64,000 nucleotides of DNA from Kocuria rosea subsp. polaris (GTDB lineage: Bacteria; Actinomycetota; Actinomycetes; Actinomycetales; Micrococcaceae): assembly GCF_001483755.1 (NCBI RefSeq), contig NZ_LQBK01000022.1, positions 9,992 through 73,991 of the forward strand, given 5' to 3'. Of the stretch, positions 1 through 64,000 are shown one piece after another. How positions within the stretch are numbered: position 1 is the first letter of the stretch; every line of letters starts with the position of its first letter. Below the pieces are notes generated by a model that saw only the letters and a list, made by a program, of their open reading frames with translations, made no database searches and was not told where the DNA came from. The position numbers and the translations under genes were made by a program.

Positions 1-173
1 GTGACCTCTTCGAGGCCGGCGAGCATCCGCAGGGTGGTGGACTTGCCGCACCCGGAGGGGCCGACCAGGACGAGGAACTCCCCGTCGGCGATGTCGAGGT
101 TCAGGTCGGTGACCGAGGGGCGTTCGGCCCCGGGGTACTGACAGGTGACGTTGGCGTAGCGCACAGAAGACAT
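1..173 (-). CDS. ABC transporter ATP-binding protein, N-terminal part (cut by window edge)
   Basis: Only the first 57 codons are present; the gene runs off the left edge. The start is ATG at 173-171, preceded by GAGGCT as a ribosome site. The peptide begins [15 protein letters not shown] and reaches a perfect Walker A motif, GPSGCGKST, near residues 40-48, followed by [10 protein letters not shown]. This spacing is typical of the MalK/UgpC/MsmX group, which energises uptake of sugars or glycerol phosphate, but the diagnostic C-terminal regulatory domain is outside the window, so the substrate is unknown. It is transcribed in the same direction as otsA-otsB, 150 nt downstream of otsB. A link with trehalose is possible but not shown. 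Confidence 0.88.
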
Positions 174-323
174 GGTTCACAGCCTCTTTCCCGGCAGGCA
201 CGTGCCGGACGATCCGAAGGAGAAGAGCTGCCCCCACAGGTGATGGGGACCACAGTGATCCTAGTCACTCCTGCCGTGCAGATGTCCCCGGCTCGCCGTC
301 ATCGGCGGTCATGTCGTCCGGGA

Positions 324-1133
324 TCACTGCTGCGCGTCCCGGCGCAGCCCGGCCAGACGGGCCAGGGCCGAGGCCAGCTCCTCCGGCGAGGCGACACGGT
401 GCGGGGCCACGGTCTCGCCCGTGCCCACCTTGATCCCGAGGTCGTCCGGGCCGAGCTCGCGCATGGCGTTCTCGTCCGTCACGTCGTCGCCGGCGAACAG
501 GGTGACGTCCGCGCCGGTGGCCTGCATGAAGGCCGTGATGCCCTCGCCCTTCGTCGCGGAGTGCACCGAGGACTCGACCACGTGCTGGCCCGGGGTGATC
601 TTCAGCCCCTCGAGCTGCTCGAACTGCTCGATCATCTCCTGCTCCGCCCGGGCGCACAGGGTCTGGTCCGCCATCGTGCGGGTGTGGAAGGCGGCTCCCG
701 TGGGCTTGAGCTCCAGCTTGGAGCCGGGGTACCGGGCCACCTGCGCCTCCACGAGCGCGGTGGCCTGCGCCAGCAGCTCCTCCTGCGCGGGGGAGAGCTG
801 CAGCGCGGTGTCCGCGGCTGCCGCCCCCAGCGCGTCGAGGAGCAGCTCCGCCCCGTGCGAGCCGGACAGGAGCATCCGGCCCGCCGGATCCACCACGGAG
901 CGCAGGAACCGCATGGGCCGCCCGGAGATGACGGCCACGTACGTGCGGTCCAGCCCCAGCAGCTCCTCGAACGCGGACTGGGCCTCCGGCAGCGCCCGGC
1001 TGTCGTCCGGGTCGTCCGTGAACGGGGCCAGGGTGCCGTCGAAGTCCAGGGCGACCAGCAGGGTCTCGGCCTCCGCCGCGCGGTGGAGGGACTCCTCGAG
1101 GGCCGTGCGGGTGTCGTCGTGCGCGTTCATCAC
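324..1133 (-). CDS. otsB: Trehalose-6-phosphate phosphatase
   Basis: Removes phosphate from trehalose 6-phosphate, the second step of the OtsAB route to trehalose, a cytoplasmic stress protectant. HAD-superfamily signature LDFDGT has the nucleophile Asp30 and acid/base Asp32, and the acidic motif IV is FAGDDVTDE near residue 215. The length of 269 aa is normal. The GTG at 1133 overlaps the otsA stop by 4 nt; ATG at 1130 (overlapping one base) is equally possible and shortens the protein by one residue. The overlap implies translational coupling with otsA and co-transcription from the otsA promoter. Confidence 0.95.
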   Translation of the reverse strand: MMNAHDDTRTALEESLHRAAEAETLLVALDFDGTLAPFTDDPDDSRALPEAQSAFEELLGLDRTYVAVISGRPMRFLRSVVDPAGRMLLSGSHGAELLLDALGAAAADTALQLSPAQEELLAQATALVEAQVARYPGSKLELKPTGAAFHTRTMADQTLCARAEQEMIEQFEQLEGLKITPGQHVVESSVHSATKGEGITAFMQATGADVTLFAGDDVTDENAMRELGPDDLGIKVGTGETVAPHRVASPEELASALARLAGLRRDAQQ

Positions 1134-2632
1134 TGCTCCTCCTCACCGGTCGTGCCCGGGCGGGTGCGGGCGAGGTCCCGCAGGAAGGCCTCCGACCAGT
1201 CGTTGACGTCGTTGCCCAGGACCTGCCGGCGCATCGAGCGCATCCGCTTCTTCGCCTCGGCGGCGGACATCTCCTTGGCCCGCAGCATCGCGTCCTTGAG
1301 CCCGTCGATGTCGTGGGGGTTGATGAGCAAGGCCTGTTTGAGCTGTTCTGCGGCGCCCGTGAACTCGGAGAGGACCAGCGTCCCGGACCCGTCCGTCTTG
1401 GCCGCGACGTACTCCTTGGCCACTAGGTTCATGCCGTCCCGGAGGGAGGTGACCAGCATGACGTCGGTCGCCAGGTAGAGCGCCACCATCTCCTCGAAGG
1501 GGTAGCCGTGGTGCAGGTAGCGGATCGCGGTGTGCGAGATGGTGTCGTGCTGGCCGTTGAGGTGGCCCACGAGACCCTCCACGTCCTCCCGCAGCTGGAC
1601 GTAGGACTCCACGCGCTCCCGGGACGGATTGGCCACCTGGACCAGCACCGACGGCCCCACGGTCAGCTTGCCGTCCTCCAGCAGCTCCCCGTAGGCCTTG
1701 ATGCGGTGCAGGATGCCCTTGGTGTAGTCCAGCCGGTCGACGCCCAGGAACACGGTCTCGGGGTCGCCGAGCTCGTGGCGGATCTCCCGGGCCCGCTCCT
1801 TGACCTCCGGCCGCGAGGCCAGCTCCTGGATGGCCTCCGCGTCGATGGAGATGGGGTAGGACCGGGCGTGCACGGTCCACCCGGCGTCGTCCGTGCCGAA
1901 GCGCGCCGCCCCGTTCTTGAACGGCACGTCCAGGAACCGCCGCACGCAGCGCTGGAAGTTCTGGGCGTCGCCCGGGCGCTGGAAGCCGATGAGGTCCGCG
2001 CCGGAGAGGCCGTCGAGGACGGCGCGCCGCCAGGGCAGCTGCGCGAAGATCTCCAGGGGCGGGAACGGGATGTGGTTGAAGAACCCGATCGTGAGGTCCG
2101 GTCGCAGCTCCCGCAGCATCTTGGGCACCAGCTGCAGCTGGTAGTCCTGCACCCACACGGTGGCGTGCTCGGCTGCGATCTCCGCGGTCCGTTCCGCGAA
2201 GCGGCGGTTGACCCGCCGGTAGGTGTTCCACCACGTGCGGTGGAACTCGGGCGGGGCGATGACGTCGTGGTAGAGGGGCCAGAGGGTCGCGTTGGAGAAT
2301 CCCTCGTAGTAGGCCTCCACCTCGTCGGCGGACAGCGGCACCGGCGCGAGGTGGAAGACGTCGTGGTCGAAGCGCTCCAGCGTCTCGTCGGCGGCCCCGT
2401 GCCAGCCCACCCAGGCGCCGGCGTTGCGGGCCATGACGGGGGACAGCGCGGCCACGAGCCCGCCGGGGGAGCGGCGCCAGGAGGACTCGCCGTGCTCCAC
2501 GACGCGCTCCACCGGCAACCGGTTGGAGACCACGACGAAGTCGTAGCCCGCCTCCTGCGGCACGTCGGTCCGAGGTTCCGGCACCTGCTCCAGATCGTCC
2601 GAGGAGGCGGTGGGAGTCTGCTCTGCACTCAC
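1130..2632 (-). CDS. otsA: Trehalose-6-phosphate synthase (GT20)
   Basis: Transfers glucose from a nucleotide sugar to glucose 6-phosphate, giving trehalose 6-phosphate. The 500 aa protein has the family landmarks: VSNRLPVE near residue 35, RRSPGGLVAAL (sugar-phosphate loop), WVGWHG, WVQDYQLQLVPKMLRE, FFNHIPFPP, and the nucleotide-sugar part GVDRLDYTKGI and LRDGMNLVAKEYVA. An acidic N-terminal extension of about 25 residues precedes the fold. The start is GTG at 2632-2630 with GGAAGGA upstream. First gene of an otsA-otsB operon; a TAGACT -10 element lies about 40 nt upstream. Confidence 0.96.
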   Translation of the reverse strand: MSAEQTPTASSDDLEQVPEPRTDVPQEAGYDFVVVSNRLPVERVVEHGESSWRRSPGGLVAALSPVMARNAGAWVGWHGAADETLERFDHDVFHLAPVPLSADEVEAYYEGFSNATLWPLYHDVIAPPEFHRTWWNTYRRVNRRFAERTAEIAAEHATVWVQDYQLQLVPKMLRELRPDLTIGFFNHIPFPPLEIFAQLPWRRAVLDGLSGADLIGFQRPGDAQNFQRCVRRFLDVPFKNGAARFGTDDAGWTVHARSYPISIDAEAIQELASRPEVKERAREIRHELGDPETVFLGVDRLDYTKGILHRIKAYGELLEDGKLTVGPSVLVQVANPSRERVESYVQLREDVEGLVGHLNGQHDTISHTAIRYLHHGYPFEEMVALYLATDVMLVTSLRDGMNLVAKEYVAAKTDGSGTLVLSEFTGAAEQLKQALLINPHDIDGLKDAMLRAKEMSAAEAKKRMRSMRRQVLGNDVNDWSEAFLRDLARTRPGTTGEEEQ

Positions 2633-2671
2633 GGGGGTGTCCTTCCGGTAGGTCGTCGTCGTCCTGGCCCC

Positions 2672-2677
2672 AGTCTA
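2672..2677 (-). promoter_or_regulatory. Candidate -10 element of otsA
   Basis: TAGACT on the minus strand, 39 nt before the otsA GTG. It matches the TAGACT/TANNNT hexamers that recur before many genes here. No convincing -35 box is seen. Confidence 0.5.
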
Positions 2678-2742
2678 TTCGTCAGTGTGCTCATGGTTCC
2701 GCCTGGGGATCCGCTGAGTCGGCGGGCCGGGAGAGGGTCCGA

Positions 2743-2748
2743 TAATCT
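2743..2748 (+). promoter_or_regulatory. Candidate -10 element of the DsbA-like gene
   Basis: TAATCT, about 50 nt before the ATG at 2799. Together with the minus-strand TAGACT at 2677-2672 it makes a divergent promoter pair between otsA and the thioredoxin-fold gene. Confidence 0.45.
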
Positions 2749-2798
2749 GGGCGACGACACGCCCCCATCCGCCCCCGAGGATCTTTCGAAGAGGACCC

Positions 2799-3662
2799 AT
2801 GGCATCCAGCAGCAGCACGACCCCCGACCCCCGGAACCGCGACGCCGCCCGGGAGCGGGCGCGGCAGGTCGCGGACCAGCACGCACGGCAGGACAAGCGC
2901 TCCCGCCGGATCCTGCAGCTGGGCATCCTCGCCCTGGTCCTCGTCATCGTCGCCGTGATCGGCATCGTGGTGGCGCAGAACCGGGCCCAGCAGATCCCCG
3001 AGGCCGGGCCCGTCCCGGCCAGCGCCAACCAGTGGGGCGGCACGGTGCTCACGGCGGACGGGATCCGCACCGGCGAGTCGGAGGTCCAGGAGCGCGACCT
3101 CGGTGAGGTCCCCGAGCCCCCGGAGACCCCGGACGAGTCCGCCGTCCCGCCGGGCGTCGAGGCCTCCGGTGACGACGAGCCCGTGCAGGTCGTGATCTTC
3201 CAGGACTTCGAGTGCGTGCACTGCGCCGACTTCGAGACCGAGAACGGGGAGGCGATCGAGGAGGCCGTGACCTCCGGCGACATCACCCTCGAGTACCGCA
3301 ACCTGAACTTCCTCGACCGCTCGACGCCGACGCAGTACTCGTCCCGGGCCGCGGCGGCCGCCTACGAGGTGGGCAACCAGGTCTCCACCGAGCAGTACCT
3401 GGCCTTCGTCGAGGAGGTGTTCTCCCACCAAGGCACCGGTGGGCTGGACGACGAGGAGCTCGTGGAGATCGCCTCCGCGCACGGCGCCGACATCGCGAGC
3501 GCACTCGAGGAGAACACCTGGCGGCCGATGGTCAACGTGGTCTCGCAGGAGTCCCTGGCCAACGGCGTGTCCGGCACCCCGACCGTCTTCATCGACGGCG
3601 AGCGGCTCGGCAACGAGCCGTTCCAGGACGCCCTCGACGCCGCCGTGGAGGCCAAGGAGTAG
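2799..3662 (+). CDS. Membrane-anchored DsbA-family thioredoxin-fold protein
   Basis: Thiol-disulfide oxidoreductase of the Thioredoxin_4/DsbA family, acting outside the membrane. A basic cytoplasmic N-terminus (residues 1-38) precedes one transmembrane segment (about 39-59), then an acidic linker and the catalytic domain. The active site is FQDFECVHCADFE with Cys139 and Cys142; GVSGTPTVFIDGE near the C-terminus holds the cis-proline. The start ATG at 2799 follows GAAGAGGA. Monocistronic: divergent from otsA and closed by a strong hairpin. Likely role is disulfide formation in exported proteins; the exact partners cannot be told from sequence. Confidence 0.9.
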   Translation: MASSSSTTPDPRNRDAARERARQVADQHARQDKRSRRILQLGILALVLVIVAVIGIVVAQNRAQQIPEAGPVPASANQWGGTVLTADGIRTGESEVQERDLGEVPEPPETPDESAVPPGVEASGDDEPVQVVIFQDFECVHCADFETENGEAIEEAVTSGDITLEYRNLNFLDRSTPTQYSSRAAAAAYEVGNQVSTEQYLAFVEEVFSHQGTGGLDDEELVEIASAHGADIASALEENTWRPMVNVVSQESLANGVSGTPTVFIDGERLGNEPFQDALDAAVEAKE

Positions 3663-3677
3663 GGTCCGCCCCCGCAG

Positions 3678-3726
3678 CAGCACGACGGCGCCGCGTCCCC
3701 GCCCGGGGTGCGGCGCCGTCGTGCTG
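3678..3726 (+). terminator. Hairpin terminator after the DsbA-like gene
   Basis: A 17-bp perfect stem (3678-3694 with 3710-3726) around a 15-nt loop starts 15 nt after the stop codon. There is no T-tract, as with most terminator hairpins in this window. Confidence 0.7.
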
Positions 3727-3832
3727 TACGAGCCGTGCCGGTGCGGGGGATTTCGGCGTCCCCCGGCGCGTCCGATATCCTGAGGAACCGGTTGCCCGGG
3801 CCGCACCCGTGCGGAGGCCCGAGAGCCGCTCC

Positions 3833-3909
3833 GCCTCCTTAGCTCAGCTGGCCAGAGCACCTGTCTTGTAAACAGGGGGTCACCGGTTCGAATCCGGTAG
3901 GGGGCTCCA
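3833..3909 (+). tRNA. tRNA-Thr (anticodon TGT)
   Basis: Complete cloverleaf. The acceptor stem GCCTCCT pairs with AGGGGGC, the D arm is GCTC/GAGC, the anticodon stem-loop is CCTGT-CTTGTAA-ACAGG with anticodon TGT, and the T arm is ACCGG-TTCGAAT-CCGGT. The 3' CCA is encoded (discriminator T, positions 3906-3909). The gene stands alone, and no integrase or duplicated 3' end is seen beside it. Confidence 0.96.
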
Positions 3910-4224
3910 CCGGTCCACGACTTTGCGGTCGCGACCACTCATGACGTCACATGTTGCGCGGAGATCTCGATCTGAGCTACAAGCCTGCTGTCCTCCGTGC
4001 GGCCACGGCAGGCGGGGCGGGCCCGGCTGGATCTCCTCGAAGAGTGTGCGCTGGTGAACACGGGCGTCGAGATCCGCGCCAACAGTGGGATCCGGAGCTC
4101 ACGTTGCGGAGGCCACCGACAATTCGGCCGGGGGCGGACCACGCCGGCGAGGGTCTGAGCACCACATGCCGCTCCGGGACTGCGGCGAGACAGAACCGTG
4201 ATCGCGATTCTCCCGGTCCGGGCC

Positions 4225-4254
4225 TTGAACCGTGACTCAGGACACTCCTACGGT
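4225..4254 (+). promoter_or_regulatory. Candidate promoter of the Asp/Arg-rich secreted protein
   Basis: TTGAAC (4225-4230) and TACGGT (4249-4254) are 18 bp apart. Transcription would begin near 4261, exactly where the first leader hairpin starts. The preceding stretch 3910-4224 shows no gene and no other clear element. Confidence 0.45.
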
Positions 4255-4260
4255 GTTCAT

Positions 4261-4333
4261 ACCTATCTCATAGGTGAGACCTCTTGCCCAGGTCTCGGAA
4301 CATCTCGATCGCATGACGATTCCCATGTCATGC
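4261..4333 (+). promoter_or_regulatory. Three consecutive hairpins in the 5' leader
   Basis: Three perfect inverted repeats follow one another: ACCTAT-CTC-ATAGGT (4261-4275), GAGACCT-N7-AGGTCTC (4276-4296) and GCATGAC-N9-GTCATGC (4311-4333). Next come the ribosome site AGGAG (4343-4347) and the ATG at 4354. They could be operators or RNA structures that control translation. I do not recognise a known riboswitch class. Confidence 0.55.
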
Positions 4334-4353
4334 CCATTCCACAGGAGCAATTC

Positions 4354-4965
4354 ATGAGTACTCTGCGGAAGACCCTCGTCGGCGCGGCCATGGCCGCCGC
4401 CCTCGTGGGAGGAACGGTTGCCACCCCGGCGGTCGCGGGGTCAGATGATAGTAAGCCCAAGGATGCCGCGAGTAAATACGACAAGGGGCGTGGCGGACAC
4501 GAGGATCGTGACCGGCGCGGGGACCACGACGGTGAGAAGGACCGGAAGGGCGACCGTCATCGCAACGGCGACGGCGACCGGGACCGCGAGAACAAGCACG
4601 ACCGTGACCGGGATCGGGATCGCCACGACAGGGACTGGGACCGCGACGACAGGGACCGGTACGACAGGGACCGCGACGACAAGGACCGGTACGACCGCGA
4701 CAAGGACCGGCACGACCGCGATGGCAAGGACCGTCACGACCACGACCGGTACGACCGGGACCGCGACCACCGCCACGACAAGGACGGCGACGACAAGAAG
4801 TACAACGGCCACGATCACCAGGATCACTGGTGGTACTGCGAGAAGCACGAGAAGTGGCACTTCTACGACGACGACAACAAGCGGAGCCGGGACCACCACG
4901 AGGACATGAAGGACGACGGCAAGCACGAGCACAAGAAGAATCACGACGACGACCACAAGCACTGA
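4354..4965 (+). CDS. Secreted Asp/Arg/His/Lys-rich repeat protein, unknown function
   Basis: Function not recognised. The 203 aa protein has a clear Sec signal peptide (basic start, hydrophobic stretch to about residue 24, cleavage after AVA at residue 28). The mature part is almost entirely Asp, Arg, Lys and His in imperfect repeats of the form DRDRYDRDRDDKDR, so it should be disordered. A short aromatic island with the only cysteine, WWYCEKHEKWHFYDDD, is followed by a His/Asp/Lys tail. The ATG at 4354 follows AGGAG at 7 nt; an upstream in-frame extension would place the signal peptide internally. Abundant His and Asp suggest cation binding (inference). It sits alone between a tRNA and a convergent hydrolase. 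Confidence 0.8.
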   Translation: MSTLRKTLVGAAMAAALVGGTVATPAVAGSDDSKPKDAASKYDKGRGGHEDRDRRGDHDGEKDRKGDRHRNGDGDRDRENKHDRDRDRDRHDRDWDRDDRDRYDRDRDDKDRYDRDKDRHDRDGKDRHDHDRYDRDRDHRHDKDGDDKKYNGHDHQDHWWYCEKHEKWHFYDDDNKRSRDHHEDMKDDGKHEHKKNHDDDHKH

Positions 4966-5050
4966 TCCGGTCGGCACCGGCTTCGATGCACGGTCCGGAA
5001 CCGGAGGCGGAGTCCACCGGCAGTAGGACCGGGATCCGTGCGAGGGAACG

Positions 5051-5080
5051 AGCGCCCCGTCCCGTGGTGGACGGGGCGCT
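5051..5080. terminator. Bidirectional hairpin between convergent genes
   Basis: Perfect 12-bp stem AGCGCCCCGTCC / GGACGGGGCGCT around a 6-nt loop, between the stop of the charged secreted protein and the stop of the minus-strand hydrolase. No T-tract on either strand. Confidence 0.65.
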
Positions 5081-5095
5081 CCCGTGCGCGGGGCG

Positions 5096-5977
5096 TCAGC
5101 CGGTCCTGCCGCCGTCGACCGCCGCCGTGTGCTCGAGGACGACGTCGGCCAGGGGGCCGAGCACGCTGTGCGGCAGGGCGTGGCCCAGGCCGGGGACCGT
5201 CACGAGGCGGGCGGACCCGATCGACGCCGCGAGGTGCTGGGCATGGGGCGGCGGGTTCACAGGGTCCTCGGGCGCCTCGACGACCAGCACGGGCACCGTG
5301 ACGCCGGCGAGTTCCCCGGCGCGGTCCAGGCCGGACTGATCGGCCAGCGCGTGCGCCGCCGGGTTGTCCGCGGTCCCCGAGTGGGCGACGACGCGCTCCT
5401 CCAGGCGCCGGAACTCCTCCGGGTCGAACGGCAGCGCGTCGCCGTTGAGGATCCGCCAGTGCTCGACCCGCCACAGGATCTCCTCGTCCGGGTCGCGCGG
5501 GTCGGCCAGGTGCTGCCACAGCTCCAGCAGGCGCGGATCGGGCCCCGGGAGGTCGACGTCACCGGCGCCGGACGGATCGGCCAGGCCGGCGCCGAGCGCG
5601 GACGTCGCGAGGACCGTGGCGCTGAGCAGCCGGCCGGGGTGGTCGAGCAGGAGGAGCTGCACGAGCGTGCCGCCCATCGACATGCCCACCGCGTGCGCCC
5701 GGTCGAGGCCGAGGGCGTCCAGGACCGCGACCGCGTCCGCGGCGAGGTCGCGCAGCGCGTACGGGTGCTCGGCGAAGGCGCGGGTGGATCGGCCGGTGTC
5801 GCGGTGGTCGTAGCGCACCACGCGGTGCCGGGCGCCCAGGCGGGCCACCAGCTCGTCAGGCCAGGTCGCGCCGGACGCGTTGGCGCCCATCACCAGGAGC
5901 AGGGGCGAGCCCTCGGGACGGCCCGTCTCCTCCACCCACAGCTCGTAGTGCTCGTCCGCCCGCACCGTCCGTTCCAT
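5096..5977 (-). CDS. Alpha/beta-fold hydrolase
   Basis: A 293 aa serine hydrolase. The nucleophile elbow is GMSMGG, the oxyanion region is LLVMGANASG, the acid-bearing strand is VVEAPEDPVNPP and the catalytic His lies in GLGHALPH. The pattern VVRYDHRDTGRS is typical of the aclacinomycin-methylesterase/RdmC-like group, but the substrate cannot be told. The ATG at 5977-5975 was chosen because the family fold starts right after it and because GATACT lies exactly 7 nt upstream, as for a leaderless mRNA. A longer in-frame extension to 6208 has no family similarity. Confidence 0.88.
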   Translation of the reverse strand: MERTVRADEHYELWVEETGRPEGSPLLLVMGANASGATWPDELVARLGARHRVVRYDHRDTGRSTRAFAEHPYALRDLAADAVAVLDALGLDRAHAVGMSMGGTLVQLLLLDHPGRLLSATVLATSALGAGLADPSGAGDVDLPGPDPRLLELWQHLADPRDPDEEILWRVEHWRILNGDALPFDPEEFRRLEERVVAHSGTADNPAAHALADQSGLDRAGELAGVTVPVLVVEAPEDPVNPPPHAQHLAASIGSARLVTVPGLGHALPHSVLGPLADVVLEHTAAVDGGRTG

Positions 5978-5984
5978 GACGACC

Positions 5985-5990
5985 AGTATC
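5985..5990 (-). promoter_or_regulatory. -10 element for a leaderless hydrolase mRNA
   Basis: GATACT on the minus strand ends 7 nt before the ATG, so transcription would begin at or next to the start codon. A weak CTGTCG lies 17 nt further upstream. Confidence 0.5.
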
Positions 5991-6186
5991 GTCCCCCCGC
6001 GGGGGCGCCGACAGGGCCGACAGGGGAGGGGCCCGGAGGACACGGGCCGTGCTTCCGGGCGTCCGGCGCCGCGCCGTGATGCTATCGGTGGACGCACGCG
6101 GGACGAGCTGCTCCCCGCGGCGTCCGTCGTCCGAGCCGGGCCCCCCGCACCTGTTCCGGCGCTCCCGGGCGACGGCTCCCCCCTGG

Positions 6187-8682
6187 GTGCACGACGCCGC
6201 ACCCGCACCGACCCTGGAGGGCACCCTGGTACCCATCACCCGACGACGCGCGCGCCCCTCCGCCGCGGCGGCGTCGATCCTGTTGCTGCTCGTGCTCCTC
6301 GTCGCACCGGCCGGCCCGGCCCGGGCGGCGGAGCACGCCGAGCCCGACGGCCCGTATCTGGGGGCGCTGCTGGACTGGGGCGAGGACACGGCGGCCGGCC
6401 ACGCCGAGCGCCTCGGCGCACCGGCGGCCGTGTACGGCCGGCCGGTTCCGCTGCCGATGAGCGAGCAGGAGCAGGGCCACCTGCGGGACTACTTCTCCCA
6501 GGTCTCCGGGCAGGGCGCCCACGCCCTGCTCACGATCCGTCCCGAGATCTCGCTCGGCCGGGTGGACGAGGCACGGGCCGCCGTCCTGGCGGAGCAGCTG
6601 GCGGACGCCGCCGAGGGATACGCCGGCAGGCTCTTCGTCCGCTTCGCCCCGCAGATGAACGCCTCCTGGGTGCCGTGGGGGCAGCAGCCCCGGGCGTACA
6701 CGGAGGCGTTCCGGACGGTGGCGGCCGCCGTGGACGCCGAGCTCGGGGAGCCGGTCATGGTCTGGTCGCCCACGGCCGGCACGGACTACCCCTTCCGCGC
6801 CCCGTCCGGCGACCCTCCGCCGGGTGCTGACCTGGCGTCCCTGGACACGAGCGGCGACGGCGTCTGGGACCATGACGACGACCCCTACGGTCCCTACTAT
6901 CCGGGCGACGACCTCGTCGACTGGGTCGGTCTCGTGGCCCCGCACGACGAGACGGGCAGCGGACCGGCCCGCAACGTCATGCCCTCGCCGGGGTCGTTCG
7001 GCGCCCTGCTGGGATCCGCGGGAGGGGCGGGGCCGTCGGAGGAGGACGACTTCTACGCCGCCTACGCCCTCGGCCGCGAGAAACCGCTCATGGTCGAGAC
7101 GGGGGCCTTCTACAGCCCGGGAGCGGGCGGCCCGTCCGAGGAGGACATCAAGTCGGCCTGGTGGGACCAGGTGCTCGCCACGGTCTCCTCGGGCGACCAC
7201 GACCGCGTCCGCGCGGTGGTGTGGAACGAGACGGTCGAGCAGCGCGAGAACGGTGCGGTGACCGTTGACTGGAGGATCACGGCCGACCCCGCCCTGGCCT
7301 CGGCGGCCGGCGACCGGATGCAGGACTCCGCCCTGGTCACCGGGCCCGTCACCGAACGGTCGGATCTGCCGGGCGCCGGTCCCGCGGCGACGGGGTCCGT
7401 GCTCCAGGGCCCGGCCGCGTGGGCAGGGGCGCTCGCCGTGCCGGCCCTGGCGACGCTGCTGTGGGTCCTCCCGCTCCGGGGGCCGGCGAGGGCGTGGGCG
7501 TACGCGGACCCCTCCCGGCGGGACCTCCGCATCGACATGCTGCGCGGGGCGGCCATCGTGTTCGTGGTGGTCAACCACGTGGGGATCACCTCGGTGTTCC
7601 AGCTGCTGACGCAGGAGACCGTCGGCGTCGTCTCGGGGGCCGAGCTGTTCGTCCTGCTCTCCGGGGCGGTCCTGGGCATGGTGCACGGGCCGCGGGCCAA
7701 GGACGAAATCGGGGTCGTGGTCGACCGCACGACCTCGCGGGCCTGGAAGCTCTACGTGACCGCCCTGGTCGTGGTGCTGGCCGTCTACGGGCCCAGCCTG
7801 CTCCCCTTCCTGGACGCGGGCGCCGTGACCACCTTCACGGACCAGGGCACCGGGGCCGCCGGGGTCGGTGCCGCGGGCGCCACGTACGACCTCTACTCCG
7901 GGATGGACGGACTCCTGCAGTTCCCCGTTCCCGCCCACCTGATCCCGTCGCTGTTCCTGCTGCAGATCGGCCCGTGGCAGTTCGACATCATGGGGCTGTA
8001 CGTGGTCCTGCTGCTGGTGAGCCCCCTGGTCCTCGCCGCCCTGGCGCGCGGTCGCGCGTGGCTGGTCCTCACCGTCAGCCTGGCCCTCTACGCGACGGGC
8101 ACCGTCTTCCGGATCCGGCTGCTGCCGTCCCAGTTCGAGGACTCGTTCCCCCTGCTGGTGTGGCAGGTGCTGTTCGTCCTCGGCATGACGGCCGGCCACC
8201 ACCGGCGGCAGCTCGTCGACTGGTTCTCCCGGCACCGCCCCGTGCTGGGGGCCTGCCTCGCGACGGCCGTCGCCCTCGCGCTCTTCTCCTGGACCAGCCC
8301 GTACCTCACCAACGCCTACGACGTCCGGCTGGCCCTGCTGCCGGAGTCGACGTTCCGCACGGTCTACGACGCCTTCTTCGGGCGGACCTACCTGGGGATC
8401 GGCCGGCTGGTGAACGTGCTCCTCGTGGTGGTGGCCGGCTACACCGTGCTCAGTGCCTACTGGCGCCCGCTCGAGCGCGCGCTCGGATGGTTCCTCGTCC
8501 CCCTGGGGCAGGCCACCCTGTACGTGTTCGTCATGCACGTGTTCCTGATCCTGGCCGTGGCCAACGTTCCCGCCCTGCAGCAGGGGAACCTGTGGGTCAA
8601 CACCGTCGCCTATGTCCTGGTCCTCGGCCTGCTGTGGGGCATGGTCCGGACCGGGTTCCTGTTCCGGCTCGTCCCCCGGTGA
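6187..8682 (+). CDS. GH26-like domain fused to an OpgC-family membrane acyltransferase
   Basis: About 831 aa. After a signal-peptide-like segment ending in ARAAEH comes a GH26 (beta-mannanase-like) domain, about residues 50-420, then an OpgC/acyltransferase-3 membrane domain from about residue 445 that opens with DMLRGAAIVFVVVNH and has roughly ten transmembrane helices. In GH26 enzymes the acid/base Glu lies in a HEMN motif; here it reads APQMNASW, so Gln156 replaces Glu, while the nucleophile-type Glu304 (MVETGAF) is kept. The GH26 part may therefore bind rather than cut glycan. OpgC proteins add succinyl or other acyl groups to extracytoplasmic glucans. The start is uncertain: GTG 6187 is used here; ATG 6079 and a CTG at 6226 with GGAGG 5 nt upstream are alternatives. 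Confidence 0.82.
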   Translation: MHDAAPAPTLEGTLVPITRRRARPSAAAASILLLLVLLVAPAGPARAAEHAEPDGPYLGALLDWGEDTAAGHAERLGAPAAVYGRPVPLPMSEQEQGHLRDYFSQVSGQGAHALLTIRPEISLGRVDEARAAVLAEQLADAAEGYAGRLFVRFAPQMNASWVPWGQQPRAYTEAFRTVAAAVDAELGEPVMVWSPTAGTDYPFRAPSGDPPPGADLASLDTSGDGVWDHDDDPYGPYYPGDDLVDWVGLVAPHDETGSGPARNVMPSPGSFGALLGSAGGAGPSEEDDFYAAYALGREKPLMVETGAFYSPGAGGPSEEDIKSAWWDQVLATVSSGDHDRVRAVVWNETVEQRENGAVTVDWRITADPALASAAGDRMQDSALVTGPVTERSDLPGAGPAATGSVLQGPAAWAGALAVPALATLLWVLPLRGPARAWAYADPSRRDLRIDMLRGAAIVFVVVNHVGITSVFQLLTQETVGVVSGAELFVLLSGAVLGMVHGPRAKDEIGVVVDRTTSRAWKLYVTALVVVLAVYGPSLLPFLDAGAVTTFTDQGTGAAGVGAAGATYDLYSGMDGLLQFPVPAHLIPSLFLLQIGPWQFDIMGLYVVLLLVSPLVLAALARGRAWLVLTVSLALYATGTVFRIRLLPSQFEDSFPLLVWQVLFVLGMTAGHHRRQLVDWFSRHRPVLGACLATAVALALFSWTSPYLTNAYDVRLALLPESTFRTVYDAFFGRTYLGIGRLVNVLLVVVAGYTVLSAYWRPLERALGWFLVPLGQATLYVFVMHVFLILAVANVPALQQGNLWVNTVAYVLVLGLLWGMVRTGFLFRLVPR

Positions 8683-8695
8683 GATCCCGGGGGCC

Positions 8696-8751
8696 GGGCG
8701 GATCCGGCCGGGCGGGTCCGGCCGGGCGGATCCGGCCGGGCGGGTCCGGCC
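8696..8751 (+). repeat. Perfect 28-bp tandem duplication built of 14-mers
   Basis: Two identical 28-bp copies (8696-8723, 8724-8751). Each is made of two near-identical 14-mers, GGGCGGATCCGGCC and GGGCGGGTCCGGCC. It starts 13 bp after the acyltransferase stop. Confidence 0.85.
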
Positions 8752-8965
8752 GAGAGGATCGGGGGTGCGGCGAGCGGACGGACCGCCGTTCATGACGGCC
8801 GGTCACTGCCTCCGGCCAGCACGTATGACGCCGCCGGCACGGACCCGGGGCGACGGTGGCCGCCGGATGCTAGTTTGCGGCTGCTCATTCTCGTCGTTCC
8901 GGCGAGGCGCCACCCCCAGCGCGCTCGCCGTCGGCGGAGAGCCCGCTCCCCCCGGAAGGCCCCCC

Positions 8966-10021
8966 ATGCCTGCTCCCGTTCCTCCCCGTGCCCTGTTCTC
9001 CCTCACGGCCGCCGCCGCCGCGGTCGCCCTGGGTCTGACGGCCGTCCCCGCGGCCCACGCCGGCCTGTCGGTCCACTCCCCGAGCGGTCCGACGGCGCTC
9101 GCCGCGGCGAAGAAGCCGGTCCGGTCCGTCGCGGTCGCGCCGGCCGAACCCCAGCTCCGCACGTGCCCGCTGCGCTTCGGCGTCGGCACGGCCGGTGGTC
9201 CCGGGGCCTCCGCCGAGCTCGCCGAGGTGGCCGCGCTGACCGGGGAGAAGCCCTCGATCGTGCTCTCCTACAAGGACTTCCGCCAGCCCGTGCCCTACTG
9301 GGAGCTGGAACAGACCCGCGCGTCCGGGGCGACCACCCTCCTGACCTGGGAGCCGTGGGTCTGGGGCGGCGGGACCGACCAGCCCGCCCACTCCCTGGAC
9401 GCGATCGCCTCGGGCGCCCACGACGCCCACATCACCGACTGGGCCACCCGTCTGGCCGACTGGGGCTCCCCGGTGATGCTGCGCTTCGGCCACGAGATGA
9501 ACGGGAACTGGTACCCGTGGTCCGAGGGGGTCAACGGCAACGGCGCCGGGGACTACGTGGCCGCCTGGCGGCACGTCCACGACATCTTCACCGCTGCCGG
9601 GGCGGACAACGTCCAGTGGGTGTGGAACCCGAACGTCCCGTACTACGGGTCCACACCCCTGGACGGGCTCTACCCCGGCGCCGGGTACGTGGACGTCGTC
9701 GCCCTGGACGGCTACAACTGGGGCACCTCCCAGACGTGGTCCAGCTGGCAGCAGCCGTGGGACCTGTTCGCCTACGGGCTGTCCGAGATGCGGCGCCTGG
9801 CCCCGGGCAAGGAGATCATCGTCGCCGAGACCGCCGGCGCCGAGGCCGGGGGCTCCAAGGCCGAGTGGAACGCCCACCTGGTGCACTACTTGGCGCAGCA
9901 GCCCGACGTCACGGGCCTCGTCTGGTTCCACCTGGACAAGGAGGTGGACTGGCGGATCGACTCCTCCACCGCATCGGCCCAGTCCCTGGCGGCCGAGCTC
10001 GCGAAGCGCCCCTGTCCGTGA
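8966..10021 (+). CDS. Secreted glycoside hydrolase family 26 (beta-mannanase-like)
   Basis: A 351 aa exported glycosidase. The ATG at 8966 gives a clean Sec signal peptide (hydrophobic core about residues 10-24, cleavage near AAHA at 28-32). The GH26 catalytic signature RFGHEMNGNWYPW contains acid/base Glu177, and IIVAETAG contains nucleophile Glu288, so both catalytic residues are present. Family members hydrolyse beta-1,4-mannans or mixed-linked glucans. It lies 283 nt after the GH26-like/OpgC gene, which carries a degenerate copy of the same domain, suggesting duplication followed by divergence. An endogenous exopolysaccharide or a dietary mannan are both possible targets. Confidence 0.9.
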   Translation: MPAPVPPRALFSLTAAAAAVALGLTAVPAAHAGLSVHSPSGPTALAAAKKPVRSVAVAPAEPQLRTCPLRFGVGTAGGPGASAELAEVAALTGEKPSIVLSYKDFRQPVPYWELEQTRASGATTLLTWEPWVWGGGTDQPAHSLDAIASGAHDAHITDWATRLADWGSPVMLRFGHEMNGNWYPWSEGVNGNGAGDYVAAWRHVHDIFTAAGADNVQWVWNPNVPYYGSTPLDGLYPGAGYVDVVALDGYNWGTSQTWSSWQQPWDLFAYGLSEMRRLAPGKEIIVAETAGAEAGGSKAEWNAHLVHYLAQQPDVTGLVWFHLDKEVDWRIDSSTASAQSLAAELAKRPCP

Positions 10022-10095
10022 CGGCGGTGGCACGGCGCGCCACACGGTGTCACGCGAATCACAAAAGCAAACCGTCCGTGTAGCGTGACCCCCAC

Positions 10096-10142
10096 GACCG
10101 GCGCCGTGCCACCGCTCATCCGGAGGTGGCACGGCGCCGGTC
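10096..10142 (+). terminator. Large perfect hairpin between the GH26 gene and the lipoprotein gene
   Basis: An 18-bp perfect stem (10096-10113 with 10125-10142) around an 11-nt loop, 75 nt after the GH26 stop and 35 nt before the lipoprotein ATG. No T-tract. It may terminate the upstream transcript or form part of the next leader. Confidence 0.6.
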
Positions 10143-10176
10143 GGTCCCCCCCAGGACCGTGTCGAGGAGTCCCCCC

Positions 10177-10812
10177 ATGGCAGTCACCTTCCCCCCACCA
10201 CCCGGCCGCCGGCTCGGACCCGTCTGCGCCGCCCTGCTCGTCGTCGCGCTGGCGGGATGCGCCGAGAACGAGGGGCCGAGTGCCACCACGGCCCCCAGCA
10301 CGAGCCCGCCCGCGGTCTCGGACGGGCCCGCGCCCACGGCGACCGGCGCTGCCGCGACGCCGAGCGCCGGCCCCGCGCCGTCGGGCAACGACGTGGCCCC
10401 CTACGACGCCACCTCCACGCGGGACGCCGCCGGGTCCTTCGGCACGGCCCAGCGGCTCGACGGCTCCCTGGAGGCCGTGGTGGAAGGCCCCCGCCCCGCG
10501 ACCACGGGGGAGCGTCCCGTCCGGGCCGCTCCGGGCACCCCGGTCCAGGTGTTCACGCTGACCCTCACCAACACCGGCAGCACCCCGGTCGACGCCGTGC
10601 CGTGGTCCTTCCCGGTCGCCGTCGCCGGTGCGGAGCCGGCGGTCCCCGTCTTCGACGAGTCCCTGGGCGTGCCGATGGAGACCTTTCCGACCATCGCCCC
10701 CGGGGAGAGCGCCTCCCTCGAGGTCGCCTTCGCCGCGGCGCACGACGCCGAGCTGGCCGTGCGCGTCTTCGCCACCACCACCCCCGACCACTACGTCGAG
10801 TTCACCGACTGA
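10177..10812 (+). CDS. Putative lipoprotein with a DUF4352-like domain
   Basis: A 211 aa predicted lipoprotein. The signal ends in the lipobox LAGC with the lipidated Cys at residue 28; the ATG at 10177 follows GAGGAG. A Thr/Pro/Ala-rich linker (about 30-90) leads to a beta-sandwich region with VFTLTLTNTGSTPVDAVPW, the pattern of DUF4352/immunoprotective extracellular domains, and GESASLEVAFAAAHDAELAV near the end. The function is unknown; such domains are usually surface binding modules. It is 21 nt upstream of the LGFP-repeat gene, so the two are probably one operon. Confidence 0.78.
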   Translation: MAVTFPPPPGRRLGPVCAALLVVALAGCAENEGPSATTAPSTSPPAVSDGPAPTATGAAATPSAGPAPSGNDVAPYDATSTRDAAGSFGTAQRLDGSLEAVVEGPRPATTGERPVRAAPGTPVQVFTLTLTNTGSTPVDAVPWSFPVAVAGAEPAVPVFDESLGVPMETFPTIAPGESASLEVAFAAAHDAELAVRVFATTTPDHYVEFTD

Positions 10813-10833
10813 TCGCCCAGCAAGGGACCCCCC

Positions 10834-13062
10834 ATGAAGATCTCAGCTCTGCGCATCCCCGCCGCGGTCGCGGCCTGTTTCGCGGTCGTGCTCGCCGGTG
10901 CCCCGGGGGCGTCCGCGGCCCCGTCCGCTCCCGCTCCCGGCGTCTCGGCCGGTCCGACGACGACGCCCGGTCCCGCCGCGGGCACCGTCGCGGCAGCCGT
11001 CCGGCTCGAGCCGGTGGACGACGCGTCCACCGTGCCCGCCGGGCGCACCGCACTCCTCGACGTCCTGTCCAACGACGGCCTCGACGAGCCCTCGGCGGTG
11101 CGGCTCCGGCTCGTGGACCCCGCGGCCGACGACCCCGACGACGAGCTCGTCGATGCACTGCGCACGGACCTCGGGTCCCTGCGCGTGGTGTCCCCGGACG
11201 CGGAGTCCGAGTCCCTGCCCGAGGACTGGGAGCTCCCCGGGCACCCGGTCCTCGCCCTGGAGCCCTCCCCGGACCGGCCGGCCGACGCCCCGCCGGTGGA
11301 GGTGGCCTACGCGGTGGTGGACGCCTCGGGCGCCGAGGCGCGGGCCGTGCTCACGGTCGCCCCCGACCTCGAGAGCCAGGCGCCCCCGGGCCCCTCCGCC
11401 GGGCCCACCGGCCCGGCGGAGGAGAAGCTGCCGGCAGATCCGACGGGCTCGGCCGGACCGATCGCCCCGGCCGAGCGGGCGGTCACCGCCGAGCCGACCG
11501 CGGAGCCATCCGCGGGAGCGGAGCCCGCCGAGGAGCGAGCGGCCGCACCGGAGGCCGGGTCGCAGGAGACGGCGGCCGCGGCCGCCGCGGAGGACGTGGA
11601 CGTGCCCGTCGAGATCCGGGAGGCGCTCGAGGCCGCCGCGGTCCGGGCGGCGGCCCGGACCGGGGCGCCCACTGCGGGGATGCGCCCCTGGAAGGGCGGC
11701 TGGGAGTGGCCGCACGAGCGGGGCGTGGTCCTGTGGTCGGAGGCGCACGGCGCGCACTTCGTGCAGCTCCGGGGCGCGATCGGCCACCGCTGGACCCTCG
11801 GGGGCGGGGTCGACACCCTGGGCTGGCCCGTCGACGACGAGTCCTGCCACCTCGTGGGCGGCGGGTGCCGGCAGTCCTTCTCGAAGAACCGCACGGTCTT
11901 CTGGACCTCAGCCACGGGGGCCCGGACCGTGAACATGCGGGGCGCGATCGGCCACAAGTGGATCCGCGGCGGGCGCGAGGCCGGGACCTACGGGTACCCC
12001 ACCACCGACGAGATCTGCGGGTCGTCCGGCGGGTGCCGGCAGTCCTTCTCGAACAACCGCACGGTCTTCTGGACCTCAGCCACGGGGGCCCGGACCGTGA
12101 ACACCCGGGGCGCGATCGGCCACAAGTGGATCCGCGGCGGGCGCGAGGCCGGGACCTACGGGTACCCCACCACCGACGAGATCTGCGGCCTGGCCGGGGG
12201 CGGGTGCCGGCAGTCCTTCACCAGGGCCCACACGATCTACTGGAGCTCCGCCACCGGAGCGCGGGCCGTGAAGACGAACGGTGCCATCGGGCAGCGGTGG
12301 ATCGCCACGGGACGCGAGCGGGGCTCCCTCGGCTACCCCGTCACGGACGAGATCGGCACCGGGAGCGTGCACCAGACCTTCCAGCGGGGACTCGTCACCT
12401 GGAGCCGCGCCACCGGGGCGCGGACGCACCTGTTCCGCGGGGAGTGCCACCACCTCAACACGGGGCGCTCCGTGCAGCCGACCCGCAACGCGGCGCGCGT
12501 GTCCCTGACCATCGCGGAGGGCTACGGGCGCTCCCAGGCCACCTTCGTCAACTGCGTGCGCATCGGCGGCAGCTACGTGGAGGAGTGGCGGACGTCGGCC
12601 TACGTGGGCGCGAGCGGCTTCAAGCGCCCTGGCGTGCCCTCGGGGCACACGCAGTACCTGTACTCGCCGCAGGGCTCGTACTCGGTCACGGAGTCCTTCG
12701 GGGTCTACAACCCGGGCACCGCGCTTCCCTACCGGCAGCTCAACCCGAACTCCCGGTGGGGCGGGCGCCTGGGCACGCTCTACAACAAGTACTTCGAGTC
12801 GACCGGCTACACCTGGCCGGACGAGAACATGTGGTACTTCTCGCTCTCCGGCGACTACCGGCTGGGCGTGGTGATCAACTACAACCGCCCGCCGGACTCG
12901 ACCATCGTCCAGGGCAACGGCTTCGCGATCTTCCTGCACGCCAACAAGAAGCCCACCGCGGGGTGCATCGCCCTGCACGAGCACGAGGTGGCGCGGTACA
13001 TGCGCACCGCGCGGCCCGGTGACCGGATCATCATGGGCGTCCGGGCGGACCTGTTCCGCTGA
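10834..13062 (+). CDS. Secreted LGFP-repeat protein with C-terminal YkuD-like L,D-transpeptidase domain
   Basis: 742 aa. A signal peptide (about 1-29) is followed by a cadherin/Ig-like segment containing VDDASTVPAGRTALLDVLSN, a long Ala/Pro/Glu linker (about 180-280), four or five LGFP repeats (about 290-530, pattern GAIGHKWIRGGREAGTYGYP) and a C-terminal domain. That domain has FAIFLHANKKPTAGCIALHE, the His and Cys arrangement of YkuD-type transpeptidases, with Cys in AGCIA. LGFP repeats bind the envelope in actinobacteria; YkuD domains cross-link peptidoglycan or attach proteins to it. It probably anchors to the wall and remodels it. Two adjacent LGFP repeats are almost identical in DNA. 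Confidence 0.87.
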   Translation: MKISALRIPAAVAACFAVVLAGAPGASAAPSAPAPGVSAGPTTTPGPAAGTVAAAVRLEPVDDASTVPAGRTALLDVLSNDGLDEPSAVRLRLVDPAADDPDDELVDALRTDLGSLRVVSPDAESESLPEDWELPGHPVLALEPSPDRPADAPPVEVAYAVVDASGAEARAVLTVAPDLESQAPPGPSAGPTGPAEEKLPADPTGSAGPIAPAERAVTAEPTAEPSAGAEPAEERAAAPEAGSQETAAAAAAEDVDVPVEIREALEAAAVRAAARTGAPTAGMRPWKGGWEWPHERGVVLWSEAHGAHFVQLRGAIGHRWTLGGGVDTLGWPVDDESCHLVGGGCRQSFSKNRTVFWTSATGARTVNMRGAIGHKWIRGGREAGTYGYPTTDEICGSSGGCRQSFSNNRTVFWTSATGARTVNTRGAIGHKWIRGGREAGTYGYPTTDEICGLAGGGCRQSFTRAHTIYWSSATGARAVKTNGAIGQRWIATGRERGSLGYPVTDEIGTGSVHQTFQRGLVTWSRATGARTHLFRGECHHLNTGRSVQPTRNAARVSLTIAEGYGRSQATFVNCVRIGGSYVEEWRTSAYVGASGFKRPGVPSGHTQYLYSPQGSYSVTESFGVYNPGTALPYRQLNPNSRWGGRLGTLYNKYFESTGYTWPDENMWYFSLSGDYRLGVVINYNRPPDSTIVQGNGFAIFLHANKKPTAGCIALHEHEVARYMRTARPGDRIIMGVRADLFR
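11862..12200 (+). repeat. Recently duplicated LGFP repeat units
   Basis: The unit at 11862-12029 (168 bp, 56 aa) is repeated at 12030-12200 (171 bp). Over about 158 bp the copies differ only at the codons around 11885 and 11936, which is far closer than to the third unit starting at 12201. This points to recent in-frame duplication or gene conversion. Confidence 0.85.
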
Positions 13063-13070
13063 CGGCCCGC

Positions 13071-13113
13071 GACGTCAGGAGGGGACCGCACAGCGCGGTC
13101 CCCTCCTGACGTC
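13071..13113. terminator. Strong bidirectional hairpin
   Basis: A 19-bp perfect stem (13071-13089 with 13095-13113) around ACAGC, between the convergent stops of the LGFP gene and the TIGR03085 gene. Confidence 0.8.
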
Positions 13114-13140
13114 GTCTCCTGATGTCGTCGCGGCGCCGGG

Positions 13141-13743
13141 CTACTCGACCGTCTCCTCCACCTTGGCCTGACCACGGCGGCCGAGGGCCCACAGCAGCAG
13201 CTCGCTCGGCGCGGCGCGGAGCACGCGCACGGTCCCGGTCCGGCCGCGGCCGCCGCGGACGGCGCCGTAGGACGGGGCGATGAGCACCACGGTGTCCTCC
13301 TCATCCTTGAGCGCGACCTTGGCCAGCAGGCTCAGGGACCGCCACAGCGCCTGCTCCTCGTCGTGCAGCAGCGGACGCTCGTGCCACTGGGGCTGGGCCC
13401 GGCGGACGTCCTCGTGGTGGACGAAGTACTCCACGGTGTTCATCCGCTTGTCCACCGGCCCCAGCCGCGCGGGCGAGTACAGCGGAGGGTGCTCCACCTT
13501 CCGCACGAGCTCGTCCCACGGCTGGCTCGCGACGGCCTGCTCGGCACGGCGGGTGCGCTCGCCGAGCACGGGCACCCGCGGCAGCACCCTTCCGGCGAGC
13601 AGATCGGGGCGCCCCGCGCGCAGCACGAGGTGCACGGCGAGGTCACGGGTCCTCCAGCCTTCGCACAGGGTGGGGGCGTCAGGGCCCAGGCGGCGCAGGA
13701 GCGCGGCGAGGTGCCGGCGCTCGACGTTGGCGAAATTGGTCAC
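13141..13743 (-). CDS. TIGR03085 family metal-binding protein
   Basis: A 200 aa member of the DinB/mycothiol-dependent enzyme superfamily. Typical features are NVERRHLAALL at the start, CEGWRTRDLAVHLVLRAGRP, and MNTVEYFVHHEDVRRAQP, where His residues would ligate a divalent metal. Mycothiol is the actinobacterial thiol, and family members act in mycothiol-dependent isomerisation or detoxification; the substrate of TIGR03085 proteins is not known. The start is GTG at 13743-13741, with GAGGAGGA 5 nt upstream; the longer frame to 13908 is repeat-derived. Confidence 0.85.
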   Translation of the reverse strand: MTNFANVERRHLAALLRRLGPDAPTLCEGWRTRDLAVHLVLRAGRPDLLAGRVLPRVPVLGERTRRAEQAVASQPWDELVRKVEHPPLYSPARLGPVDKRMNTVEYFVHHEDVRRAQPQWHERPLLHDEEQALWRSLSLLAKVALKDEEDTVVLIAPSYGAVRGGRGRTGTVRVLRAAPSELLLWALGRRGQAKVEETVE

Positions 13744-13866
13744 GTGGATCCTCCTCGTGGCGCCGCCGCCGGTCGGCGGGGCCGTCCCGACGACCACGCT
13801 ATACCGGGCGCCCCGCCGCCAGGAACCGGCGCGGCGCGCTCCCGGACCGTCCGCGCGGGAGCGGCG

Positions 13867-14052
13867 GGGCCGGGCACCATTTGCGGGGGCCGGTGGGCCA
13901 GGCACCATTTGCGGGGGCCGGTGGGCCAGGCGCCATCTGCGGGGAACCAGTGGGCCCGGGCACCATCCGCGGGGAACCAGTGGGCCCGGGCACCATCCGC
14001 GGGGAACCGGTGGGGCCGGGCACCATCTGCGCGGGGCCGGCAGGTGCAGGCC
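13867..14052 (+). repeat. Minisatellite of 28-30 bp units
   Basis: Six or seven copies of a unit centred on GGGCCNGGCACCATNTGCGG, with CACCAT-type cores at 13875, 13903, 13931, 13961, 13991 and 14021 and a decayed copy at 14051. Spacing changes from 28 to 30 bp part way through. It fills the whole gap between two minus-strand genes and runs into the end of the DUF3817 gene. Confidence 0.85.
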
Positions 14053-14508
14053 TCAGCCGCGCGGGACCGGCGGGCCCAGATACAGGAGCACCGAGGCGAG
14101 GCCTGCGACCACGACCGCGCCCGCCGCCACCGCCAGCCACGGGCTGCGGAGGGACCAGGCCTCCAGCCTCTCCAGCACGGTGGTGGGACGGTCGCCGCCG
14201 GGGGCCAGGCGCCAGCCGCCCTCGAGCCGGCCCGAGCGCTGTGCACGGCGCTCGAAGGGGATCGTGGCGTACGGGACGAAGGCGCTCGCCAGGCCCAGCG
14301 CCCCGAAGCCCGCGGTCCACCGCTGGTCCACCCAGACGAAACAGGTCACCACGCAGTACCCCAGGAACACCAGCCCGTGCAGCATGCCGAAGACGGGGAC
14401 GAAGGCCGCCGAGACCCCCGTGTACTTCAGGACCATGCCGAGGATCAGCAGCGTCCAGGTCACCGCCTCTGCGAGGGCGAAGCGTCCGTAGAGCTCACGG
14501 GGTGTCAT
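14053..14508 (-). CDS. DUF3817 domain membrane protein
   Basis: A 151 aa integral membrane protein. The opening LYGRFALAEAVTWTLLILGM, the KYTG after it, and VFGMLHGLVFLGYCVV match the DUF3817 family, with about three helices in the first 90 residues. An extra C-terminal helix (about 125-145) follows a basic loop. The function of the family is unknown. The C-terminal codons are written over the end of the minisatellite, so the exact C-terminus may vary between strains. Confidence 0.82.
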   Translation of the reverse strand: MTPRELYGRFALAEAVTWTLLILGMVLKYTGVSAAFVPVFGMLHGLVFLGYCVVTCFVWVDQRWTAGFGALGLASAFVPYATIPFERRAQRSGRLEGGWRLAPGGDRPTTVLERLEAWSLRSPWLAVAAGAVVVAGLASVLLYLGPPVPRG

Positions 14509-14857
14509 GGGCAGTGCTCTCCTGGGTCTCGGGGGTGTCGTCGGGCGCGTGGCCGGGGTGTCGTCCGGGGGCGTCGCCGGGCGCGTGGCGGGGCTTCGTG
14601 GCCAACGCTTGGAGGTCGACCCGGCCCGAGGGCCGCCGCGGCGCCCTGCTCCACGGTCCGGTCGTCCCCATCCAGGATATCTGCGTGCCGGACGGCGGCG
14701 GGACAGTGGTGGAACGGCGGCGGGACGGGGGCGGGACGGTGCTCGGGACCGGTGGCGGGACGGTGCCCGGGACCGGATGCGGGCACCGGAACCGGCTCCA
14801 CCACCGAATGTGGCATTTCGTGAACTGGATCACCGACACCTCTAGCAAAACCACACG
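14509..14857. other. Intergenic region with GC-rich imperfect repeats
   Basis: Between the divergent DUF3817 gene and deoR. 14520-14600 has repeats of GGGCGCGTGGC and GGTGTCGTC; 14690-14790 has repeats of GGCGGGACGG. No supported gene. Base composition becomes AT-richer from about 14805, where the deoR control region begins. Confidence 0.6.
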
Positions 14858-14873
14858 AACTCACATAAACTCA
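14858..14873 (+). promoter_or_regulatory. Candidate operator before deoR-fruK-fruA
   Basis: Two AACTCA copies (14858-14863 and 14868-14873) are exactly 10 bp apart, within an unusually AT-rich stretch (14840-14890). Repeats one helical turn apart are typical of DeoR-family sites, so autoregulation is likely (inference). Confidence 0.4.
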
Positions 14874-14920
14874 AGGGAACGCAAAGATCCACCATCCTTT
14901 CCGACCGTGAGGTGAACGCC

Positions 14921-15712
14921 ATGTTCGCAGAAGAACGCCAGGCCGAGATCGCCGAGCTGGTGGTCGCGACCCGCCGGGTCAACGGCGCGGACCTGGCGCG
15001 CCGCTTCGACGTCACCATGGAGACCGTCCGTCGCGACCTCGCGGCCCTCGAGGCCGCGGGCAGGCTCCGCAGGGTGCACGGGGGCGCCGTCTCGGCGGAC
15101 CAGTCGACGTCCGACGAGAAGGCCATTTCCTCCCGCAAGCACCTGAACACCCCGGAGAAGCGGCGGATCGCGCAGGCGGCGTTCGACCTGCTGCGCACCA
15201 GCGGGGCGGGGGCCGTCGTGCTCGACGCCGGAAGCACCGTCGAGGCCCTGGCCGACCTCATCGTCCGCACCGACTCCACCCTGCCGGACGGGCAGGAGCA
15301 GCTGATCATCACCCACGCCCTGCACATCGCCGCCAAGCTCGCCGACGCCACGGGCATCGGCCTCGAGCTCGTCGGCGGGCGGGTCCGCAAGCTCACCTGG
15401 GCCGCCGCCGGGGGGCGGGCCGCGGAGCACTACACCCGGCTGCGCCCGGACCTCGCGTTCGTGGGCTGCAACGGGATCCACGCCGCGTTCGGGCTGAGCA
15501 CGCCGGACCCCATCGAGGCGGTCGTCAAGACCGCCATCATCCAGACCTCCCGGCGCGTCGTGGTCCTCTGCGACTCCGCCAAGCACGATCAGGAGACCCT
15601 CATGCGCTTCGCGTCGCTCGACGAAGTCGACACCCTCATCACCGACCGGGCCCCCGGTCCGGAACTGGCCGCCGCCCTCGAGGAGGCCGACGTCGAGGTG
15701 GTGATCGCGTGA
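14921..15712 (+). CDS. DeoR-family transcriptional regulator of fructose use
   Basis: 263 aa. The N-terminal winged helix (about residues 3-57) contains VNGADLARRFDVTMETVRRD, the recognition region of DeoR proteins, followed by LRRVHGGAV. The C-terminal sugar-phosphate sensor domain has VVLDAGSTVEALA, LELVGGRVRK and VGCNGI. The ATG at 14921 is preceded by GAGGTGAA; an in-frame GTG at 14912 is the alternative. It overlaps fruK by 4 nt (GTGA). Family members in such operons respond to fructose 1-phosphate or fructose 1,6-bisphosphate. Confidence 0.92.
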   Translation: MFAEERQAEIAELVVATRRVNGADLARRFDVTMETVRRDLAALEAAGRLRRVHGGAVSADQSTSDEKAISSRKHLNTPEKRRIAQAAFDLLRTSGAGAVVLDAGSTVEALADLIVRTDSTLPDGQEQLIITHALHIAAKLADATGIGLELVGGRVRKLTWAAAGGRAAEHYTRLRPDLAFVGCNGIHAAFGLSTPDPIEAVVKTAIIQTSRRVVVLCDSAKHDQETLMRFASLDEVDTLITDRAPGPELAAALEEADVEVVIA

Positions 15713-16683
15713 TCCTCACCCTCACCCTCAACCCCTCCCTCGACCGCACGGTCGAACTCCCGGCCCCGCTGCGCCGCGGCGCCGTCCAGCGCGCCGACGG
15801 CGCCCGGCAGGACGCCGGCGGCAAGGGCGTGAACATCTCCCGGGCCCTGCGCGCCAGCGGCGTCCCGACCCTGGCCGTGCTGCCGGGCGACCCCGGGGAC
15901 CCGCTGCTGGCGGAGCTCGCCGCGGCCCAGGTGCCCTACGAGACGGTCCCCGTCGGTGCTCCGATCCGCTCCAACATCACGATCACCGAGCCGGACGGCA
16001 CCACCACCAAGATCAACGCCCCGGGCGCGCCGCTGAGCCCCGGGCACGTCGACGCCGTCGTCGACCTCCTCGTGCACCGCGGCGCGGACGCCTCCTGGGT
16101 GGTCCTGGCCGGCTCCCTGCCGCCCGGGGCCCCCGAGGACGTCTACGCACGGATCGTCCGCCGCGTCCGGACGGTGCTGGGGGAGCGTTCGCCCCGGTTC
16201 GCCGTGGACACGTCCGGGGCGGCGCTGCGCGGTGCCGTGTCCGGGGACGACGCCCTGCCCGACCTCATCAAGCCCAACGGCGAGGAGCTCGCCGAGCTGG
16301 TGGGGACGGTCGACGGCGAACGGCTCGAGGCCGATCCCGACCTCGCGGCCGCGACCGCCGCGGCGCTCGTGGGGCGCGGCCTGGGCGGGGTCCTCACCAC
16401 GCTCGGGGCCGGCGGTGCGGTGCTCACCGTGCCGGAGGGCTCCTGGCACGCCGTCCACGAGCCCGTGGCCGTGCGCTCCACCGTGGGCGCCGGCGACAGC
16501 TCGCTCTCGGGCTACCTCATCGCCCAGGAGCGCGGCGACGCGCCGTCCGAGTGCCTGCGGCAGGCCGTGGCCTCCGGGTCCGCGGCGGCAGCCCTGCCGG
16601 GCACCCGGGTCCCGGCCCTCTCCGAGACCACCCCGGAGGCGGTCACCGTGCGGGAGCTCCCCGCGCGCGCCGTCTCCGGCTGA
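15709..16683 (+). CDS. fruK: 1-phosphofructokinase
   Basis: Phosphorylates fructose 1-phosphate, the product of FruA import, to fructose 1,6-bisphosphate using ATP. A PfkB-family protein of 324 aa: NPSLDRTVEL at the start, the glycine-rich substrate segment DAGGKGVNISRAL, KPNGEELAELVG, and the C-terminal signature TVGAGDSSLSGYL with catalytic base Asp263. The start is GTG at 15709, overlapping the regulator stop. The fruA start is 65 nt downstream, so the three genes form one operon. Confidence 0.95.
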   Translation: MILTLTLNPSLDRTVELPAPLRRGAVQRADGARQDAGGKGVNISRALRASGVPTLAVLPGDPGDPLLAELAAAQVPYETVPVGAPIRSNITITEPDGTTTKINAPGAPLSPGHVDAVVDLLVHRGADASWVVLAGSLPPGAPEDVYARIVRRVRTVLGERSPRFAVDTSGAALRGAVSGDDALPDLIKPNGEELAELVGTVDGERLEADPDLAAATAAALVGRGLGGVLTTLGAGGAVLTVPEGSWHAVHEPVAVRSTVGAGDSSLSGYLIAQERGDAPSECLRQAVASGSAAAALPGTRVPALSETTPEAVTVRELPARAVSG

Positions 16684-16748
16684 ACCAGACCCACTCCACC
16701 TCATCCGAACCACCCGGGCCACCGGCCCGGCCGCTCAAGGAGGACATC

Positions 16749-18881
16749 GTGTCCGAGCTCATCACTCCCGACCTGGTCTCGCTCGACCAGGACCTGGGAG
16801 CAGACAAGGAAACCGTCATCGGCCGGCTCGCCGACCTGGTGCAGCGCACCGGTCGCGCCGAGCAGCTGGACGGGCTGCTGGCGGACGCCATCGCCCGCGA
16901 GAACAAGACCGCCACCGGCATCCCCGGCGGCATCGCGATCCCGCACTGCCGCTCCACCGCCGTGCTCGAGCCGACCCTGGTCATGGCCAGGCTGGCGCAG
17001 GGCGTCCCCTGGGGCGCCAAGGACGGCCCCGCCGACATCGTCTTCTTCATCGCGGCGCCGGAGGGGGCCGACCAGACGCACCTGAAGCTGCTGGCCAAGC
17101 TCGCCCGCTCGCTCATGAAGAAGGACTTCGTGGCGGCCCTGCGCTCCGCGCGCTCCGAGCAGGAGATCGTCCGGATCGTCGACGACGCCCTGGGCCTCGG
17201 CGGGACGGCCGACACCGCACCCGCTGAGGGGGCCTCCGCGGCCGGCGCCACGTCCGCCACCGCGGTGCCCGCGTCCGTGGACGCCCGGTCCGAGGACGAC
17301 GGTGCCGCACCGGCGCCCGCCGCGGCGCAGACCGGGGGCGACGCCGAGGGCGCCGGCCCGCACGCCGGCAAGAAGATCGTGGCCGTCACCGCCTGCCCCA
17401 CCGGCATCGCCCACACCTACATGGCCGCGGACGGACTGACTTACGCCGCCGAGGAGATGGGGGTCGACCTGCAGGTCGAGACCCAGGGCTCCGCCGGCTT
17501 CACCAAGCTCGACCCCGCCACGATCGCCGCGGCGGACGCGGTGATCTTCGCGACCGACGTCGACGTCCGGGACCGCTCCCGGTTCGCCGGCAAGCCCTAC
17601 GTCGCCTCGCCGGTCAAGCGCGGCATCGACGAGCCGAAGGTCATGATCGAGGAGGCTCTGGCCAACGCCGACAACCCGAACGCCAAGCGCGTGCAGGGAG
17701 CCGCCGGCGCCGCTGACGAGTCCGACTCCTCCGGCGGGCGCGAGGGGTGGGGGACCCGGATCCGCAAGGCCGTGATGACGGGCGTCAGCTACATGATCCC
17801 CTTCGTGGCCGCGGGCGGCCTGCTCATCGCCCTGGGCTTCATGATCGCCGGCGCGGACATCGCCAACGTCGCCGACGACATCCTGGGGACCTCCACCCTG
17901 TGGGCCCTCGGGGACGCCTCCGTCGCCCAGTACATCGGGGCCGTGCTGTTCAAGATGGGCGCCCTGGCCATCGGGCTGCTCGTTCCGGCGCTCGCCGGCT
18001 ACATCGCCTACGGCCTGGCCGACCGGCCCGGCATCGCGCCCGGCTTCGCCGCCGGCCTGGTCGCCAACTTCATGGGCGCCGGCTTCCTCGGCGGCATCGT
18101 GGGCGGCCTGCTGGCCGGTCTCGCCGCCTACTGGCTGGCCCAGCCGCGGCTCCCGCGCTGGCTCGGCTCCCTGATGCCGGTGGTCATCATCCCGCTGCTG
18201 GCCACGCTGTTCTCCTCGGGCCTGCTGCTGCTCGTCCTGGGCGGGCCGATCGCCACCTTCATGGCGTGGCTCACCGAGTGGCTCAACGGCATGACCGGCG
18301 CCAGCGCGCTGGCGCTCGGCGCGATCCTCGGCCTGATGATGGGCGCGGACCTCGGCGGGCCGATCAACAAGGTCGCCTACACGTTCGCCGCCGCCGGCCT
18401 GGGCGCCGCTACGGCCGTGAACACCGCCCCGCAGGAGATCATGGCCGCCGTCATCGCCGCCGGCATGGTCCCGCCGCTGGGCCTGGCCCTCGCCTCGCTC
18501 GTGGGCAAGCGCTACTTCACCGTGGCCGAGCAGGAGAACGGCAAGGCGGCGTGGCTGCTGGGCGCCTCCTTCATCTCGGAGGGCGCGATCCCGTTCGCGG
18601 CCGCGGACCCGCTGCGCGTGCTGCCCTCCACCATGGTGGGCGGCGCCGTGGCCGGCGCGATCTCCCTCAGTGCAGGGGCGCTCTCCCCGGCACCGCACGG
18701 CGGCGTGTGGATCCTGCCGCTGATCGGCAACCCGCTGATGTTCCTGCTCGCGGTGGTTGTCGGTACCTTGGTCACAGCAGCCGTCGTCGTCGCCCTCAAG
18801 CACGTGGGTGGAGCGCACGGGCGGGTGGCCGACGCCACCCGTTCGCGCGAGGACGCCGCCGCTGTGCCGACCACCGCCTGA
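16749..18881 (+). CDS. fruA: PTS fructose transporter, fused EIIABC
   Basis: 710 aa membrane protein that imports fructose and phosphorylates it at C1. The EIIA domain (about 1-150) has active His66 in GIAIPHCRS; after an Ala/Pro linker the EIIB domain (about 208-310) has the phospho-accepting Cys216 in VAVTACPTGIAHTYMAA; the EIIC channel (about 333-690) begins RKAVMTGVSYMIPFVAAGG and includes EGAIPFAAADP. The start GTG at 16749 follows AAGGAGGA; longer frames overlap fruK. The domain order A-B-C is the common actinobacterial arrangement. A terminator separates it from ptsI. Confidence 0.95.
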   Translation: MSELITPDLVSLDQDLGADKETVIGRLADLVQRTGRAEQLDGLLADAIARENKTATGIPGGIAIPHCRSTAVLEPTLVMARLAQGVPWGAKDGPADIVFFIAAPEGADQTHLKLLAKLARSLMKKDFVAALRSARSEQEIVRIVDDALGLGGTADTAPAEGASAAGATSATAVPASVDARSEDDGAAPAPAAAQTGGDAEGAGPHAGKKIVAVTACPTGIAHTYMAADGLTYAAEEMGVDLQVETQGSAGFTKLDPATIAAADAVIFATDVDVRDRSRFAGKPYVASPVKRGIDEPKVMIEEALANADNPNAKRVQGAAGAADESDSSGGREGWGTRIRKAVMTGVSYMIPFVAAGGLLIALGFMIAGADIANVADDILGTSTLWALGDASVAQYIGAVLFKMGALAIGLLVPALAGYIAYGLADRPGIAPGFAAGLVANFMGAGFLGGIVGGLLAGLAAYWLAQPRLPRWLGSLMPVVIIPLLATLFSSGLLLLVLGGPIATFMAWLTEWLNGMTGASALALGAILGLMMGADLGGPINKVAYTFAAAGLGAATAVNTAPQEIMAAVIAAGMVPPLGLALASLVGKRYFTVAEQENGKAAWLLGASFISEGAIPFAAADPLRVLPSTMVGGAVAGAISLSAGALSPAPHGGVWILPLIGNPLMFLLAVVVGTLVTAAVVVALKHVGGAHGRVADATRSREDAAAVPTTA

Positions 18882-18885
18882 GCGA

Positions 18886-18930
18886 CGTGCACGGGCCCCA
18901 GTGGGGGCCCGTGCACGGTCAGCTCTTTTT
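18886..18930 (+). terminator. Terminator between fruA and ptsI
   Basis: A 14-bp perfect stem (18886-18899 with 18904-18917) with loop AGTG, followed after 7 nt by CTCTTTTTC. This is one of the few hairpins here with a T-run. It lies between fruA and ptsI and could allow separate expression of the general PTS genes. Confidence 0.75.
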
Positions 18931-18949
18931 CTCGAGGAAGAGGAACACC

Positions 18950-20650
18950 ATGCAGACACTGACAGGCGTGGGAGTGTGCGCGGGCCGCGTCATCGGCGAG
19001 CTCGTGAGCATGCCGGACCCCGTCTCCGAGCCGGCCGCGGGACTGGCCCTGCGGGACGAGGAGCCCGAGGCGGCGGTGGCCCGGCTGCAGGCGGCCGCGG
19101 CCGCCGTCAAGGCGGATCTCAAGGGGCGCGCCGAGGTCGCCGTCGAGAAGGACGCCGCGGACGTGCTCAAGTCCACGGCCCTCATGGCGGGGGACAAGGC
19201 GCTCCTGAAGAACGCCGCGAAGCTCATCACCGGGAAGGGGCTCGCCCCCGAGCGCGCCCTGTGGGAGGCCGCGAGCGACTACGCGGAGCAGATGCGCGCC
19301 CTGGGCGGCTACATGGCGGAGCGCGCCGCCGACATCGAGGACGTCCGGGCGCGGCTCGTGTCCCAGCTGCAGGGCCTGCCCATGCCGGGCGTGCCGCAGC
19401 GGGACGTCCCGTTCGTGCTGACCGCCGAGGACCTGGCGCCCGCGGACACGGCGACCCTGGACCCCGAGATGGTCCTGGCGCTGGTCACCTCCGGCGGCGG
19501 GCCGCAGTCCCACACGGCCATCCTGGCCCGCAACCTGGGCCTGCCCGCGATCGTGGCGGCACGGGGTGTCGAGGCGCTCGCGGACGGCACGCGCGTGTTC
19601 GTGGACGGGGCCACCGGCGAGCTCCGCACGGAGCCGGGCGAGGAGGAGCAGGAGCTCGTGGAGGCGTGGGTGCGCAGCGCCGCGGCGCGCACCGCCTTCG
19701 ACGGCCGGGGCGTGCTCTCGGACGGCACCGAGGTGCCGCTGCTCGCCAACGTGGGCACCCCCGAGGACGCCCGCACGGCGGCCGCGGCCGGCGCCCAGGG
19801 CGTGGGACTGCTGCGCACCGAGTTCTGCTTCCTGGGCCGGGACAAGGAGCCGTCCGTCGAGGAGCAGGTGGAGCAGTACACCGCGATCCTCGAGTCCTTC
19901 TCCGGGAAGAAGGTCGTGGTCCGCACCCTCGACGCCGGGGCGGACAAGCCCCTGCCCTTCCTCACCGACACCGCCGAGCCCAATCCGGCGCTCGGCGTGC
20001 GCGGCTTCCGCACCGACCGGTCGGTGCCGGGCGTGCTGGCCCGCCAGCTCGAGGCGATCGCGCTCGCCGAGCAGGCCACGGAGGCCGACGTGTGGGTCAT
20101 GGCACCGATGATCGCCACGACCTCCGAGGCCCGGGACTTCGCCGCCATGACGGCCGACGCCGGGCTGCGCGTTCCCGGGGTCATGGTGGAGACGCCGTCC
20201 GCGGCCGTCACCGCCGACCAGATCCTGCGCCACGTCGACTTCGTCTCGCTGGGCACGAACGACCTGACCCAGTACACGATGGCCGCTGACCGGATGATGG
20301 GCTCGCTCGCCGAGCTCAACAACCCGTGGCAGCCCGCCGTGCTGCGCATGATCCGCTACACCGTGGAGGGCGCCCGCCGGGCCGAGTCCGAGGGCGCCGG
20401 ACCGCGCAACGTGGGGGTCTGCGGCGAGGCCGCGGCGGATCCCGCGCTCGCCGTCGTGCTCGTGGGCCTCGGGGTGCACACCCTGTCCATGAGCCCCCGG
20501 GGACTGGCCCCGGTGGCGGCCGTGCTGCGCAGCGTGGACCTCGCCACCGCCCGGGCCCTGGCCGAGCTCGCGATCGAGCAGCCCAGCGCGGAGGACGCCT
20601 CCGCTGCCGTGCGCGCCGAGCTCGACGTGCTCGCCGAGCTCGGTCTCTGA
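18950..20650 (+). CDS. ptsI: PTS enzyme I (phosphoenolpyruvate-protein phosphotransferase)
   Basis: Takes phosphate from phosphoenolpyruvate and passes it to HPr. 566 aa. The active His188 lies in GGGPQSHTAILARNLGLPAI; the PEP-binding barrel has LLRTEFCFLGRD, NPALGVRGFRTD, SLGTNDLTQYTMAADR and the catalytic Cys in VCGEAAADP. The ATG at 18950 follows GAGGAAGAGGA. ptsH follows after 80 nt, and the pair supplies phosphate to the fructose transporter just upstream. Confidence 0.96.
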   Translation: MQTLTGVGVCAGRVIGELVSMPDPVSEPAAGLALRDEEPEAAVARLQAAAAAVKADLKGRAEVAVEKDAADVLKSTALMAGDKALLKNAAKLITGKGLAPERALWEAASDYAEQMRALGGYMAERAADIEDVRARLVSQLQGLPMPGVPQRDVPFVLTAEDLAPADTATLDPEMVLALVTSGGGPQSHTAILARNLGLPAIVAARGVEALADGTRVFVDGATGELRTEPGEEEQELVEAWVRSAAARTAFDGRGVLSDGTEVPLLANVGTPEDARTAAAAGAQGVGLLRTEFCFLGRDKEPSVEEQVEQYTAILESFSGKKVVVRTLDAGADKPLPFLTDTAEPNPALGVRGFRTDRSVPGVLARQLEAIALAEQATEADVWVMAPMIATTSEARDFAAMTADAGLRVPGVMVETPSAAVTADQILRHVDFVSLGTNDLTQYTMAADRMMGSLAELNNPWQPAVLRMIRYTVEGARRAESEGAGPRNVGVCGEAAADPALAVVLVGLGVHTLSMSPRGLAPVAAVLRSVDLATARALAELAIEQPSAEDASAAVRAELDVLAELGL

Positions 20651-20686
20651 CCCGCGGCCCGGGCCGCAACGCACCACCCCAACCCC

Positions 20687-20710
20687 CGGGGTCCGACAGC
20701 CCGGACCCCG
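20687..20710 (+). promoter_or_regulatory. Hairpin between ptsI and ptsH
   Basis: A 9-bp stem CGGGGTCCG / CGGACCCCG with a 6-nt loop ends 20 nt before the ptsH ATG. It could set relative expression of HPr by processing or partial termination. Confidence 0.4.
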
Positions 20711-20730
20711 CAACCCGAAGGAGAACCACC

Positions 20731-21009
20731 ATGGCAGAACGCACCGCCACCATCGCCTCGTCCGTGGGCCTGCACGCCCGCCCCGCCGCGATCTTCGCCG
20801 AGGCGGCAGGGGAGTACGACATCGAGATCACCATTGCCGCCGAGGGCGAGCCCGAGGACGAGGCCATGGACGCCTCGAGCGTCCTGTCGCTGATGTCCCT
20901 CGGCGCCGGCCAGGGGGACAAGGTCGTCCTCCGCGCCGAGGGCGAGGGCGCCGACGACGCGCTCGACAACCTCGTGCGGATCCTCGAGACGGACCACGAC
21001 GCCGAGTAG
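20731..21009 (+). CDS. ptsH: Phosphocarrier protein HPr
   Basis: 92 aa. The phosphorylation site His15 sits in SVGLHARPAA, and the second conserved stretch is DASSVLSLMSLGA near residue 50, where the regulatory Ser of Firmicute HPr would be. Carries phosphate from enzyme I to EIIA of FruA. The ATG at 20731 follows AAGGAGAA. Last gene of the PTS cluster, closed by a strong hairpin. Confidence 0.95.
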   Translation: MAERTATIASSVGLHARPAAIFAEAAGEYDIEITIAAEGEPEDEAMDASSVLSLMSLGAGQGDKVVLRAEGEGADDALDNLVRILETDHDAE

Positions 21010-21028
21010 GACCTCCCCGCACCGGCCC

Positions 21029-21066
21029 CACGGCGCCCGCCCACCGCACGGTGGGCGGGCGCCGTG
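21029..21066 (+). terminator. Terminator after ptsH
   Basis: A 16-bp perfect stem (21029-21044 with 21051-21066) around CGCACG, 19 nt after the stop. The following 21067-21180 is filled with short imperfect repeats of GTGCTGTGCC and CCCGTGCTG. Confidence 0.75.
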
Positions 21067-21226
21067 CTGTGCTTGCTGTCCCGTGCTGTGCCGTCCCGTC
21101 CCGTGCTGCCCTGCGCCGTGCCCTGCTGCGCCGTGGCCTCCTGTGCGGTTGCTCTCCTGTGCTGTGCCGAGGCCGGACCCGGTCCGTGGCCGCGCACGCG
21201 TTTCACGGTCTCCCACGTGCGGCGAC

Positions 21227-21232
21227 TACCGT
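21227..21232 (+). promoter_or_regulatory. -10 element for the ATP-grasp gene, probably leaderless
   Basis: TACCGT ends 7 nt before the ATG at 21240, the same spacing as at other start codons in this window. Confidence 0.4.
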
Positions 21233-21239
21233 GGAAGGG

Positions 21240-22571
21240 ATGCCCGCCCACCTCGATGGAGGACCGATGACCGCCGACCGACCACCGCTCGACCACCGCC
21301 GCCGGGAGTCGGAGAGCGCCGAGCCGGCGCAGCGACGGGCGCTCATCGTGGGCACGGGCAGGGACCGGGGAGCCCTCGCGGCGGCGCGCGCCCTCGAGCG
21401 GGCGGGCTGGCACGTGGGCGTCGGCACTCCGGACGGGCCCGGCATGCTCGGCGCCACGCGGGCGGCCGCGGTCCGCCACGAGGTGCCGCGCCCGCGCGGC
21501 GACGGGGCAGGCTTCATCGACGGCGTCCGCCGCGCCGTGGCGGAGGGAGCGTACGACCTCGTCTTCGGCGCCGGCGACGACTGGATGGCCGCGGTCTCCG
21601 CGTACCGTCAGCACATCCCGGCGGCCGTGGCGCACCCGGGCCCCGACGTGGTCGCGGCGGCCCTCGACAAGGTCGGCCTGGCGGACCGGGCGGCCCGGGC
21701 GGGGCTGAGCGCTCCCCGGACGCTGACGGCCACGGACGAGGCGCTCGCCGCCTGGGACGGCCCGGTCGTCGTCAAGTGCCGGGCGCACTGGGCGCCGGGG
21801 CAGACCCGGCCCCACCGCATCGAGGCCAAGCTCTTCCCGGACGCCCCCGCGGCGGCGGGACAGGTCCGGCGCATCCGGGAGGCCGGGGCCGAGCCGGTGC
21901 TCCAGGCACCGGTGCGCGGCACCCTCGGAGCCCTGATCGGAGTCCACCACGACGGACGCCTGCACGGCCGGGTGCAGCAGGTCACCTCCCGGCTGTGGCC
22001 CACCCCCAACGGCGTCTCGGCCCGCGCCCGGACGGTGCCCGTCGACGAGGAGCTCGCCGCGCGCGCCGAGGTGCTGCTGCGCGAGCTGGGCTGGTGGGGC
22101 CTCGTGGAGCTGCAGTTCCTCACCGGGGACGACGGCGTCCCGCAGCTCATCGACCTCAACGGCCGCTTCTTCGGCTCGATGGCACTGGCCGAGGCCGCCC
22201 GCCCCGGGCTGGCCGACGCGTGGGGCAGGCTGGTCCTCGGCAGGCCCGTGCCGGAGCTGCCGGACGCCCGGACCGGCGTCCGCTACGCCTGGCTCGCCGG
22301 GGACCTGCGCCGGGCGTCCGTGGAGCGCCGCGGCGGTCTGGCCGCGGACGTCGCCGACACCCTCCGCTGGGGCCGTGGCGCCCAGCACAGCGTGTGGGAC
22401 CTGCGCGACCCCGGCCCCACGTGGCACCTGGCCACCTGGCGGCTCGGGAGCGGCATCCGCTCCCGGTCGGGCGGCCGGTCGGCTCGTCAGCGCCGCCGGC
22501 GCACCGTCCGCAGCGTCTCGCCGACGAGGCGGCGCTCGGGAGCCCGCAGCACGACGAGCCCGAGCAGGTAG
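21240..22571 (+). CDS. ATP-grasp domain ligase
   Basis: 443 aa, recognised by fold rather than function. An N-terminal pre-ATP-grasp region (ALIVGTGRDRGALAAARAL) is followed by ATP-grasp features: VVVKCRAHWAPG, RGTLGALIGVHHDG and, near the C-terminal part of the fold, WWGLVELQFLTGDDGVPQLIDLNGRFFGS with metal-binding acidic residues. Related proteins form amide or ester bonds between a carboxylate and an amine. The ATG at 21240 has a -10 hexamer 7 nt upstream; ATG 21267 is possible but its GGAGG is only 4 nt away. The Arg-rich tail overlaps the convergent flippase gene by 85 bp and may not be conserved. Confidence 0.78.
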   Translation: MPAHLDGGPMTADRPPLDHRRRESESAEPAQRRALIVGTGRDRGALAAARALERAGWHVGVGTPDGPGMLGATRAAAVRHEVPRPRGDGAGFIDGVRRAVAEGAYDLVFGAGDDWMAAVSAYRQHIPAAVAHPGPDVVAAALDKVGLADRAARAGLSAPRTLTATDEALAAWDGPVVVKCRAHWAPGQTRPHRIEAKLFPDAPAAAGQVRRIREAGAEPVLQAPVRGTLGALIGVHHDGRLHGRVQQVTSRLWPTPNGVSARARTVPVDEELAARAEVLLRELGWWGLVELQFLTGDDGVPQLIDLNGRFFGSMALAEAARPGLADAWGRLVLGRPVPELPDARTGVRYAWLAGDLRRASVERRGGLAADVADTLRWGRGAQHSVWDLRDPGPTWHLATWRLGSGIRSRSGGRSARQRRRRTVRSVSPTRRRSGARSTTSPSR

Positions 22572-24091
22572 GTCCCGCCCACGACGGCGGCGCAGAGCGC
22601 CGCGAGCACCAGCGACGGCAGCGCGGGCAGCGCCTCGCGCGCGCCCAGGCCCGCGGCGACCGCGACGGCCGCCAGCACCAGGGCCCGGAGCACGAGGGCG
22701 GTCGCCCCCCGGGTGTCCAGCCCGGCGTGGCGGCGGTGCAGCAGCCACGCGTTGAGCAGCGCCGCGACCACCAGGGACGCGCTCGTGGCCGCCGCGATGC
22801 CGGCGAGGCCCAGCACGGGGGCCAGGACGAGGTCGCCCACCACGTTGACGACCATGGCCAGCACTGCCACGACCACCGGCCCGCGGGAGTCACCGAGGGC
22901 GTAGGACGCCCGGACCACCACCTGGCGGACGCTGAGGGCGAGCAGGGCCGGCGCGTACCAGGCGACCGCGGTGGCCGTCGCCGCGACGTCCCCGGCGTCG
23001 AACGCGCCGTGCCCGAAGGCCGTGGCGACCAGGGGCCCGGCCGCGACCACGAACACCGCGCACACCGGGGTGAGCACCGTGACGACCACGGACAGCCCGC
23101 GGTTCACGAGCCGGCGCAGCTCGGGGCGGTCGTCCGCGGCGGCGCCCAGCGCCGGGTACAGGGGGACGAGCAGGGCCGCGATGACGACGGTCTCCGGAAG
23201 GTCGACCAGGCGCCAGCCGTAGGTCAGGGCCGTGATCGTGCCGTCGCCGAGCGTGGAGCCCACCGCCCGGTCGACGAGGGTGTTGATGTTGACTACGGCG
23301 TTGCCCACCAGCATGGGCGGCACCAGCCGGGCGATCTCCCGGAAGCCCGGGTCCCGCAGCTCCCACCGGGGCCGGAGCCGGGTGCCGAGCGACCGCACCG
23401 GGGGCACCTGCATCAGCAGCCGCGCCGCGGAGCCCACCACGTAGCCCACGGCGAGCGCCGAGATCCCGTACCGGGGCCCGAGCAGGCCCGCCGCGGCGAT
23501 CATGACCAGGTTGAACGGGACGCCCTGCAGGGAGGACCACGCGAAGCGGCCGTGCGCCTGCACGAGCGAGGCCAGCAGGTCGGTACCGGCCACGAGCACC
23601 GTGGCGACGAGGACGATGCGGGTGAGCGAGGCGGCCGTGGCGGTCTGGGCGTCGTCGAACCCGGGAGCGAGCAGGGTCGTCACCGGTTCCGCGAGCAGGC
23701 CCGTCACCACGGCGGCCAGGCCGAGGACGACGACGGTGACGGTGAGGGAGACCTCGAAGCCGCGGTGGCCGCGGCAGCCCGTGCCGTCCGCGCGCTCCCG
23801 GGCGGCCTCCCGGGACGTCACCGGAGTCACGGAGCGGGCCATCGCCCAGGCGAGCAGGCCGAGGACCACGTTCAGCACGCCCTGGGCCACGAGCCACGCG
23901 TCGAGGTCAGCGCCCGCGCCGAAGACGGCGCCGACGACGACGTCCCGGAGGAAGCCGAGAACGGTGGAGACGGCGGTCAGTCCGGTCACGAGCACCGCGG
24001 CGCGCGCGATGCTCCAGCGCCCGCCCGGTCCACCCACGGCTTCGGCCACCTCCCTGCTCGGGACCGCTCCGGGGATCGGTGCGGGCTGCAT
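22487..24091 (-). CDS. MurJ/MviN-family lipid flippase
   Basis: 534 aa integral membrane protein with about 13-14 helices, MOP/MATE-like fold. The opening TGLTAVSTVLGFLRDVVVGAVFGAG is the family hallmark, followed by APGFDDAQTATAASLTRI and LVPLYPALGAAADDRPELRR. Family members flip lipid II (MurJ) or other undecaprenyl-linked units. The full-length actinobacterial MurJ is usually larger and carries a pseudokinase domain, so this shorter form may be a second flippase. The ATG at 24091 is used. It overlaps the ATP-grasp gene tail to tail. Confidence 0.85.
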   Translation of the reverse strand: MQPAPIPGAVPSREVAEAVGGPGGRWSIARAAVLVTGLTAVSTVLGFLRDVVVGAVFGAGADLDAWLVAQGVLNVVLGLLAWAMARSVTPVTSREAARERADGTGCRGHRGFEVSLTVTVVVLGLAAVVTGLLAEPVTTLLAPGFDDAQTATAASLTRIVLVATVLVAGTDLLASLVQAHGRFAWSSLQGVPFNLVMIAAAGLLGPRYGISALAVGYVVGSAARLLMQVPPVRSLGTRLRPRWELRDPGFREIARLVPPMLVGNAVVNINTLVDRAVGSTLGDGTITALTYGWRLVDLPETVVIAALLVPLYPALGAAADDRPELRRLVNRGLSVVVTVLTPVCAVFVVAAGPLVATAFGHGAFDAGDVAATATAVAWYAPALLALSVRQVVVRASYALGDSRGPVVVAVLAMVVNVVGDLVLAPVLGLAGIAAATSASLVVAALLNAWLLHRRHAGLDTRGATALVLRALVLAAVAVAAGLGAREALPALPSLVLAALCAAVVGGTYLLGLVVLRAPERRLVGETLRTVRRRR

Positions 24092-24253
24092 CTGGTGCGA
24101 GCCGCGGACCTGCCGGTGCGAACCGCCTGAACAGAATACACAGCACGGTCCCCGGGGCCGTCCGGGTCCGTCCGGGATCCGGGGCGGGGGAGCGGTCCGC
24201 GGGGCGCGGACGGACGTCCGGCACGGCTCAGAAGCCGCTCAGGCCTGCGCGGT

Positions 24254-24259
24254 TAGACT
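24254..24259 (+). promoter_or_regulatory. Candidate -10 element of the FemX-like gene
   Basis: TAGACT, about 85 nt before the TTG start at 24345. Confidence 0.4.
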
Positions 24260-24344
24260 GACCGGGGCCGGCCCCCGCCGGTGCACCGGTCCGCCGGCCG
24301 TCCCCGGCCGGCCGGCCCCGACGACCCCGACGATTGAGAGAGCC

Positions 24345-25427
24345 TTGCGAGAGTTCACCGCACGCTTCGCCACCGCCCAGGAGATCGCCGACTGGGACGC
24401 CCACGTCACGGCGAACCCCCACGGCGGCAACATGCTGCAGTCCGCGTCCTTCGCGGACGTCAAGGCGGACCACGGCTGGCGGCCCCTGCACCTCGTGCAC
24501 GAGCCCGCCGACGGCGGGCAGGCCTCCTACAACCTGGTCCTCGAGAAGCCGGTGCCTGCCCTGGGCAGGCTGTGGTACATGATCAAGGGCCCCGACGTCG
24601 CCTCCGTCGACGACATCCCCGGGATCGCGGCGGCCAGTGCCCGGTTCGTGGCCGAGCAGCGGCTGAACGTGTTCGCGATCAAGATCGAGCCGGACGTGCT
24701 GGACTCCGACTACGCGCGGGGCGTGCTCGCGCGGGCCGGGCTGAAGAAGTCCTTCAACATCCAGCCCAACGACTCCACCGCGATCCTCGACACCGACCGC
24801 GACGAGGAGGCCGTGCTGAAGTCCTTGCACTCCCGTGGGCGCAACGCCGTCCGGCGGGCGCTGCGCGAGGGCTGCACGGTCGAACGCGTCGAGCTCACCG
24901 AGCAGAACATGCGCCGGATGTACGCGCTCATGGACACCGTGGGACAGGGCGACGCGAACGTGAACCTGCGCTCCTACGAGTACTACGCGAAGTTCTGGAC
25001 GACGTTCGAGCAGGCCGGCCAGGGCCGGCTGTACTTCACCTACGAGGACGGTGAGCCGTCCGTGGGCGCCTACGTCATCGCCTACGGGAACAAGGGCACC
25101 TACAAGGACGGCGGGTCGAAGCCCCGGCGCCGCCAGTACGGTGACTCCCACCTGCTGCAGTGGACCGCGATCACGGACCTCATGCGGGAGCACGGGATCG
25201 TCGAGTACGACTTCTGCGGCACCCCGCCGAGCGACCAGCTCAAGAACAAGGAGCACCCCTACTACGGGCTGGGCCTGTTCAAGACGAGCTTCACCAAGAC
25301 CGTCGTCGACTTCGTGGGCGTCCACGACCAGGTGCTGAGCCCGGCCAAGTACGCGGTCTGGACCAACGTGGCCGAGAAGGTCCAGCGCCAGCTGTGGGTC
25401 CGCCGCACGGGCCAGCCCTTCTACTGA
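24345..25427 (+). CDS. FemX/FemAB-family peptidoglycan bridge aminoacyltransferase
   Basis: 360 aa with two GNAT-like subdomains. Transfers amino acids from aminoacyl-tRNA to the lipid II stem peptide to build the interpeptide bridge. Diagnostic stretches are QSASFADVKADHGWRPLHLV, WYMIKGPDV, RNAVRRALREGCTVE, NKGTYKDGGSKPRRRQYG and LLQWTAITDLMREHG. The start TTG at 24345 fits the family N-terminus (REFTARFATAQEIADWDAHV) and follows TTGAGAGAG; the frame remains open far upstream, but that part reads through the flippase gene and is not real. Wall peptides of Micrococcaceae carry Ala-rich bridges, which would fit such an enzyme. Confidence 0.88.
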   Translation: MREFTARFATAQEIADWDAHVTANPHGGNMLQSASFADVKADHGWRPLHLVHEPADGGQASYNLVLEKPVPALGRLWYMIKGPDVASVDDIPGIAAASARFVAEQRLNVFAIKIEPDVLDSDYARGVLARAGLKKSFNIQPNDSTAILDTDRDEEAVLKSLHSRGRNAVRRALREGCTVERVELTEQNMRRMYALMDTVGQGDANVNLRSYEYYAKFWTTFEQAGQGRLYFTYEDGEPSVGAYVIAYGNKGTYKDGGSKPRRRQYGDSHLLQWTAITDLMREHGIVEYDFCGTPPSDQLKNKEHPYYGLGLFKTSFTKTVVDFVGVHDQVLSPAKYAVWTNVAEKVQRQLWVRRTGQPFY

Positions 25428-25484
25428 TCCGGCCCCGACCGTCCGGCGGCCCCCGCCCCCGCGCCACGGAAGGAGGAACACCGC

Positions 25485-27437
25485 GTGGTGACCGACCAGC
25501 GCGCCCCCCTGCGCCCGTTCGCCGCCTACCCCTCGTCGGACGGGGGTGAGGAGCCCGACGCCCACGTCGTCGAGCCGTTCGGGCCCGGCGGGGACACGAC
25601 GCTCACGGGCGCCGCCCGCCCGGTCGCCCGGCACGGTGCGGGGCTGCCGGCGGTGCGCCCGACCGAGGCCCAGGCCCTGCACGCCCGGCGCCGCGCGGGG
25701 ACCGCAGCGGCCGACGTGGTGCCCGACGCCCCGCAGGCGCTGCCCGTGCTGAGCGTGGACCTGATCCGCCGGCACGGTGGCGCCCCCGAGCCGGAGCAGC
25801 GCCAGGAGCCGCTCACGGCCGCCGAGACCGTGCCCCTCGCGACGGCGGCCCGCCGGCGCCGCCGCACCGACACCGTTCCCGTCTCCCGCCCGGAGACGAC
25901 GACGATGGGTCCCCTCCCGGCGCCCGGCAAGAGCTCCGATCGGATGCAGCGGGGCGCCTACCCCTCCACCCGGGCGCAGGGGGCCCGGCCCGGCGGGCGC
26001 TCGCGGCTGCGGTCCATGCTCCAGGGGGAGGCGGCCCCGACCGCCCCCATGCGCGTGGTGGAGCGGCTCAACGCCTCGCCCTTCGCCAACCTGCGCCGGT
26101 TCGGGGAGTCCACCAGCCGGCAGGCCCGGCGCACCCTGAACTTCGCCCTGCGGCTCGCGGAGACGATGTTCCACTACGGCGCCGACGCCCTCGACGTCGA
26201 GAACGCCATCATCGCGGTCTGCGCGACCTACGGGGTCGAGAACGTCGAGGTGGACATCACCAACCAGGCCGTGACGATCAACTACATCGCCGACGACCAG
26301 CCGGACGGCGGGGACACCCGAACCCGCGAGGACGTCTTCAACGACCCGGACACCAACAGCCACACGGTCATGCGGGTCGTGCGCTCCTGGACGGACAACT
26401 ACGCGGGGCTGGCCGAGACGCACCAGCTCGTCGCGGACATCACGGGCGGGGAGATGCCCCGCAGTGAGGCGGAGCGGCGGCTCGAGGCGATCAACGCCAA
26501 GCCCAAGCCCTATCCGCGGTGGATGGTGCGGGCGGCCACGACCGCCGCGGCGATGACCATCACCGCCGGCATCGGCGGCGGTGTCCTGGGCGCCCTCGTC
26601 GCCGGCCTGTCCTCGATCCTCAACCAGCTCGTGGCGCACCGACTGGGCGCCTGGCGGATCCCCGAGTTCTTCACCATGGCCGCCCAGTCCGGGATCCTCA
26701 CCACGATGGCCCTGCTGCTGTCCTGGGGCGGCCTCGACCTGTCCCCGACACGCGTCATCGCGGGCGGGATCATCCTGCTCCTGCCCACCACGCGCATGGT
26801 CTCCACCATGCAGGACGCGATCAACGGCTTCCCCGTCACGGCGGCCGGGCGCCTGCTGTCCACGTCGATGGCGTTCCTCGGCATCGTCGCCGGGATCGCG
26901 GGGGGCATCTCCATCGCCGGGTACGCCGGCATGCCCCGGGTCGACGTCTCGCAGAGCGCCTTCGACCCGGTGAGCCCGCTGACCAACGCCGTGTTCATGC
27001 TGATCGCCACCGGGCTCATCGCGGTCACGATGCAGGCCAAGCCCCGGCACGTGCTCTCCACCGTGGTGGCCGCCCTCGGCGGCCTCGTGGTGTACCACAC
27101 GGGCATGGCCGCCGGTGTGGGAGCCCGCCTGGACACGGCGCTCGCGGCGATCACGAGCGGGTGCGTGGCGACCGTGCTCGCGGCCCGGCACCGGATTCCC
27201 CAACTGGTCCTGGCCATCCCCGCGATGACGTTCCTGCTGCCCGGGCTGTCCATCTTCCGGGGCATGTACACCATCACGGTGGAGACGGACACCTACGGCC
27301 CCGGGATCGTGGGCCTCGTCAACGCCATGGCCTCGATCGTGGCCCTGGCCTCCGGGGTGGTGCTCGGCAAATACCTCATGCGCCCCTTCGTGGGACACCT
27401 CAACGGCACCAGCTCCCGGCGCAACCGGCGCCGCTGA
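25485..27437 (+). CDS. ThrE-family threonine/serine exporter
   Basis: 650 aa. A disordered N-terminal region of about 190 residues precedes the ThrE domain: RTLNFALRLAETMFHYGADA, VENVEVDITNQAVTINYIAD and PKPYPRWMVRA, then about ten transmembrane helices (about 340-640) including GIGGGVLGALVAGL and PAMTFLLPGLSIFRGMYTIT. The family exports small hydroxy amino acids by proton antiport. The start GTG at 25485 (or 25488) follows AAGGAGGAA. It lies 57 nt after the FemX-like gene and is probably in the same transcript. Confidence 0.88.
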   Translation: MVTDQRAPLRPFAAYPSSDGGEEPDAHVVEPFGPGGDTTLTGAARPVARHGAGLPAVRPTEAQALHARRRAGTAAADVVPDAPQALPVLSVDLIRRHGGAPEPEQRQEPLTAAETVPLATAARRRRRTDTVPVSRPETTTMGPLPAPGKSSDRMQRGAYPSTRAQGARPGGRSRLRSMLQGEAAPTAPMRVVERLNASPFANLRRFGESTSRQARRTLNFALRLAETMFHYGADALDVENAIIAVCATYGVENVEVDITNQAVTINYIADDQPDGGDTRTREDVFNDPDTNSHTVMRVVRSWTDNYAGLAETHQLVADITGGEMPRSEAERRLEAINAKPKPYPRWMVRAATTAAAMTITAGIGGGVLGALVAGLSSILNQLVAHRLGAWRIPEFFTMAAQSGILTTMALLLSWGGLDLSPTRVIAGGIILLLPTTRMVSTMQDAINGFPVTAAGRLLSTSMAFLGIVAGIAGGISIAGYAGMPRVDVSQSAFDPVSPLTNAVFMLIATGLIAVTMQAKPRHVLSTVVAALGGLVVYHTGMAAGVGARLDTALAAITSGCVATVLAARHRIPQLVLAIPAMTFLLPGLSIFRGMYTITVETDTYGPGIVGLVNAMASIVALASGVVLGKYLMRPFVGHLNGTSSRRNRRR

Positions 27438-27500
27438 CCCGCCGATCCGGGTCACTCGGTGCTGGCACCCGCATCGGAGCGGCAGCGAACCGGGGACGGT

Positions 27501-29462
27501 TCAGAACGGCGGTGGGTCGTCGTGGGGCCGGGGGCCGCAGGAGGACACCGGGCCTCGGAACGTCCACGGGGCCTCGGCCGACGGCGGCCGGGCTGTCGGT
27601 GGTCCGGACAGCGGTGGCGGTCCGGCCGATGGTGGTCCGGACAGCGGCGGTCCGGCCGTTGGTGGTCCGGACAGCGACGGTGGCTCGGACCGCGGTGACC
27701 CGCGCGGCGGCCGTGGATCGATGCGCAGGTCGTCGAGGATCCGCAGCGGTGTGAGCACGGGGTGGTGATGCTCCTGGGGATAGGTCACATGGACACGACC
27801 TGCCGGCGAAGTCCATTCCAGGACGCCCTCCGGGGTCCGCGGGTGGCGGTGCCGGACCTGCCAGCGCCCGAGCGGGCCGTGCCGGTGCTTGAGGACGTGG
27901 TGGTGGCGGCACAGGTGAGCGAGATTGTCAGCGGCGGTCCGCCCGCCGTCGACCCAGGCCACGGTGTGGTCGAGGTCGCAGCGCTCCGCCCGGCGCCGGC
28001 ATCCGGGGAACCGGCAGGTGCCGTCCCGCGCTCGCAGCCGGCGCTTGAGGTCGGCCGGCACAGCGTAGGTGGTGCGGTCGTGGTCCAGGACCGTGCCGGT
28101 GACCGGATGGGTCAGCACTCTCGACCAGGACCCCGCGCCGGCGGCGATCCGCTCGGCCACGCTCACCGGGATCGGCCCGTAGCCGGCCAGTTCCGCGCAG
28201 TCGGTGGCCCCCGGCGGGTCCCCGGCGCAGGGGCCTCCGCCGGTGTCGAACGATCCGCTCGAGTGCCCGTCGCGGGGGTGTCCGGCGGTGGTCGGTGACC
28301 AGCCGGGGTGTTCGTTGCGGGGATCTCCACCTGTGTCAGCTGACCCGTCGGAACGGCCGTCGCGGGCGTGTCCGCCAGTGATCGGTGATCCGCCGGGGTG
28401 CCCGTTGCGGGGGCCCCGGCCGGTGCCCGGCGACCCGCTGGGATGCCCGTCGTCGGGCGTCTGCGCGCTGCGCTCCAGCAGGGCGAGCACCGGCACGGTG
28501 ACCGTGACCTGTCCGCGGATCCCACGCAGGTGCTCGGGCATCCAGGTGGGCTCCCCGTCCAGCAGCAGCGAGGCGAGCACGTCCGCGCGCAGCTGCCCCG
28601 CCGTGCGCCGGCCGCCCTCCCCATGGCCCGGGTCGAGGTCCTTCCCGCCGCACGGGCCGTCACCGGCAGCCCCCGGCCCGTCCGGTGGTGGGCTGTGCGG
28701 GTCCACCCGAGCGGCGATGGAGACGAGACGGTGCTGGACGGCATGGGCGGTGGCCGCATCCAGGAGTGCGCACAGCCGCGCCATGCCGTCCTCCTCGGGC
28801 TCCACCCACACCCGGCGTCCACGGTGGGCCGCACGGTGGCGGGCCTCCTCGGAGCCGGCGAGCAGCCGAGCCCGCCGCCGCCGGGCCAGCGCCCGCAGCT
28901 GCGCCGCGGTGACCGCCGGCGCCTTCTCCAGCAGCTCGTCCGCGACGCGGGCCACGGCCTCGCCGGCGGCCCGCTGCTCGGGCACCCGGCCGGCACCGTC
29001 CACGACATCGCGCCACAGGTCCACGATCACCTCGGCCTGCCGCAGGGCGATGGTCCCGGCCTCGAGGGCCTGCAGGACCCGTGGCAGGGACTCCGCCAGC
29101 AGGATCGCGTTCTCCACCCGTCGCACCGCCGTGCCCGCCGGCAGCCGCAGAGCGGGGCCGATCTCGTCGGCCACGTCCAGCACCGTGCGCTTCTCCGGTT
29201 CCGGGAGGTCCTGACCGCGACCACGGGCGCGCTGATGGCACCGGCGCGCCCGGTCCGTCTGCTGCTGCTCGTGGGCCTGCTCCTGCAGCTGCCACATCCG
29301 GTGGATCGTCCGGAGCTGCCGGCCTGCGGCCCGGGCCTCCGCCCGGGCGTCACCGACCAGCTCGGCCACGGCGCCCGCGTACGCCCGTTCGATCCCGGCC
29401 GCGGTCCTGTCCTCCCGGAGGGTGCCCTCCCGGTTCCACAGCCGTCCGGCGGTGATGGTCAT
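27501..29462 (-). CDS. DUF222 and HNH endonuclease domain protein with internal repeats
   Basis: About 653 aa. An N-terminal DUF222 region (about 1-290, with AAQLRALARRRRARLLAGS and RLCALLDAATAHAV) is joined to a C-terminal HNH domain (about 485-560): CRFPGCRRRAERCDLDHTVAW, then NLAHLCRHHHVLKHR. Such proteins occur in many copies in actinobacteria and are suspected DNA-cutting or mobile-element remnants; the role is unknown. Between the domains are five 15-aa repeats (like NGHPGGSPITGGHAR) and the tail is a Ser/Gly/Pro repeat (LSGPPTAGPP). The start ATG at 29462 begins MTITAGRLW; the frame is open to 29525. Confidence 0.83.
   Translation of the reverse strand: MTITAGRLWNREGTLREDRTAAGIERAYAGAVAELVGDARAEARAAGRQLRTIHRMWQLQEQAHEQQQTDRARRCHQRARGRGQDLPEPEKRTVLDVADEIGPALRLPAGTAVRRVENAILLAESLPRVLQALEAGTIALRQAEVIVDLWRDVVDGAGRVPEQRAAGEAVARVADELLEKAPAVTAAQLRALARRRRARLLAGSEEARHRAAHRGRRVWVEPEEDGMARLCALLDAATAHAVQHRLVSIAARVDPHSPPPDGPGAAGDGPCGGKDLDPGHGEGGRRTAGQLRADVLASLLLDGEPTWMPEHLRGIRGQVTVTVPVLALLERSAQTPDDGHPSGSPGTGRGPRNGHPGGSPITGGHARDGRSDGSADTGGDPRNEHPGWSPTTAGHPRDGHSSGSFDTGGGPCAGDPPGATDCAELAGYGPIPVSVAERIAAGAGSWSRVLTHPVTGTVLDHDRTTYAVPADLKRRLRARDGTCRFPGCRRRAERCDLDHTVAWVDGGRTAADNLAHLCRHHHVLKHRHGPLGRWQVRHRHPRTPEGVLEWTSPAGRVHVTYPQEHHHPVLTPLRILDDLRIDPRPPRGSPRSEPPSLSGPPTAGPPLSGPPSAGPPPLSGPPTARPPSAEAPWTFRGPVSSCGPRPHDDPPPF
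27598..27687 (+). repeat. Approximately 30-bp repeats in the HNH gene tail
   Basis: Three copies of GGTGGTCCGGACAGCG separated by variable GGCGGTCCGGCC segments, encoding the Ser-Gly-Pro-Pro tail. Confidence 0.7.
28250..28465 (+). repeat. 45-bp tandem repeats inside the HNH gene
   Basis: About five imperfect units with starts near 28250, 28295, 28340, 28385 and 28430. The 45-bp period keeps frame and encodes 15-aa repeats in the linker between DUF222 and HNH. Confidence 0.8.
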
Positions 29463-29590
29463 GATCCATGGTCTCCACCACCTCCGACACCACAAGGGCG
29501 GCTCCGGGCGGCTTCGACCGTGCATCCGGCGGCACCCGTCGCACCTGGGGCGTCAACGTCCGGGGGCACCACGACGACGACGGTCCAGGC

Positions 29591-29712
29591 GGGCCCGCAC
29601 CTGATGGCCTCAGCCGGTGCCGGCGCCGGGGCGAGCGCGGGACAGAATCCTGGGCCCGCACCCGATGGCCTCAGCCGGTGCAGGCGCCAGGGTGAGCGCG
29701 GGGCAGAACCTT
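29591..29712 (+). repeat. 61-bp tandem repeat in a non-coding gap
   Basis: Two copies (29591-29651 and 29652-29712), each beginning GGGCCCGCACC(T/C)GATGG, with a partial third copy from 29713. The whole 29463-29827 gap between the HNH gene and the siderophore gene has no other supported element. Confidence 0.8.
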
Positions 29713-29827
29713 GGTCCCGCGCCTGCTCCGGCCTCGGGGACGAGGGGAGGCCTGCACGTCCGGAAGCCGACGGTCCGACCGAGGCCGGACGCTCGCAGCC
29801 AGTGCGGCCGGCGCCCGCGGAGCCGGG

Positions 29828-30721
29828 TCAGATGATCTGGCCGACCGGCAGCTTCTTCTCCGCCTGGAAAGCGTCCTCGGTGCGGCCTCGCGCCCAGTAG
29901 CCGGACAGCGAGACCTGGTCCCGCTCCAGCCGGCGGCGGGTGAACAGCTCCTCGCGCAGGGCTTTCATGAGCTCCCGCTCGCCGTGGGCGAAGACCTGCA
30001 CCCCTCCGGGGTCCGCGGGCCACCCGGCCTCGCGCACGGCCCGCACCAGGGCAGGATCCTCCCCGGGCCCGTCGTCCGCGCGGAAGACCCAGCGCACCGC
30101 CATCCCCTCAGGACCGGAGACCGGCTGGACGTCGCGGGGCGAGTCCACCTCGAGGAGCACCTCGCCCTGCGCCGAGGCCGGGAGGGCCTCCAGGACGGCG
30201 AGCGCGGCGGGGACCGCGGCGTCGTCGGCGGCGATCAGGGTCCACGCGGCGTCCGGGGAGGGCGTCCACCTGCCGCCCGGACCCAGGGCGATGATGCGGT
30301 CCCCGGGCTCGGCGCGGGCTGCCCACGGGCCGGCGAAGCCGTCGTCGCCGTGGAGCACGAAGTCCATCCACAGCTCGTGCCGCTCGGGCACGTACCGGCG
30401 GATCGTGAGGTGGCGGGTGACGGGCTGGCGGTCGCCCGGCAGGGTCTCCTTGAGCTCCCAGTAGTCCGGGTTCCGTCCGGGCTCCGCCGGGGTCGGCTGC
30501 GCCGTGCCGGGGTGCTCCGCATCGGGGTGCTCCGTGCCGGGGCGGAGGAAGACGAGCTTGACGTACTTCTCGGGCGGGTCGATGTCCGTGTAGCGCTCGG
30601 GCTCGTCGAGGCCCAGGACCACCCGGACCATCGACGGGGACAACTGCTCGCGGGAGCGCACCGTCAGGTTCAGCTGCGGCTTGCGGGGTTTCGCGGGCCG
30701 GGCTCGGGGGGTCGTCGTCAT
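29828..30721 (-). CDS. Siderophore-interacting protein (ferric-siderophore reductase)
   Basis: 297 aa, two domains: an N-terminal FAD-binding barrel with VKLVFLRPG and RHLTIRRYVPERHELWMDFV (flavin-binding Arg-rich motif), and a C-terminal NAD(P)H domain with WTLIAADDAAVPAALAVLEAL and FAHGERELMKALREEL. Family members reduce imported ferric siderophores so that iron is released in the cytoplasm. The ATG at 30721 has TAGGGT 7 nt upstream, indicating a leaderless mRNA. An IdeR-type iron regulator is encoded at 48.96 kb, but I see no clear iron box here. Confidence 0.9.
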   Translation of the reverse strand: MTTTPRARPAKPRKPQLNLTVRSREQLSPSMVRVVLGLDEPERYTDIDPPEKYVKLVFLRPGTEHPDAEHPGTAQPTPAEPGRNPDYWELKETLPGDRQPVTRHLTIRRYVPERHELWMDFVLHGDDGFAGPWAARAEPGDRIIALGPGGRWTPSPDAAWTLIAADDAAVPAALAVLEALPASAQGEVLLEVDSPRDVQPVSGPEGMAVRWVFRADDGPGEDPALVRAVREAGWPADPGGVQVFAHGERELMKALREELFTRRRLERDQVSLSGYWARGRTEDAFQAEKKLPVGQII

Positions 30722-30728
30722 GCCGCCC

Positions 30729-30734
30729 ACCCTA
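30729..30734 (-). promoter_or_regulatory. -10 element for the leaderless siderophore reductase gene
   Basis: TAGGGT on the minus strand ends 7 nt before the ATG at 30721, in the short gap after ung. Confidence 0.5.
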
Positions 30735-30758
30735 ACGGAGCCCCGCCGGCCGCCCAGC

Positions 30759-31436
30759 TCACAGCCGCCAGTCGACGGGCTCCGCTCCCTGCTGCTCAAG
30801 GAGCTGGTTGGTGCGGGAGAACGGCCGGGAGCCGAAGAAGCCCCGGGACGCGGACAGCGGGGACGGGTGCGCGGACTCGACGGTGGGGAACCCGTCCAGC
30901 CAGGAGGCCGTGCTGCGGGCGTCGCGTCCCCACAGGATCGCCACGAGCGGGGTCCCGCGGTCGGCGAGGACGCGGATGGCGCGCTCCGTCACCGTCTCCC
31001 AGCCCTGGCCGCGGTGGGAGGCGGGCGCCCCCTCGCGCACGGTGAGGACCCGGTTCAGGAGCATCACGCCCTGCCGCGACCACGCCGAGAGGTCCCCGTG
31101 CTCGGGCGGCTCGACGCCGAGGTCCTCCCGCAGTTCCCTGTAGATGTTCTGCAGGGAGCGGGGCACGGGACGGACGTGGGGCTGCACGGAGAAGGAGAGA
31201 CCCATGGCGTGGCCGGGCGTGGGGTAGGGGTCCTGGCCGACGACCAGCACCCGCACCTGCTCAAGCGGGTCCTGGAAGGCCCGGAAGACCGCCGCGCCCT
31301 CCGGGAGCGTGCGGTGCCCGTCGGCGTGCTCCTCGCGCAGGAACCGGCCCATCTGCCGGATCTGCGGCTCGACCGGGGCCAGGGCCTCCGCCCAGTCGGG
31401 GGCCATGATCTCGTCCAGGGGCTGGGGCTCGCTCAC
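30759..31436 (-). CDS. ung: Uracil-DNA glycosylase, family 1
   Basis: Excises uracil from DNA in base excision repair. 225 aa, normal length. The water-activating loop [20 protein letters not shown] carries catalytic Asp69; [11 protein letters not shown] and the leucine-loop motif [19 protein letters not shown] (His190) complete the active site. The start GTG at 31436-31434 follows GAGGAG at 4 nt; the longer frame to 31568 adds a Pro/Arg-rich stretch that is not part of the family. Confidence 0.95.
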
Positions 31437-31551
31437 GGTGCTCCTCGGTGCAGGTGGTCGGTGCGGGCGGTCGGTGCGGGTCTTCGGTGCTGGTCCCCAG
31501 CGCGGGTCACGGTGCGGATGCGGTGACGGCGCGGCGGTGCTGGGCACCACT

Positions 31552-32841
31552 CTAGGCCGGTCCCGCACGGTCCCCGGCCGGGGCGTCCGTCCCCGGAGCG
31601 GCGGCCCGGTACCGGGTGCTCCCGGAACCGGCGCCCCGGTGCTGGGTGCCCCCAGTGCCGGAGCCGGTGCTGGTGTCGGTGCTGGTGCTGGGGCTGCTGC
31701 TGGGGCTGGTGTCGGTGCTGGGGCTGCTGCCGGTGCCGGTGCTGCTGCCGGTGCCGGTGCTGCTGCTGGTGTCGGTCCTGGGGCCGGCGCCGGTGCCGGA
31801 GTGGCGGCGGCGCAGCGCCCGGCCCTCGGCGACCAGCTCCTGCTCCTTCGCCTCCAGCTTCCGGACGCCCCGGAGGTCCCGCGGCGGCAGCCGCAGGTTC
31901 TCCTCGGCCTCCATCCCCGCCTGGAGCTGGCGGCCGCGCTCGATCTCCGCGTTGAGCTCCGCCCCGGCGAGCAGCACGATGTTCATGATCCAGAGCCACA
32001 GCAGCAGGACGATCACCCCGCCGATGGCCCCGTAGGTGGCGTTGTAGTTGTTGAAGTTGGACACGTAGAAGCTGAACCCGGTGGTCGCCGCGACCATGAC
32101 CAGGATGGCGACCACCGAGCCGATGCTGAGCCACCGGAACCTCGGCTGCCGGATGTTCGGGGTCGCGTAGTACAGCAGGGCGATCATGAAGACGAGCAGC
32201 ATCAGCAGGACCGGGACCCGAGCGGCCTGCCACAGCTGCAGGGTCGCTCCGCCCAGGCCGATCAGACCGCCCAGGGCCTCGGCGACCGGACCGGAAAGCA
32301 GCAGGAGCAGCATCATGCCCACCACCAGGACCACCAGGGACAGGGTCACCCCGATCATCTGGGGGTAGAGCTTCCAGACCGGCCGCCCCTCCTCGACCTC
32401 GTAGATCCGGTTCATGGACCGCCCGAAGGCCCGCACGTACCCCGAGGCCGTCCAGAGGGCGCCGACCAGGCCGGTGACCAGGGCCAGGCCCGCGGACGGG
32501 AAGGCGGTGAGCTCGCCGATCGGCCCCTCCAGCACGGCCACGGCCCCCTCGGGAGCCCCGAACTCGTCCAGCAGGCGCAGCAGGGTCCTGGTGGTCGCCT
32601 CGGCCTGGCCGACGACGCCGAGCGTGGACACCACCGTGAGCAGCCCGGGGAAGACGGACAGCACGGCGAAGAACGTCATCACCGCCGCCGAGTCCGTGCA
32701 GGCGTCGCGGCGGAACTCGTGGACCGACCGGCGCAGGATGTAGCTCCACGAGGGCCTGGTGATCTGCGCCGGCGACGAGGGTTTGTCCGCGCTGTCCGGG
32801 TCCGCCCCGGGATCTCCCGTGGGGTGGGGGTCGGCTGCCAT
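31552..32841 (-). CDS. YihY/BrkB-family inner membrane protein
   Basis: 429 aa. Six transmembrane helices between about residues 50 and 300; family marks are [51 protein letters not shown], and [20 protein letters not shown]. The family was once taken for RNase BN; its role is unknown, possibly in envelope transport. The C-terminal 100 residues are cytoplasmic: a basic segment, then a Ser/Thr/Gly repeat tail written in repetitive DNA. The ATG at 32841 has GGAGGAG upstream. Confidence 0.88.
31655..31790 (+). repeat. Short tandem repeats in the yihY tail
   Basis: Many copies of GGTGCTG, GTGTCGGTGCTG and GCCGGTGCCGGTGCTGCT. They encode, on the minus strand, the Thr-Gly/Ser-Ser tail and are likely to vary in length between strains. 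Confidence 0.7.
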
Positions 32842-32941
32842 GGGGCTCCTCCGCGTGGTCGGCTGCGGGTCAGAATACCGGGGCCGGCACCGCGCCGTCC
32901 CGTTCCCTCCCGGGGGAGGGCGGGAGCGGCGGGGGACTGGC

Positions 32942-32947
32942 TAGAGT
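32942..32947 (+). promoter_or_regulatory. -10 element for the leaderless SDR gene
   Basis: TAGAGT, then GGGCGC, then the ATG at 32954. A 6-nt gap places the transcription start at the A of the start codon. Confidence 0.55.
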
Positions 32948-32953
32948 GGGCGC

Positions 32954-33661
32954 ATGAGTGCTTCCCCGACCGAGACCCGACCCCGCGCCGTCGTCACCGG
33001 GGCCACCGGAGGCATCGGCCGCGCGTGCGTGGTGGACCTCTCCCGCGACCACGACGTCCTGGCGCTGGGCCGCGACGCCGGCCGGCTGGCCGAGCTCGCC
33101 GATCTCCCGCACGTCACCGTCCGCGCCGCGGACCTGACCGACGTCGCAGCCCTGCCGGACGTCGTGGCCGACCTGGACCGGGTCGACGTCCTCGTGCACT
33201 CGGCGGCGCTCGCGGGGCGCACCACGGTGGAGGCCGCCTCCGTGGCGGACTGGCGGGCGCAGCTCGAGCTCAACGTGGTGGTCCCCGCCGAGCTGACCCG
33301 GCTCCTGCTGCCCGCCCTGCGGGCCGCCCGGGGCAAGGTCGTGTTCCTGAACTCCGGCTCGGGCCTCACCGCCCGCGGCGGGGACGCCGTCTACGCGGCC
33401 TCGAAGTTCGCCCTGCGCGCGCTCGCCGACTCGCTCCGCCAGGAGGTCGAGGCCGACGGGATCGTGGTCAGCTCGGTGCACCCCGGTCCTGTCGACACGC
33501 AGATGCAGCGCGACATCCAGGCGAGCCTGGGCAACGACTACGTCCCGGAGCGCTACATCCGCCCGGAGTCCGTGGCCGCGGCGGTGCGCGCCGTCGTGGA
33601 CGCGGGCGAGGACGCGCAGCTGACGACCGTCTCCGTGCGGCCCCGGGCCGAGTCGCGGTGA
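32954..33661 (+). CDS. Short-chain dehydrogenase/reductase (SDR)
   Basis: 235 aa Rossmann-fold oxidoreductase. The nucleotide-binding motif TGATGGIG is at residues 15-22, the catalytic Tyr147 and Lys151 are in YAASK, and the Ser is in LNSGSG. The substrate is unknown. The ATG at 32954 lies 6 nt after TAGAGT. It overlaps the DUF3263 gene by 4 nt (GTGA), which in turn overlaps the next small gene, forming a tight three-gene operon. Confidence 0.92.
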   Translation: MSASPTETRPRAVVTGATGGIGRACVVDLSRDHDVLALGRDAGRLAELADLPHVTVRAADLTDVAALPDVVADLDRVDVLVHSAALAGRTTVEAASVADWRAQLELNVVVPAELTRLLLPALRAARGKVVFLNSGSGLTARGGDAVYAASKFALRALADSLRQEVEADGIVVSSVHPGPVDTQMQRDIQASLGNDYVPERYIRPESVAAAVRAVVDAGEDAQLTTVSVRPRAESR

Positions 33662-33993
33662 CCGGCGAGGACGACGCGCCCGGCGCCGGGCCGGAGCCGG
33701 ACCGGGACACCGCACCCGAGCCGGTGCCGGACGAGGACGCCGCGGCCGGTCCGGAGCCGGACGGCGAGCCGTCCGGCACGGGGCTGGGCGACGTCGACCG
33801 CGAGATCCTCGCCCTCGAGAAGCTGCAGTGGAAGTACCAGGGGGCGAAGGAGATGGAGATCCGCCGCCGCCTGAAGCTCTCGCCCACGCACTACTACCAG
33901 CGGCTCAACGTCCTGATCGACACCCGCGCCGCCCTCGAGCACGACCCGATGCTCGTGGCGCGGCTGCGCCGGCAGCGAGGAGGCCAGGAGTGA
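33658..33993 (+). CDS. DUF3263 domain protein
   Basis: 111 aa. An acidic, disordered N-terminus of about 45 residues precedes the DUF3263 helix-turn-helix-like domain: DREILALEKLQWKYQGAKE, then RRRLKLSPTHYYQRLNVLID, ending ARLRRQR. The domain looks like a small DNA-binding module and is confined to actinobacteria; the function is unknown. The start is GTG at 33658 overlapping the SDR stop; the large frame open upstream is a shadow of yihY and ung. Confidence 0.86.
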   Translation: MTGEDDAPGAGPEPDRDTAPEPVPDEDAAAGPEPDGEPSGTGLGDVDREILALEKLQWKYQGAKEMEIRRRLKLSPTHYYQRLNVLIDTRAALEHDPMLVARLRRQRGGQE

Positions 33994-34208
33994 CCCAGTA
34001 CCCGCACGACGAGTTCGACGACGTCCCCGAGGAGGGTCCCCGCCAGGGCGCCCACCGCGGTCTCCGGCCGACCGTCCGCGTGGGGGCCCGGGAGCTCGCC
34101 GCCATCGTCCTGGCCGGGGTGCTGACCCTGGGCGTCGGGGTGTTCGCGTTCCTCAACGCCCCCGCCGACGCCGCCCCGGCACCTGCCGGCACGTCCGCGG
34201 GCCCCTGA
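33990..34208 (+). CDS. Short single-helix membrane protein, possibly a truncated LytR_C-type protein
   Basis: 72 aa, GTG start at 33990 overlapping the DUF3263 stop (GTGA). A hydrophilic N-terminus, TQYPHDEFDDVPEEGPRQG, is followed by one transmembrane helix (about 33-54) and a short Ala/Pro tail. In related genera the gene after DUF3263 usually codes for a longer membrane protein with an extracytoplasmic LytR_C domain and a similar N-terminus (recollection of family context, not checked). Here that domain is absent. It could be a natural short form or a relic. Confidence 0.68.
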   Translation: MTQYPHDEFDDVPEEGPRQGAHRGLRPTVRVGARELAAIVLAGVLTLGVGVFAFLNAPADAAPAPAGTSAGP

Positions 34209-34333
34209 TCCGTCCCGGGCCGCGGCGGACCGCGCTTCACCCACCCCGACGACGTCGGCCCCCGGCGTCACCCGCCTCGCACGACACCGACCCCCGACGA
34301 CACCGACGCCTGACGCCACCGGAAGGAACCGCA

Positions 34334-34933
34334 GTGCAGATCGAAGGACGCAGAGTCCGCCTCCGCGACTGGACCGAGGAGGATCTCGCCGCCTACGAGA
34401 GGTGGATCATGCCGCCCGCCGGCGGCGGCGAGCACGAGTGGCAGCGCACGGACGGCCCGTTCTACCCCAACTTCACCGCGGAGGGCGCCCAGCGCTGGCT
34501 GGGCACCCTCCGGGCGCGCGTGGCGGCGGGGGACTGGCCGGACCCGCGCGAGACGATGGTCATCGCCGACGCCGCTGACGACCGGTTCATCGGGCAGGTG
34601 TCCTGGTACTGGTCGGAGAAGCCCACGGAGGACGCGGGGGACGGCACGCACCTGCTGCCGCTGCGCTCCCTGGGCATCACCGTGTACTCCCCGGAGCACT
34701 GGAGCGGCGGCTACGGCACCGAGGCCCTGCGCCTGTGGACCGACCACCTCTTCGCCCGCTCCGACTCCCACCGCCTCGACCTCGAGACGTGGAGCGGCAA
34801 CGTGGGCATGTGCCGGGTCGCGGAGAAGCTGGGCTTCACGGAGGAGGCCAGGATCCGCCGGGCCCGCAGGGTCAGGGGCGAGTACTACGACCGCATGGTC
34901 TACGGCGTGCTCCGCGAGGAGTGGCAGGGCTGA
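34334..34933 (+). CDS. GNAT-family N-acetyltransferase
   Basis: 199 aa, RimJ/RimL-like. RRVRLRDWTEEDLAAYERW opens the fold, LGITVYSPEHWSGGYGTEAL carries the acetyl-CoA binding loop, and LETWSGNVGMCRVAEKLGF is the typical end of the domain. It acetylates an amine of unknown identity, perhaps a ribosomal protein or small molecule. The start GTG at 34334 follows GGAAGGA. The gap 34209-34333 upstream contains only GACGACACCGAC-type repeats. Confidence 0.86.
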   Translation: MQIEGRRVRLRDWTEEDLAAYERWIMPPAGGGEHEWQRTDGPFYPNFTAEGAQRWLGTLRARVAAGDWPDPRETMVIADAADDRFIGQVSWYWSEKPTEDAGDGTHLLPLRSLGITVYSPEHWSGGYGTEALRLWTDHLFARSDSHRLDLETWSGNVGMCRVAEKLGFTEEARIRRARRVRGEYYDRMVYGVLREEWQG

Positions 34934-34951
34934 GCGGAATCGGCTCAGGGG

Positions 34952-34978
34952 TTTGCACTCTCCGGGGACGAGTGCCAA
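34952..34978 (+). promoter_or_regulatory. CIRCE element 1 (HrcA operator)
   Basis: TTTGCACTC-N9-GAGTGCCAA, two changes from the consensus TTAGCACTC-N9-GAGTGCTAA. It overlaps the -35 region. Confidence 0.75.
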
Positions 34979-34981
34979 GAT
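34953..34981 (+). promoter_or_regulatory. groEL promoter
   Basis: TTGCAC (34953-34958) and CAAGAT (34976-34981) with 17-bp spacing. The -35 box and spacer lie within the first CIRCE element, so a repressor bound there would block polymerase. Confidence 0.55.
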
Positions 34982-34986
34982 TGCGA

Positions 34987-35013
34987 TTAGCACTCAGTCG
35001 TGTGGACTGCTAA
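34987..35013 (+). promoter_or_regulatory. CIRCE element 2 (HrcA operator)
   Basis: TTAGCACTC-N9-GACTGCTAA, one mismatch from consensus. It lies just after the -10 box and around the expected transcript start. The leader that follows also has a 7-bp hairpin, CACCTCA / TGAGGTG (35061-35084). Confidence 0.9.
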
Positions 35014-35060
35014 TGGCTCGGTCCCCGGCCCGACCTGGGCAGCCACCGGCACAGGAGTGA

Positions 35061-36815
<1,755 letters not shown>

Positions 36816-36857
36816 TCGACGGCTGACCCGTCGAGCGTGCCCAGCACGCATCCGGCA

Positions 36858-36890
36858 CGGGCCGGGCGCCTCGCAGAGGTGCCCGGCCCG
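36858..36890 (+). terminator. groEL terminator
   Basis: A 13-bp stem with one G-T pair (36858-36870 with 36878-36890) and a 7-nt loop, 42 nt after the stop, followed by TCGTCGTCCCC. Confidence 0.7.
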
Positions 36891-36998
36891 TCGTCGTCCC
36901 CGTGCCCGTCGTCGTCCCCGCCCCGTCGTCCCTGCATCCGGTGCCGCGGACCCGGAAATGGTGTTCAATCATCAGGACCAGCTGCCGGAGGAGGAGCC

Positions 36999-37706
36999 GT
37001 GGGCGTCGTCGTGTGGGACGCGGTCCCCGTCCAGCTCGCGCTCGTGCTGATCGCCTTCGCGCTCACCTCGCTGGTGGGCCTCGAACGGCGGCTCCGGCGC
37101 AAGAGCGCGGGCCTGCGCACGCACGCCCTGGTCGGCACGGGCTCGGCGGTCTTCACCCTCGTGTCCGCCTACGGCTTCGGCGCCCTGCCCGGCATCGACG
37201 CGGGACCGGACCCCTCCCGCGTGGCGGCCCAGATCATCACGGGCATCGGCTTCCTGGGCGCGGGCGTGATCTTCACGAACCGGGACGTGGTCCACGGGCT
37301 GACCACGGCCGCGAGCATCTGGCTCTCGGCGGCCATCGGGATGGCCTGCGGGGCCGGGCTCGTGCCGCTCGCCGTCGTCGCCACGGGACTGCACTTCGTC
37401 TCCGCGATCGTGCTGACCCCGCTCTCCCGCCGCTTGCCCGGGATGGTGGCCCCGCAGGGCCTCCGGCTGCGCTACGAGGACGGCCACGGCGTGCTGCGGG
37501 AGGTCCTCACGGTCGTCGACGAGCTGCAGCTGAGCGCCTCCGTGGTCTCGAGCCGGACGGTCGAGGGAGCGGAGGGCGCTGAGGTGGAGCTGCTCCTGCG
37601 GCTGGACGGCAAGACGGACCTGCGCACGGCGGCCGTGCAGCTGTCGAAGGTCGCCGGGGTGCGCGACGTCGCCCAGCAGCGGCTCGAGCAGGAGCCCGGC
37701 GACTGA
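36999..37706 (+). CDS. MgtC/SapB-family membrane protein
   Basis: 235 aa. Four or five N-terminal transmembrane helices with the family signature: GLERRLRRKSAGLRTHALVG, then IITGIGFLGAGVIF and GLTTAASIWLSAAIGMACG. A soluble C-terminal ACT-like region follows (about 150-235). MgtC proteins help survival at low magnesium and in hosts; the biochemical role is debated. The start GTG at 36999 follows GGAGGAGGA. The frame is open upstream, but that part covers the groEL terminator. Confidence 0.88.
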   Translation: MGVVVWDAVPVQLALVLIAFALTSLVGLERRLRRKSAGLRTHALVGTGSAVFTLVSAYGFGALPGIDAGPDPSRVAAQIITGIGFLGAGVIFTNRDVVHGLTTAASIWLSAAIGMACGAGLVPLAVVATGLHFVSAIVLTPLSRRLPGMVAPQGLRLRYEDGHGVLREVLTVVDELQLSASVVSSRTVEGAEGAEVELLLRLDGKTDLRTAAVQLSKVAGVRDVAQQRLEQEPGD

Positions 37707-37707
37707 G

Positions 37708-37755
37708 CCCGTGGCGCACCGGGCCCGTGGCGCACGGGGGCCGTGGCGCACGGGG
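37708..37755 (+). repeat. Three 16-bp direct repeats
   Basis: CCCGTGGCGCAC at 37708 and 37724, and GCCGTGGCGCAC at 37740, a 16-bp period. They fill the gap before the RNase H gene, just upstream of its -10 element. Confidence 0.7.
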
Positions 37756-37769
37756 TCCCGGCGCCGTGA

Positions 37770-37775
37770 AAAGAT
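37770..37775 (+). promoter_or_regulatory. -10 element for the leaderless RNase H gene
   Basis: AAAGAT ends 7 nt before the ATG at 37783. Confidence 0.4.
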
Positions 37776-37782
37776 GGGATCC

Positions 37783-38769
37783 ATGACGATCACTGCTGCC
37801 GCCGACGGCTCCGCGCTGGGCAATCCCGGGCCCGCGGGATGGGCCTGGTACATCGACGACAACACCTGGCGGGCCGGCGGATGGCCCCACGGCACCAACA
37901 ACATGGGCGAGCTGAAGGCCGTCCTGGACCTGCTCGAGGCCACGGCCCACCGCCGCGAGGAGCCCCTGCGGGTGCTGTGCGACAGCCAGTACGTCATCAA
38001 CTCGATCACGAAGTGGATGCCCGGCTGGAAGAAGAAGGGCTGGAAGAAGAGGGACGGCAAGCCCGTCCTCAACGTGGAGCTCATGAAGGCGCTGGACGCC
38101 GCGATGGCGGGCCGGGACGTGCACTTCGAGTGGGTCAAGGGTCACGCCGGGCACGAGCTCAACGAGGCCGCCGACCTCCGCGCCCGGGCCGTGGCCACCG
38201 CGTTCCAGACCGGGCGGCCCGCGCCCGAGGGACCCGGCTTCGACGGCGCCGCCCCGCGTCCGGACGGGCCGGGCCACCGGTCCCCGGCCTCCCGGCCGGT
38301 GGAGGGCCGGCACCGGGCGGAGGCTGCCGAGCCCGAGGCGCTGGAGGACCGCCACGACCCCGACCTGCTGAGCGAGCTGCTCGCCCACGAGGAGGAGCTG
38401 GCCCGCGGGCGGACGGCGGGGGAGACCGTCGAGGCCCTCGAGCGGGACCTGCTGCGCCCGGAGGTCAGGGCGGACCCGGGCCGGCTGGGGGAGCTGCTGC
38501 ACGAGGGCTTCGCCGAGGTCGGGGCCTCGGGCTCGTGGTGGTCCCGGGAGGACGTCCTCGACCGGCTGCCCCGCGAACCGGCCCTCGGCGCGGTGGACGT
38601 CCACGTGCTGACGGCCACCGAGCTCGGTCCCGCGGCCGTGCACCTCGTCTACCGGCTCACGGCGGGGGACCGCACGAGCCTGCGCAGCTCGCTGTGGGTC
38701 CGGGAGGACTCCCGCAACGAGCTGGGGCCCTGGCAGCTGCGCTTCCACCAGGGCACCTACGAGTCCTGA
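37783..38769 (+). CDS. Ribonuclease HI fused to a DUF4440-like domain
   Basis: 328 aa. Residues 1-145 are RNase HI, which cuts RNA in RNA-DNA hybrids: all four metal-binding acids are present, Asp8 (AADGSALGNPGP), Glu43 (NNMGELKAVL), Asp67 (LCDSQYVIN) and Asp131, with His124 in VKGHAGHELNEAAD. A linker of about 60 residues leads to a C-terminal NTF2-like/DUF4440 domain (about 215-325): ALERDLLRPEVRADPGRLGE, HEGFAEVGASG and WQLRFHQGTY. DUF4440 folds bind small ligands or dimerise. The ATG at 37783 lies 7 nt after AAAGAT. Confidence 0.9.
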   Translation: MTITAAADGSALGNPGPAGWAWYIDDNTWRAGGWPHGTNNMGELKAVLDLLEATAHRREEPLRVLCDSQYVINSITKWMPGWKKKGWKKRDGKPVLNVELMKALDAAMAGRDVHFEWVKGHAGHELNEAADLRARAVATAFQTGRPAPEGPGFDGAAPRPDGPGHRSPASRPVEGRHRAEAAEPEALEDRHDPDLLSELLAHEEELARGRTAGETVEALERDLLRPEVRADPGRLGELLHEGFAEVGASGSWWSREDVLDRLPREPALGAVDVHVLTATELGPAAVHLVYRLTAGDRTSLRSSLWVREDSRNELGPWQLRFHQGTYES

Positions 38770-38778
38770 CGGGCCCGG

Positions 38779-40245
38779 TCACACCTCCGGGGCGTCGTCG
38801 GCGGGCTCGATGCCCGGTACGCGCACGGTCATCGTCGCGCCCCCGCCGGGGGTCTCGGTGAGCCGCACGGTGCCGTCGTGCTGCTGCACGATCGCGGCCA
38901 CGATGGAGAGCCCCAGCCCTGTCCCGCCGGTCTCGCGCGTGCGGGAGGAGTCGGCCCGGTAGAAGCGCTCGAACACGCGCTCCGCGTCCTCGCCGTGGAT
39001 GCCCGGGCCGTGGTCGCGCACCTGCAGCACGGCGTTGAAGGAGTCGTCGACCGAGCGCTCCACGCCCACCGCGATCTCGATCGGGGTGCCCTCCGGGGTG
39101 TAGCGCAGGGCGTTGGTCACGAGGTTCGCCACGACCTGGCGCAGCCGGAACTCGTCGCCGTGCACCCACGCCGAGACCGGTGTCCCGCCGCGCAGGCCCT
39201 CGACCGCGATCCGCCGGTCGGGGGCGGAGACCCGGGCGTCCCCGGCGGCGTCGAACGCGAGGTGGAGCAGGTCCACGTCGACGTTCTCGGCCGGCCGCCG
39301 CTCGTCGAGGCGCGCCAGCATCAGCAGGTCCTCCACGAGCTGCGTCATCCGCTTGGCCTCGGACTCGATCCGGGACATCGCGCCGGCCACGTCCTCGGGG
39401 TCCTGCAGGGCGCCGTGCCGGTAGAGCTCCGAGTAGCCCCGGATGGTCACCAGGGGGGTGCGCAGCTCGTGGGAGGCGTCGGCCACGAACCGGCGCAGCT
39501 TGGCCTCGGAGCGGGTGCGGGCGTCGAAGGCGTCCTCGATGTGGCCCAGCATCGCGTTGAGGGACGCCGAGAGCTGGCCGATCTCCGTCTGCCGGTTGTA
39601 GCCCTCCATGCGCTGGGAGAGGTCGCCCTCGGCGATGCGGGCGGCGGTCTGCTCGACCCGGTGCAGGGGCGCGAACGCGCGGGTGACCAGGACCCAGCCG
39701 ACGGCCATGGCCGCGAACAGGGTCGCCACGCCGAAGCTCAGCGTCAGGAGGGTCACCGCGCTGAGCATGGCGTTCATGCGGTCGAGCGGCTCGGCGACCG
39801 CCACCACGAGGTTCAGCCGTTCCGTCTCGGCCGCGACCACCCGCCACCGGTGGTCCGGGGCGTCCACGGAGCTCACGGTCGTCGGCTCGAAGGGGTTCTC
39901 CCGCACGTGCTCGAGGTCGATCTGGGACAGGTCGGGCCGCCGCTCGAGCACTCCGTCCGGCGTGTGCACCGCCTCGGCGAGCATCTCGCCCTCGGCGTCC
40001 AGGAGGAACCCGGCGTGCGGCACCTGGGCTCCCTGCGCGCCGCCCATGTCGGCCACCAGCACGGTGGAGACCGCCTGGACGGAGTCCCGCAGCCCGCGGT
40101 CGATGTCGTTCAGGAGCGAGGTCCGCAGCACCGAGATCGCCACGAAGCTCGTCACGAGGATGGACAGCGCCAGCAGCAGGCCCGTGAGCACCATGAGCTG
40201 CGAGCGCAGGGAGGTCGAGCGCCACCGGGAGGACAGGGTGTGCAT
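38779..40245 (-). CDS. Sensor histidine kinase (HAMP, HisKA, HATPase)
   Basis: 488 aa. Two transmembrane helices (about 16-40 and 161-188) frame a 120-residue extracytoplasmic sensor with no recognised domain. A HAMP linker (RIAEGDLSQRME) follows, then the H-box FVADASHELRTPL with phospho-accepting His259, and the ATPase boxes (VVANLVTNALRYTPEG, VRDHGPGIHGEDAERVFERF, TGGTGLGLSI). Resembles TrcS/TcrY/PrrB-type kinases. The start is 12 nt after the stop of the response regulator, so the pair is one operon. The signal is unknown. Confidence 0.93.
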   Translation of the reverse strand: MHTLSSRWRSTSLRSQLMVLTGLLLALSILVTSFVAISVLRTSLLNDIDRGLRDSVQAVSTVLVADMGGAQGAQVPHAGFLLDAEGEMLAEAVHTPDGVLERRPDLSQIDLEHVRENPFEPTTVSSVDAPDHRWRVVAAETERLNLVVAVAEPLDRMNAMLSAVTLLTLSFGVATLFAAMAVGWVLVTRAFAPLHRVEQTAARIAEGDLSQRMEGYNRQTEIGQLSASLNAMLGHIEDAFDARTRSEAKLRRFVADASHELRTPLVTIRGYSELYRHGALQDPEDVAGAMSRIESEAKRMTQLVEDLLMLARLDERRPAENVDVDLLHLAFDAAGDARVSAPDRRIAVEGLRGGTPVSAWVHGDEFRLRQVVANLVTNALRYTPEGTPIEIAVGVERSVDDSFNAVLQVRDHGPGIHGEDAERVFERFYRADSSRTRETGGTGLGLSIVAAIVQQHDGTVRLTETPGGGATMTVRVPGIEPADDAPEV

Positions 40246-40257
40246 CCCGGGACCGGG

Positions 40258-40980
40258 TCAGTGGTTCTTGTGCGAGGACCGCAGGAGGTAGCCGACGCCG
40301 CGCTTGGTGTGGATCAGCGGGGGCAGCTCCGGGTCGTTGTCGATCTTCCGGCGCAGGTAGGAGATGTAGGACTCCACGATCGAGGCGTCCCCGTTGAAGT
40401 CGTACTCCCACACGTGGTCGAGGATCTGCGCCTTGGACAGCACCCGGTTCGGGTTGAGCATGAGGTAGCGCAGCAGCTTGAACTCGGTGGGGGAGAGATC
40501 GATCTCCCGCTCGCCCCTGAAGACCTCGTGCGCGTCGTCGTCGAGGACCAGGTCGTCCACGCGAAGCCGGGAGTCGTCCTCCTCGGCGGGCTGGGTGCGG
40601 CGCAGCACCGCGCGGATGCGGGCGACGACCTCGTCGAGGCTGAAGGGCTTGGTGACGTAGTCGTCGCCGCCCACGGTCAGCCCCGTGACCTTGTCCTCGG
40701 TCTCGTCCTTGGCCGTGAGGAAGAGGATGGGGAAGTGCCGCCCGGACGCGCGCAGCCTGCGGGTCACGGAGAACCCGTCCATGTCGGGGAGCATGACGTC
40801 GAGCACCGCGAGGTCCGGGTTCTCGGACTCCGCCTTGGCGAGGGCGTCACGGCCGTTGGCGGCGGTGACCACCTCGAAGCCGGCGAAGCGCAGGGACGTG
40901 GCCAGCAGCTCGAGGATGTTGGGCTCGTCGTCGACGACGAGCAGTTTCGCTTCGGGGTTGTCGTTCTTCACACCACCCAT
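40258..40980 (-). CDS. OmpR/PhoB-family response regulator
   Basis: 240 aa. The receiver domain (about 12-125) has acidic Asp17-Asp18, phospho-acceptor Asp61 in LAVLDVMLPDMDGF and Lys in TKPFSLDEVVARI. The winged-helix DNA-binding domain (about 145-235) contains LSPTEFKLLRYLMLNPNRVL, WEYDFNGDASIVESYISYLR and TKRGVGYLLR. First gene of the two-component operon, followed by its kinase. Most similar in pattern to TrcR-type regulators; targets unknown. Confidence 0.94.
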   Translation of the reverse strand: MGGVKNDNPEAKLLVVDDEPNILELLATSLRFAGFEVVTAANGRDALAKAESENPDLAVLDVMLPDMDGFSVTRRLRASGRHFPILFLTAKDETEDKVTGLTVGGDDYVTKPFSLDEVVARIRAVLRRTQPAEEDDSRLRVDDLVLDDDAHEVFRGEREIDLSPTEFKLLRYLMLNPNRVLSKAQILDHVWEYDFNGDASIVESYISYLRRKIDNDPELPPLIHTKRGVGYLLRSSHKNH

Positions 40981-41016
40981 TTTCTCGGAACAGCCTGAAC
41001 GCCGCCTGAACGGCCG

Positions 41017-42693
41017 TCACCGGTCCTCGGGGAGTTCCCCGGGCGCCTCGACGGCCGCGGCGTCGAGGATCCGGTAGGCGTAGCCCTGCTCCGCGAGGAA
41101 GCGGCGGCGCTTGGCCGCGTAGCCGGCGTCCACGGTGTCGCGGGCCACCACGGTGTAGAACGTCGCCGGACGGCCGTCCCGCTTGGGCCGCAGCAGCCGC
41201 CCCAGCCGCTGGGCCTCCTCCTGCCGGGAGCCGAAGGCCCCCGAGACCTGCACCGCGACCGAGGCCTCCGGCAGGTCGACCGAGAAGTTCGCGACCTTCG
41301 AGACCACCAGCACCGGCAGCTCCCCGGCGCGGAACGCGGCGAAGAGCCGCTCCCGCCGGGCCGTGCTCGTGCTCCCCTTGAGCACCGGGGCGCCGAGCAG
41401 CGCGCCCAGCTCGTCGAGCTGGTCCAGGAACTGCCCGATCACGAGCACCGGCTCCCCGCGGTGGCGTGCCGCGAGCCGGGCCACGACGTCGAGCTTGTGC
41501 GGGGAGGACGAGGCGAGGCGGTGCCGGTCGGCGTCCTCGGCGGAGGCGTAGGCCATCCGGTCCGCGAGCGGCAGCTCCACCCGGACCTCGACGCAGTCGG
41601 CGGGGGCGATGTGGCCCTGGGCCTCGATCTCCCGCCACGGGGCGTCGTAGCGCTTGGGCCCGATGAGGGAGAACACCTCCCCCTCGCGGTGGTCCTCGCG
41701 CACCAGGGTGGCAGTGAGGCCCAGCCGGCGCCGCGCCTGCAGCTCGGCGGTCATCCGGAACACGGGGGCGGGCAGCAGGTGCACCTCGTCGTAGACGATC
41801 AGCCCCCAGTCGTGGCCGTCGAGCAGCTCCAGGTGGGGGTGGATCCCGCCGCGGCGGCTGGTCAGCACCTGGTACGTGGCGATCGTCACGGGGCGGACCT
41901 CCTTGACGGCACCGGAGTACTCGCCGATCTCGTCCGCCGTGAGGGTGGTCCGGCGCAGCAGCTCGGCCTTCCACTGCCGCGCCGAGACCGTGTTCGTGAC
42001 CAGGACGAGCGTCGTCGTGGAGCTCGCCGCCATCACTCCGGCGCCCACCAGCGTCTTGCCGGCTCCGCAGGGCAGGACGACGACGCCGCTGCCGCCCGCC
42101 CAGAAGTTCTCCACCGCGTGGCGCTGGTACGGGCGCAGGGACCAGGCCTCGCCCGTGAGCGGGTCCGTCCCCGTGAGGGCGAGGGGGTGGGGCGTGCCGT
42201 CCACGTAGCCGGCCCGGTCCTCCGCCGGCCAGCCCACGGTGAGCAGCAGCTGCTTGAGCTGACCGCGCGCGCTCGCGTGCACCACCGTGGTGGAGCCGTC
42301 GATGCGGGGCCCGAGCAGCGGGGCGATCTTCCGGTGCCGCGCGATCTCCTCCAGCACCGGGGCGTCGGAGCTGCGCAGCACGAGCCCGTGCACGGGGTCC
42401 TGCTCGAGCACGAGCCGGCCGTAGCGGGACATCGTCTCGTCGATGTCCAGCAGCAGGGCGTGGGGGACCGGGAAGCGGGACCGGGTGAGGAGGACGTCGA
42501 GCACCTGCTCGGCGTCCAGCCCGGCGGCCCGGGCGTTCCACAGGCCCAGCGGGGTGATGCGGTAGGTGTGCACGTGCTCCGGGGCACGCTCGAGCTCGGC
42601 GAAGGCGGCGAGCTCCCGCCGCGCGTCGTCGGCGTCCTCGTGGTCGAGCTCGAGCAGCACGGTCCGGTCGCTCTGGACGATCAGGGGTCCCAC
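41017..42693 (-). CDS. XPB/Ssl2-family DNA repair helicase
   Basis: 558 aa superfamily 2 helicase resembling archaeal and mycobacterial XPB, which unwinds DNA 3' to 5'. An N-terminal damage-recognition-like part (about 1-180) precedes the motor: LRPYQRHAVENFW, Walker A in VVLPCGAGKT, the DEVH box in VYDEVHLLPAP, LTATLVREDHREGEVF, and motif VI EEAQRLGRLLRPK. The start GTG at 42693 overlaps the upstream helicase-associated gene by 13 bp, the arrangement usual in actinobacteria. Confidence 0.93.
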   Translation of the reverse strand: MGPLIVQSDRTVLLELDHEDADDARRELAAFAELERAPEHVHTYRITPLGLWNARAAGLDAEQVLDVLLTRSRFPVPHALLLDIDETMSRYGRLVLEQDPVHGLVLRSSDAPVLEEIARHRKIAPLLGPRIDGSTTVVHASARGQLKQLLLTVGWPAEDRAGYVDGTPHPLALTGTDPLTGEAWSLRPYQRHAVENFWAGGSGVVVLPCGAGKTLVGAGVMAASSTTTLVLVTNTVSARQWKAELLRRTTLTADEIGEYSGAVKEVRPVTIATYQVLTSRRGGIHPHLELLDGHDWGLIVYDEVHLLPAPVFRMTAELQARRRLGLTATLVREDHREGEVFSLIGPKRYDAPWREIEAQGHIAPADCVEVRVELPLADRMAYASAEDADRHRLASSSPHKLDVVARLAARHRGEPVLVIGQFLDQLDELGALLGAPVLKGSTSTARRERLFAAFRAGELPVLVVSKVANFSVDLPEASVAVQVSGAFGSRQEEAQRLGRLLRPKRDGRPATFYTVVARDTVDAGYAAKRRRFLAEQGYAYRILDAAAVEAPGELPEDR

Positions 42694-44798
42694 GGGGCGG
42701 CTCCTCCGCTGTCGGTCGGGTCGTCGGTCGGGTCGTCGGTCGGGTCGTCGGCCGGGCGCCGCGCCCGGTCCCGGCCGGTGAGCCGGTCCACCAGGTCCTG
42801 GACCTCCTCCGCGGACGGGACGGGCAGGCGCGGGGCGGGCACCTCGAGCAGCAGGGCCGGGTCGGCGGCGGGGACCGGCGGGGCGGGCTCGGCGGTCGCG
42901 ACGTCGAGCGCCGGTTCCGTGCCCGTGGCCCGGACGGCGGCGGCGAGCTCCCGGAGCTCGCCGTCCCGGGCGGTGGGGCCGCGGCGCCGTCCGGGGGCCT
43001 CCGCGCCGGCGCCGACCACGAGCACGCCGGGCGCCGGCCGCCGCAACCGGCGCCCCGCGAGCTCCGGGGTGCCGGCGAGCGCCTCCAGCAGCTCCTCCTC
43101 GCCCGTGAGCACCCAGTCCGCCCGGGTGATCCGGATCCGCCCGTGCCCGCGGCCGGCCTCCTCGACCAGGTAGGCCAGGGCCTGGGGCACCGGGCCCCGG
43201 CTGTGCTCCTCGAGCCACGCGAGGATCGAGGGCGGGGTCCAGCCCGCGTCGAGCGCGCGGTGCAGGGAGCGCTCGCTGAACCGGTGCCGCGGGACCGGCC
43301 CGTGGCCCTCAGGATCCGCCAGCCCGCCGAGGGCGCGGGCCACGTCGGGCGCGAGGTAGCCGGTGGCCGTGGCCGTGAGGTCGCTCTGCAGCAGCACCGT
43401 CCGCGAGGGCGCAGGCAGCCACCCCGCCACGGCGCGGACCGCGTCCTCGGGGCGGTTCTCCGCGAGGGCCAGGCCGGGGACGGTGAGGGCGTCGGCGCCC
43501 AGCAGGCCGAGCTCGGCGGCCTCCGTCAGCATTCCCGGGCCCCACCGGTCCAGGGCCCTGGCCAGGCGTGGGCGCCGCCAGCGGGCCAGTGCCAGGACGT
43601 CCTCGGCGCCGTGGCCCCCCGGGGCCCGCTCGGCGGCCTCGGCGTGGGCCGCCAGCAGCGCCCGGCGCACGGCCGGGGCCTCCGGGGCGTGCGTGCCCCG
43701 CGTGAGGACCCCGACGACCGAGCCGTCGGCCAGGGGCAGCCCCACCGCGGAGGGGACGACGTCGGAGGCCAGCCACGACCGCACCACGTGCCACCACTGT
43801 TCGGGGCGCTCGGCGTCCTCGAAGGGAGCCGGCGCCGGGCGCCAGGACGAGGTGTCCGGGTCCAGCCGGACGAGCCCGGTCAGCTCTCCCAGGCCGAGGA
43901 GGCGGACGAGCTCGGCGTGCTCGACGCCGAGGGCCGAGCGCAGGCGGCGCAGCTCGCGCACGCCGATCCCGCCCGCCCGCAGGGTGGTCAGCGGCCGGGC
44001 CCGCAGCTCGGCGCGCAGCGCCGCGGTGCGCCGCAGCAGCTGCTCGACCGCCGCGGCGGCGGCGTTGTCCCGCACGCGGCCGGGCACGGGCGCGCCCGGC
44101 CGGACGGGCGGCTCCGTGGGCGTGGTGGCCCAGGGATCGGGACCGCGCAGGAGCAGGCCGATCTCCCGCGGGAGCTCCACGTGGCGGGCGTCCACGGGGA
44201 ACAGGACCCCGTGCGCCAGGAGCCAGTCGACCGGCCGGGCGGCGGCGTCGGCCGCGGGGTCGGCACGGCGCAGGGCGCCGGGCAGGGCGCCCACGGGGTG
44301 GGCGCGGAACCGGTCGAGCACCTCCTGCGCCGGGGCGGGCCACTGCGCGAGCTCCTCGGCGGTGCGGGGCACGGACCCGGCGACCGGTGCGCCCGGTGCC
44401 TCACCGCGCAGGCGTGCGGCGAGGGCCGCGAGCACCGGCCTCGGCCGGCCGAGCCCCGCCGGGTAGCGGCCGAGGGCCTCCGCCAGCCCGGGCACGAGCC
44501 GCAGCACGTCGCCGTCCCGGTGCACGAGGCCCAGGCGGTGCAGCCGGTCCCAGGGCGGGCGGGCCGGCAGCGGCGCGGCGGGCCCGCCCAGCACCACGGC
44601 GCGTTCGACGGCGTCCAGCTCGGGCCGGGAGAGCTCGTCGAGGGCCCGGCGCAGGCCCGCGCGGGACAGCAGCGCCTCGGCGAGGTCCTCGACCGACTCC
44701 GTGCCCGGGCGCACGGCCTCCGGCCGGGCGGCCAGCAGCTCGCCCAGCTCGGCGGGGGAGCGGGACGCGAGATCCCGGAGCAGGCCGTCCGGGAGCAC
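42681..44798 (-). CDS. Helicase-associated (XPB partner) protein
   Basis: 705 aa cytoplasmic protein without ATPase motifs. Long helical N-terminal part with LASRSPAELGELLAARPEAV, then a C-terminal XPB/Ssl2-like N-terminal domain (PF13625 type): RTVLLQSDLTATATGYLAPD, HRFSERSLHRALDAGWTP, EEHSRGPVPQALAYLVEEAG and RITRADWVLTG. The family always accompanies an XPB helicase and is presumed to modulate it. A short disordered C-terminus carries a DPTD repeat. It begins with ATG at 44798. Translational coupling with the helicase is likely. Confidence 0.87.
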   Translation of the reverse strand: MLPDGLLRDLASRSPAELGELLAARPEAVRPGTESVEDLAEALLSRAGLRRALDELSRPELDAVERAVVLGGPAAPLPARPPWDRLHRLGLVHRDGDVLRLVPGLAEALGRYPAGLGRPRPVLAALAARLRGEAPGAPVAGSVPRTAEELAQWPAPAQEVLDRFRAHPVGALPGALRRADPAADAAARPVDWLLAHGVLFPVDARHVELPREIGLLLRGPDPWATTPTEPPVRPGAPVPGRVRDNAAAAAVEQLLRRTAALRAELRARPLTTLRAGGIGVRELRRLRSALGVEHAELVRLLGLGELTGLVRLDPDTSSWRPAPAPFEDAERPEQWWHVVRSWLASDVVPSAVGLPLADGSVVGVLTRGTHAPEAPAVRRALLAAHAEAAERAPGGHGAEDVLALARWRRPRLARALDRWGPGMLTEAAELGLLGADALTVPGLALAENRPEDAVRAVAGWLPAPSRTVLLQSDLTATATGYLAPDVARALGGLADPEGHGPVPRHRFSERSLHRALDAGWTPPSILAWLEEHSRGPVPQALAYLVEEAGRGHGRIRITRADWVLTGEEELLEALAGTPELAGRRLRRPAPGVLVVGAGAEAPGRRRGPTARDGELRELAAAVRATGTEPALDVATAEPAPPVPAADPALLLEVPAPRLPVPSAEEVQDLVDRLTGRDRARRPADDPTDDPTDDPTDSGGAAPWDP
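42711..42746 (+). repeat. 12-bp triplication in the helicase-partner tail
   Basis: Three perfect copies of GTCGGTCGGGTC plus a decayed fourth, encoding (DPTD)n. The copies stop just short of the helicase start region. Confidence 0.85.
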
Positions 44799-44801
44799 GG
44801 C

Positions 44802-45059
44802 TCAGGCCCGGCGGCGGCGCAGCAGGGAGCGCACCAGGACCGCGCAGAACAGCAGGAAGGCCACGGGGAACGCGAACCACGGGACGACGGTGAGCCCGTC
44901 CCAGGGGTCGGCGCCGACGGCCTCGAGCACGAGCAGCAGGGCGAGGCACGCGGCGGACACCAGGCCGAGCACGACCGCGGAGGCGCCCAGGACGTCGACC
45001 CCGGGGCGTCGGGCAGGGCGGTCCGCGGGCGCGGCCGCGCGGTCGTCGGTAGCAGGCAT
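44802..45059 (-). CDS. Small two-helix membrane protein, unknown
   Basis: 85 aa. An Ala/Pro/Arg-rich cytoplasmic start, then two transmembrane helices (about 23-44 and 57-78) and a basic tail RRRRA. No family recognised. The ATG at 45059 has TATTCT ending 6 nt upstream, so the mRNA is probably leaderless. It lies 3 nt upstream of the helicase-partner gene and may drive the three-gene operon. Divergent from the cold-shock gene. Confidence 0.72.
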   Translation of the reverse strand: MPATDDRAAAPADRPARRPGVDVLGASAVVLGLVSAACLALLLVLEAVGADPWDGLTVVPWFAFPVAFLLFCAVLVRSLLRRRRA

Positions 45060-45065
45060 GGCTCC

Positions 45066-45071
45066 AGAATA
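45066..45071 (-). promoter_or_regulatory. -10 element for the leaderless small membrane protein
   Basis: TATTCT on the minus strand, 6 nt before the ATG at 45059. Confidence 0.55.
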
Positions 45072-45130
45072 CCGAGCGCGGCGGCGTGCTGGTGACCGCG
45101 CCCCGGCGGCTCCCGTCCGTGGGGCAGGGC

Positions 45131-45136
45131 TAGAAT
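45131..45136 (+). promoter_or_regulatory. Candidate -10 element of the cold-shock gene
   Basis: TAGAAT, about 77 nt before the GTG at 45213. The resulting leader of about 70 nt is of the kind often used for cold-dependent control in csp genes. Confidence 0.45.
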
Positions 45137-45212
45137 GGGATGTTCCACAGGGTGGCCCGCCGGCAGCGACCGGCGGGCCCCCGCCACGAAACACGAGGAC
45201 GAGGGAGACAGC

Positions 45213-45596
45213 GTGCCCACCGGCAAGGTCAAGTGGTTCGATGCGAAGAAGGGCTTCGGGTTCCTGGCGGCCGACGACGGCCAGGAAGTGTTCCTGCCCT
45301 CCTCGGCGCTGCCCTCCGGGGCCACCACGGTGAAGCCGGGGACGCGGATGGAGTTCGGGGTGGCGCAGGGACGGCGCGGCGCGCAGGCGCTCTCCGCCCG
45401 GATCCTGGACCGCACCCCGTCGGTCGCGAAGAACGTCCGCAAGCCCGCCGACGAGATGGCGGTCATCACGGAGGACCTCATCAAGCTCCTGGACGACATG
45501 TCCAACGGCCTGCACCGGGGCCGCTACCCCGACTCCGCGCACGGGAAGAAGATCGCCGCGATCCTGCGCACCGTGGCCGACAACCTGGACGTCTGA
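45213..45596 (+). CDS. Cold-shock domain protein with C-terminal extension
   Basis: 127 aa. The first 65 residues form a CspA-like beta-barrel that binds single-stranded nucleic acid: GKVKWFDAKKGFGFLAADDG (RNP1 KGFGF) and EVFLPSSALP in place of the usual VFVH RNP2. An extension of about 60 residues with DEMAVITEDLIKLLDDMSNG and HGKKIAAILRTVADN is actinobacterial-specific. The start GTG at 45213 follows GAGGGAG. Probably co-transcribed with the DUF3027 gene 91 nt downstream. Confidence 0.9.
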   Translation: MPTGKVKWFDAKKGFGFLAADDGQEVFLPSSALPSGATTVKPGTRMEFGVAQGRRGAQALSARILDRTPSVAKNVRKPADEMAVITEDLIKLLDDMSNGLHRGRYPDSAHGKKIAAILRTVADNLDV

Positions 45597-45687
45597 GCCC
45601 ACCGCACCGCCGTCCCGCTCCGCCCCGGCGCACCCGCCGCCGGCAACCGCCACCCATCGCCGACACCCAGCACGAGGGAGACCAGCA

Positions 45688-46242
45688 GTGACCGAGGAGA
45701 CCGCCCAGGACGCGACCGCCGAGGCCGCGCCCGCGGCGCCCGAGCCGGCGGCACCGGCGCCCCGCCGCCGCCGGACCCCGAAGCACGACGCCCTGCTCGC
45801 GGCCGACGTCGCCACGGCCCGCGCCGCGGTCGAGCAGATCGCGGAGCCCGCGCAGATCGGTCCCGGGCACCGGGTGACGGCGGAGGAGGACCGGCTGGTC
45901 GTCCACCTCTTCGAGTGCGCACTGCCCGGGTACCGGGGCTGGAACTGGTTCGCGAGCCTGGCCCGCGCCCCCCGCAGCAAGGCCGTGACGGTCTGCGAGG
46001 TGGGCCTGCTGCCGGGGGAGGACGCCCTCCTGGCACCCGAGTGGGTCCCGTGGTCCGCCCGGGTGAGCCCCGAGGAGAAGGCGCAGGAGGAGCAGGACCG
46101 GGCCGAGGAGGAGGCCGGGGAGAACGCCGCGGCCGGTGCGCCCGGCGGCTCCGGGGACGCGGCCGGCGGCGACCGGGCCCCCGAGGACCGTGCGGCGGCC
46201 GAGGACGGGTCCGTCCCGCCGCAGGAGGGCGAGCGGCCCTGA
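45688..46242 (+). CDS. DUF3027 domain protein
   Basis: 184 aa. An Ala/Pro-rich start leads to the DUF3027 core: KHDALLAADVATARAAVEQI, GYRGWNWFASLARAPRSKAV and VCEVGLLPGEDALLAPEWVP. The acidic tail from about residue 130 is disordered. Unknown function; the family is found beside cold-shock genes in many actinobacteria. Start GTG at 45688 after GAGGGAGA. Its stop overlaps the possible CTG start of the MFS gene. Confidence 0.85.
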   Translation: MTEETAQDATAEAAPAAPEPAAPAPRRRRTPKHDALLAADVATARAAVEQIAEPAQIGPGHRVTAEEDRLVVHLFECALPGYRGWNWFASLARAPRSKAVTVCEVGLLPGEDALLAPEWVPWSARVSPEEKAQEEQDRAEEEAGENAAAGAPGGSGDAAGGDRAPEDRAAAEDGSVPPQEGERP

Positions 46243-46295
46243 CCGCTCCACCGGGGACCGCCGGGACGGACGAGGCCCCGGAGCCCGCGCGCGGG

Positions 46296-47507
46296 ATGTT
46301 CCGGTCCTTCCGGTTCCGCAACTACCGGCTGTGGTTCCTCGGCGCGCTCGTGTCCAACATCGGGACGTGGATGCAGCGCACGGCCCAGTCGTGGCTGGTC
46401 TTCGACGAGCTCTCGGACCAGGACGCCACCGCCATGGGCGTGGTGACGGCCCTGCAGTTCCTGCCCCAGCTCTTCCTCGCGCCCTCGGCCGGCGTGCTCG
46501 CGGACCGGCTCGACCGGCGGCGCCTGCTGCTGTGGACGCAGACGGCCATGGCGGTGCTGGCGGCCGGTCTGGGAGTGCTGGTCCTGACCGGCGCGGCCAC
46601 CCTGTGGCACGTCTACGGCTTCGCCCTCGCCCTGGGTGTCGTCTCCACGATGGACGCCCCCGTGCGCCAGACCTTCGTCTCCGAGATGGTCGACGACGCC
46701 TACCTCTCCAACGCCGTGGCCCTGAACGCGACCTCGTTCAACACGGCCCGGATGATCGGGCCCGCCGTGGCCGGCGTGCTCGTCGCCTCGATCGGGTCGG
46801 GCTGGGTGTTCCTGCTCAACACGCTGACCTTCGGCGCCATGCTCGCCGCCGTCCTGGCGATCCGCACGGACGAGCTGCGCGGGATGCCGCGGTCCGGCCG
46901 GGGGCGGGGGCAGATCCGGGAAGGCCTGGCCTACGTCGGCAGCCGCCCCGACATCGTGGCCGTGCTGATCACCATCTTCCTCATCGGCACCTTCGGGCTG
47001 AACTTCGCGGTGTTCCTGGCGGCCATGGCCGGCCCCGAGTTCGGCCGCGGCCCGGAGACCTTCGGGCTGCTCAACTCGGTGCTGGCGGTCGGCACGGTGG
47101 CGGGGGCCCTGCTCTCGGCCCGGCGCCGCAGCGCCCGGCTGCGCTACGTCTACGGGGGCAGCGCCGTCTTCGCCGTCAGCTGCCTGGGTGCGGCGACGGC
47201 GCCCAGCCTGCCGCTGTTCGCGCTGTGGCTGGTGCCCTGCGGGCTGTCCTCCCTGACCATCATGACCACTGCCAACGCGTACGTGCAGTCGACCACCTCA
47301 CCGGTGATGCGCGGACGGGTCATGAGCCTGTACATGGCCATCTTCATGGGCGGCACCCCGATCGGGGCGCCGGTCGTCGGCTGGATCACCGACGCCCTCG
47401 GGGCGCGCTGGGGCATGGGGGTCGCCGTGGCGGCGGGTCTCGGCGGGGCCCTGGTGGGCTTCGTCGTGTGGTGGCGGCTGCGCGCGGGGCGCGTGCCCGC
47501 CGGTTAG
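46296..47507 (+). CDS. MFS transporter (EntS-like)
   Basis: About 403 aa with 12 helices, MFS_3/enterobactin-exporter group. It starts FRSFRFRNYRLWFLGALVSN, and has TWMQRTAQSWLVFDELS, GVLADRLDRRRLLLWTQ and the middle RGRGQIREGLAYVGSRPDIV. The substrate is unknown; related proteins export siderophores or drugs. ATG 46296 has no ribosome site. A CTG at 46239, overlapping the DUF3027 stop (CTGA) and 10 nt after GGAGG, would add 19 residues and is a serious alternative. Confidence 0.85.
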   Translation: MFRSFRFRNYRLWFLGALVSNIGTWMQRTAQSWLVFDELSDQDATAMGVVTALQFLPQLFLAPSAGVLADRLDRRRLLLWTQTAMAVLAAGLGVLVLTGAATLWHVYGFALALGVVSTMDAPVRQTFVSEMVDDAYLSNAVALNATSFNTARMIGPAVAGVLVASIGSGWVFLLNTLTFGAMLAAVLAIRTDELRGMPRSGRGRGQIREGLAYVGSRPDIVAVLITIFLIGTFGLNFAVFLAAMAGPEFGRGPETFGLLNSVLAVGTVAGALLSARRRSARLRYVYGGSAVFAVSCLGAATAPSLPLFALWLVPCGLSSLTIMTTANAYVQSTTSPVMRGRVMSLYMAIFMGGTPIGAPVVGWITDALGARWGMGVAVAAGLGGALVGFVVWWRLRAGRVPAG

Positions 47508-48643
47508 CGCCCCGACCGTCCGTGGAGCTGCTCGACGAGGTGGTCCACGCAGTGCAGCAGCCGGGCCACGTCGTCGGGCTCGATCGAGACGAACGTGGCG
47601 ATCCGCAGCTGGTTGCGCCCCAGCTTGCGGTAGGGCTCGACGTCCACCACTCCGTGGGCGCGCAGGACCGCCGCGACACCGGCCGCGTCCACGGCGTCGT
47701 CGAAGTCCACGGTGGTGATCACGGTGGAGCGGTCCTCCGGGCGGGCCACGAACGGGCGCGCGAACGGGACCGCCTCCGCCCACGCGTAGACGAGGTCGGA
47801 GGACTCCTTCGTGCGGGCCGCGGCCCACGCCATGCCGCCCTGCTCGTTGAGCCACCGGACCTGCTCGTCGAGCATGACCAGGGTGGCCAGGGCGGGAGTG
47901 TTGTAGGTCTGGTTCTTCCGGGAGTTCTCCAGCGCCGTGGTGAGCTGCAGGAAGTCGGGGACCCACCGCCCCGAGGCGCCGATCCGCTCGATCCGCTCGA
48001 CGGCGGCGGGGGAGAACGCGCCGAGCCACAGCCCGCCGTCGGAGCCGAAGTTCTTCTGGGGAGAGAAGTAGTAGACGTCCGCCGCGGCCAGGTCCGCGGC
48101 CATCCCGCCGGCCGCCGAGGTGGCGTCGACCAGCACGAGCGCCTCGTCCCCGGTGCCGGCGGGCCGCACCACGGGTGCGGCGACCCCGGTGGAGGTCTCG
48201 TTCTGGGGCCAGGCGTAGACGTCCACGCCCTCCTCCGCACGGGCCTCCGGGCGTGCTCCGGGGGCCGACTCCACGATCGAGGAGGCCTCCAGGAACGGGG
48301 CGCCGTCGGTGGCCTGGGCGAACTTCGCCCCGAACTCGCCGAACACCAGGTGCTGGGCCCTGCGCTGCACGAGCCCGAAGGCGGCGGCGTCCCAGAAGGC
48401 GGTTGCCCCGCCCAGGCCCAGCAGCACCTCGTAGCCCTCGGGGAGCCCGAGGAACTGCGCGAGGCCCTCGCGCACCGAGCCCACGAGCTCCTGCACCGGC
48501 GCCTGACGGTGGGACGTCCCGAGCAGGGCGGTCCCGGCGCGGGACACGGCCTCGACCTGGGCCGGGCGGATCTTCGAGGGGCCGGCGCCGAACCGGCCGT
48601 CGGCGGGCAGCAGATGCTGGGGGATGGTGACGTGTGCGGGCAA
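47504..48643 (-). CDS. serC: Phosphoserine transaminase
   Basis: PLP enzyme converting 3-phosphohydroxypyruvate to phosphoserine with glutamate, in serine synthesis. 379 aa. Signature parts are FGAGPSKIRPAQVEAVSRAG, LLGTSHRQAPVQELVGSVRE, the PLP lysine in YYFSPQKNFGSDGG, and KNQTYNTPALATL. It is the actinobacterial SerC type. The only suitable start is TTG at 48643 with GGGAG upstream; the ATG at 48871 adds a Pro/Arg repeat-derived stretch. The stop overlaps the MFS stop tail to tail by 4 bp. Confidence 0.93.
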   Translation of the reverse strand: MPAHVTIPQHLLPADGRFGAGPSKIRPAQVEAVSRAGTALLGTSHRQAPVQELVGSVREGLAQFLGLPEGYEVLLGLGGATAFWDAAAFGLVQRRAQHLVFGEFGAKFAQATDGAPFLEASSIVESAPGARPEARAEEGVDVYAWPQNETSTGVAAPVVRPAGTGDEALVLVDATSAAGGMAADLAAADVYYFSPQKNFGSDGGLWLGAFSPAAVERIERIGASGRWVPDFLQLTTALENSRKNQTYNTPALATLVMLDEQVRWLNEQGGMAWAAARTKESSDLVYAWAEAVPFARPFVARPEDRSTVITTVDFDDAVDAAGVAAVLRAHGVVDVEPYRKLGRNQLRIATFVSIEPDDVARLLHCVDHLVEQLHGRSGR

Positions 48644-48750
48644 CGGGCGCTCCCTCGGGATGACGTGCGGCGGGTGACGGGCGGTGGGCGCGGCCGCCGG
48701 GACGGGATGCTCGCGCCGTGCGCGCCTCGGCCCATTCTGCCCCACCCGCG

Positions 48751-48852
48751 GACGCCGGGCTCCGCGGGTGCCGGGTGCGGGGTGCGGTGGACGCCGGGCT
48801 GCGCGGGTGCAGTGGGCGGCCGGGCTCATCGGGCCCCGGGCTCCGCGGGTGC
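48751..48852 (+). repeat. Three 21-bp repeats before ideR
   Basis: GACGCCGGGCTCCGCGGGTGC at 48751, a one-mismatch copy at 48790 and a partial copy near 48833. The divergent serC-ideR gap (48644-48959) otherwise holds only the ideR promoter. Confidence 0.7.
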
Positions 48853-48887
48853 CGCTCTCCGTCCGGACCACAGCGGGGCTCTCGCAC

Positions 48888-48893
48888 TAAGCT
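48888..48893 (+). promoter_or_regulatory. Candidate -10 element of ideR
   Basis: TAAGCT, about 67 nt before the ATG at 48960. Confidence 0.4.
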
Positions 48894-48959
48894 CGTGCAG
48901 GAAGACCGGACCGGGCAGGATCCCCGGGGCCGGACGGCCGGACGAAGGATGACTGAGGC

Positions 48960-49646
48960 ATGAGCGACCTGATCGACACCACGGAGATGTACCTGCGGAC
49001 CGTGCTCGAGCTCGAGGAGGAGGGGATCACACCGATGCGGGCCCGCATCGTGGAGCGTCTCGACCACTCCGGGCCCACGGTCTCGCAGACGGTGTCCAGG
49101 ATGGAGCGGGACGGGCTGCTGACGGTGGGCCCGGACCGGTCGCTGCTGCTCACCGAGGCCGGCCGGGAGCGGGCCGTGCAGGTCATGCGGAAGCACCGGC
49201 TCGCCGAGCGCCTGCTCGCCGACGTCATCGGCCTGGACCTGGCACAGGTCCACGACGAGGCGTGCCGGTGGGAGCACGTCATGAGCGAGCAGGTCGAGCG
49301 GCGGCTCGTGGACCTCCTGCACAGCCCCCGGCACTCGCCGTACGGCACGCCGATCCCCGGCCTCGCCGCCCTCGGGGTGGAGGACAGCCCCGCCGCGGCG
49401 CACCCCTCCCTGCTCGACGCCGCCCGCCACGTCCCGGACGGCCCGCACACCATCGCGCTGCTGCCGGAGGTGGTCCAGGCGGACGCCGACCTGCTGGGCG
49501 TGCTGAGCGACGTGGGCGTGCTCACCGGGGCCGAGGTCAGGGCACGGGTGGACGGTCAGCTCGTGCGCATCGAGGTGCCGGCCACGGGACGGTCCGCGGA
49601 GGTCGACCTGCGGACCGCCGCGGCCATCCGCGTCCTCGCCTCCTGA
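48960..49646 (+). CDS. ideR: Iron-dependent repressor IdeR/DtxR
   Basis: 228 aa metal-sensing repressor that, with ferrous iron bound, shuts off iron uptake genes. The winged helix (about 1-73) contains [19 protein letters not shown] and [18 protein letters not shown]. All metal ligands are kept: Met10, Cys102, Glu105 and His106 in the primary site, His79, Glu83 and His98 in the ancillary site. The C-terminal SH3-like domain is present (about 150-228). The ATG at 48960 follows GAAGGATGA. It probably controls the siderophore protein at 30 kb among others. Confidence 0.95.
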
Positions 49647-49662
49647 CGCCCCGCCGCGGGCG

Positions 49663-49706
49663 GCGGGAGATGTGCCTCGCCGCGGGCGGCGGGGGACATC
49701 TCCCGC
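49663..49706. terminator. Hairpin after ideR
   Basis: An 11-bp inverted repeat GCGGGAGATGT / ACATCTCCCGC flanking a GC-rich loop with two copies of GCCGCGGGCGGCGGG. Starts 16 nt after the ideR stop. Confidence 0.55.
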
Positions 49707-49742
49707 GGTGCCTCCGGAGGCAGTGCGGCGTCGTCCCCGGTG

Positions 49743-49760
49743 CCCCGGAGCGCTCCGGGG
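49743..49760. repeat. Perfect 18-bp palindrome
   Basis: CCCCGGAGCGCTCCGGGG between ideR and the riboswitch leader. No function assigned; may extend termination. Confidence 0.6.
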
Positions 49761-50083
49761 AGCGGTCCCGTCCCGGATGTGTGGACGTTCACAAGCTACA
49801 TTCCGCCAGTCCGCTCCCCGACGGGCTCCCGGAGCGCACCGGCCCTGGTGGGACGCGGTTTTTGCGGGCTCCGAAGGGCACTGCACAGGGCGTCACAGGG
49901 GCAAATTCTTCTTCTGTGAAGACTCAATTCCGCGGGATTGATATGGTGCTCGTTGCCTCTTCGTGATCGGTCGTGATCAAAACGTGACACTTCCGTAATC
50001 TGTCATGTACTGTTCAACGCGTGCTGATCACTGGTCGGATCGGCGCCCACGAAGCACATCGCCGAATTCTGCCGGTGCCCGTG

Positions 50084-50226
50084 GCCTCTACACAGAAACT
50101 GCTTGGCAGAAGCGGGGGAACCATTTTCGGTCCCGGTGATCCGGGTCCTTGGGGTTAAGTCGTCAGAGCGCGTGCGTTCTGCGGCCGGGTGTCTCCCACC
50201 CGAATCCGACAGCTCACCTCGTAGGC
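50084..50226 (+). ncRNA. c-di-AMP riboswitch (ydaO/yuaA type)
   Basis: Leader RNA of the NlpC/P60 gene. Class-specific conserved blocks are present in order: GCGGGGGAACCA (50112-50123), CTTGGGGTTAAG (50148-50159), CCCGAATCCGACAGCT (50199-50214) and CACCTCGTAGGC (50215-50226), with closing P1 arms GCCTCTAC (50084) and GTAGGC (50221). The boundaries are approximate. In this class c-di-AMP binding usually turns expression off; cell-wall hydrolase genes are its commonest actinobacterial targets. The ribosome site follows directly. Upstream, 49800-50080 is unusually AT-rich and should hold the promoter. Confidence 0.9.
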
Positions 50227-50244
50227 AAAGGGAGGAACTCAACC

Positions 50245-50928
50245 ATGTCGCTTTTCCAGCAGAACTCTGCCCGCCACCGCGCCGAGAGCACCTCGCACGC
50301 CGTGCGCAACACCACCATCGCCGCCGCCGCCGGCGCCGCGATGATCGGCTCCATCGCCCCGGCCCAGGCCTACGCCCAGGCCCCCGTCGAGTCCGGCGCG
50401 GCCTACTCGGCCCCGGCCCCGGCGTCCGCCTCGCTGGCCGGCTACACCTCGTACACCTATGAGGCTCCGGTCGCCGCGCAGCCCGCGGCCCAGCCCGCCG
50501 CCCCGGCCTACGAGGCCCCGGCCCCGGCGCCCCAGTCGGCCGCCGCCACCGCGAGCGTGACCCCCCAGTCCACCGCCACCACGGCCATCTCCCCGGCCGC
50601 CGGCGGCATCGTGGGCACCGCGATGTCCGCGCAGGGCGCCGGCTACGTCTACGGCGGCACCGCCTACGGCGCCTGGGACTGCTCCGGCTTCACCCAGTGG
50701 GTCTTCGCCCAGAACGGCATCGACCTGCCCCGCACCACCTGGTCCCAGTTCGCGGCGGGCACCCCCACCGCCAACCCGCAGCCCGGCGACCTCGTCTCCC
50801 AGAACGGCGGCGCGCACGTGGGCGTCTACATCGGCGGCGGCAAGATGATCTCCGCCCTCAACCCGACCCAGGGCACCCAGGTCCACTCCGTCAACGCCAT
50901 GCAGCTGGACGGCTACTACACCTTCTGA
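50245..50928 (+). CDS. Secreted NlpC/P60 peptidoglycan endopeptidase
   Basis: 227 aa. A long Sec signal peptide (about 1-45, cleavage near AQAYA) precedes an Ala/Pro-rich linker (about 46-118) and an NlpC/P60 domain. Catalytic Cys146 is in WDCSGFTQWVF and His191 in GAHVGVYIGGGKM, within a normal AYVYGG-like start (AGYVYGGTAYGAW). It cuts stem peptides of peptidoglycan during wall growth. The ATG at 50245 follows GGGAGGAA. Expression is probably set by the riboswitch. Two tandem hairpins end the transcript. Confidence 0.93.
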   Translation: MSLFQQNSARHRAESTSHAVRNTTIAAAAGAAMIGSIAPAQAYAQAPVESGAAYSAPAPASASLAGYTSYTYEAPVAAQPAAQPAAPAYEAPAPAPQSAAATASVTPQSTATTAISPAAGGIVGTAMSAQGAGYVYGGTAYGAWDCSGFTQWVFAQNGIDLPRTTWSQFAAGTPTANPQPGDLVSQNGGAHVGVYIGGGKMISALNPTQGTQVHSVNAMQLDGYYTF

Positions 50929-50937
50929 TCGGTCCCG

Positions 50938-50966
50938 GCCGCCCGCACCCCTCGGGTGCGGGCGGC
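50938..50966 (+). terminator. Terminator hairpin 1 after NlpC/P60
   Basis: A 13-bp perfect stem GCCGCCCGCACCC / GGGTGCGGGCGGC with loop CTC, 9 nt after the stop. Confidence 0.75.
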
Positions 50967-50981
50967 ACCCGATCCCCCCAG

Positions 50982-51013
50982 GCACGGAGAGCCGCTCTCC
51001 CGGCTCTCCGTGC
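50982..51013 (+). terminator. Terminator hairpin 2 after NlpC/P60
   Basis: A 12-bp perfect stem GCACGGAGAGCC / GGCTCTCCGTGC with an 8-nt loop, followed by TTCCTGCTG. Tandem with the preceding hairpin. Confidence 0.7.
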
Positions 51014-51193
51014 TTCCTGCTGTCCGCCCGGACAGCGACTCCTCCCCTCCGCTCGCCCGGCCGTCGTTCCCGATCCCGGAACACCGTCCTGCCGGACACC
51101 GGACCACCCCAGCATCCCCCGGGGCGATCCGTGCTGTCCCCGTGCCCTCCGGCAGGCCGGCTCGGCCCCGCCAGAAAGTCGTCTGAACTCCTC

Positions 51194-52069
51194 ATGACCC
51201 GTGACCTGACCTCCTCCAACGGCATCGGCTCGCTCCTGACCGGCAAGGCCCGCACCGTGGCCGCCGTCGCGGCCTTCTCCGGCCTGGCCCTCGCCACCAC
51301 CGTGTCCGTGCAGGCCGCTCCGGCCCAGGACGCCTCCGCCGACGCCCCGCTGTCCGCCGTGGCCGCCGCCACCCCCGCCGCGGCCCCCGCCGTGTCCCTC
51401 GAGCCCGTCGCCCACGTGACGAAGGCCGAGAAGCCGGCGTCGGAGAAGCCGGCCGCGAAGAAGGCTGAGAAGAAGGCGGAGAAGAAGGCCGAGCGGAAGG
51501 TGCAGACCCCGGTCGTCGCGGCTCCCGCCGTGGCCGCCCCGGCCCCGAAGCCGGCCGTGCAGGCCGCCCCCGCCCCCAAGCCGGCCGCCGCGCCCGCCCC
51601 GGCGGTGGCGGCTCCGAAGCCCGCTGCTCCCAAGCCGGTCGTGCAGGCCGCCCCGGCCCCGAAGCCCGCCGCCGCCCCGAAGCCGGTCGTGCAGGCCGCC
51701 CCGGCGGCCGAGCGCACCGTCAGCACCCAGAGCTCCGCCTCCGGCAAGGGCGCGACCATCTCCTCCGCCGCCATGGGCCAGCTCGGCGTGAGCCAGGACT
51801 GCACCGCGCTCGTCACGAACGCCCTGCGCGCCGCCGGGATCAACCACCACGGCTGGCCGGCCTCCTACCTGAGCCTCGGCACGCAGGTCTCCGCCGGCCA
51901 GGCGCAGCCCGGCGACCTCGTCTACTACGCCGACGGTGGCATGGGCGCGGCCCACATCGGCGTCTACATCGGCGGCGGCAAGGCCGTCCACGGCGGCTGG
52001 AACGGCGGCACGACCGTCATCGACAGCGTCAACGTGGGCTCCGGCCCCGTCTACGTCCGCGTGCGCTGA
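51194..52069 (+). CDS. Secreted NlpC/P60-superfamily protein with Lys/Ala/Pro linker
   Basis: 291 aa. A long signal peptide (about 1-42, cleavage near VQAAPA) is followed by a Lys/Glu/Ala segment and repeated APKPVVQAAPAPKPAA units (about 80-180), probably wall-spanning. The C-terminal papain-like domain has Cys203 in QDCTALVTNALRAAG and His254 in AHIGVYIGGGKAVHGGW. It shares the GVYIGGGK block with the preceding gene, so they are paralogues, but the region around Cys (DCTALV instead of DCSGF) differs and the specificity may too. Start ATG at 51194; a GTG a few codons inside is also possible. Confidence 0.86.
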   Translation: MTRDLTSSNGIGSLLTGKARTVAAVAAFSGLALATTVSVQAAPAQDASADAPLSAVAAATPAAAPAVSLEPVAHVTKAEKPASEKPAAKKAEKKAEKKAERKVQTPVVAAPAVAAPAPKPAVQAAPAPKPAAAPAPAVAAPKPAAPKPVVQAAPAPKPAAAPKPVVQAAPAAERTVSTQSSASGKGATISSAAMGQLGVSQDCTALVTNALRAAGINHHGWPASYLSLGTQVSAGQAQPGDLVYYADGGMGAAHIGVYIGGGKAVHGGWNGGTTVIDSVNVGSGPVYVRVR

Positions 52070-52200
52070 GCGCACGCGAGAGCACCGGTTCGGGTGCGCG
52101 GTTCCTGGTCGGCCAGACGGGAACCGCGCACCCGCTGTCGTTCCCGGGTCCTCCCCGGCGGCCGCTGCGGCGCCCGCTCCGGTGCCCGCCCGGCGGCCGA

Positions 52201-52206
52201 TAGACT
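52201..52206 (+). promoter_or_regulatory. -10 element for a leaderless small membrane gene
   Basis: TAGACT, GGGACC, then ATG at 52213: a 6-nt gap. Confidence 0.55.
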
Positions 52207-52212
52207 GGGACC

Positions 52213-52479
52213 ATGTCCACCGACTACAGCCGCAACGCCCGCACGAGCCTCGATCGTGAGTACGCCTACATGGCCTACGGCATGATCGCCGGCGCCGTGC
52301 CCGGCATCGCGGCCGGGTTCGTGGTCGCCGCCTTCGTGGGCCACGCCGCGATGTGGCTCTCCGTCCTCGGCGGCATCGGGATCGTGCTGGGCCTGGTCAC
52401 CGGGATCCTGCTCCACCGGCGGCGGCACGTCACGGCCGGGCGCCCGGACCGCCGGGAGGGCGGCGCAGCGCCGGAATGA
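52213..52479 (+). CDS. Small two-helix membrane protein, unknown
   Basis: 88 aa. A polar start is followed by two transmembrane helices (about 20-43 and 47-67) with a Gly/Ala-rich face, and a basic Arg/His tail. No family recognised. Begins 6 nt after TAGACT, so its mRNA is likely leaderless. The last 50 bp overlap the convergent NUDIX gene. Confidence 0.72.
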   Translation: MSTDYSRNARTSLDREYAYMAYGMIAGAVPGIAAGFVVAAFVGHAAMWLSVLGGIGIVLGLVTGILLHRRRHVTAGRPDRREGGAAPE

Positions 52480-53788
52480 CGTGCTCCCGCAGCAGCGGGG
52501 CCAGGTCCACGGGGAGCGCGTCGAGGACGTCCTCGCCGACGGGCTGCCAGCGCAGCTCCTCGATCTCCGCGAGCGGCACGGGCCGGCCCGTCAGCGGCGC
52601 CGTGAACACGGTGCAGCGCACCCACGTGCGGTCCTCGTTCGCGGCCGGCGCCTCGAACTCCCCGAGCAGGCCCAGCTGAGCGGGGTCCAGCCGCAGGCCC
52701 ACCTCCTCCGCCGTCTCGCGCACGGCCGCCGCCGCCGGGGACTCGCCCGGATCGAGCTTGCCGCCGACCAGCATGAAACGCTCCGTGCCGCGCTTGCGCA
52801 CCGTCAGCAGCGCCCCGTCGTCGTCCCGCAGGCACACGGCGGTGATGGTCAGCACCGCGGCGTCCGCGGGGGGACCGGAGGGACCCGCCCCGACGGCCGC
52901 GCGCAGCCGGGCGATCTCGTCCTCGAGGTTGCGGACCGCCGGGGCGCCCCACCGTCGCCGGGCGGCCGGGGTCCGGAACAGCGGGCGCCGGTTTCTGAGG
53001 TCCTCGAGCACACGCAGCCTGGCCTGCGCGAACACCGCCTCCGGCACGTGCGCGTACTCCTTCCGGACCCCCGCGACATAGGCGGCGTAGCCCGCCGGGT
53101 CCGCCCCGAGCACCGAGAGATCGGCGTCGAGGAGCAGCCCTCCGGCGGTGTCGTCGTCGGTGACCCGGTGCCCGAGGGTGAGCAGCACCAGCCGTTCGAC
53201 CTCCGCCGCGAGCGGCTCGGGGAAGCCGGCGGCGGTCAGCCGCGCACGGGCCAGCTCCGCGGACTCCTGCTCGTCGGACCCGGGGCGGCCCCGGTAGACC
53301 GCGTCGTGGAACCACGCGGCCAGGACCAGGGCCTCGGACCGGGCGGGGTCGAGCCGGGTCCCGGCCAGCAGCAGGTCGAGGGCCTCGAGCACCGCGAGCA
53401 GGTGCGCGGGACCGTGGTAGTGCCGGTGCGGCTCGCTCCACCGGTGCACGAGCTCCTCGCCCAGCGCCGGGTGCGCCGGGAAGCGGGCGGCCCACCGCCG
53501 CAGCAGGACCCGGGCGACCCGGTCCGGGCGCGCCCGCGCGGGAACGCGCAGCCCGCTGCGCACGAGCACGCGCGTGAGCTGCCGGCCGTCGACCGGCCGG
53601 GCACCCGCGGCCACCGCCTGCTCGTACCGGCTCTCCGGCACGTCGTAGTGGTCCCGGTCGAAGGCGCGCCGGGAAACCCCCAGCCGGTCCGCGAAGGCGT
53701 GCAGCTCCTCGTAGGAGGTGTCGGAGACCAGGTGCGAGAAGTGCGTGCCGTGGGCCGGCCACAGCGGCGGATCGATGTAGACGGGCAT
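52430..53788 (-). CDS. DUF4031 - HD-like - NUDIX three-domain protein
   Basis: 452 aa. Residues 1-85 are DUF4031: MPVYIDPPLWPAHGTHFSHL, LGVSRRAFDRDHYDVPESRY. Residues about 90-290 resemble HD-type predicted metal-dependent phosphohydrolases: WSEPHRHYHGPAHLLAVLEA, AAWFHDAVY and LLLDADLSVLG. Residues about 310-450 are NUDIX with a perfect box, GGKLDPGESPAAAAVRETAEEVGL. NUDIX and HD enzymes both cut nucleotide-type phosphates, so a multi-step nucleotide clean-up role is plausible (inference). The ATG at 53788 has TAGGAT 7 nt upstream. Its end overlaps the convergent small membrane gene. Confidence 0.87.
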   Translation of the reverse strand: MPVYIDPPLWPAHGTHFSHLVSDTSYEELHAFADRLGVSRRAFDRDHYDVPESRYEQAVAAGARPVDGRQLTRVLVRSGLRVPARARPDRVARVLLRRWAARFPAHPALGEELVHRWSEPHRHYHGPAHLLAVLEALDLLLAGTRLDPARSEALVLAAWFHDAVYRGRPGSDEQESAELARARLTAAGFPEPLAAEVERLVLLTLGHRVTDDDTAGGLLLDADLSVLGADPAGYAAYVAGVRKEYAHVPEAVFAQARLRVLEDLRNRRPLFRTPAARRRWGAPAVRNLEDEIARLRAAVGAGPSGPPADAAVLTITAVCLRDDDGALLTVRKRGTERFMLVGGKLDPGESPAAAAVRETAEEVGLRLDPAQLGLLGEFEAPAANEDRTWVRCTVFTAPLTGRPVPLAEIEELRWQPVGEDVLDALPVDLAPLLREHVIPALRRPPGGPGARP

Positions 53789-53795
53789 GCGATCG

Positions 53796-53801
53796 ATCCT
53801 A
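53796..53801 (-). promoter_or_regulatory. -10 element for the leaderless DUF4031-HD-NUDIX gene
   Basis: TAGGAT on the minus strand ends 7 nt before the ATG at 53788. Next to it, 53830-53960 has GGTCCGTCGGGCGGTGGG-like repeats. Confidence 0.5.
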
Positions 53802-53998
53802 GTGGGGCCGCACCGGCCGGCTCCCGGCGGGGCGGGCGGGTGTCCGGGCCGTCGGCCGGTGGGCTTCGCCGGACACTGACAGTCCGACGGGCCGTGGGGT
53901 TCGCCGGCCCCCTGACAGTCCGTCGGGCGGTGGGCCCGCCGGGTCCGGACAGGCTCGGGTCCGGACGCGGCCGGTTAGCGGGGGTCCGGGGGAGCCCC

Positions 53999-54004
53999 TA
54001 GACT
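53999..54004 (+). promoter_or_regulatory. -10 element of tRNA-Arg
   Basis: TAGACT, 9 nt before the mature 5' end of the tRNA. Confidence 0.5.
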
Positions 54005-54013
54005 GTTCGCGTC

Positions 54014-54086
54014 GCCCTCGTAGCTCAGGGGATAGAGCACGGCTCTCCTAAAGCCGGTGTCGTTGGTTCGAATCCAATCGAGGGCA
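54014..54086 (+). tRNA. tRNA-Arg (anticodon CCT)
   Basis: The acceptor stem GCCCTCG pairs with CGAGGGC, the D arm is GCTC/GAGC, the anticodon stem-loop is CGGCT-CTCCTAA-AGCCG with anticodon CCT, and the T arm is GTTGG-TTCGAAT-CCAAT. It decodes AGG, a rare codon in such a GC-rich genome. The 3' CCA is not encoded, unlike tRNA-Thr at 3.8 kb. Confidence 0.96.
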
Positions 54087-54090
54087 CGCA

Positions 54091-54124
54091 CGGACGCCCC
54101 GGACCGCACGGTCCGGGGCGTCCG
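54091..54124 (+). terminator. Terminator of tRNA-Arg
   Basis: A 15-bp perfect stem (54091-54105 with 54110-54124) with loop GCAC, 5 nt after the tRNA. Confidence 0.75.
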
Positions 54125-54230
54125 CACGTCCGGGACGGTTCCGGGACCGGAGCGCGGCCGGAGCGGGGCCGGGCGCAGTTCCGGCGCGGGTCCGGGCGCC
54201 CTGAGCTCCTTCGGCGCCCGGGCCCGCCGG

Positions 54231-54905
54231 TCAGCGCCGCGGGGCGGGCGCGCGGTCCCGGGGCGGGGCGTCGGCGGCGCCCGACCGGCGCCGGACCGCC
54301 TCCACGGCCACGGCCGCGGTCACGGCGAGCAGCAGCACGAGCAGGACCCAGCGGGCCACCACCAGCACGGAGGCCGTGGTTACGGCGGAACCGTCCCCGG
54401 GGTCCGCGAGAGCGGCGTCGATCGCAGCGTTGCCCGCCAGCGAGACGGCCGCGAAGCCGAGCACCACGGCCGAGCGCAGCCATCGCCGCGCGCGGGAGGC
54501 CGTGTTGACCGCCACGAACAGCAGCCACGCCAGTCCCACGAACAACGGGGCCAGCAGCCCGGACGAGCGGTGCACCGCCTCGTACTGGGCGCGCCCCTCC
54601 TCGCCGAGCGCCGCGGCGAGGCGCTCGGCGTGCTCCTGGCCGAACCCGCCCGGCATCCACTCGGGCAGGGCGAGCCCGCCGGCCGCCGCGGCGCCGAACC
54701 GGGGGAGGACCCAGACGTACACGTACAGCCACAGGAGCGCCGCGACGGACATGGCCACGCCCACCACGAGAGCCGAGCTCGACCGCGTGGGCTCCGGCCG
54801 GAGTTCACCGGGTGCCGCCTGGTGCAGGCGCGTTCCCCGCGGCGGTCCCGCGGGTGCCGCGGCGCCGCCGTGCTTGCGTGCCTTCTGTGCGCGTGTCAGT
54901 CCCAT
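54231..54905 (-). CDS. Four-helix membrane protein, unknown
   Basis: 224 aa. A basic cytoplasmic N-terminus (GLTRAQKARKHGG) is followed by about four transmembrane helices (about 46-68, 117-135, 143-160, 173-200) and a basic Arg/Pro tail. No family recognised. The start ATG at 54905 has GATAAT 6 nt upstream, consistent with a leaderless mRNA. Divergent from the beta-propeller gene. Confidence 0.75.
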   Translation of the reverse strand: MGLTRAQKARKHGGAAAPAGPPRGTRLHQAAPGELRPEPTRSSSALVVGVAMSVAALLWLYVYVWVLPRFGAAAAGGLALPEWMPGGFGQEHAERLAAALGEEGRAQYEAVHRSSGLLAPLFVGLAWLLFVAVNTASRARRWLRSAVVLGFAAVSLAGNAAIDAALADPGDGSAVTTASVLVVARWVLLVLLLAVTAAVAVEAVRRRSGAADAPPRDRAPAPRR

Positions 54906-54911
54906 GCCCCC

Positions 54912-54917
54912 ATTATC
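54912..54917 (-). promoter_or_regulatory. -10 element for a leaderless membrane protein gene
   Basis: GATAAT on the minus strand, 6 nt before the ATG at 54905. Confidence 0.5.
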
Positions 54918-54955
54918 CCGTCGTGCGCCCACCGCCCAACGCCGGGACCGAGGGG

Positions 54956-54961
54956 TAGGCT
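54956..54961 (+). promoter_or_regulatory. Candidate -10 element of the propeller-gene transcript
   Basis: TAGGCT, about 95 nt before the ATG at 55056. Confidence 0.4.
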
Positions 54962-55055
54962 GGGGCCACCCGCACCGGTCCTGACGGACCGCACGGGGGG
55001 CGGCCCGGCCGAGGACGACCGGGCGCTCGACGAGGACGACACGGAGGTGCCGGTC

Positions 55056-55784
55056 ATGGAACTGTCCATCGGACTCCCGGACGGCCTGCTCATGCGGCTG
55101 ACCGAGGGCAACGTGCTGACGCTGTTCGAGAAGGACCACGAGACGGTGCGCCGCACGGTGGACTGCTCCGTCCTCGGCGGCGCCCCCATCGCGGACATGG
55201 TGTGGTCGCACAAGCTCTCGGCCGTGATCGTGGCGGTGCCCTCCCTGCACCGGCTCTTCCGCTGGGACCCGTACACCGACGTGCTGTACGAGTTCGCGGG
55301 CACGGGCGAGTCCGGACGGCGGGACGGCAAGGCGGCGCAGGCGAAGTTCGCCGCCACCGTGTCCATCACCGAGGACGGCGGCGGCACCCTCTGGCTCATC
55401 GACCGGGACTCCTCGTCCCTGCGCTGCATCGAGATCGACACCGACAAGCCCGACGGCGGCCCGCAGGTCTGCACCGTCGTGGGCCGGGCGGGCGACGGCT
55501 TCACCGACGGCCCCACGGACGTGGCGCAGCTGGACCACCCCGAGGACCTGCAGATCCTCTACGACGGCTCCGTCGTGATCGCCGACACCGGCAACGACGC
55601 CATCCGGCACCTCGACCCGGCCAGCCGGGAGCTCGACACCGTCTACGGCGGAGGGGCCGAGAACTCCGTCGAGTTCGACGACGACATCCGGCTGCACCGG
55701 CCGGTCCGGGTCACGGTCGCCGACTCGGAGCTGTGGGTCGAGGACGACAACGGCCGGCACCGGCTCGAACTGCACTTCGTCTGA
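55056..55784 (+). CDS. NHL-repeat-like beta-propeller protein
   Basis: 242 aa, no signal peptide. Several NHL-like blades are visible: KFAATVSITEDGGGTLWLID, GFTDGPTDVAQLDHPEDLQI and GSVVIADTGNDAIRHLDPAS. The pattern GXTDG...A.L..P..L is close to NHL/thioredoxin-associated propellers, though only about three blades are clear, so it may oligomerise. Function unknown. The ATG at 55056 follows GGAGG; the frame is open for 330 codons upstream but covers other genes. It precedes pcrA by 55 nt. Confidence 0.78.
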   Translation: MELSIGLPDGLLMRLTEGNVLTLFEKDHETVRRTVDCSVLGGAPIADMVWSHKLSAVIVAVPSLHRLFRWDPYTDVLYEFAGTGESGRRDGKAAQAKFAATVSITEDGGGTLWLIDRDSSSLRCIEIDTDKPDGGPQVCTVVGRAGDGFTDGPTDVAQLDHPEDLQILYDGSVVIADTGNDAIRHLDPASRELDTVYGGGAENSVEFDDDIRLHRPVRVTVADSELWVEDDNGRHRLELHFV

Positions 55785-55824
55785 GGACCGTCCCCCGCCC
55801 GGCCCGGCTGTCTCCGGGCCTCGG

Positions 55825-55830
55825 TAGACT
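55825..55830 (+). promoter_or_regulatory. -10 element of pcrA
   Basis: TAGACT, 9 nt before the ATG at 55840. The leader would be at most about 3 nt. Confidence 0.5.
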
Positions 55831-55839
55831 GGGCCCACG

Positions 55840-58305
55840 ATGGACTACCTCTTCGACAACCCGCTCCTGCCCTCCGCGTCCGTGGCCCGCCCCGGCACCG
55901 CCGCCCCGCCGCGGCGCGGCACCGCCTCCGCCGACGCCCTCGTGGAGGGGCTCAATGAACCGCAGCGGGCCGCCGTCGAGCACTCCGGCTCACCGCTGCT
56001 GATCGTCGCCGGCGCCGGCTCCGGCAAGACCCGCGTGCTGACCCACCGGATCGCGCACCTGCTGGCCACCGGACGGGCCCACCAGGGCGAGATCCTCGCG
56101 ATCACGTTCACGAACAAGGCCGCCGCCGAGATGCGCGAGCGCGTGGTGGAGCTCGTGGGGGACTCGGCGAGGTCGATGACGATCTCCACCTTCCACTCCT
56201 TCTGCGTGCGCGTGCTGCGGCGGGAGGCCGCGAGCGTGGGCCTGAAGTCGACCTTCTCCATCTACGACTCCGCGGACTCCCTCCGGCTGATCACGCTCGT
56301 GGCCAAGCAGCACGACCTCGACCCCAAGCGCTTCGCGCCGAAGAGCATCCAGCACCGGATCTCCGCGCTGAAGAACGAGCTCGTCGACGACGAGACACAC
56401 CTGTCCCGGGCCTCCGAGAGCGACCCCTTCGAGAGCGCCGTGGCCCAGGTCTACCGCGGCTACACCGAGCGGCTGCGCGCGGCCAACGCCATGGACTTCG
56501 ACGACCTCATCAGCCAGACCGTGCACATGCTCCGGGCGTTCCCGCAGGTGGCCGAGTACTACCGGCGGCGCTACCGGCACGTGCTCATCGACGAGTACCA
56601 GGACACCAACCACGCGCAGTACGCGCTCGTCCGGGAGCTCGTCGGGACCGGCGCGGACACCGGGCCGGGGGCGAACCCCGTGCCGCCCGCCGAGCTGACC
56701 GTCGTGGGCGACTCGGACCAGTCGATCTACGCGTTCCGCGGGGCCGACATCCGCAACATCGTCGACTTCGAGCAGGACTACCCCCAGGCCCGCACGATCC
56801 TGCTGGAGCAGAACTACCGGTCCACCCAGAACATCCTCACCGCGGCCAACGCGGTGATCGCCAAGAACAAGGGGCGCCGGGACAAGCGGCTGTGGACGGC
56901 CTCGGGCAGCGGCGAGAAGATCACCGGCTACGCCGCCGAGAACGAGCACGAGGAGGCCCGCTTCATCGCCGAGGAGATCGACCGCCTCCAGGACGAGGAC
57001 GGCTACCGCCCCGGTGACGTGGCCGTGTTCTACCGCACCAACGCGCAGTCCCGCTCCCTCGAGGAGATCCTCATGCGCGTCGGGCTGCCGTACAAGGTGG
57101 TGGGCGGCACCCGCTTCTACGAGCGCAAGGAGATCAAGGACGCCCTGTCCTACCTGCGCGCGATCGTGAACCCGGACGACGACATCAACGTCCGCCGGAT
57201 CGTGAACGAGCCCAAGCGGGGCATCGGCGACCGCGCGGAGGGCGCCGCCGCGGCGCTCGCCGAGCGCGAGCGGATCTCCTTCATGGCCGCCCTGCGCCGT
57301 GCCGACGAGGCACCCGGGATGGCGACCCGTTCGCTCAACGCGGTCAAGGGGTTCGTCCAGCTCATGGACGACCTCGCCTCGGTCGCCGAGGGCTCGGGGG
57401 CCGCCTCCGTCCTCGAGGCCGTCCTGGAGCAGTCCGGCTACCTCGCGGCCCTGCGCCAGTCGCAGGACCCCCAGGACGAGTCCCGGGTCGAGAACCTCGC
57501 GGAGCTCGTGGCCGTGGTCCGGGAGTTCGAGCGGGACCGCCCCGAGGCAGGGCTGCCCGAGTTCCTCGAGCACGTCTCCCTCGTGGCCGACGCCGACCAG
57601 ATCCCCAACCGGCCCGCCGCCGGGACCGAGGGCGGGCCGAGCGCCGAGCAGATCGCGGCGGAGGTCGCCGAGGCCCGTGCCCAGGGCGTGGTCACCCTCA
57701 TGACGCTGCACACCGCGAAGGGCCTCGAGTTCCCCGTGGTCTTCCTGACCGGGATGGAGCACGGGCTGTTCCCGCACCAGCGCTCCCTCACGGACGAGAA
57801 GGAGATGGAGGAGGAGCGGCGCCTCGCCTACGTGGGTCTCACCCGGGCCCGCGAGCGCCTCTACCTCACCCGGTCCGAGTTCCGCTCCATGTGGGGGCAG
57901 TCCCAGTACAACCCGGCCAGTCCGTTCCTGGACGAGATCCCGGCCGAGCTGCTCGACTGGAAGCGCGAGGGCTCCTCCGCCCCGGCCTCGTGGGGCTCCG
58001 CGCTGCACGGCGGCGGCTCCGGGCAGCGGGACCCGATGCGGGGCTCGTACTGGGGCGCGGCGGCGGCGTCGAACGCGGCCTTCGAGCGGATGGCCCCGTC
58101 CCGGGCCACCACGGCGGGCCGGGTCCAGCCCAACAAGGAGATCCCGAGCCTGTCCGTCGGCGACACCGTCGACCACAAGGCGTTCGGGAAGGGCACGGTG
58201 GTGTCCCTCGAGGGTGCCGGCGACAAGACCGTGGCGAAGGTGCGGTTCGGGGCCGACGAGAAGCGTCTCCTGCTGCGCTACGCACCGCTGACGAAGGTGG
58301 GCTGA
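55840..58305 (+). CDS. pcrA: ATP-dependent DNA helicase PcrA/UvrD
   Basis: 821 aa superfamily 1A helicase, 3' to 5', for repair and clearing of proteins from DNA. Walker A AGAGSGKT at residues 57-64, ITFTNKAAAEMRERV, DEYQDTNHAQYALV (Walker B near Asp251-Glu252), GDSDQSIYAFRGAD, LEQNYRSTQNIL, and TLHTAKGLEFPVVFLTGMEH. The C-terminal tudor-like domain (VGDTVDHKAFGKGTVVSLEG) that binds RNA polymerase is present. The start is ATG at 55840, just after a TAGACT hexamer. Confidence 0.97.
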   Translation: MDYLFDNPLLPSASVARPGTAAPPRRGTASADALVEGLNEPQRAAVEHSGSPLLIVAGAGSGKTRVLTHRIAHLLATGRAHQGEILAITFTNKAAAEMRERVVELVGDSARSMTISTFHSFCVRVLRREAASVGLKSTFSIYDSADSLRLITLVAKQHDLDPKRFAPKSIQHRISALKNELVDDETHLSRASESDPFESAVAQVYRGYTERLRAANAMDFDDLISQTVHMLRAFPQVAEYYRRRYRHVLIDEYQDTNHAQYALVRELVGTGADTGPGANPVPPAELTVVGDSDQSIYAFRGADIRNIVDFEQDYPQARTILLEQNYRSTQNILTAANAVIAKNKGRRDKRLWTASGSGEKITGYAAENEHEEARFIAEEIDRLQDEDGYRPGDVAVFYRTNAQSRSLEEILMRVGLPYKVVGGTRFYERKEIKDALSYLRAIVNPDDDINVRRIVNEPKRGIGDRAEGAAAALAERERISFMAALRRADEAPGMATRSLNAVKGFVQLMDDLASVAEGSGAASVLEAVLEQSGYLAALRQSQDPQDESRVENLAELVAVVREFERDRPEAGLPEFLEHVSLVADADQIPNRPAAGTEGGPSAEQIAAEVAEARAQGVVTLMTLHTAKGLEFPVVFLTGMEHGLFPHQRSLTDEKEMEEERRLAYVGLTRARERLYLTRSEFRSMWGQSQYNPASPFLDEIPAELLDWKREGSSAPASWGSALHGGGSGQRDPMRGSYWGAAAASNAAFERMAPSRATTAGRVQPNKEIPSLSVGDTVDHKAFGKGTVVSLEGAGDKTVAKVRFGADEKRLLLRYAPLTKVG

Positions 58306-58388
58306 GCCCGGCGGGCCCGCGGCGGTCCCGTCCGGCGAGCCGCCGCCCGCCGCGGACGCGTGCGGCCGGCGGCCGTGCCGGGACGGAG

Positions 58389-58443
58389 GAGCCCCCGTGG
58401 TGGGGACGGCCCTGTCGACGGGCCGTCCCCACCACGGGGGCTC
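58389..58443. terminator. Exceptionally long bidirectional hairpin
   Basis: A 24-bp perfect stem (58389-58412 with 58420-58443) with a 7-nt loop TGTCGAC, between the convergent stops of pcrA and the sugar transporter. No T-tract. Confidence 0.8.
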
Positions 58444-58473
58444 TGCGCGCGGCGCACCGCCGCGGTCCGGTGC

Positions 58474-59922
58474 CTAGGAGGTGGGCGCTTTGACCTGGTA
58501 GATCGCGCCGGTCGAGACGTCCTCCTCGAGCGCCTCGAGGGTCCGGCCGCGGGTCTCCGGGACCTGCGTGTAGACGAAGATCAGCGCCAGCACGCCGACC
58601 CCGGCGAAGAGGAAGAACGTCCCGGTGATCCCGACCGCGTCGACCAGGGAGGGGAAGTAGAGCGAGAGGACGCCGTTGGCGACCCACAGCATGAACACGG
58701 ACACGCCGATCCCGAAGCCGCGCATGTGCAGCGGGAAGACCTCCGAGAGGTACACCCACACCGCGACGTTGAGGAAGGTCTGCATGGAGCCGACGAAGGC
58801 GACGACCAGGGCCAGGATCACCCAGGGGCGCAGCGGGTTGTCCGCGCCCATCGTCATCGCGGCGATCCCGATCAGCAGGTGGCAGGTGGTCGTGAGGCTC
58901 AGGCCGATCATGAAGGTCTTCCGCCGGTCGAGCCGGTCCATCATGTACAGCGCGATGAAGCCGCCGACCACGGCGATGACACCGGGGGCGATGTTGGCGA
59001 TCAGGGCCGCGCTCGCGCTGAAGCCGGACTCGATGAGCACGATCTGCCCGTAGTACATGATCGAGTTGATGCCGGTGAGCTGCTGGGCGATGCCCAGGCC
59101 GATGCCGACGAGCATGATCCGGATCAGGTGCTTGTTGGTCAGGATCGTGCCCAGGCCGATCCGGTTCTCCGCCCGCTCCTCCTCGGCGACGTGCTCGACC
59201 TCGCCGAGCTCGGCGACCGCCCGGTCCTCGGAGCGCACGGTCTTGAGCACCTCGAGGGCCTCGGCGTGCCGGCCCTTCTCGACGAGCCAGCGCGGGGACT
59301 CGGGCATCCGGAGCATCCCGATGAACAGCGCCACGGCCGGCAGCGCGGAGATCGCGAACATGATCCGCCAGACGCCGGTGACATCGCTGAAGACGTTGCC
59401 GATGATCGCGTTGATCACGAACGCGGAGAGCTGGCCGATCACGATGGCCACCTCGTTGCGGCCGGCGATCGAGCCGCGGATCTCGTACGGGGCCAGTTCC
59501 GAGAGGAAGACGGGCACAACGGCCGAGGCGCCGCCGACGGCCAGGCCCAGACAGATGCGCCCGGCCACCAGGATCTCGTAGGACGGGGTGAAGACGACGA
59601 TCATCGTGCCGACGAAGAACAGCACGGCCAGCAGGAGGATCGTCTTGCGCCGGCCCCAGGCGTCCGAGATCCGGCCTCCGGAGAGGGCGCCGACGGCGGC
59701 GGCGAAGACGAGCGAGCTGGTGACCACGCCCTCCGTGAGCGGGGTGAGGCCGAGCTCGGCCGACATCGGGCGCAGGGCGCCGTTGATCACGCCGGTGTCG
59801 TAGCCGAACAGCAGGCCGCCGAAGCAGGCGACGATGGAGATCAGGCCCAGGCGCTTGCGGTGCGGCCCGGAGGTGAGCGGAGGCAGCGTGGCGGCTGCTT
59901 CGCGCGGTGACGATGTGGCCAT
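58474..59922 (-). CDS. MFS sugar porter, probably inositol-type
   Basis: 482 aa with 12 helices, sugar porter family. Signatures: GGLLFGYDTGVINGAL, GGRISDAWGRRKT, ESPRWLVEKGRH after helix 6, QQLTGINSIMYYG, and VPETRGRTLEALEED at the end. These patterns fit IolT-like inositol or xylose/glucose proton symporters. A motif upstream (60026-60044) recurs before the IolE-like gene at 63.66 kb, which favours inositol. The ATG at 59922 follows GGAGG (ATCGGAGGTTCC). The gene stands alone, downstream of its own control region. Confidence 0.9.
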   Translation of the reverse strand: MATSSPREAAATLPPLTSGPHRKRLGLISIVACFGGLLFGYDTGVINGALRPMSAELGLTPLTEGVVTSSLVFAAAVGALSGGRISDAWGRRKTILLLAVLFFVGTMIVVFTPSYEILVAGRICLGLAVGGASAVVPVFLSELAPYEIRGSIAGRNEVAIVIGQLSAFVINAIIGNVFSDVTGVWRIMFAISALPAVALFIGMLRMPESPRWLVEKGRHAEALEVLKTVRSEDRAVAELGEVEHVAEEERAENRIGLGTILTNKHLIRIMLVGIGLGIAQQLTGINSIMYYGQIVLIESGFSASAALIANIAPGVIAVVGGFIALYMMDRLDRRKTFMIGLSLTTTCHLLIGIAAMTMGADNPLRPWVILALVVAFVGSMQTFLNVAVWVYLSEVFPLHMRGFGIGVSVFMLWVANGVLSLYFPSLVDAVGITGTFFLFAGVGVLALIFVYTQVPETRGRTLEALEEDVSTGAIYQVKAPTS

Positions 59923-60025
59923 CGGAGGTTCCTTTGTTCGTGCGCAGCCGTGGCGCTCTTCATGATGCGGATCGGTCAGTGCGACGGATCACCGGGAGCG
60001 TGACGCAGGTCTCACTGATGCTGAT

Positions 60026-60044
60026 GTCACTATGTTAGGACATA
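60026..60044 (-). promoter_or_regulatory. Candidate operator shared with the IolE-like gene
   Basis: Minus strand TATGTCCTAACATAGTGAC, 104 nt before the transporter ATG. It matches 15 of 19 positions with the plus-strand site at 63550-63568. ATGT-N4-ACAT inside it is a small palindrome. Probably the binding site of a common regulator not encoded here. Confidence 0.55.
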
Positions 60045-60258
60045 TGGGTGGGTCAGGGAACCCTGTCGGACGGATTTTTGTGACGGCCGCAACATCCGTC
60101 GTCGTCGCGCCCGGAATCGGGTCCTGGACTGGGTCCTGGGCCGGGCCCTGGACCGGACCCGGACCCGGGGGCGACGCCCGGAGCGGAGCCCTGTCCGGGG
60201 ACGACGGAGGCGAACACGGCCCGGTGCGGGGAGGGCACGGGTCGGCCGGCGGGTGCCC

Positions 60259-61008
60259 TCAGACGAACAGCAGCACCGCCACGGCCGCGGGGGCCGTCCA
60301 GCGCAACGACCTGCCGGTGAGATTGTGCACCGCGCCCAGCAGGGTGCAGCAGACCACGGCCGTGGCGACGGAGGCCCAGCCGCCGAGAAGCAGTCCGGGC
60401 AGGGCGAGCAGGAGTCCGAGGACGAGCCCGCCCACCGGCGCGGCCTGTGCCCAGCGCAGAGGCCGGCGCAGCTCCACGGCCCGCTGCACGCACGTCAGGA
60501 CCAGCGCCAGGAGCAGGGACCGGCCCACGTGGTAGGCCGCGAAGCCCACCATGCCCAGCCACGCGCCTCCGCCGTAGTCGGCGTAGAGGTCCAGGTAGAG
60601 CTGGATCGGCTGGACGCGCCACTCGCCCACGAGGAAGACGGGCAGGATCACCCCGAGCAGGACCGCCAGCACGAACAGGAACAGGGCGGTGGTGGTCCGC
60701 CGGTGATCGACCGCGGGGGAGGGAGAAGGGGTCGAGGGTGGGGGAACACCGGGGTCCAGCGCCCGGTGGCGCAGCCACGCCACGAGACCTCGCTGGATCC
60801 CGACCCATGCCGCGCCCAGGCAGAGCCAGGCGAAGACCTGCCAGCCCAGCGGATAGACGTCGGGGATCTCGCCGGTGAGGGTGAGCACCGTGCCGTCGAC
60901 CACGGCCTCGAGCCCGAGGGCCACGAACGCGAAGGTCGCGATCGAGACGAGGAAGCCGGGGTCGGCGGGGGCGAACGCCCGGTTCTCGGGGGGATCGACA
61001 GAGCTCAT
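60259..61008 (-). CDS. Multi-spanning membrane protein, unknown
   Basis: 249 aa with six or seven transmembrane helices: [54 protein letters not shown] and the Leu-rich pair near the end. A Pro/Ser-rich loop with a His/Arg stretch lies between helices 2 and 3. No family recognised. ATG at 61008 is used; a TTG at 61020 would add four residues. It is divergent from sucC. Its downstream gap (60053-60258) contains GGGTCCTGGACC-like repeats but no gene. Confidence 0.72.
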
Positions 61009-61055
61009 GGGGTCAGTCAATCAAGAAACGCCGGGCCGCACGCGCGCGTCCCCGG

Positions 61056-61086
61056 TTGTGGCCGCCGATTCGGCATGCACTACAGT
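61056..61086 (+). promoter_or_regulatory. Candidate sucCD promoter
   Basis: TTGTGG and TACAGT (61081-61086) at 19-bp spacing. The leader of about 180 nt to the sucC GTG is rich in GC and shows no known riboswitch. Confidence 0.4.
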
Positions 61087-61269
61087 CTCGTACAGGGAGT
61101 GCACCGGAAAGTCCCGCGCCCGGAACGGCTCCGCGGAACGGTCCGGGCGCATCCGCCGGGCCTCGGCCGGGAGGATGCGGGCGCTCCGTTCACCATCCGG
61201 TCGGAGGACGACCCGCGTACTGCCCGGGTCGCCGCCGCCCACGACTTCGACGAAGAAGGGCATATACCC

Positions 61270-62439
61270 GTGGACCTGTTCGAATACCAGGCACGCGACC
61301 TGTTCGAGAAGCACGGCGTCCCCGTGCTCCAGGGCATCGTCGCGACCACCCCCGAAGAAGCAAGGGCCGCCGCCGAGAAGATCGGCGGAGTCACCGTCGT
61401 GAAGGCCCAGGTCAAGGTCGGAGGCCGCGGCAAGGCCGGTGGCGTCAAGGTCGCCAAGAACGCCGACGAGGCCTACGAGTACGCCCAGCAGATCCTCGGG
61501 ATGGACATCAAGGGCCACACCGTCCACCGGGTCATGATCGCCCAGGGCGCGGACATCGCCGAGGAGTACTACTTCTCGATCCTGCTGGACCGCGCCAACC
61601 GCTCGTACCTGGCCATGTGCTCCGTCGAGGGCGGCGTGGAGATCGAGCAGCTCGCCGTCGAGCGTCCCGAGGCCCTCGCCCGGGTCGAGGTCGTCCCGAC
61701 CGAGGGCATCACCGAGGCCAAGGCCCAGGAGATCGTCCGCGAGGCCCGGTTCGACGAGGAGACCGCCGCGAAGGTGGCCCCCGTCCTCGTGAAGCTGTGG
61801 GACGTCTTCAAGAAGGAGGACGCCACGCTCGTCGAGGTCAACCCGCTCGTGAAGACCGGCGACGGGCAGGTCATCGCCCTCGACGGCAAGGTCACCCTGG
61901 ACGAGAACGCCGAGTTCCGCCAGTCCGAGCACGCCTCGCTCGCGGACAAGTCCAGCGCCGACCCCCTCGAGGAGAAGGCCAAGGAGCACGACCTCAACTA
62001 CGTCAAGCTCGACGGCGAGGTCGGCATCATCGGCAACGGCGCGGGCCTGGTCATGTCCACCCTGGACGTCGTCGCCTACGCCGGGGAGAAGCACGGCAAC
62101 GTCAAGCCGGCCAACTTCCTGGACATCGGCGGCGGGGCCTCGGCCGAGATCATGGCCGCCGGCCTGGACGTGATCCTCAACGACCCGCAGGTGAAGTCCG
62201 TGTTCGTCAACGTCTTCGGCGGCATCACCGCGTGCGACGCCGTGGCCAACGGCATCGTGAAGGCGCTCGAGATCCTCGGCGACGAGGAGGACAAGCCGCT
62301 GGTGGTCCGCCTGGACGGCAACAACGTCGAGGAGGGCCGGCGCATCCTCGCCGGCGCCAACCACCCGCTGGTCACCCTCGCCGAGACCATGGACGAGGGT
62401 GCGGACAAGGCTGCCGAGCTCGCCCACGCCGCCAACTGA
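61270..62439 (+). CDS. sucC: Succinyl-CoA synthetase beta subunit (ADP-forming)
   Basis: TCA-cycle enzyme making ATP from succinyl-CoA. 389 aa ATP-grasp protein: [68 protein letters not shown] and [20 protein letters not shown] (phosphohistidine-facing loop). The start GTG at 61270 follows GAAGAAGGG; the frame is open upstream but lacks similarity. sucD follows after 40 nt. Confidence 0.96.
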
Positions 62440-62479
62440 TCCGCCGACACGGACGAACACTTCTAAGGAACGAACAGCA

Positions 62480-63397
<918 letters not shown>

Positions 63398-63425
63398 CGC
63401 CCCGGGCCCCGGCCCGCTGATCCTG

Positions 63426-63475
63426 CACGCACCAGGCCCCGTCCACGCACCGTCGTGGGCGGGGCCTGGTGCGTG
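63426..63475 (+). terminator. Terminator of sucCD
   Basis: A 22-bp stem with a single T-G pair (arms 63426-63447 and 63454-63475) around CACCGT, 28 nt after the stop. Confidence 0.8.
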
Positions 63476-63549
63476 TCCGGGGCCACGCCGGCGCGCCGCG
63501 TGACCGGGCGCCGGCCGGCGCCGGCCACGCCACGACGTGAATAAGACGG

Positions 63550-63568
63550 TATGTCTTTACAAACTGAC
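63550..63568 (+). promoter_or_regulatory. Candidate operator overlapping the IolE-like gene promoter
   Basis: TATGTCTTTACAAACTGAC, related to the site before the MFS sugar porter. TTTACA (63555-63560) inside it would be the -35 box of a promoter with -10 TATCCT (63577-63582, 16-bp spacing), so binding here should repress. Confidence 0.55.
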
Positions 63569-63663
63569 CTGATGTCGTATCCTGGTTGTGATCCGGAACA
63601 CTGATCGACCCGGCCTCCGGCACCCGCCCGGAGCACCGGCCCGGCACCAGAAAGCAGGTCACC

Positions 63664-64000
63664 ATGGCGCAGCAGAACGCGACCCCCCGGACCGTCGACA
63701 CGGCGGCCCAGCAGAAGAACCCCGTGCTGATCGGCACCGCCCCGGACTCGTGGGGCGTGTGGTTCCCCGACGACCCCCAGCAGACGCCCTGGGAGCGCTT
63801 CCTCGACGAGGTGGCCGAGGCCGGCTACTCGTGGATCGAGCTGGGCCCCTACGGCTACCTGCCCACCGACCCCGCCCGGCTCGCCGACGAGCTGGCCCAG
63901 CGCGACCTCAAGGTCTCCGCCGGCACGGTCTTCACCGCCTTCCACCGGGGCGCCGCCCAGTGGGACGAGGCCTGGGAGCCCGCCCGCAGGGTCGCCGAGC
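63664..64000 (+). CDS. IolE-like sugar phosphate isomerase/epimerase, N-terminal part
   Basis: The first 112 residues of a TIM-barrel protein of the xylose-isomerase-like superfamily; the rest is beyond the right edge. GTAPDSWGVWFPDDPQQTPW and EVAEAGYSWIELGPYGYLP are typical of inosose dehydratase-type enzymes of inositol breakdown; other TIM-barrel epimerases cannot be excluded. The ATG at 63664 follows AAAGCAGGT. A promoter with an overlapping operator lies about 85 nt upstream. Confidence 0.82.
   Translation, partial: MAQQNATPRTVDTAAQQKNPVLIGTAPDSWGVWFPDDPQQTPWERFLDEVAEAGYSWIELGPYGYLPTDPARLADELAQRDLKVSAGTVFTAFHRGAAQWDEAWEPARRVAE

Follow-up and report, generated by a model that had tools for sequence, protein, structure and literature searches.

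The membrane acyltransferase encoded in this DNA of Kocuria rosea subsp. polaris is an OpgC-type enzyme, which is fused to an N-terminal domain with the predicted fold of a GH26 glycosidase but without an intact catalytic pair. We lean towards the reading that this dead lichenase-type domain guides the acylation of the exopolysaccharide of a cellulose-synthase-like GT2 synthase; in this reading, we infer the glycan binding and the acylation themselves as well as the polymer and the acyl group. The features lie in the window, i.e., the whole stretch of 64,000 nucleotides that was analysed, and are the following:

6187 to 8682, + strand: fusion gene, encoding signal peptide, pseudo-GH26 domain, linking helix and OpgC acyltransferase domain (831 amino acids)
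6340 to 7359, + strand: predicted GH26-fold domain, approximately residues 52 to 391, based on an AlphaFold model and 41% identity to a paralogue of the same genome
6649 to 6660, + strand: PQMN, the degraded acid/base motif (P155-Q156-M157-N158)
6844 to 6879, + strand: EF-hand-like acidic loop DTSGDGVWDHDD, residues 220 to 231, also found in intact relatives
7096 to 7098, + strand: E304 in the nucleophile motif KPLMVE(304)TG, on a strand that is shorter by one residue than that of intact relatives
7411 to 7479, + strand: hydrophobic helix joining both domains, residues 409 to 431
7519 to 8652, + strand: OpgC_C/TmAT acyltransferase domain, residues 445 to 822 (Pfam PF10129, 8.9e-67)
7534 to 7578, + strand: acyltransferase motif DxxR plus Rx10H, with D450, R453 and H464
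8966 to 10021, + strand: neighbouring lichenase-like GH26 gene, retaining HEMN and probably encoding a signal peptide (Pfam PF02156, 3e-13)

The fusion gene sits inside an open reading frame of the + strand (6049-8682); GTG 6187 was taken as the start codon, and GTG 6229 is an alternative. No promoter or terminator was found in a scan of positions 5900-10200. No NCBIfam family was assigned to the fusion, to the neighbouring GH26 protein or to the LGFP protein, and the complete fusion protein retrieved nothing from the PDB by phmmer. Relatives were collected by surveying 245 family genomes, by sampling 396 genomes across the phylum and by scanning named genomes. The family genomes contain 17 OpgC copies, which are distributed over 16 genomes and all lie in frames of 820 to 1086 amino acids. 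All 17 align as fusions, and none of the 245 genomes yielded an OpgC lacking the additional domain. The phylum sample yielded one more fusion (genome G457) and four OpgC copies in frames of 400 to 442 amino acids. Among the named genomes, the best 80 of 229 relatives were taken, the weaker ones being left uncounted; these 80 belong to the Micrococcaceae (62), Microbacteriaceae (14) and Nocardioidaceae (4), and those nearest to the window's fusion come from Kocuria. One partial fusion (L209) was dropped, and the 97 fusions (window included), among which named and other fusions overlap in some strains, were reduced to 89 distinct domain cores. Since 97 in-frame fusion sequences are known, 89 of them distinct, an assembly artefact or chance is very unlikely as the source of the fusion. 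The stand-alone relatives number 31 after the removal of L033, whose frame is broken, and L036, which is the same gene as L038. A 78-row alignment of 58 fusions and 20 stand-alone relatives (A2) served for the tree, the structural model and the indel count.

The sequence-only reading of this DNA had assigned the C-terminal half to an OpgC-type membrane domain and had proposed a domain search and structure prediction of both halves as a check, and both analyses agree with the assignment. The OpgC_C profile is matched by residues 445 to 822 with 226 bits (cut-off 21.4) over positions 1-352 of its 358 positions. OpgC_C and the related Acyl_transf_3 are the only Pfam families found in the whole fusion at E<=0.01; an SGNH domain was not found at this threshold, and the extra domain is the GH26 barrel. 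D450, R453 and H464 are invariant in all 89 distinct fusions, and Rx10H is what we take to be part of the acyltransferase motif. DxxR has been named as an acyltransferase motif (PMC12423673). The helical half, which was also modelled alone (pLDDT 89.5), is predicted to have the TmAT fold: its model matches HGSNAT (Z 21.4, rmsd 4.3, 303 aligned residues) and GWT1 (Z 12.9), the next row having a Z of 4.2. Foldseek likewise ranked HGSNAT first (E 0.044, probability 1.00), with nothing at E<=0.001. OpgC enzymes are described as succinylating exported glucans (PMC9558356).

The N-terminal half of the fusion gave no match to Pfam GH26 (PF02156) at E<=0.01 and was placed in the GH26 fold because of its identity to a paralogue, the PDB matches of this paralogue and the predicted structure. 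The paralogue, a stand-alone protein encoded in the same genome (G000:C2:7853-8839), is 41% identical to the N half, exceeds the PF02156 cut-off (32 bits versus 20.2) and retrieves CtLic26A (5.7e-07) and several mannanases from the PDB in a phmmer search. The AlphaFold2 model of the fusion, built with the 78-row alignment, has a mean pLDDT of 87.0 and consists of a barrel and a helical half. The best structural match of the barrel is the lichenase CtLic26A (2bv9; Z 26.0, rmsd 2.9, 267 aligned residues, 20% identity), the top 30 rows consist almost entirely of GH26 entries, and the mannanases score somewhat lower with a Z of about 23. Residues 51 to 392 are thus predicted to fold as a GH26 barrel, in agreement with the sequence-only reading, and the barrel is probably located on the extracytoplasmic side. 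D220 and D231 of the acidic loop are invariant in the 78-row alignment, and, as its motif suggests, the loop may bind calcium. The downstream GH26 gene at 8966-10021 retains HEMN with Glu177, as had been read from the sequence. With numbering from a start at 8966, the counterpart of this residue in the CtLic26A chain is position 109, the acid/base Glu of that enzyme. The neighbouring protein matches CtLic26A at 5.3e-45 and the next different enzyme at 4.5e-12, and GH26 proteins of its type are present in several of the fusion and GT2 loci.

When the surroundings of the fusions (loci of at most 20 kb) and of the GT2 genes (at most 18 kb) were inspected, a recurrent module became apparent, the commonest order of which is PP2C phosphatase, GT2, STAS and HATPase. 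The GT2 is cellulose-synthase-like (Pfam Cellulose_synt 7.1e-23; solved BcsA 3.8e-70), stays below the curated CelA cut-off (354.9 versus 699.1 bits), and no PilZ match was obtained in the two GT2 proteins scanned. The STAS protein of the module is of the anti-sigma antagonist type and scores over the cut-off, the HATPase matches HATPase_c_2, and the PP2C protein is of the SpoIIE type, with a match to SiaA only far below the cut-off. At E<=1e-60, the GT2 was found in 45 of the 245 family genomes, including all 16 that carry the fusion (hypergeometric 1.3e-13, a value that ignores kinship); within the window's genus, in which the co-occurrence concerns 2 genomes of 18, p is 0.0065. It is also present at this threshold in the fusion genome G457 and in none of the four genomes with a stand-alone OpgC, where the threshold could miss more distant synthases; genome G605 fails the threshold, yet carries a diverged relative (L080). 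In 29 of the 45 GT2 genomes, the fusion is missing, so that acylation would be optional. Among the fusion loci of the best 80 of 229 named relatives, 67 have full 9-kb flanks, and the GT2 lies within these flanks in 22 of them (Microbacteriaceae 11/12, Nocardioidaceae 3/3, Micrococcaceae 8/52). The fusion comes after the module, in the same orientation, in Nocardioides, Aeromicrobium and one Clavibacter; at two of the Nocardioides loci, no HATPase was detected. In the window's own genome, the module (L130) is located on contig C40 and the fusion on contig C22, i.e., they are not adjacent. Genome G006, which has no OpgC match, encodes a domain with the fusion-type proline described below and a single transmembrane anchor beside the GT2 module and a GH26 protein of the neighbour type.

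On this basis, the following mechanism is proposed. The OpgC/TmAT half would take an acyl group from cytoplasmic acyl-CoA and transfer it across the membrane to a sugar outside the cell, while the extracellular GH26 barrel, having lost the ability to cut, would hold the glycan chain beside the acyltransferase. Most likely, the cellulose-synthase-like GT2 of the PP2C/GT2/STAS/HATPase operon makes this glycan, probably a beta-glucan of the cellulose type or with mixed linkages; the intact GH26 enzyme next door would trim or degrade the polymer. A mannan is also conceivable; the neighbouring GH26 protein is much nearer to CtLic26A than to the mannanases, and the barrel is somewhat nearer. The synthesis of a mixed-linkage beta-glucan has been shown for a Gram-positive GT2 in Romboutsia (PMC10374906). 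The acceptor is probably the GT2 exopolysaccharide and not an osmoregulated periplasmic glucan. The latter was rejected, since MdoG/OpgG was found in none of the 17 fusion genomes searched, with a positive E. coli control. A more specific proposal, which we put forward only tentatively, is that the PilZ-less GT2 of cellulose-synthase type is controlled by the PP2C/STAS/HATPase partner switch of its own operon, and not by c-di-GMP, and that its beta-glucan is acylated extracellularly by an OpgC enzyme gripping the chain with its dead lichenase-type barrel. If this is true, a polymer-trimming glycosidase has been turned into the substrate-holding arm of a decorating enzyme.

The barrel could also be dead and the OpgC half active on another envelope glycan, e.g., a lipomannan or a wall polymer, in which case the link to the GT2 would merely reflect shared ecology or kinship. 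This would agree with the 29 GT2 genomes that lack the fusion and with the Micrococcaceae, in which 44 of the 52 fully flanked loci have no GT2 within 9 kb; however, the GT2 accompanies the fusion in 16 of 16 genomes and the stand-alone OpgC in 0 of 4 (E<=1e-60), the gene neighbourhood is common to loci of three families, and the closest structural match of the barrel is a beta-glucan lichenase, so that we consider this explanation unlikely. Succinylated lipomannan occurs in Micrococcus. The Micrococcus polymer was kept as a rival acceptor, because most GH26 enzymes are mannanases and the fusion is found in Micrococcaceae; a literature search on succinylated lipomannan of Micrococcus found nothing.

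The acid/base motif HEMN of GH26 reads PQMN in the fusion, exactly as the sequence-only reading had stated, and HEMN occurs in none of the 89 distinct fusions. The change from Glu to Gln, for which a survey of homologous fusions had been suggested, does not hold as a family signature: among the 89 distinct fusions (including the best 80 of 229 named relatives), the acid/base position is occupied by Asp in 61, Glu in 19, Gln in 8 (Gln156 in the window) and Ala in one. The residue that precedes it is Pro in 89 of 89, whereas the intact relatives have His or Gln at this position. The nucleophile-type Glu, which had been described as kept, is present in the window as E304, but it stands on a strand that is one residue short, and it has been lost in 55 of the 89 fusions (Gln 46, Arg 5, His 2, Asp 2) and is kept in 34. 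The spacing from P300 to T305 is one residue shorter in 60 of 60 domains of the Pro type and in 0 of 18 intact relatives of the 78-row alignment, and since its strand is shorter than in all 18 intact relatives, E304 may differ in position from the catalytic nucleophile. Of the 31 stand-alone relatives, 29 keep HEMN or QEMN together with the nucleophile Glu; the other two (L026 and L043) are of the Pro type, have lost the nucleophile and end with a single transmembrane helix. In a quick tree of the 78 rows, calculated without residues 155, 156 and 304 and with five long end branches flagged, all Pro-type domains fall on one side of a branch with an SH-aLRT support of 100, which requires the nucleophile to have changed at least 13 times and the acid/base position at least 6 times. 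As far as the alignments can tell, the clade-wide marks are the replacement of His or Gln by Pro and the deletion of one residue before the nucleophile, both of which would have come first, the drift of the two Glu residues following afterwards. The suggestion that the GH26 fold is catalytically dead is partly supported: the fusion encoded in the window, like most of its homologues across genera, has no intact pair, and 11 of the 89 distinct fusions have both Glu residues (six Paenarthrobacter-like rows, Aeromicrobium, two Clavibacter, one Nocardioides and G457). For these 11, activity is conceivable.

Such variable catalytic residues, with at least 13 nucleophile changes, and the failure of Pfam GH26 to recognise the barrel would be expected if the domain were an inert leftover or spacer without any contact to a glycan. 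The dN/dS values of five pairs, however, are 0.28-0.38 for the barrel compared with 0.21-0.36 for the OpgC half, which indicates that the barrel is under purifying selection and not decaying. Moreover, 22 of its 320 columns have zero entropy among the 89 fusions, and the fact that 17 of 17 OpgC copies in the 245 family genomes are fused, with no OpgC lacking the domain, also contradicts an inert domain, which we regard as decidedly improbable. W161, W164, W193, W325, W346 and Y201 belong to the zero-entropy positions and are invariant also in the 78-row alignment with the intact relatives. That the domain still cuts or transfers glycans, via E304 or an altered mechanism, could be argued from E304 itself, from the 34 of 89 fusions that share this Glu and from the 11 fusions with both Glu residues, but it is highly improbable in view of the Gln at the acid/base position in the window, the Pro in 89 of 89 fusions and the strand shortened by one residue in all 60 Pro-type domains aligned. 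The idea that the domain joins in the acyl transfer itself, which would recall the AT3-SGNH proteins, where the final transfer is attributed to an SGNH domain (PMC9558356) whose extracytoplasmic side the barrel probably shares, is barely plausible, as the fused domains of the 89 fusions contain no strictly invariant Ser, Cys or His, and the invariant Tyr, Asp and Lys of the barrel are common to intact glycosidase relatives in the 78-row alignment.

In the fusion, the acyltransferase carries a barrel recognisable as a glycan-handling one, from which the acceptor could be guessed. Whether acyltransferases consisting of AT3 only act alone or with a partner, and what restricts their acceptor, are questions posed in a review (PMC9558356). 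The repeated loss of catalytic residues would make the domain a clear example of how a glycosidase becomes a part that no longer cuts, and the PP2C-GT2-STAS-HATPase genes suggest that relatives of Arthrobacter, Microbacterium, Nocardioides, Clavibacter and Kocuria possess an exopolysaccharide system. A literature search, with most subscription journals outside its range, found no publication on OpgC together with GH26, and neither the fusion nor the PP2C-GT2-STAS-HATPase operon was found described in the titles and opening abstracts covered. Accessory domains as such are known for AT3/TmAT enzymes, namely SGNH, NRF and the racemase in VanT (PMC9558356, PMC12423673).

Several known systems resemble the fusion in part. 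With OpgC/MdoC (PF10129), it shares the Pfam domain, the predicted TmAT fold and the motif; however, the known enzymes are described as stand-alone proteins that succinylate osmoregulated periplasmic glucans (PMC9558356), whereas here a GH26-like domain has been added and MdoG is found in 0 of 17 genomes. The wps-1 cluster of Actinoplanes missouriensis is an actinobacterial exopolysaccharide cluster with a GH26 protein, WpsE, but it belongs to a Wzx/Wzy pathway, and the text describing it does not name OpgC (PMC13390465). The bacterial cellulose synthase operon encodes BcsA, which resembles the associated GT2, and several GT2 loci have a GH26 neighbour. The hydrolase of that operon is BcsZ. 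In contrast to the cellulose synthase operon, PilZ was not found in the two GT2 proteins scanned, the GT2 falls below the CelA cut-off, and STAS, HATPase and PP2C genes adjoin it. CtLic26A is the best fold match of the barrel (Z 26.0), but in the fusion another residue, preceded by Pro, stands in place of the acid/base Glu, the nucleophile strand lacks one residue compared with intact relatives, and a membrane acyltransferase is attached. Finally, in the AT3-SGNH proteins OafB and OatA, a membrane acyltransferase likewise bears an accessory domain on the extracytoplasmic side (PMC9558356, PMC12423673); their accessory domain is a C-terminal catalytic SGNH domain, whereas that of the fusion is an N-terminal glycosidase barrel without the catalytic pair.

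The cellulose-synthase-like glycosyltransferase (GT2) encoded together with PP2C phosphatase, STAS and HATPase genes apparently possesses a partner switch of its own. This module is present in the genome from which the window derives (G000) and at a series of further loci, and its GT2 is carried by 45 of the 245 genomes of the organism's family (E<=1e-60).

G000:C40:195600-213600 (locus L130): PP2C-GT2-STAS-HATPase module
L131-L169: further loci of the module

Kocuria rosea TA 28 (G161; loci L082 and L083) encodes two copies each of the GH26-OpgC fusion and of GT2, and a GT2 lies within the 20-kb locus of only one of the two fusion copies. At three loci (L039, L022 and L045 of G063, G137 and G152, respectively), an additional, diverged GT2 (~49-59% identity) adjoins an intact stand-alone GH26-like protein. 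GH26-like proteins with a proline before the acid/base position, which have a single C-terminal transmembrane helix and no OpgC domain, were found at two loci; the one in L081 is adjoined by the GT2 module and another GH26.

L081 8675-10078 (G006): Pro-type GH26-like protein
L043 3098-4189 (G099): Pro-type GH26-like protein

The window itself contains several tandem repeats and two structured RNAs. A Pfam scan of the low-complexity protein at E<=0.01 gave no match.

4198-4965: protein of low complexity in which Asp, Arg, His and Lys abound; DNA tandem repeats at 4616-4794
8692-8760: ~5 tandem copies of a GC-rich 14-bp unit (GGCCGGGCGGATCC), in the stretch that separates the fusion from the intact GH26 gene
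10834-13062: protein containing LGFP repeats and a YkuD (L,D-transpeptidase) domain; tandem repeats of 168 bp at 11858-12272
13867-14079: tandem array of imperfect ~30-bp repeats, partly inside the minus-strand frame 13141-13908
177-235, minus strand: msiK RNA
50052-50239, plus strand: c-di-AMP riboswitch (ydaO leader)
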